This document shows, one piece after another, positions 1 to 12,979 of a DNA stretch of 12,979 nt (within the stretch, counting starts at the first letter, position 1; each line of letters begins with the position of its first letter). The notes beneath the pieces are model-generated. The model saw only the letters and a program-made list of their open reading frames with translations, was not told the origin of the DNA and did not search any database. This DNA comes from an uncultured Flavobacteriales bacterium (lineage in GTDB: Bacteria > Bacteroidota > Bacteroidia > Flavobacteriales_D > Parvicellaceae): the NCBI GenBank assembly GCA_937924345.1, contig CALDTD010000213.1:1-12979 (forward strand), given 5' to 3'. A program made the position numbers and the translations under genes.

Positions 1-1
1 T

Positions 2-187
2 TTCCCATGTATATCTTTCTTGTTGAGAGGTAAAATACTTTCAGCAATTCTTGCATTTATTCTTCAAATAACATTGATTGGGTGGCTTCCTGTAGCTATT
101 TGGGCTGTTTTTTCTCTATCCAACTCTAGAAATGAAAAAAGAATAATTGCTATGGAAAAAAGACTATCAAAAAAATTAAATAAGTAA
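2..187 (+). CDS. 3' end of a small Pmp3/YqaE-like membrane protein (partial)
   Basis: The frame is open from the left edge to a TAA at 185-187, so the 5' end lies outside the window. The visible 61 residues hold one hydrophobic segment of about 25 residues. It contains the stretch LIGWLPVAIWAVFSL and is followed by a short basic tail rich in Lys, Arg and Glu that ends KKLNK. A Gly-Trp-Leu/Ile-Pro element inside the last membrane helix is typical of the C-terminal half of Pmp3/YqaE (UPF0057) proteins, which are tiny two-helix inner-membrane proteins of poorly known role. The ATG at 7-9 lies in a different frame and meets a stop within nine codons, so it is not the start. The family call rests on one motif and is tentative; the existence of a coding 3' end is more secure. 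The gene converges with the phosphatase gene to its right. Confidence 0.55.
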   Translation, partial: FPCISFLLRGKILSAILAFILQITLIGWLPVAIWAVFSLSNSRNEKRIIAMEKRLSKKLNK

Positions 188-202
188 CTGTTTTACAATT
201 AC

Positions 203-243
203 AAAACGCCTTCTTAATCTATCATTACAATAGCGGTTTTAAT
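203..243. terminator. Candidate bidirectional terminator between convergent genes
   Basis: An imperfect inverted repeat (AAAACGCC at 203-210, GCGGTTTT at 233-240) lies between the stop at 187 and the phosphatase stop at 294. A T-rich run follows on the + strand and GGCGTTTT on the minus strand. The pairing is interrupted by a bulge, so the structure is weak. It resembles the stronger terminator at 2705-2744. Confidence 0.35.
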
Positions 244-293
244 ATTTTATAACTTTTTTTGATTATTAAGGAAAGTAATCTAATGTAGAGAAT

Positions 294-2672
294 TTAAACC
301 TTTACTCCTATTATACAAATATCGTCCACTTGTTCTAAATCTCCTTTCCAATCTTTTAACTTTTGAGAGATGGTTTTTTTTTGAATAGACATCGGATCTT
401 TGGAAACTTCTATTAATAGCTTTTTGAAAGGACGATACTTAAACTTCTTTCCTTTTTCTCCTCCAAACTGATCTGCGAAACCATCTGTAAAGAAATAGAG
501 TACATCTGAGTCTTCTAATTTTATTTCTGTTTGGATAAAAGGAGTCATTCCTGCATATAAGCCAATTGGTTGTTTGTTTGCTTTAAATTCTATTAAAGAT
601 AAATCTCTTTCGGTTACGGTGGTTCTATTTTCTAATTGCTCTGGAGTTAATAAAGTTGTTTCCCTCACAATCCAAAGTGGATTATTGGCTCCAGAGAAGA
701 TTAGTTTATCTTCTGTAAAGGCACACAACGCTATATCCATTCCATCTTTTACTTCCTCTCCACTTTTGGCAAATGTATCGATGACTAGCTCTCTTGTTTT
801 GTCTAATATTTTTGATGGCGAAGTAATACCAAACTCATTTACTGTTCTATTTAGCGCATTACTACAAACTACACTCACCATTGCCCCTGGAACTCCATGA
901 CCTGTACAATCTGCTGCTGCTAAAAAACTAACCGAATTTTCTACTGTTGACTCTTTATGTTCGAACCAATAAAAATCACCACTTACTACATCTTTTGGTT
1001 CAAAAAGTATAAAGTTATTAGGAATATATTTGTTGATTTCTTTTGACGATGGTAAAATTGCGTCTTGTAAACGTTTAGCATAGTTTATGCTATCTGTAAT
1101 TTCTTTATGGGTTCCTTCTATTATGTGTTTTTGCTGCTCTGTTTTTTGATGTGCTACTTCTACTTCTTGTTTTTGAGCTGTTATTATTTTTTGTTGCTTT
1201 TTGGCTAAACGTAAACGATTAAATACAAATGCTAAAAAGAAACCTAGAAAAATGATCCCTATTATAGTTGCTGTTGTAATTACCTTTTGTTTTTCAGCTG
1301 CTTCTTTTTCTATTGCAATTAACTTCTCCGACTCAGCATCGTCTAACGCTTTTTGAGTCTCATATTGATATTTAGCCTCCTGCTCTATTGCTGCTTTCTG
1401 TGTGTCTAAATTATTAATACTATCGCGCATTTTTATATGCAAAGCATACATCTCGTAAGCCTCTTTGTAGTTTTGTTCTTTTAGGGCTAGCTTAGATAAT
1501 GCTAATGCTGAATTTGAAATCCTTTGGGGAAACCCCAACGCTAATGAAAGTTGATAGCCTTCAGATAAATATTCTTTAGCTTCTTTAAATTTTCCTTTAT
1601 TAAAAAGTAATTTTCCAATAGAGTTAGCAACACTAGATATACCTTTTTTATTTCCTAGCTCTTTTCTTATTGCTAAAGATTGATGATAGTAATCTAATGC
1701 TTCTTCTATTTTGCCTTGATCGTCATAAATAGAACCGATATTATTTAACATTAATGCTATACCTAGTTTATTACCTAATTCTTTTCTTATTACTAACGAC
1801 TTATTATAGTAATCTAATGCCTCTTTTATTTTGCCTTGACCGTCATAAACAAAACCGATGTTGTTTAACATTAATGCTATACCTCTTTTATTACCTAACT
1901 CTTTATATATTACTAACGACTGATGATAGTAATCTAATGCCTCTTCTATTTTGCCTTGTTCGTCATAAATAGAACCGATGTTGTTTAAAATTACTGCTAT
2001 AGATTCTTTGTTTCCTAACTCTTTATATATTACTAAAGATTGATGATAGTAAGCTAATGCCTCTTCTATTTTGCCTTGATTGCTATAATTAAAACCGATA
2101 TTGTTTATAGATCCAGCAACTCCTTCTTTATCCCCTAACTCTTTACGTATCACTAACGACTGATGATGGTAATCTAATGCCTCTTTTATTTTGCCTTGAC
2201 CGTCATAAATAACACCTAGGTCGTTTAATATTGATGCTATACCTAGTTTATTCCCTAACTCTTTATGTATCACTAACGACTGATTACAAGAAACTAATGC
2301 CTCTTCTATTTTGCCATGAGCATAAAAAATAGAGACTCTATTTCCAATCGCTTCTGCATACTTTTTCTTGTAAAAAGGAATCTTAATCTGGCTACTTATC
2401 TTTGTTTTACAAAAATCAAATATCCACAAATTATATTTTGCACGAGCATCTTCATATTGACAATCTTCTACTAAAAAGCTTATAGCATTTGCTTTAGAAG
2501 TATCTTCTTTTGCTAAATGGTATTCGTTTAAGCAACTGTCTATTAAAATTCTATCGTCATCGGACAAGTCTTCTAATACTAAACTATCTATAAGATAATA
2601 GTTTTTATCTGCAAACTCTTGGGTAAACGCAAATAGTGGTAATAATAAAAGAAGGAAGAAAGTACTTTTCAT
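294..2672 (-). CDS. TPR sensor, membrane-anchored SpoIIE/PP2C-family serine phosphatase
   Basis: This 792-residue protein is probably a signal-transducing Ser/Thr phosphatase. Residues 1-17 look like a signal peptide. About six TPR-like repeats of exactly 40 residues span roughly 120-360, each built on G-K-I-E-E-A-L and Q-S-L-x-I-x-K-E-L-G. A charged coiled coil (about 422-463), one membrane helix (about 466-485) and a second coiled coil (about 488-525) follow. The SpoIIE domain fills the C-terminus. Its metal-binding acidic residues are present: GDFYWF (D566), ADCTGHGVPGAM (D588), GMDIAL (D646), FTDGFADQFGG (D730) and VDDICII (D783/D784). The predicted topology puts the TPRs in the periplasm and the phosphatase in the cytoplasm. 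Such proteins usually act on anti-sigma-antagonist or STAS partners, but none is encoded beside it and the substrate is unknown. ATG 2672 is chosen because the signal peptide begins there. It follows the odhB terminator, so it probably has its own promoter. Confidence 0.9.
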   Translation of the reverse strand: MKSTFFLLLLLPLFAFTQEFADKNYYLIDSLVLEDLSDDDRILIDSCLNEYHLAKEDTSKANAISFLVEDCQYEDARAKYNLWIFDFCKTKISSQIKIPFYKKKYAEAIGNRVSIFYAHGKIEEALVSCNQSLVIHKELGNKLGIASILNDLGVIYDGQGKIKEALDYHHQSLVIRKELGDKEGVAGSINNIGFNYSNQGKIEEALAYYHQSLVIYKELGNKESIAVILNNIGSIYDEQGKIEEALDYYHQSLVIYKELGNKRGIALMLNNIGFVYDGQGKIKEALDYYNKSLVIRKELGNKLGIALMLNNIGSIYDDQGKIEEALDYYHQSLAIRKELGNKKGISSVANSIGKLLFNKGKFKEAKEYLSEGYQLSLALGFPQRISNSALALSKLALKEQNYKEAYEMYALHIKMRDSINNLDTQKAAIEQEAKYQYETQKALDDAESEKLIAIEKEAAEKQKVITTATIIGIIFLGFFLAFVFNRLRLAKKQQKIITAQKQEVEVAHQKTEQQKHIIEGTHKEITDSINYAKRLQDAILPSSKEINKYIPNNFILFEPKDVVSGDFYWFEHKESTVENSVSFLAAADCTGHGVPGAMVSVVCSNALNRTVNEFGITSPSKILDKTRELVIDTFAKSGEEVKDGMDIALCAFTEDKLIFSGANNPLWIVRETTLLTPEQLENRTTVTERDLSLIEFKANKQPIGLYAGMTPFIQTEIKLEDSDVLYFFTDGFADQFGGEKGKKFKYRPFKKLLIEVSKDPMSIQKKTISQKLKDWKGDLEQVDDICIIGVKV
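1681..2280. repeat. Five tandem 120-bp repeats encoding TPR units
   Basis: Five consecutive 120-bp units (1681, 1801, 1921, 2041 and 2161) are visibly similar at the nucleotide level. The segment reading ctaatgcctcttctatttt recurs at the same offset with one or two changes. Diverged flanking units lie at 1561-1680 and from 2281. Each unit encodes one 40-residue TPR-like repeat of the phosphatase, so gain or loss of a unit would preserve the frame. Confidence 0.9.
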
Positions 2673-2704
2673 TTGGCTATAAAAATAGAGTATTTATCAT
2701 ATAA

Positions 2705-2744
2705 GAAAAAACCGCCATTATAATCTTAATTACAATGGAGGTTT
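2705..2744 (-). terminator. Intrinsic terminator of the odhAB unit
   Basis: Read on the minus strand, arms 2744-2729 and 2724-2709 form a 16-bp stem with one mismatch and one G-U pair, closed by a UAAG tetraloop. The 3' arm runs into six T residues (2711-2706). It lies 44 bases past the odhB stop and just upstream of the phosphatase ATG, so it should separate the two transcripts. Confidence 0.8.
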
Positions 2745-2787
2745 AATAACAGTTTGCATTGTCCCTAATACAAGGTACATTGTACAA

Positions 2788-4059
2788 TTATAGACCCAAT
2801 AAAACTTCTTCTGGTGGTTTAGCACCAAATATCATTTTAGTAGGGTTTTCTAACATTTCTTTTACTTTTACCAAGAATCCAACAGATTCCTTACCATCGA
2901 TAATTCTATGATCGTAAGAAAGCGCTAAATACATAATTGGGCGTATTACTACTTCTCCGTTTATAGCAACAGGGCGTTGAACGATGTTGTGCATTCCTAA
3001 AATAGCAGATTGCGGAGGATTAATAATAGGAGTACTTAACATAGATCCAAATACACCTCCGTTTGTAATCGTAAATGTTCCTCCTTGCATATCTTCGATA
3101 GCAATTTTTCCATCTCTAGCTTTTATTGCTAAACGCTTGATCTCTTTTTCTATTTCTTGAAGAGACATTTGCTCGGCATTACGAACTACGGGAACCATTA
3201 ATCCTTTTGGGGAACTTACTGCAATTCCTATATCTGCATAGTTATGTGCAATCATATTGTCTCCATCAATCATAGAATTGACTTGTGGAAATAAGTTTAA
3301 AGCTTCTGTTACTGCTTTTGTAAAGAAAGACATAAAGCCTAAACTTGTACCGTGAGTTTCTTTAAAAACAGCTTTATACTTCGTTCTTAAATCCATAATT
3401 GGCTTCATGTCTACTTCGTTAAAAGTAGTAAGCATAGCTGTTTCATTTTTAACAGCGACTAATCTAGAAGCAATTTTTCTTCGCAGCATTTTCATTTTTG
3501 CTGTAGAAGTATCTCTTGTTCCTCCCCATCCTTGAGTAGATTCTGCAGGAAAACCTGCCGCCATTGCAGCTACAATATCTTGTTTTGTTAAACGACCATC
3601 TTTACCTGTTCCATTAACGCGGTCTAGTGGTACATTGTTCTCATCTGCCAATTTCTTTGCTGCAACAGATGGTGTTCCAGCTGCATAAGAATCTTTTGAA
3701 GGTGCTTTAGCCTCTGCCTTTACTGGGTTTGGATTAGGCGCTGTAGCATCTGCTTTTGGTGCTTCTTCTTCTACTTTCGCTTCAGGTTCGCTTTTAGACT
3801 CATGTCCTGCTGGCTTTTCTGCCGAAGTATCGATTAAACAAACTACGTCTCCAACAGCAACTGTATCTCCGTTTTCTGCTTTTAATGTAATTATACCCGC
3901 TGCTTCTGCAGGTAATTCTAATGTTGCTTTGTCAGAATCTACTTCTGCAATTGCCTGATCTTTTTCTACATAGTCTCCATCTTCTACCAACCATTCTGCA
4001 ATTTCTACTTCAGAAATTGACTCTCCTGGACTTGGTACTTTCATTTCTAATACTGACAT
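2788..4059 (-). CDS. odhB: 2-oxoglutarate dehydrogenase E2, dihydrolipoyllysine succinyltransferase
   Basis: This 423-residue protein transfers the succinyl group from lipoate to CoA as the core of the cytoplasmic 2-oxoglutarate dehydrogenase complex of the TCA cycle. Residues 1-77 are a single lipoyl domain with the lipoylated lysine K44 in [10 protein letters not shown]. Residues 78-126 are an Ala/Pro/Glu/Lys-rich flexible linker. Residues 127-165 are the peripheral-subunit-binding domain ([11 protein letters not shown] ... [13 protein letters not shown]). The catalytic domain runs from about 185 to 423, with the active-site DHRIIDG at 383-389 (H384, D388). The N-terminal [12 protein letters not shown] and the overall length fit the OGDH type (SucB/OdhB) rather than pyruvate dehydrogenase E2, and the neighbouring E1 gene agrees. 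The gene lies 110 bases downstream of odhA on the same strand. No E3 gene is present here. All key residues are intact. Confidence 0.96.
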
Positions 4060-4079
4060 ATATTATTGTATTATGTACA

Positions 4080-4097
4080 ACGTAAAATGTTTTACGT
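4080..4097. promoter_or_regulatory. 18-bp inverted repeat upstream of odhB
   Basis: ACGTAAAA and TTTTACGT are perfect 8-bp arms around a central TG, beginning 21 bases upstream of the odhB ATG in the odhA-odhB gap. No T-run follows, so it does not look like a terminator. It could be an operator for a dimeric regulator or a small leader hairpin; no regulator is identified. Confidence 0.35.
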
Positions 4098-4124
4098 GAT
4101 TACTTTTATTTTAAATTATTATCA

Positions 4125-4132
4125 CAAAAATA
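4125..4132 (-). promoter_or_regulatory. Candidate -7 box for odhB
   Basis: Minus-strand TATTTTTG matches the Bacteroidota -7 consensus TAnnTTTG and lies 66 bases upstream of the odhB start, in the 110-base gap after odhA. No convincing TTTG -33 element is seen at the usual spacing, and such boxes are common by chance in AT-rich DNA. If real, the inverted repeat at 4080-4097 would sit in the transcribed leader. Confidence 0.25.
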
Positions 4133-4169
4133 GTGCTTTGCTCTTTTCTCTTTATTCTAAATCCAAGAA

Positions 4170-6911
4170 TTAAACTTTTTCCTTAGCCAATTGCATTAAC
4201 TCGTCTAAAACAGCTTGGTGACGAAGTGCAGCTACTTTTGAAGATCCACTAGCTGGACTTGCCGAACGTCTGGTTGAAGCAACATCTAATTGTACCCCAA
4301 GTTTTTTCCAAAAACGGTGACGAGACTGAATAAAACGCCAAGCTCCCATATTCTCTGGTTCTTCTTGTGCCCAAATATAATTAGCTTCCGTTCCGTATTT
4401 AGCAACTATTTCTTCTAATTGTTTTGCTGGTAATGGATATAACTGTTCAACTCTTACAACCGCAATATTTTCTCCTGCCCCTAGCTTTTCTTTTTCTTCG
4501 ACGATGTCGTAATAAAACTTACCACAAACCATCACTACTGTGTCAACTTCTTTTGCATTTACAGTAGTGTCGTCTATCAATTCTTTAAACCCTCCATTTG
4601 CTAAATCACTAATCTTAGATACAGCAGCGGGGTAACGTAATAATTTCTTTGGTGTGAAGACAACTAGTGGTTTTCTGAAGTCACGCTTCATTTGCCTTCT
4701 TAATAAGTGAAAGAAGTTTGATGGTGTTGTACAGTTTGCAACTTGCATGTTTAAATCGGCACATTGTGTTAAGAAACGCTCCATTCTACCACTGGAGTGT
4801 TCAGAACCCATTCCTTCATAACCGTGTGGTAATAACATTACCAAACCATTTTGAGTATGCCATTTATCTTCTGCAGCACTAATGTACTGATCGACCATAA
4901 TTTGTGCTCCGTTAAAGAAATCTCCGAATTGAGCCTCCCAAATTGTTAAGCTATTAGGAGTAGAAAATGCATAACCATAATCAAATCCTAAAACACCATA
5001 TTCTGATAAAAGCGAGTTATAAACTTCGAATTTAGCTTGACCTTCCTCTAGATTATTTAATGTAATTACATCTTCTTCTGTATCTTCTGTTTTAACAACA
5101 GCATGACGGTGTGAGAACGTTCCTCTTTCTACATCTTCTCCAGATAAACGAATATGATGTCCTTCTGTTAATAGTGAAGCATAAGCTAACATCTCTCCCA
5201 TTCCCCAGTCTAAGCGATCTTCTTCAATCATGTTTACTCTATCTTTCAATAGTTTAATGATTTTTCTGAAGTATTTTTTCCCTTCAGGTAATGTCGCTAA
5301 TTTTATTCCTAATTCTTTTATACGTTCTTCAGGTATAGAAGTATCTGGTGAAACTAAGAAATCTTCTTTTGTTCCGTGCTTAAACCCTTTCCATTCTTCT
5401 TCTAAAAAGTCTGTGATTTTTGCTTTTTTAATTTCTTTTGCATCGTCTAAACGATCTTGAAGCATATCATCGAAATTCTTTTTCAAAATTTCTCCTTCTT
5501 CTTTCGTTACTACCCCTTCTTTTACCAATTTATCTAGGTAGATTACTCTTGGGTTTGGATGCTTAGAAATTGCTTTATATAACTTCGGCTGCGTAAATTT
5601 AGGCTCATCTCCTTCGTTATGCCCATACTTTCTGTAACATAGTAAATCTATAAATACATCTCTATTGAAAGTCTGGCGATATTCTAAAGCAATTTCCATT
5701 GCTAATACAACAGCTTCTACATCATCTCCATTTACATGAAAAACAGGACACAAAGTTGTTTTTGCTATATCGGTACAATAGGTACTAGAACGCGCATCTA
5801 AATAATTCGTTGTAAAACCAACTTGGTTATTAATTACAATATGAATTGTACCTCCAACGCGGTATCCATCTAACTGCGCCATTTGAATAACTTCGTAAAC
5901 TATTCCTTGACCTGCTATTGCAGCATCTCCGTGAATTAAAATAGGAACAATTTTCTTTTCGTCACCACCTAAATCATGATCAATTTTTGCTCTAGTAATC
6001 CCTTCTACTACTGGGTTAACTGCTTCTAAGTGAGATGGGTTAGGAGCTAACGTCATTTTAATATCCTTACCAGCATCTGTAGTAATGTTACAGGTATAAC
6101 CCAAGTGATATTTTACATCACCATCAAACAAAGCATCTTCGTATTCCTTACCTTCAAACTCACTAAAAATAGCCGAATAAGTTTTGTTAAAGATATTTGC
6201 CAATACATTTAAACGGCCTCTATGTGCCATTCCCATTACAAACTCTTCTACTCCAAGTATAGAACCTTTCTCCATTAAAAAGTCTAACGCTGGTATTAAT
6301 GCTTCTGCACCTTCTACAGAAAAACGCTTTTGACCAACAAACTTTTTGTGTAAGAACTCTTCAAAAACACTAGCCTGATTCAGCTTATGTAAAATATGCT
6401 TTTTATCTTCTGTTGTAAATTTAAGTCTATTTTTAAGCTCAATTTTACTTTTAATCCAATCTACTCTTTTTGGGTGACGAATATATTGATACTCAATACC
6501 TATAGAACGGCAGTAGGTTTGCTCTAAATGGGCAACAATATCTTTTAATGTTGCTGGACCTATTTTAATTTCCTCTCCTGCTTGAAAAACAGTATTCAAA
6601 TCTGACTGATTTAGACCAAAGTTTTCTAAAGCCAATGTGGGTTCGTATTTTCTTCGCTCTCGAACTGGGTTAGTATCTGTAAAAAGATGTCCTCTTTCGC
6701 GATATCCGTTAATTAACTGGATAACTTTAAATTCCTTCTGAACGTTTTCTGGAATTGCACCATCTACGTCATAATTTTCTTTTGCAAAATTGAAGCCCTC
6801 AAAAAAGGCTGCCCAGCTCTTATCTACTGAATTAGGGTCTTGTGAATACTGAGCGTACAACTCTTCTATTGCACTTCCCTCAGCATTGCTTAGGTATGAA
6901 TATTTGTCCAT
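4170..6911 (-). CDS. odhA: 2-oxoglutarate dehydrogenase E1 component
   Basis: This 913-residue thiamine-diphosphate enzyme decarboxylates 2-oxoglutarate and passes the succinyl unit to lipoyl-E2 in the TCA cycle. The length is close to that of other SucA proteins (about 930). An N-terminal E1 helix motif lies at 5-40 (YLSNAEGSAIEELYAQY, WAAFFEGF). The ThDP/Mg domain includes MAHRGRLNVLAN (228-239), APNPSHLEAVNPVVEG (289-304), HGDAAIAGQGIVYE (328-341) and YGHNEGDEP (429-437). The transketolase-like pyrimidine domain carries LSGEDVERGTFSHRHA (589-604), LLPHGYEGMGSEHSSGRMERF (split around 693-713) and AQEEPENMGAW (848-858). The ATG at 6911 gives the expected N-terminus. The gene heads the odhA-odhB unit and follows a good -7 box. 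No catalytic motif appears damaged. Confidence 0.97.
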   Translation of the reverse strand: MDKYSYLSNAEGSAIEELYAQYSQDPNSVDKSWAAFFEGFNFAKENYDVDGAIPENVQKEFKVIQLINGYRERGHLFTDTNPVRERRKYEPTLALENFGLNQSDLNTVFQAGEEIKIGPATLKDIVAHLEQTYCRSIGIEYQYIRHPKRVDWIKSKIELKNRLKFTTEDKKHILHKLNQASVFEEFLHKKFVGQKRFSVEGAEALIPALDFLMEKGSILGVEEFVMGMAHRGRLNVLANIFNKTYSAIFSEFEGKEYEDALFDGDVKYHLGYTCNITTDAGKDIKMTLAPNPSHLEAVNPVVEGITRAKIDHDLGGDEKKIVPILIHGDAAIAGQGIVYEVIQMAQLDGYRVGGTIHIVINNQVGFTTNYLDARSSTYCTDIAKTTLCPVFHVNGDDVEAVVLAMEIALEYRQTFNRDVFIDLLCYRKYGHNEGDEPKFTQPKLYKAISKHPNPRVIYLDKLVKEGVVTKEEGEILKKNFDDMLQDRLDDAKEIKKAKITDFLEEEWKGFKHGTKEDFLVSPDTSIPEERIKELGIKLATLPEGKKYFRKIIKLLKDRVNMIEEDRLDWGMGEMLAYASLLTEGHHIRLSGEDVERGTFSHRHAVVKTEDTEEDVITLNNLEEGQAKFEVYNSLLSEYGVLGFDYGYAFSTPNSLTIWEAQFGDFFNGAQIMVDQYISAAEDKWHTQNGLVMLLPHGYEGMGSEHSSGRMERFLTQCADLNMQVANCTTPSNFFHLLRRQMKRDFRKPLVVFTPKKLLRYPAAVSKISDLANGGFKELIDDTTVNAKEVDTVVMVCGKFYYDIVEEKEKLGAGENIAVVRVEQLYPLPAKQLEEIVAKYGTEANYIWAQEEPENMGAWRFIQSRHRFWKKLGVQLDVASTRRSASPASGSSKVAALRHQAVLDELMQLAKEKV

Positions 6912-6947
6912 TATGGTTGTTTAGTTCTAAAAACTATTAATTACTTA

Positions 6948-6955
6948 CAAATGTA
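6948..6955 (-). promoter_or_regulatory. Candidate -7 box of the odhAB promoter
   Basis: Minus-strand TACATTTG matches TAnnTTTG exactly. Transcription would start near 6941, giving an A-rich leader of about 30 bases before the odhA ATG. The -33 region is T-rich but has no clear TTTG at the usual distance. Confidence 0.5.
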
Positions 6956-7061
6956 TCATTTAATTTGCTCAGATAAAAAATGAACTGTCAAAAATTAGTT
7001 AACGTAATTATGTTAATGGTGTATATCATTTGAGAAGTAAAAAGATGTTAATTCTTCTCGT

Positions 7062-8783
7062 TTAACTCTGCAATATTTGGCTAATTAATGAAACACTAAA
7101 AACACTCAATAAAAACCAACCTAAAAAACCTTCTAAAATAACAATATATCGAGACAATCCTGCAACTGGAATATCGCCAAACCCCAATGTAGTATATGTA
7201 TTTATACTAAGAATAATACTATTGAAACTCCTTACAAGAAATAAATACAAGAAATAAAAAAGTAAAGCTATAAATGTTAAGAACCCAAAATAAACCTTCT
7301 TAAACATAGATAAGTCTTCCCACCTACCTTTTAAGAATTCTATACTTTTATAAAGCGTTTTATTCCATGTTAATTTCGATACAGAAAAGAAATATACAGG
7401 ATAAAGAAATAAATTAAAAAAGAAAGGGATTTGTGATTTACTATTTTCAATATTAAACTTGAACTGGCTGTAAATTTTTAAATTTTCTTTATGTTTTGCA
7501 GAGTACAACTCTTCTAATTTTTGCTCCGTTGTATAGTAGCCAATTAATTTCTCACCCTGCCCTATTAAGTATTTACTACTAATTTTATCCCATTCACTTG
7601 GAGAGAAAAAGTAAAAACATGCAAAACAAAGTATTACCCATATAGAGACTTGTATAGAACGTACGGGACTCGTGCCGTAGTTAGCAAAAAACTTCAGGAA
7701 TCTATTGAGGTTAAAATAAAGATAGTTCTCAAAATTTTTATTTTGCTTATACTTCTCTTTTAGTTTTTATGTCTTTATGTCTTTCATTTCTACATAACAA
7801 CCGTTTGCGGCAGTTAAGTTTCCTCTACTTCTATATATGTTAAATAGTTTGTTGTAACTTGCAATTAGTTAACTGTAGATATAATCTGGAGAATTAGAGC
7901 TATGAGGATTTTTCACACCGAGCTTCTCTCCTTTAATAAGATCCCAAGGAATATAAGCCGATTCGGACCTAACGTTTATATTCTCTATATAAAACTCTTC
8001 CTTAATTTCAGTAGAATTGATATACAACGCATCCAGAACTGTTAGACTGGACAAGTCAATATTAGTGCAGTTTACTTTATCAATTTTTACCTTCCCAAAT
8101 TTACCATTAAGTATAATGGAAAGATCTTTATCAAAAAAATGACAATTACTAATCTTAACCTCTTCTACTACTTCTAACACAGAATTGCCAATTCTTAAAG
8201 AAGCTAAACCACTATAGTTTGATGGTATTTTTGGAGTCTCAAAACGACAAGAAGAAATGAATAAAATTGAAAGTGGTGTTTGCTTTTCGTTAAAAAAACT
8301 AGCGTAATCATAAAACTGATTACTGTTCACGAAAATATAATTGAAGGAAGTTACCATTATAGTTCCACGAAAATCAGAATTATAAATATTACATGGTCTA
8401 TACTCATCAGGTGTTTCCGATTTACCTCCGTAAATATTTAAATTACTGGACACTTCAACACTGTCAAAAGAAAAACTAATAGATTTTGGCTCTAAATATA
8501 GGTTAAGTGTAACAGAATCAGGAAAATAAACTTTAGTGTTGATCAAGTTTATTTTGCTGAACAATTCTATATCAATATTATTTTTCACATAACCATCATG
8601 GTCTGAAAAAAGGACAGTATCACCTTCTTCAAATTGGATAACAGCATTTGAAATGTTTATAGAATTAGTATCTAAACAAAGTGAGCTAAAAGCTCTAAAG
8701 TTTAGTGTATCTACTTTGCTTTCTGCAAAAACAAAAACTGTTAGAAAAGAAAGTAAGCAAAGTGCTAAATACTTAAATATCAT
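7062..8783 (-). pseudogene. Secreted beta-solenoid plus potassium-channel gene interrupted by two in-frame TAA codons
   Basis: All 574 codons from ATG 8783 to TAA 7062 are in one frame, broken by TAA at 7869-7871 (codon 305) and 7767-7769 (codon 339). Part A (1-304) starts with a signal peptide (about 1-20) and continues as alternating short beta-strands with many I/L/V-x-N/S steps, like a right-handed solenoid. Part B (33 codons) reads as an amphipathic helix with YNKLFNIYRSRGNLTAANG and CYVEMKDIKT. Part C (234 codons) has a membrane helix at 376-393 after NYGTSPVRSI, another at about 497-517, the potassium selectivity filter TLGFGD (532-537) in a pore loop, and a last helix at 546-566, as in Ion_trans_2 channels. 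The hydrophobic stretch near 451-470 is ambiguous. Part C has no ATG before codon 493; the TTG at 7508 would omit the first membrane helix. The best reading is one periplasmic-sensor channel gene inactivated by two point nonsense changes. TAA readthrough or sequence error are alternatives. It lies 48 bases after the TIGR01777 gene. Confidence 0.8.
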
Positions 8784-8831
8784 CTATTTTTTGAGGTAAA
8801 TTTAAAATAGATTTTTTATCTAAAGCATTTT

Positions 8832-9734
8832 TTACTTATAAATATCTTTTAGTGCTTCATCTAATTTTGGAAACTCAAACTCAAAACCAGCATTAAGTAA
8901 CTTTTCAGCAGAAACATGACTACCTTTTAGCACTATATCAGATAACTCTCCATAAATAGTTCTTAAAACAAACGCAGGTACATTTGGTAAAAATAATTTA
9001 CGATTTAGTGCTTTTGCAATAGCTTTTGTTACGGCTTCATTATCAACTTTTTCGGGAGCTACAGCATTATAAACTCCATTAAAACTATTGTCTAATAAAA
9101 TATCTAAATACAATTGTGCCATATCATCTAAATGAATCCAGGGCATAGCTTGTTTTCCTGTCCCTATTGGAGCACCTATTCCATACTTAACAGTTTTATC
9201 CATTTTAGCTAATGCTCCACTGTTTTTATCAAGTACAACACCAGTTCTCAACTTTACAACCCGTGAAGAAATATCCGAAAATTGATCTGCGCTTTTCTCC
9301 CAGTAAATACAACTTTTTGCAATAAAATCGTTATGTGGTTCATCAGCCTCCTTAAAAACTTTAGCTGTTGTAATTGCCCCATAATACCCAATACCAGAAG
9401 CAGAAATATAGGCGTTTAAAGAATGGTTTAGTTTTTTTAATGTTTTAAAAATAAGATTAGCAGTTTCTACCCTACTTTTAATAATTGTATGTTTACGAGA
9501 CATTGTCCAAGGCTTATCTGCTATTCCTGCACCAGCAAGATGTATAATATCTGTAACTCCATTAAAGCATGCTTCATCAATTTCCTCTTTTTTCCAGTCC
9601 CATTTATAAACCTTAATTCCAAACTTAGAACTTGGGCTTCTAGAAAGGTGAACAACCTCGATGTTTTTTTCTTGTAATAATTGTGTTATCCTTGTACCTA
9701 TTAATCCTGATCCTCCTGTAATTAAAACCTTCAT
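8832..9734 (-). CDS. TIGR01777-family NAD(P)-binding epimerase-like protein
   Basis: This 300-residue cytoplasmic protein belongs to the atypical extended short-chain dehydrogenase group related to E. coli YfcH and human SDR39U1. The N-terminal Rossmann dinucleotide-binding loop is GGSGLIG (7-13), followed by SRSP (31-34), which may contact the NADP phosphate. HLAGAGIADKPW (65-76), SASGIGYYG (111-119), LRTGVVLD (162-169) and PWIHLDD (198-204) are family hallmarks. Residues from about 245 to 295 match the C-terminal DUF1731-type region (LPNVPAFVLRTIYGE, then SDIVLKGSHVSAEKLL and AGFEFEFP). The substrate is unknown for the family. The ATG gives the N-terminus directly at the first Rossmann strand. 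It is preceded by a hairpin touching the start codon and followed by the broken channel gene, with no functional link apparent. Confidence 0.92.
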   Translation of the reverse strand: MKVLITGGSGLIGTRITQLLQEKNIEVVHLSRSPSSKFGIKVYKWDWKKEEIDEACFNGVTDIIHLAGAGIADKPWTMSRKHTIIKSRVETANLIFKTLKKLNHSLNAYISASGIGYYGAITTAKVFKEADEPHNDFIAKSCIYWEKSADQFSDISSRVVKLRTGVVLDKNSGALAKMDKTVKYGIGAPIGTGKQAMPWIHLDDMAQLYLDILLDNSFNGVYNAVAPEKVDNEAVTKAIAKALNRKLFLPNVPAFVLRTIYGELSDIVLKGSHVSAEKLLNAGFEFEFPKLDEALKDIYK

Positions 9735-9771
9735 CTCTTATTTTTGCTTTGAAAGTAAACAAAAATGAGAG
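9735..9771. repeat. 12-bp inverted repeat abutting a start codon
   Basis: CTCTTATTTTTG (9735-9746) and CAAAAATGAGAG (9760-9771) pair over 12 bp with one G-U pair on the + strand, or one C-A mismatch on the minus strand, around a 13-base loop. On the minus-strand transcript the stem ends directly before the ATG of the TIGR01777 gene. No U-run follows it there, so it is not a normal terminator for the upstream SulP gene. Confidence 0.45.
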
Positions 9772-9778
9772 TCATTTT

Positions 9779-9794
9779 AGGGTCTGTAAACCCT
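9779..9794. terminator. Weak hairpin after the SulP gene
   Basis: AGGGT and ACCCT form a 5-bp GC-containing stem with a 6-base loop, 11 bases past the SulP stop. The T-run lies only on the + strand side, which has no gene here. It may attenuate or pause minus-strand transcription, but termination is doubtful. Confidence 0.2.
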
Positions 9795-9805
9795 TTTAAC
9801 TTTCT

Positions 9806-11548
9806 TTAACCGAAGTCTTTATTCCGCTGTAAAGCAATTGTGTTAGAATTTTCTTTCAAACTTTTATAGGTATCTAACTCTAAACACTTCATCGCTAAAT
9901 GAACTTCTGCAAACATGAGGTCTTCTGTAATAACGTTAGATAATTTACTTTTAAAAATTAAATCTCTAATCGGTCCAGTAGCACCTGCAATAGCAAATAA
10001 AATTTGTTTTTTTCTTAGCTCTTCTATTAAACTCCCAAGCATTAGTATTGCACTAGAGTCAATATGATTTACAGCTTCTGCATTCCAGACAATCAATTTT
10101 AAATCCTTTCCTTTAGTTTCTATCATTGAAGCTAAAGCATCTTTAAAATATTCAGTATTTGCAAAATAAAGCTGTCCATCTAATCGAAATATTAATGCTT
10201 CAGGGTGTTGTACCAAGTTATCAAAACGATTAATATTTTTATAGTAATTAGTCCCTTTTATTTGTTCACACTGAGCAATATGTGGTCTTGTGCTTCTATA
10301 AATTAAAAAAACAATCGAAAGTAATACCCCAACTAAAATCCCCTCTTTTATCCCTATAGTTAATGTAATTATAAACGTCGCCATTAACATTAACAAATCA
10401 TCTCTCTTGTAATGATATAGACTTTTAGGATATTTTATATCGATAAATCCAAATACAGAAACCAAAATAATAGCTGCTAAAACTCCCGTTGGAAGGAAAT
10501 AAAAAATTCGAGTAAAAAATAATAATGTTAATCCAACAATTAAAGCAGCTATAATTAAGCTAACCTTAGTGCTTGCGCCAGATTCTTCATTTACAGCTGA
10601 TCGAGAGAAACTTCCTGTTGTAGGATAACTTTGAAAAAACGAACCAATTATGTTTCCTAGCCCAATGGCAATAAGTTCTTGGTTGGGGTCAATTTTATGA
10701 TCTTTCTTCTTTTCTTGTAATGCCTTAGCAATAGAAATAGCCTCCATTATAGCAATTAATGCTAACGTGCCAGACAAGGTTATAAGCTCGGTTAAGAATG
10801 CAGTGTTTATGGTTGGAATAGTGAATTTTGGTAATCCTTTGGGAATTAGTCCAACTACTATAACTCCATTTTTTTCTAACTCAAAGTATTGAACTATTAT
10901 TATTCCTAACGCTACCACTATTAATACACGTGGTATTTTTTTATGAATCCTTTTTAGAATTACCAGAATTATAATTGTTATCCCTCCAATTGCAATAGAA
11001 GATAAATTGATTGAATAAAATGCCTGACTAATATTATAAATTAAAATATGTAGTTGATTACTACGAGCAATATCAACTCCAAAAAGATGCTTAATTTGAT
11101 TCAACCCTATAATAATAGCTGCGGCAGAAGTAAAACCACTAATCACAGGTTTTGATAAAAAATTAACTAAAAAACCTAATCTAAAAACTCCGATTAACAA
11201 CTGAATTACACCCGTAATAAGTGCCAAAGCAATCGCCATAAAAATATGTTCTTCTTCCGAAACACTAGCAATTGCGGTAATACCGGCACCAACAATTAAT
11301 GAATCCATTGCAACTGGACCAACCGACATTTGTCTAGAAGTTCCAAAAACAGCATAAACAAGTTGTGGTAACAACGCAGCATATAAACCATAAATAGCAG
11401 GCAATTTAGCAATTAAAGCGTAAGCTAAACCTTGAGGAATTAGCATTATTCCTATGCTTATTCCAGCGGGTAAATCTGCAATAAAATCTTTTCTTGTGTA
11501 GCGTGGCAGCCACTCAAGAATGGGAATATGTTTTTTAATAAAATTCAA
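9806..11548 (-). CDS. SulP-family anion transporter with STAS domain
   Basis: This 580-residue inner-membrane protein belongs to the SulP/SLC26 family, whose members move sulfate, bicarbonate or dicarboxylates; the substrate cannot be read from the sequence. The many-helix transport domain spans about 20-415 and includes LIPQGLAYALIAKLPAIYGLY (split around 36-56), SVGPVAMDSL (75-84) and GNIIGSFFQSYPTTGSFSRS (298-317). A cytoplasmic STAS domain follows at about 445-555, with NHIDSSA (494-500) at the usual regulatory serine position. The start must be TTG 11548: the next methionine (35) would delete the first helix, and an in-frame TAA, the stop of the DUF983 gene, immediately precedes it. TAA|TTG adjacency suggests translational coupling. 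Length and motifs look complete. Confidence 0.93.
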   Translation of the reverse strand: MNFIKKHIPILEWLPRYTRKDFIADLPAGISIGIMLIPQGLAYALIAKLPAIYGLYAALLPQLVYAVFGTSRQMSVGPVAMDSLIVGAGITAIASVSEEEHIFMAIALALITGVIQLLIGVFRLGFLVNFLSKPVISGFTSAAAIIIGLNQIKHLFGVDIARSNQLHILIYNISQAFYSINLSSIAIGGITIIILVILKRIHKKIPRVLIVVALGIIIVQYFELEKNGVIVVGLIPKGLPKFTIPTINTAFLTELITLSGTLALIAIMEAISIAKALQEKKKDHKIDPNQELIAIGLGNIIGSFFQSYPTTGSFSRSAVNEESGASTKVSLIIAALIVGLTLLFFTRIFYFLPTGVLAAIILVSVFGFIDIKYPKSLYHYKRDDLLMLMATFIITLTIGIKEGILVGVLLSIVFLIYRSTRPHIAQCEQIKGTNYYKNINRFDNLVQHPEALIFRLDGQLYFANTEYFKDALASMIETKGKDLKLIVWNAEAVNHIDSSAILMLGSLIEELRKKQILFAIAGATGPIRDLIFKSKLSNVITEDLMFAEVHLAMKCLELDTYKSLKENSNTIALQRNKDFG

Positions 11549-11938
11549 TTACAAAGATTGATTTTTATTAAAATTATCGTCGTATTTAAAAAACAAGTTA
11601 GCCCAAATTGTTTTTGACAAAGCATATAAGTATGGTCCCGCAACAACTAAAGATACTCCTAATATGGTAAACAATTGGTTAAGTGAATAATTTGGGTGTA
11701 AAACAGTTATTGCAACCCAAATCGAGACAAATAAGGCAATACCAAGACCATAAGAAACATACATTGCTCCATAATAAAACCCAGGTTCTGGTGAGTATTT
11801 TAAATCACAGTGCGAACACTTCTCTTTAAAATCTCCTACTTTTTTTAAATTGTAAGGGTTAGAAGACTCAAAAAACTCACCTTGATTGCATCTTGGACAT
11901 TTAAACTTAAAGATACTGTAAAGACTGTGTTTTAACAT
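11549..11938 (-). CDS. DUF983 zinc-ribbon membrane protein
   Basis: This 129-residue protein begins at ATG 11938. A TTG 27 bases upstream extends the frame, but it falls close to the predicted -7 box and the family normally starts MxxxxLxxIxxxKCPxCxxG, so the ATG is preferred. Four cysteines form a likely zinc ribbon: CPRC (14-17) and CSHC (41-44). PGFYYGAMYVSYG (52-64) is a DUF983 signature, and two membrane helices follow at about 60-80 and 88-110. The function is unknown; the domain is common in Bacteroidota and Alphaproteobacteria. The stop directly abuts the SulP start in the same frame, so both genes are probably on one transcript. The basic, Asn-rich C-terminus FNKNQSL looks like a natural end rather than a truncation. 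Confidence 0.9.
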   Translation of the reverse strand: MLKHSLYSIFKFKCPRCNQGEFFESSNPYNLKKVGDFKEKCSHCDLKYSPEPGFYYGAMYVSYGLGIALFVSIWVAITVLHPNYSLNQLFTILGVSLVVAGPYLYALSKTIWANLFFKYDDNFNKNQSL

Positions 11939-11954
11939 CTGATAATTTTTGCTG

Positions 11955-11962
11955 CAAATATA
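11955..11962 (-). promoter_or_regulatory. Candidate -7 box for DUF983-SulP
   Basis: Minus-strand TATATTTG matches TAnnTTTG. It would start transcription around 11948, about 10 bases before the DUF983 ATG, in the divergent gap shared with DUF4290. No clear -33 TTTG was seen. Confidence 0.45.
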
Positions 11963-12057
11963 CAAAAACCATCATATTCGCACCCTTTAAAAAATAAAGT
12001 AACAATGCAGCGTTAATTGATTTTATTCGATTATTTTACTTGGTAATGACTAATTGT

Positions 12058-12065
12058 TATCTTTG
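12058..12065 (+). promoter_or_regulatory. Candidate -7 box for DUF4290-murA
   Basis: TATCTTTG matches TAnnTTTG and lies 20 bases before the DUF4290 ATG, placing the start site near 12072. A TTTT stands about 20 bases upstream where TTTG is expected at -33. This is the + strand half of the divergent gap 11939-12085. Confidence 0.5.
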
Positions 12066-12085
12066 ATTAGATTACAAAACCTTTT

Positions 12086-12772
12086 ATGGAAAATATAACT
12101 TCATTAGAATACAATACCGAACGCCCTTTAATGTCTATTCCAGAGTATGGAAGAAACGTTCAAAACATGATTAATCATTGTCTTACTATAGCAGATAAAG
12201 AAGAAAGAAATAATTGTGCAAAATCAATTATTACTGTTATGGGGCAAGTTAATCCTCAATTGAAAGATGTAGAAGATTACGATCATAAGCTGTGGGATCA
12301 CTTATTTATTATGTCTAATTTTGAGCTAGATGTAGAATCTCCTTACCCAAAGCCATCTGCTGATTTCTTTGAGAAAAAACCAGAAACGATTCCTTATCCC
12401 CATCGGAAAATAAAAAATGGTCATTATGGTATCATAATCGAAGATTTAATTGCAGCAGCTGTAAAATTAGAAGACGGCGAAGAGAAATCTTTCTTGGTTA
12501 AACGTATAGCCAACTTATTGAAGACGTCATATTTATTGTGGAATAGAAATACTGTAAATGACGAGGTAATTGTAAAACACCTAGAACAATACTCCAATGG
12601 TAAATTAACTATTGACCCAGAAGAGTTGACAGATACAAGAGAAATACTAAGTCACTTTAAGAAAAACTACAACGTTAGTTCACCACTTATATCTCCACAA
12701 AAGAGAAATAACAATAAAGGTAGAAACAACAATCAAAGAAGAAACAACAACAAAAACTATCGTAAAAGATAA
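12086..12772 (+). CDS. DUF4290 family protein with Asn/Arg/Lys-rich tail
   Basis: This 228-residue soluble protein of unknown function is typical of Bacteroidota. The N-terminus LEYNTERPLMSIPEYGRNVQ (split around 7-26) and the central YDHKLWDHLFIMS and PYPHRKIKNGHYG motifs are strongly family-like. The main domain is largely helical with no signal peptide or membrane helix. From about residue 204 the protein becomes low complexity, alternating Asn runs with Arg and Lys (KRNNNKGRNNNQRRNNNK) and ending YRKR, which suggests a disordered, possibly nucleic-acid-binding tail. murA starts 18 bases after the stop; this gene order recurs in Bacteroidota, hinting at a link with envelope synthesis, but no activity is known. 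ATG 12086 fits the family N-terminus and the -7 box at 12058. Confidence 0.92.
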   Translation: MENITSLEYNTERPLMSIPEYGRNVQNMINHCLTIADKEERNNCAKSIITVMGQVNPQLKDVEDYDHKLWDHLFIMSNFELDVESPYPKPSADFFEKKPETIPYPHRKIKNGHYGIIIEDLIAAAVKLEDGEEKSFLVKRIANLLKTSYLLWNRNTVNDEVIVKHLEQYSNGKLTIDPEELTDTREILSHFKKNYNVSSPLISPQKRNNNKGRNNNQRRNNNKNYRKR

Positions 12773-12790
12773 AATATAACAACTAACTAC

Positions 12791-12979
12791 ATGGGATCTT
12801 TTCAAATACGCGGAGGAAATAAACTAAAAGGAGAAATCACACCTCAAGGAGCAAAAAACGAAGCACTACAAGTACTAAATGCTGTTTTGTTAACTCCAGA
12901 AAAAGTAATTATTAGCAATTTACCCGACATTATTGATGTTAATAAATTGATTAATTTACTACAAGCGCTAGGTGTAAAG
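12791..12979 (+). CDS. murA: UDP-N-acetylglucosamine 1-carboxyvinyltransferase, 5' end
   Basis: The first 63 codons are present and the frame is open to the right edge. MurA transfers enolpyruvate from PEP to UDP-GlcNAc, the first committed step of peptidoglycan synthesis in the cytoplasm. The N-terminus has the EPSP-synthase-type fold start: IRGGNKLKGEI (6-16) and GAKNEAL (20-26), where K22 and N23 are the conserved substrate-contacting pair, then LPDIIDV (44-50). The catalytic cysteine lies beyond the window. The 18-base gap after DUF4290 implies co-transcription. Confidence 0.95.
   Translation, partial: MGSFQIRGGNKLKGEITPQGAKNEALQVLNAVLLTPEKVIISNLPDIIDVNKLINLLQALGVK

Follow-up and report, generated by a model that had tools for sequence, protein, structure and literature searches.

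The window, a stretch of 12,979 bases that makes up one complete contig (G000:C213:1-12979), carries on its minus strand, between positions 8783 and 7062, three open segments that share one frame and are separated by two TAA codons. The question raised by this locus is whether these segments are one gene or two, and whether the stops end its function, shorten its product, are passed by ribosomes, or are errors of the assembly. Alignment to intact relatives shows that 8783-7062 is one gene in origin, and the gene has probably been inactivated recently by nonsense substitutions, leaving a young pseudogene of a solenoid/ion-channel fusion.

An Interrupted Reading Frame

Read as its reverse complement, 7062-8783 spans 1722 bases, a multiple of three, and forms one 574-codon frame without a frameshift. 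The only stops in this frame are those at codons 305 (TAA, 7871-7869), 339 (TAA, 7769-7767), and 574 (TAA, 7064-7062); the remaining two minus-strand frames contain 51 and 75 stops over the same interval. The open segments between the stops comprise 304, 33, and 234 codons in a common frame, and the second internal TAA begins 102 bases after the first, leaving 99 bases (33 codons) between the two. The frame check thus bore out the original prediction of two in-frame TAAs with 99 bases between them, one frame, and no indel. The segments and the TLGFGD filter motif (codons 532-537) were also as it had described, except that the position given there as the end of the first open reading frame, 7869, is the final base of stop codon 1, the coding part of segment 1 ending at 7872. 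The features of the locus are as follows:

4170..6911, minus strand: downstream neighbor, full-length 2-oxoglutarate dehydrogenase E1 (sucA-type) gene with a TAA terminator (open frame, Pfam, full-length match to relatives)
7062..8783, minus strand: whole interrupted gene, 574-codon frame with two internal TAAs, putative solenoid plus ion channel (frame check; alignment to intact single-frame homologs)
7872..8783, minus strand: segment 1, codons 1-304, signal-peptide-like start (by eye) and predicted beta-solenoid domain (model of the intact homolog L028 and VIA-align matches of that model)
7869..7871, minus strand: internal stop 1, TAA, codon 305, aligning to L028 residue 326, a variable column in intact homologs (frame check, alignment)
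7770..7868, minus strand: segment 2, 33 codons, conserved helical linker (YNKLF..RGN..AANGCYVEMKDIKT), same frame continuing (alignment, L028 model, coding-like in frame)
7767..7769, minus strand: internal stop 2, TAA, codon 339, aligning to L028 residue 360, a variable column in intact homologs (frame check, alignment)
7065..7766, minus strand: segment 3, 234 codons, remaining linker, membrane helix, loop, and pore module (Ion_trans_2, PF07885; Pfam, alignment)
8832..9734, minus strand: upstream neighbor, full-length NAD-dependent epimerase/DUF1731 gene with a TAA terminator (open frame, Pfam, full-length match to relatives)

Both internal stops sit in the linker between the beta-solenoid and the Ion_trans_2 pore, and, of the three segments, only segment 1 would be expected to be translated from a start of its own.

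Intact Homologs and the One-Gene Question

A search of 39 genomes of the same taxonomic family, the window's own included, with the window frame (X at the stops) recovered the whole protein in one 615-codon open frame in each of the two closest relatives in the family (G018 and G010); the remaining matches were weak (E 6.5e-6 or worse). Profile searches at the order level (399 genomes) and the phylum level (395 genomes), with E<=1e-10 and at most three candidates scored per genome, give lower bounds, and place the gene in at least 7 and at least 10 genomes, respectively, the window's own being counted in each. In two further orders, the gene was found in 10 of 123 and 12 of 44 genomes (E<=1e-20). 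Altogether, the four profile searches returned 41 distinct match rows besides the window, corresponding to 40 frames (one genome, G582, gave two rows for one frame). None of these 40 other homologous frames from the same phylum contains an internal stop, and 37 are at least 551 codons long, the short ones being a frame of 277 codons in G427 and two pieces in G861 (280 codons to the contig end, and 52 codons).

All 18 aligned intact homologs run in a single frame through the region, with a residue at the stop 1 column in 17 (one gap) and at the stop 2 column in all 18; the residues at these two columns vary among the homologs and all are sense. This set excludes a near-duplicate (L029), a truncated member (L043), L027, and the window; L037 and L038, though near-duplicates, are both kept in it. 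Segment 2, between the stops, matches a conserved YNKFF..RGD..SANxCYVExKDIET block, and the best identity of any homolog to the window is ∼46%, over the channel part. Taken with these alignments, three same-frame open segments that line up end to end with single-frame homologs are not a chance layout. The single gene that had been proposed is therefore upheld by homologs continuous in one frame across both positions, and homologs existing only as two separate genes, which would have spoken for the opposite, were found nowhere in what was searched.

One more distant relative, from a contig labelled Flammeovirgaceae, also carries a stop: L027:3416-5176 (plus strand) has one in-frame TAA at codon 186 (L027:3971-3973), the frame being kept after it, and its filter motif is TLGFGA. 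The L027 and window stops look independent, because the tree separates L027 from the window and the stop lies at another position in the protein.

Several side observations concern the family at large. Two genomes (G116 and G679; L033-L036, L046, L048) each have three full-length members of the channel family. The truncated member from G427 (L043, G427:C1) is open for 277 codons, and the filter motif of the solenoid-channel family is absent from all six frames of that locus. A more distant solenoid-plus-channel group (L005-L024), with frames of ∼475-601 codons and filters that mostly read GYGD/GYGE, is present in many genomes of the same taxonomic family and was not included in the counts.

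Domain Architecture of the Family

In the family, a helical linker joins a beta-solenoid to an Ion_trans_2 pore. In the window, segment 3 matches Ion_trans_2 (PF07885) at 22.5 bits, equal to the cutoff of 22.5 (E 1.1e-4), and segment 1 has no Pfam match of its own at E<=0.1. Among 13 intact family members other than the window copy, Pfam detected Ion_trans_2 in 12, Pentapeptide_4 in five, and Pentapeptide_3 in two. The structure model of L028 has beta strands from residue 90 to 299, and on this modelling the N-terminal half of the family is predicted to be a beta-helix fold. No sequence match of the family to a solved structure was obtained at E<=0.01, and Foldseek against the PDB gave no match at E<=0.001. 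The first membrane helix in the window frame is WVILCFACFYFF, from codon 382. Intact relatives would have a signal peptide, an external beta-helix, a helical hairpin, an inward membrane helix, a cytoplasmic loop, and a channel module made up of outer helix, P-loop, and inner helix, and the family presumably has channel activity.

In potassium channels, the residue after the GFG/GYG filter is usually D; in this family the residue after the GFG/GYG motif varies and may be D, E, K, R, Q, A, or N. The NCBIfam model for Hailong HalA (NF051894) was matched by one of the 13 members (E 0.00049). An anti-phage assignment was considered and rejected, as PADLOC placed none of the 13 in an anti-phage system and a literature search on Hailong showed nothing on point. 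A phage-borne gene was likewise rejected: a scan of viral contigs yielded 76 pattern-matching stretches, none encoding a relative.

Genomic Context and Distribution

The source assembly comprises 1,893,518 bases in 381 contigs and is 57.8% complete. Seven further long genes on the contig have open frames and Pfam matches: TPR/SpoIIE, sucB-type, sucA-type, epimerase, SulP transporter, DUF983, and DUF4290. The first of these, an open frame at 294-2672 with TPR repeats and a SpoIIE phosphatase domain, adjoins the sucB-type gene, and between 4170 and 9734 the sucA-type, channel, and epimerase genes share one strand. The order differs in G010, where the epimerase and sucA-type genes (L084) are divergent neighbors with no channel gene between them; the channel gene of G010 is located elsewhere in the genome, away from this pair.

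Six congeners (83-95% complete) had no match to the channel gene at E<=0.001, so the gene looks dispensable in the genus. At the corresponding loci, the epimerase flanks (6/6) and sucA-type flanks (5/6) carry other genes, with no piece of the channel by tblastn (E<=1e-3); a counterpart at this position in the sister species was thus rejected on the readable flanks, several of which are short because of contig ends, those of the nearest congener spanning only 0.9 and 1.6 kb. This nearest congener is 93% identical in the sucA-type protein and 84% in the epimerase. The distribution of the gene is patchy, which fits dispensability.

Consequences and Age of the Stops

The ancestral state would have been one gene for a secreted-solenoid/ion-channel fusion protein, and nonsense substitutions in the window lineage would have inactivated it. 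Translation from 8783 would end at codon 305, so that the product could be no more than an exported solenoid of 304 residues lacking a membrane anchor; linker, membrane helices, and pore would not be made, because the second stop follows 33 codons on and there is no start codon near the channel segment. When ATG, GTG, and TTG only are considered, the first start-like codon past stop 2 is a TTG at 7508 (codon 426), 86 codons into the segment, by which point the first membrane helix has been passed. Stop 1 is followed by a start-like codon 27 codons later, and the sole ATG between the stops reaches stop 2 after five further codons.

Two nonsense hits imply 38-47 neutral substitutions, or 2-3% of the gene. 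With 195 of the 571 sense codons one step from a stop, two random nonsense sites would fall as close as observed with P ∼0.12; with indels assumed at 0.05-0.2 per substitution, the probability of no frameshift is 0.06-0.37 and that of no indel 0.03-0.26. Both the closeness of the stops and the missing frameshift are within chance. At the 24 columns invariant among the 18 intact rows, the window departs once, and segment 2 departs at neither of its two; when the intact rows were left out singly, they gave zero to five such departures, with 12 of the 18 at none. A single departure in 24 would be expected after a change of 2-3% but equally without any; it is compatible with no decay and also with replacement of up to ∼15-20% of residues, and the retained conserved residues would also be compatible with continuing selection on the full protein.

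Recent nonsense inactivation, which the original prediction had ranked as likeliest, is supported by the single-frame homologs and by the lack of a nearby restart codon. Strain-specific loss, which it had also allowed, may have occurred and is the same event at the population level. Besides the retained conserved residues, it counts against a pseudogene that stop 1 falls just past the solenoid domain, as a functional truncation would also give, and that a second family member, L027, also has an in-frame TAA with its frame kept. The anatomy of the frame, the homology across both stops, and the missing nearby restart codon are shown, and that the gene is dead is inferred; the observation is real, and the event would be of an everyday, ordinary kind.

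Alternative Explanations

That segment 1 is a secreted solenoid and segment 3 a separate channel gene merely in the same frame is extremely improbable. Segment 1 does have its own start and segment 3 a recognized channel domain, but homologs run in a single frame through both positions, segment 2 is conserved coding sequence, and no ATG, GTG, or TTG would start the channel half while keeping its first membrane helix; the two-gene reading was rejected on the single-frame homologs and the missing start. That one or both stops arose from an assembly or consensus error, or from a minority haplotype in a population whose copy is intact, is unlikely but carries a small, appreciable chance, since the assembly is fragmented (57.8% complete, 381 contigs) and the window is one whole contig. 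Against such an artifact or polymorphism stands a screen for split genes in ∼102 kb of unmasked sequence, covering 16 of 20 sampled contigs (L098, L099, L107, and L112 being wholly masked) and the window, in which coding-like sequence continued past 14 of the 119 coding-like frame ends. Of these continuations, the 12 outside the gene each reach a start-like codon within 25 codons and can be taken, on their start codons alone, for the next gene, whereas stop 2 of the window alone lacks one for 86 codons. As the only such case in the screen, it indicates that stray nonsense errors do not look common in the assembly, although its scale is small and stop 1 by itself would have escaped it, given the start-like codon 27 codons later. 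The idea that the 304-residue exported solenoid is kept as a soluble stand-alone protein, the channel half being dead, is improbable. It agrees with the position of stop 1 in the linker, past the predicted solenoid, and with the signal-peptide-like start kept by segment 1; however, no complete solenoid-only gene of the family appeared in 961 genome scans (overlapping sets, searched with whole-length profiles and, in the order and phylum sets, at most three scored candidates per genome). Nor do the three frames below 551 codons among the 40 offer one: that of G427 covers linker and loop, G861:C188:3-785 is a solenoid piece running to the contig end, and the 52-codon piece of G861 belongs to the pore.

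Regulated readthrough or recoding, in which translation would proceed through both TAAs to yield small amounts of the complete channel, is highly improbable. In its favor, the reading frame continues across both stops with most conserved residues retained, the distant relative L027 also has one in-frame TAA, and one published survey reports that in-frame stops with dN/dS below 1 are widespread in bacteria and argues that many are not pseudogenes (PMC7918605). Two TAAs would nevertheless have to be passed in series, and the stop positions are not common to the two cases (codons 305 and 339 in the window, codon 186 in L027); none of the 40 other frames has an internal stop, and intact homologs have varied sense residues at the two columns. 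TAA is also the main terminator: each of the seven further long genes checked in the window ends with it, as do 42 of 57 coding-like frames sampled from the assembly, and on these counts a changed meaning of TAA was rejected as well. A TTA anticodon was absent from the 12 tRNA genes found in the 57.8%-complete assembly (ARAGORN on 11 loci, the twelfth tRNA lying inside one of them). The original suggestion of regulated readthrough thus found no support in the aligned homologs or the tRNA genes, and its suggestion of phase-type silencing fared no better: the gene has a single match in the assembly, with no second copy and no donor seen, and only short imperfect repeats surround it (judged by eye, without a chance control), so phase switching was rejected. 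There is a very slim chance that in-frame stops serve the family, or are tolerated by it, as on/off or low-expression alleles, the window and L027 TAAs being independent, dosage-lowering changes in a coding sequence under selection. Recent inactivation by nonsense substitutions is the reading we prefer.

Significance and Comparison With Known Systems

If inactivation is the right reading, the case in itself matters little: a single uncultured lineage would be losing a dispensable channel gene of patchy distribution. The locus does draw attention to a protein family of the Bacteroidota in which a small channel appears to be fused to an exported beta-helix, with no solved relative found by sequence, and the intact family members would be worth testing.

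Like the two-helix potassium-type channels (PF07885), the window gene encodes a P-loop with TLGFGD between two helices, but it is predicted to have an additional upstream membrane helix and a long loop. With the Bacteroidota solenoid-plus-Ion_trans_2 proteins it shares the domain order, the linker motif, and the TLGFG/TLGYG filter, and it differs from the intact ones in its two internal stops. The bacterial genes for which readthrough is proposed in PMC7918605 likewise combine an in-frame stop with a retained coding signal, whereas the window gene has two serial stops and no homolog stop at the same position. With bacterial nonsense pseudogenes, it shares intact homologs, a frame otherwise kept, premature stops, and an expected truncated product; it departs from the typical case in having two close stops and no frameshift, both of which are within chance.
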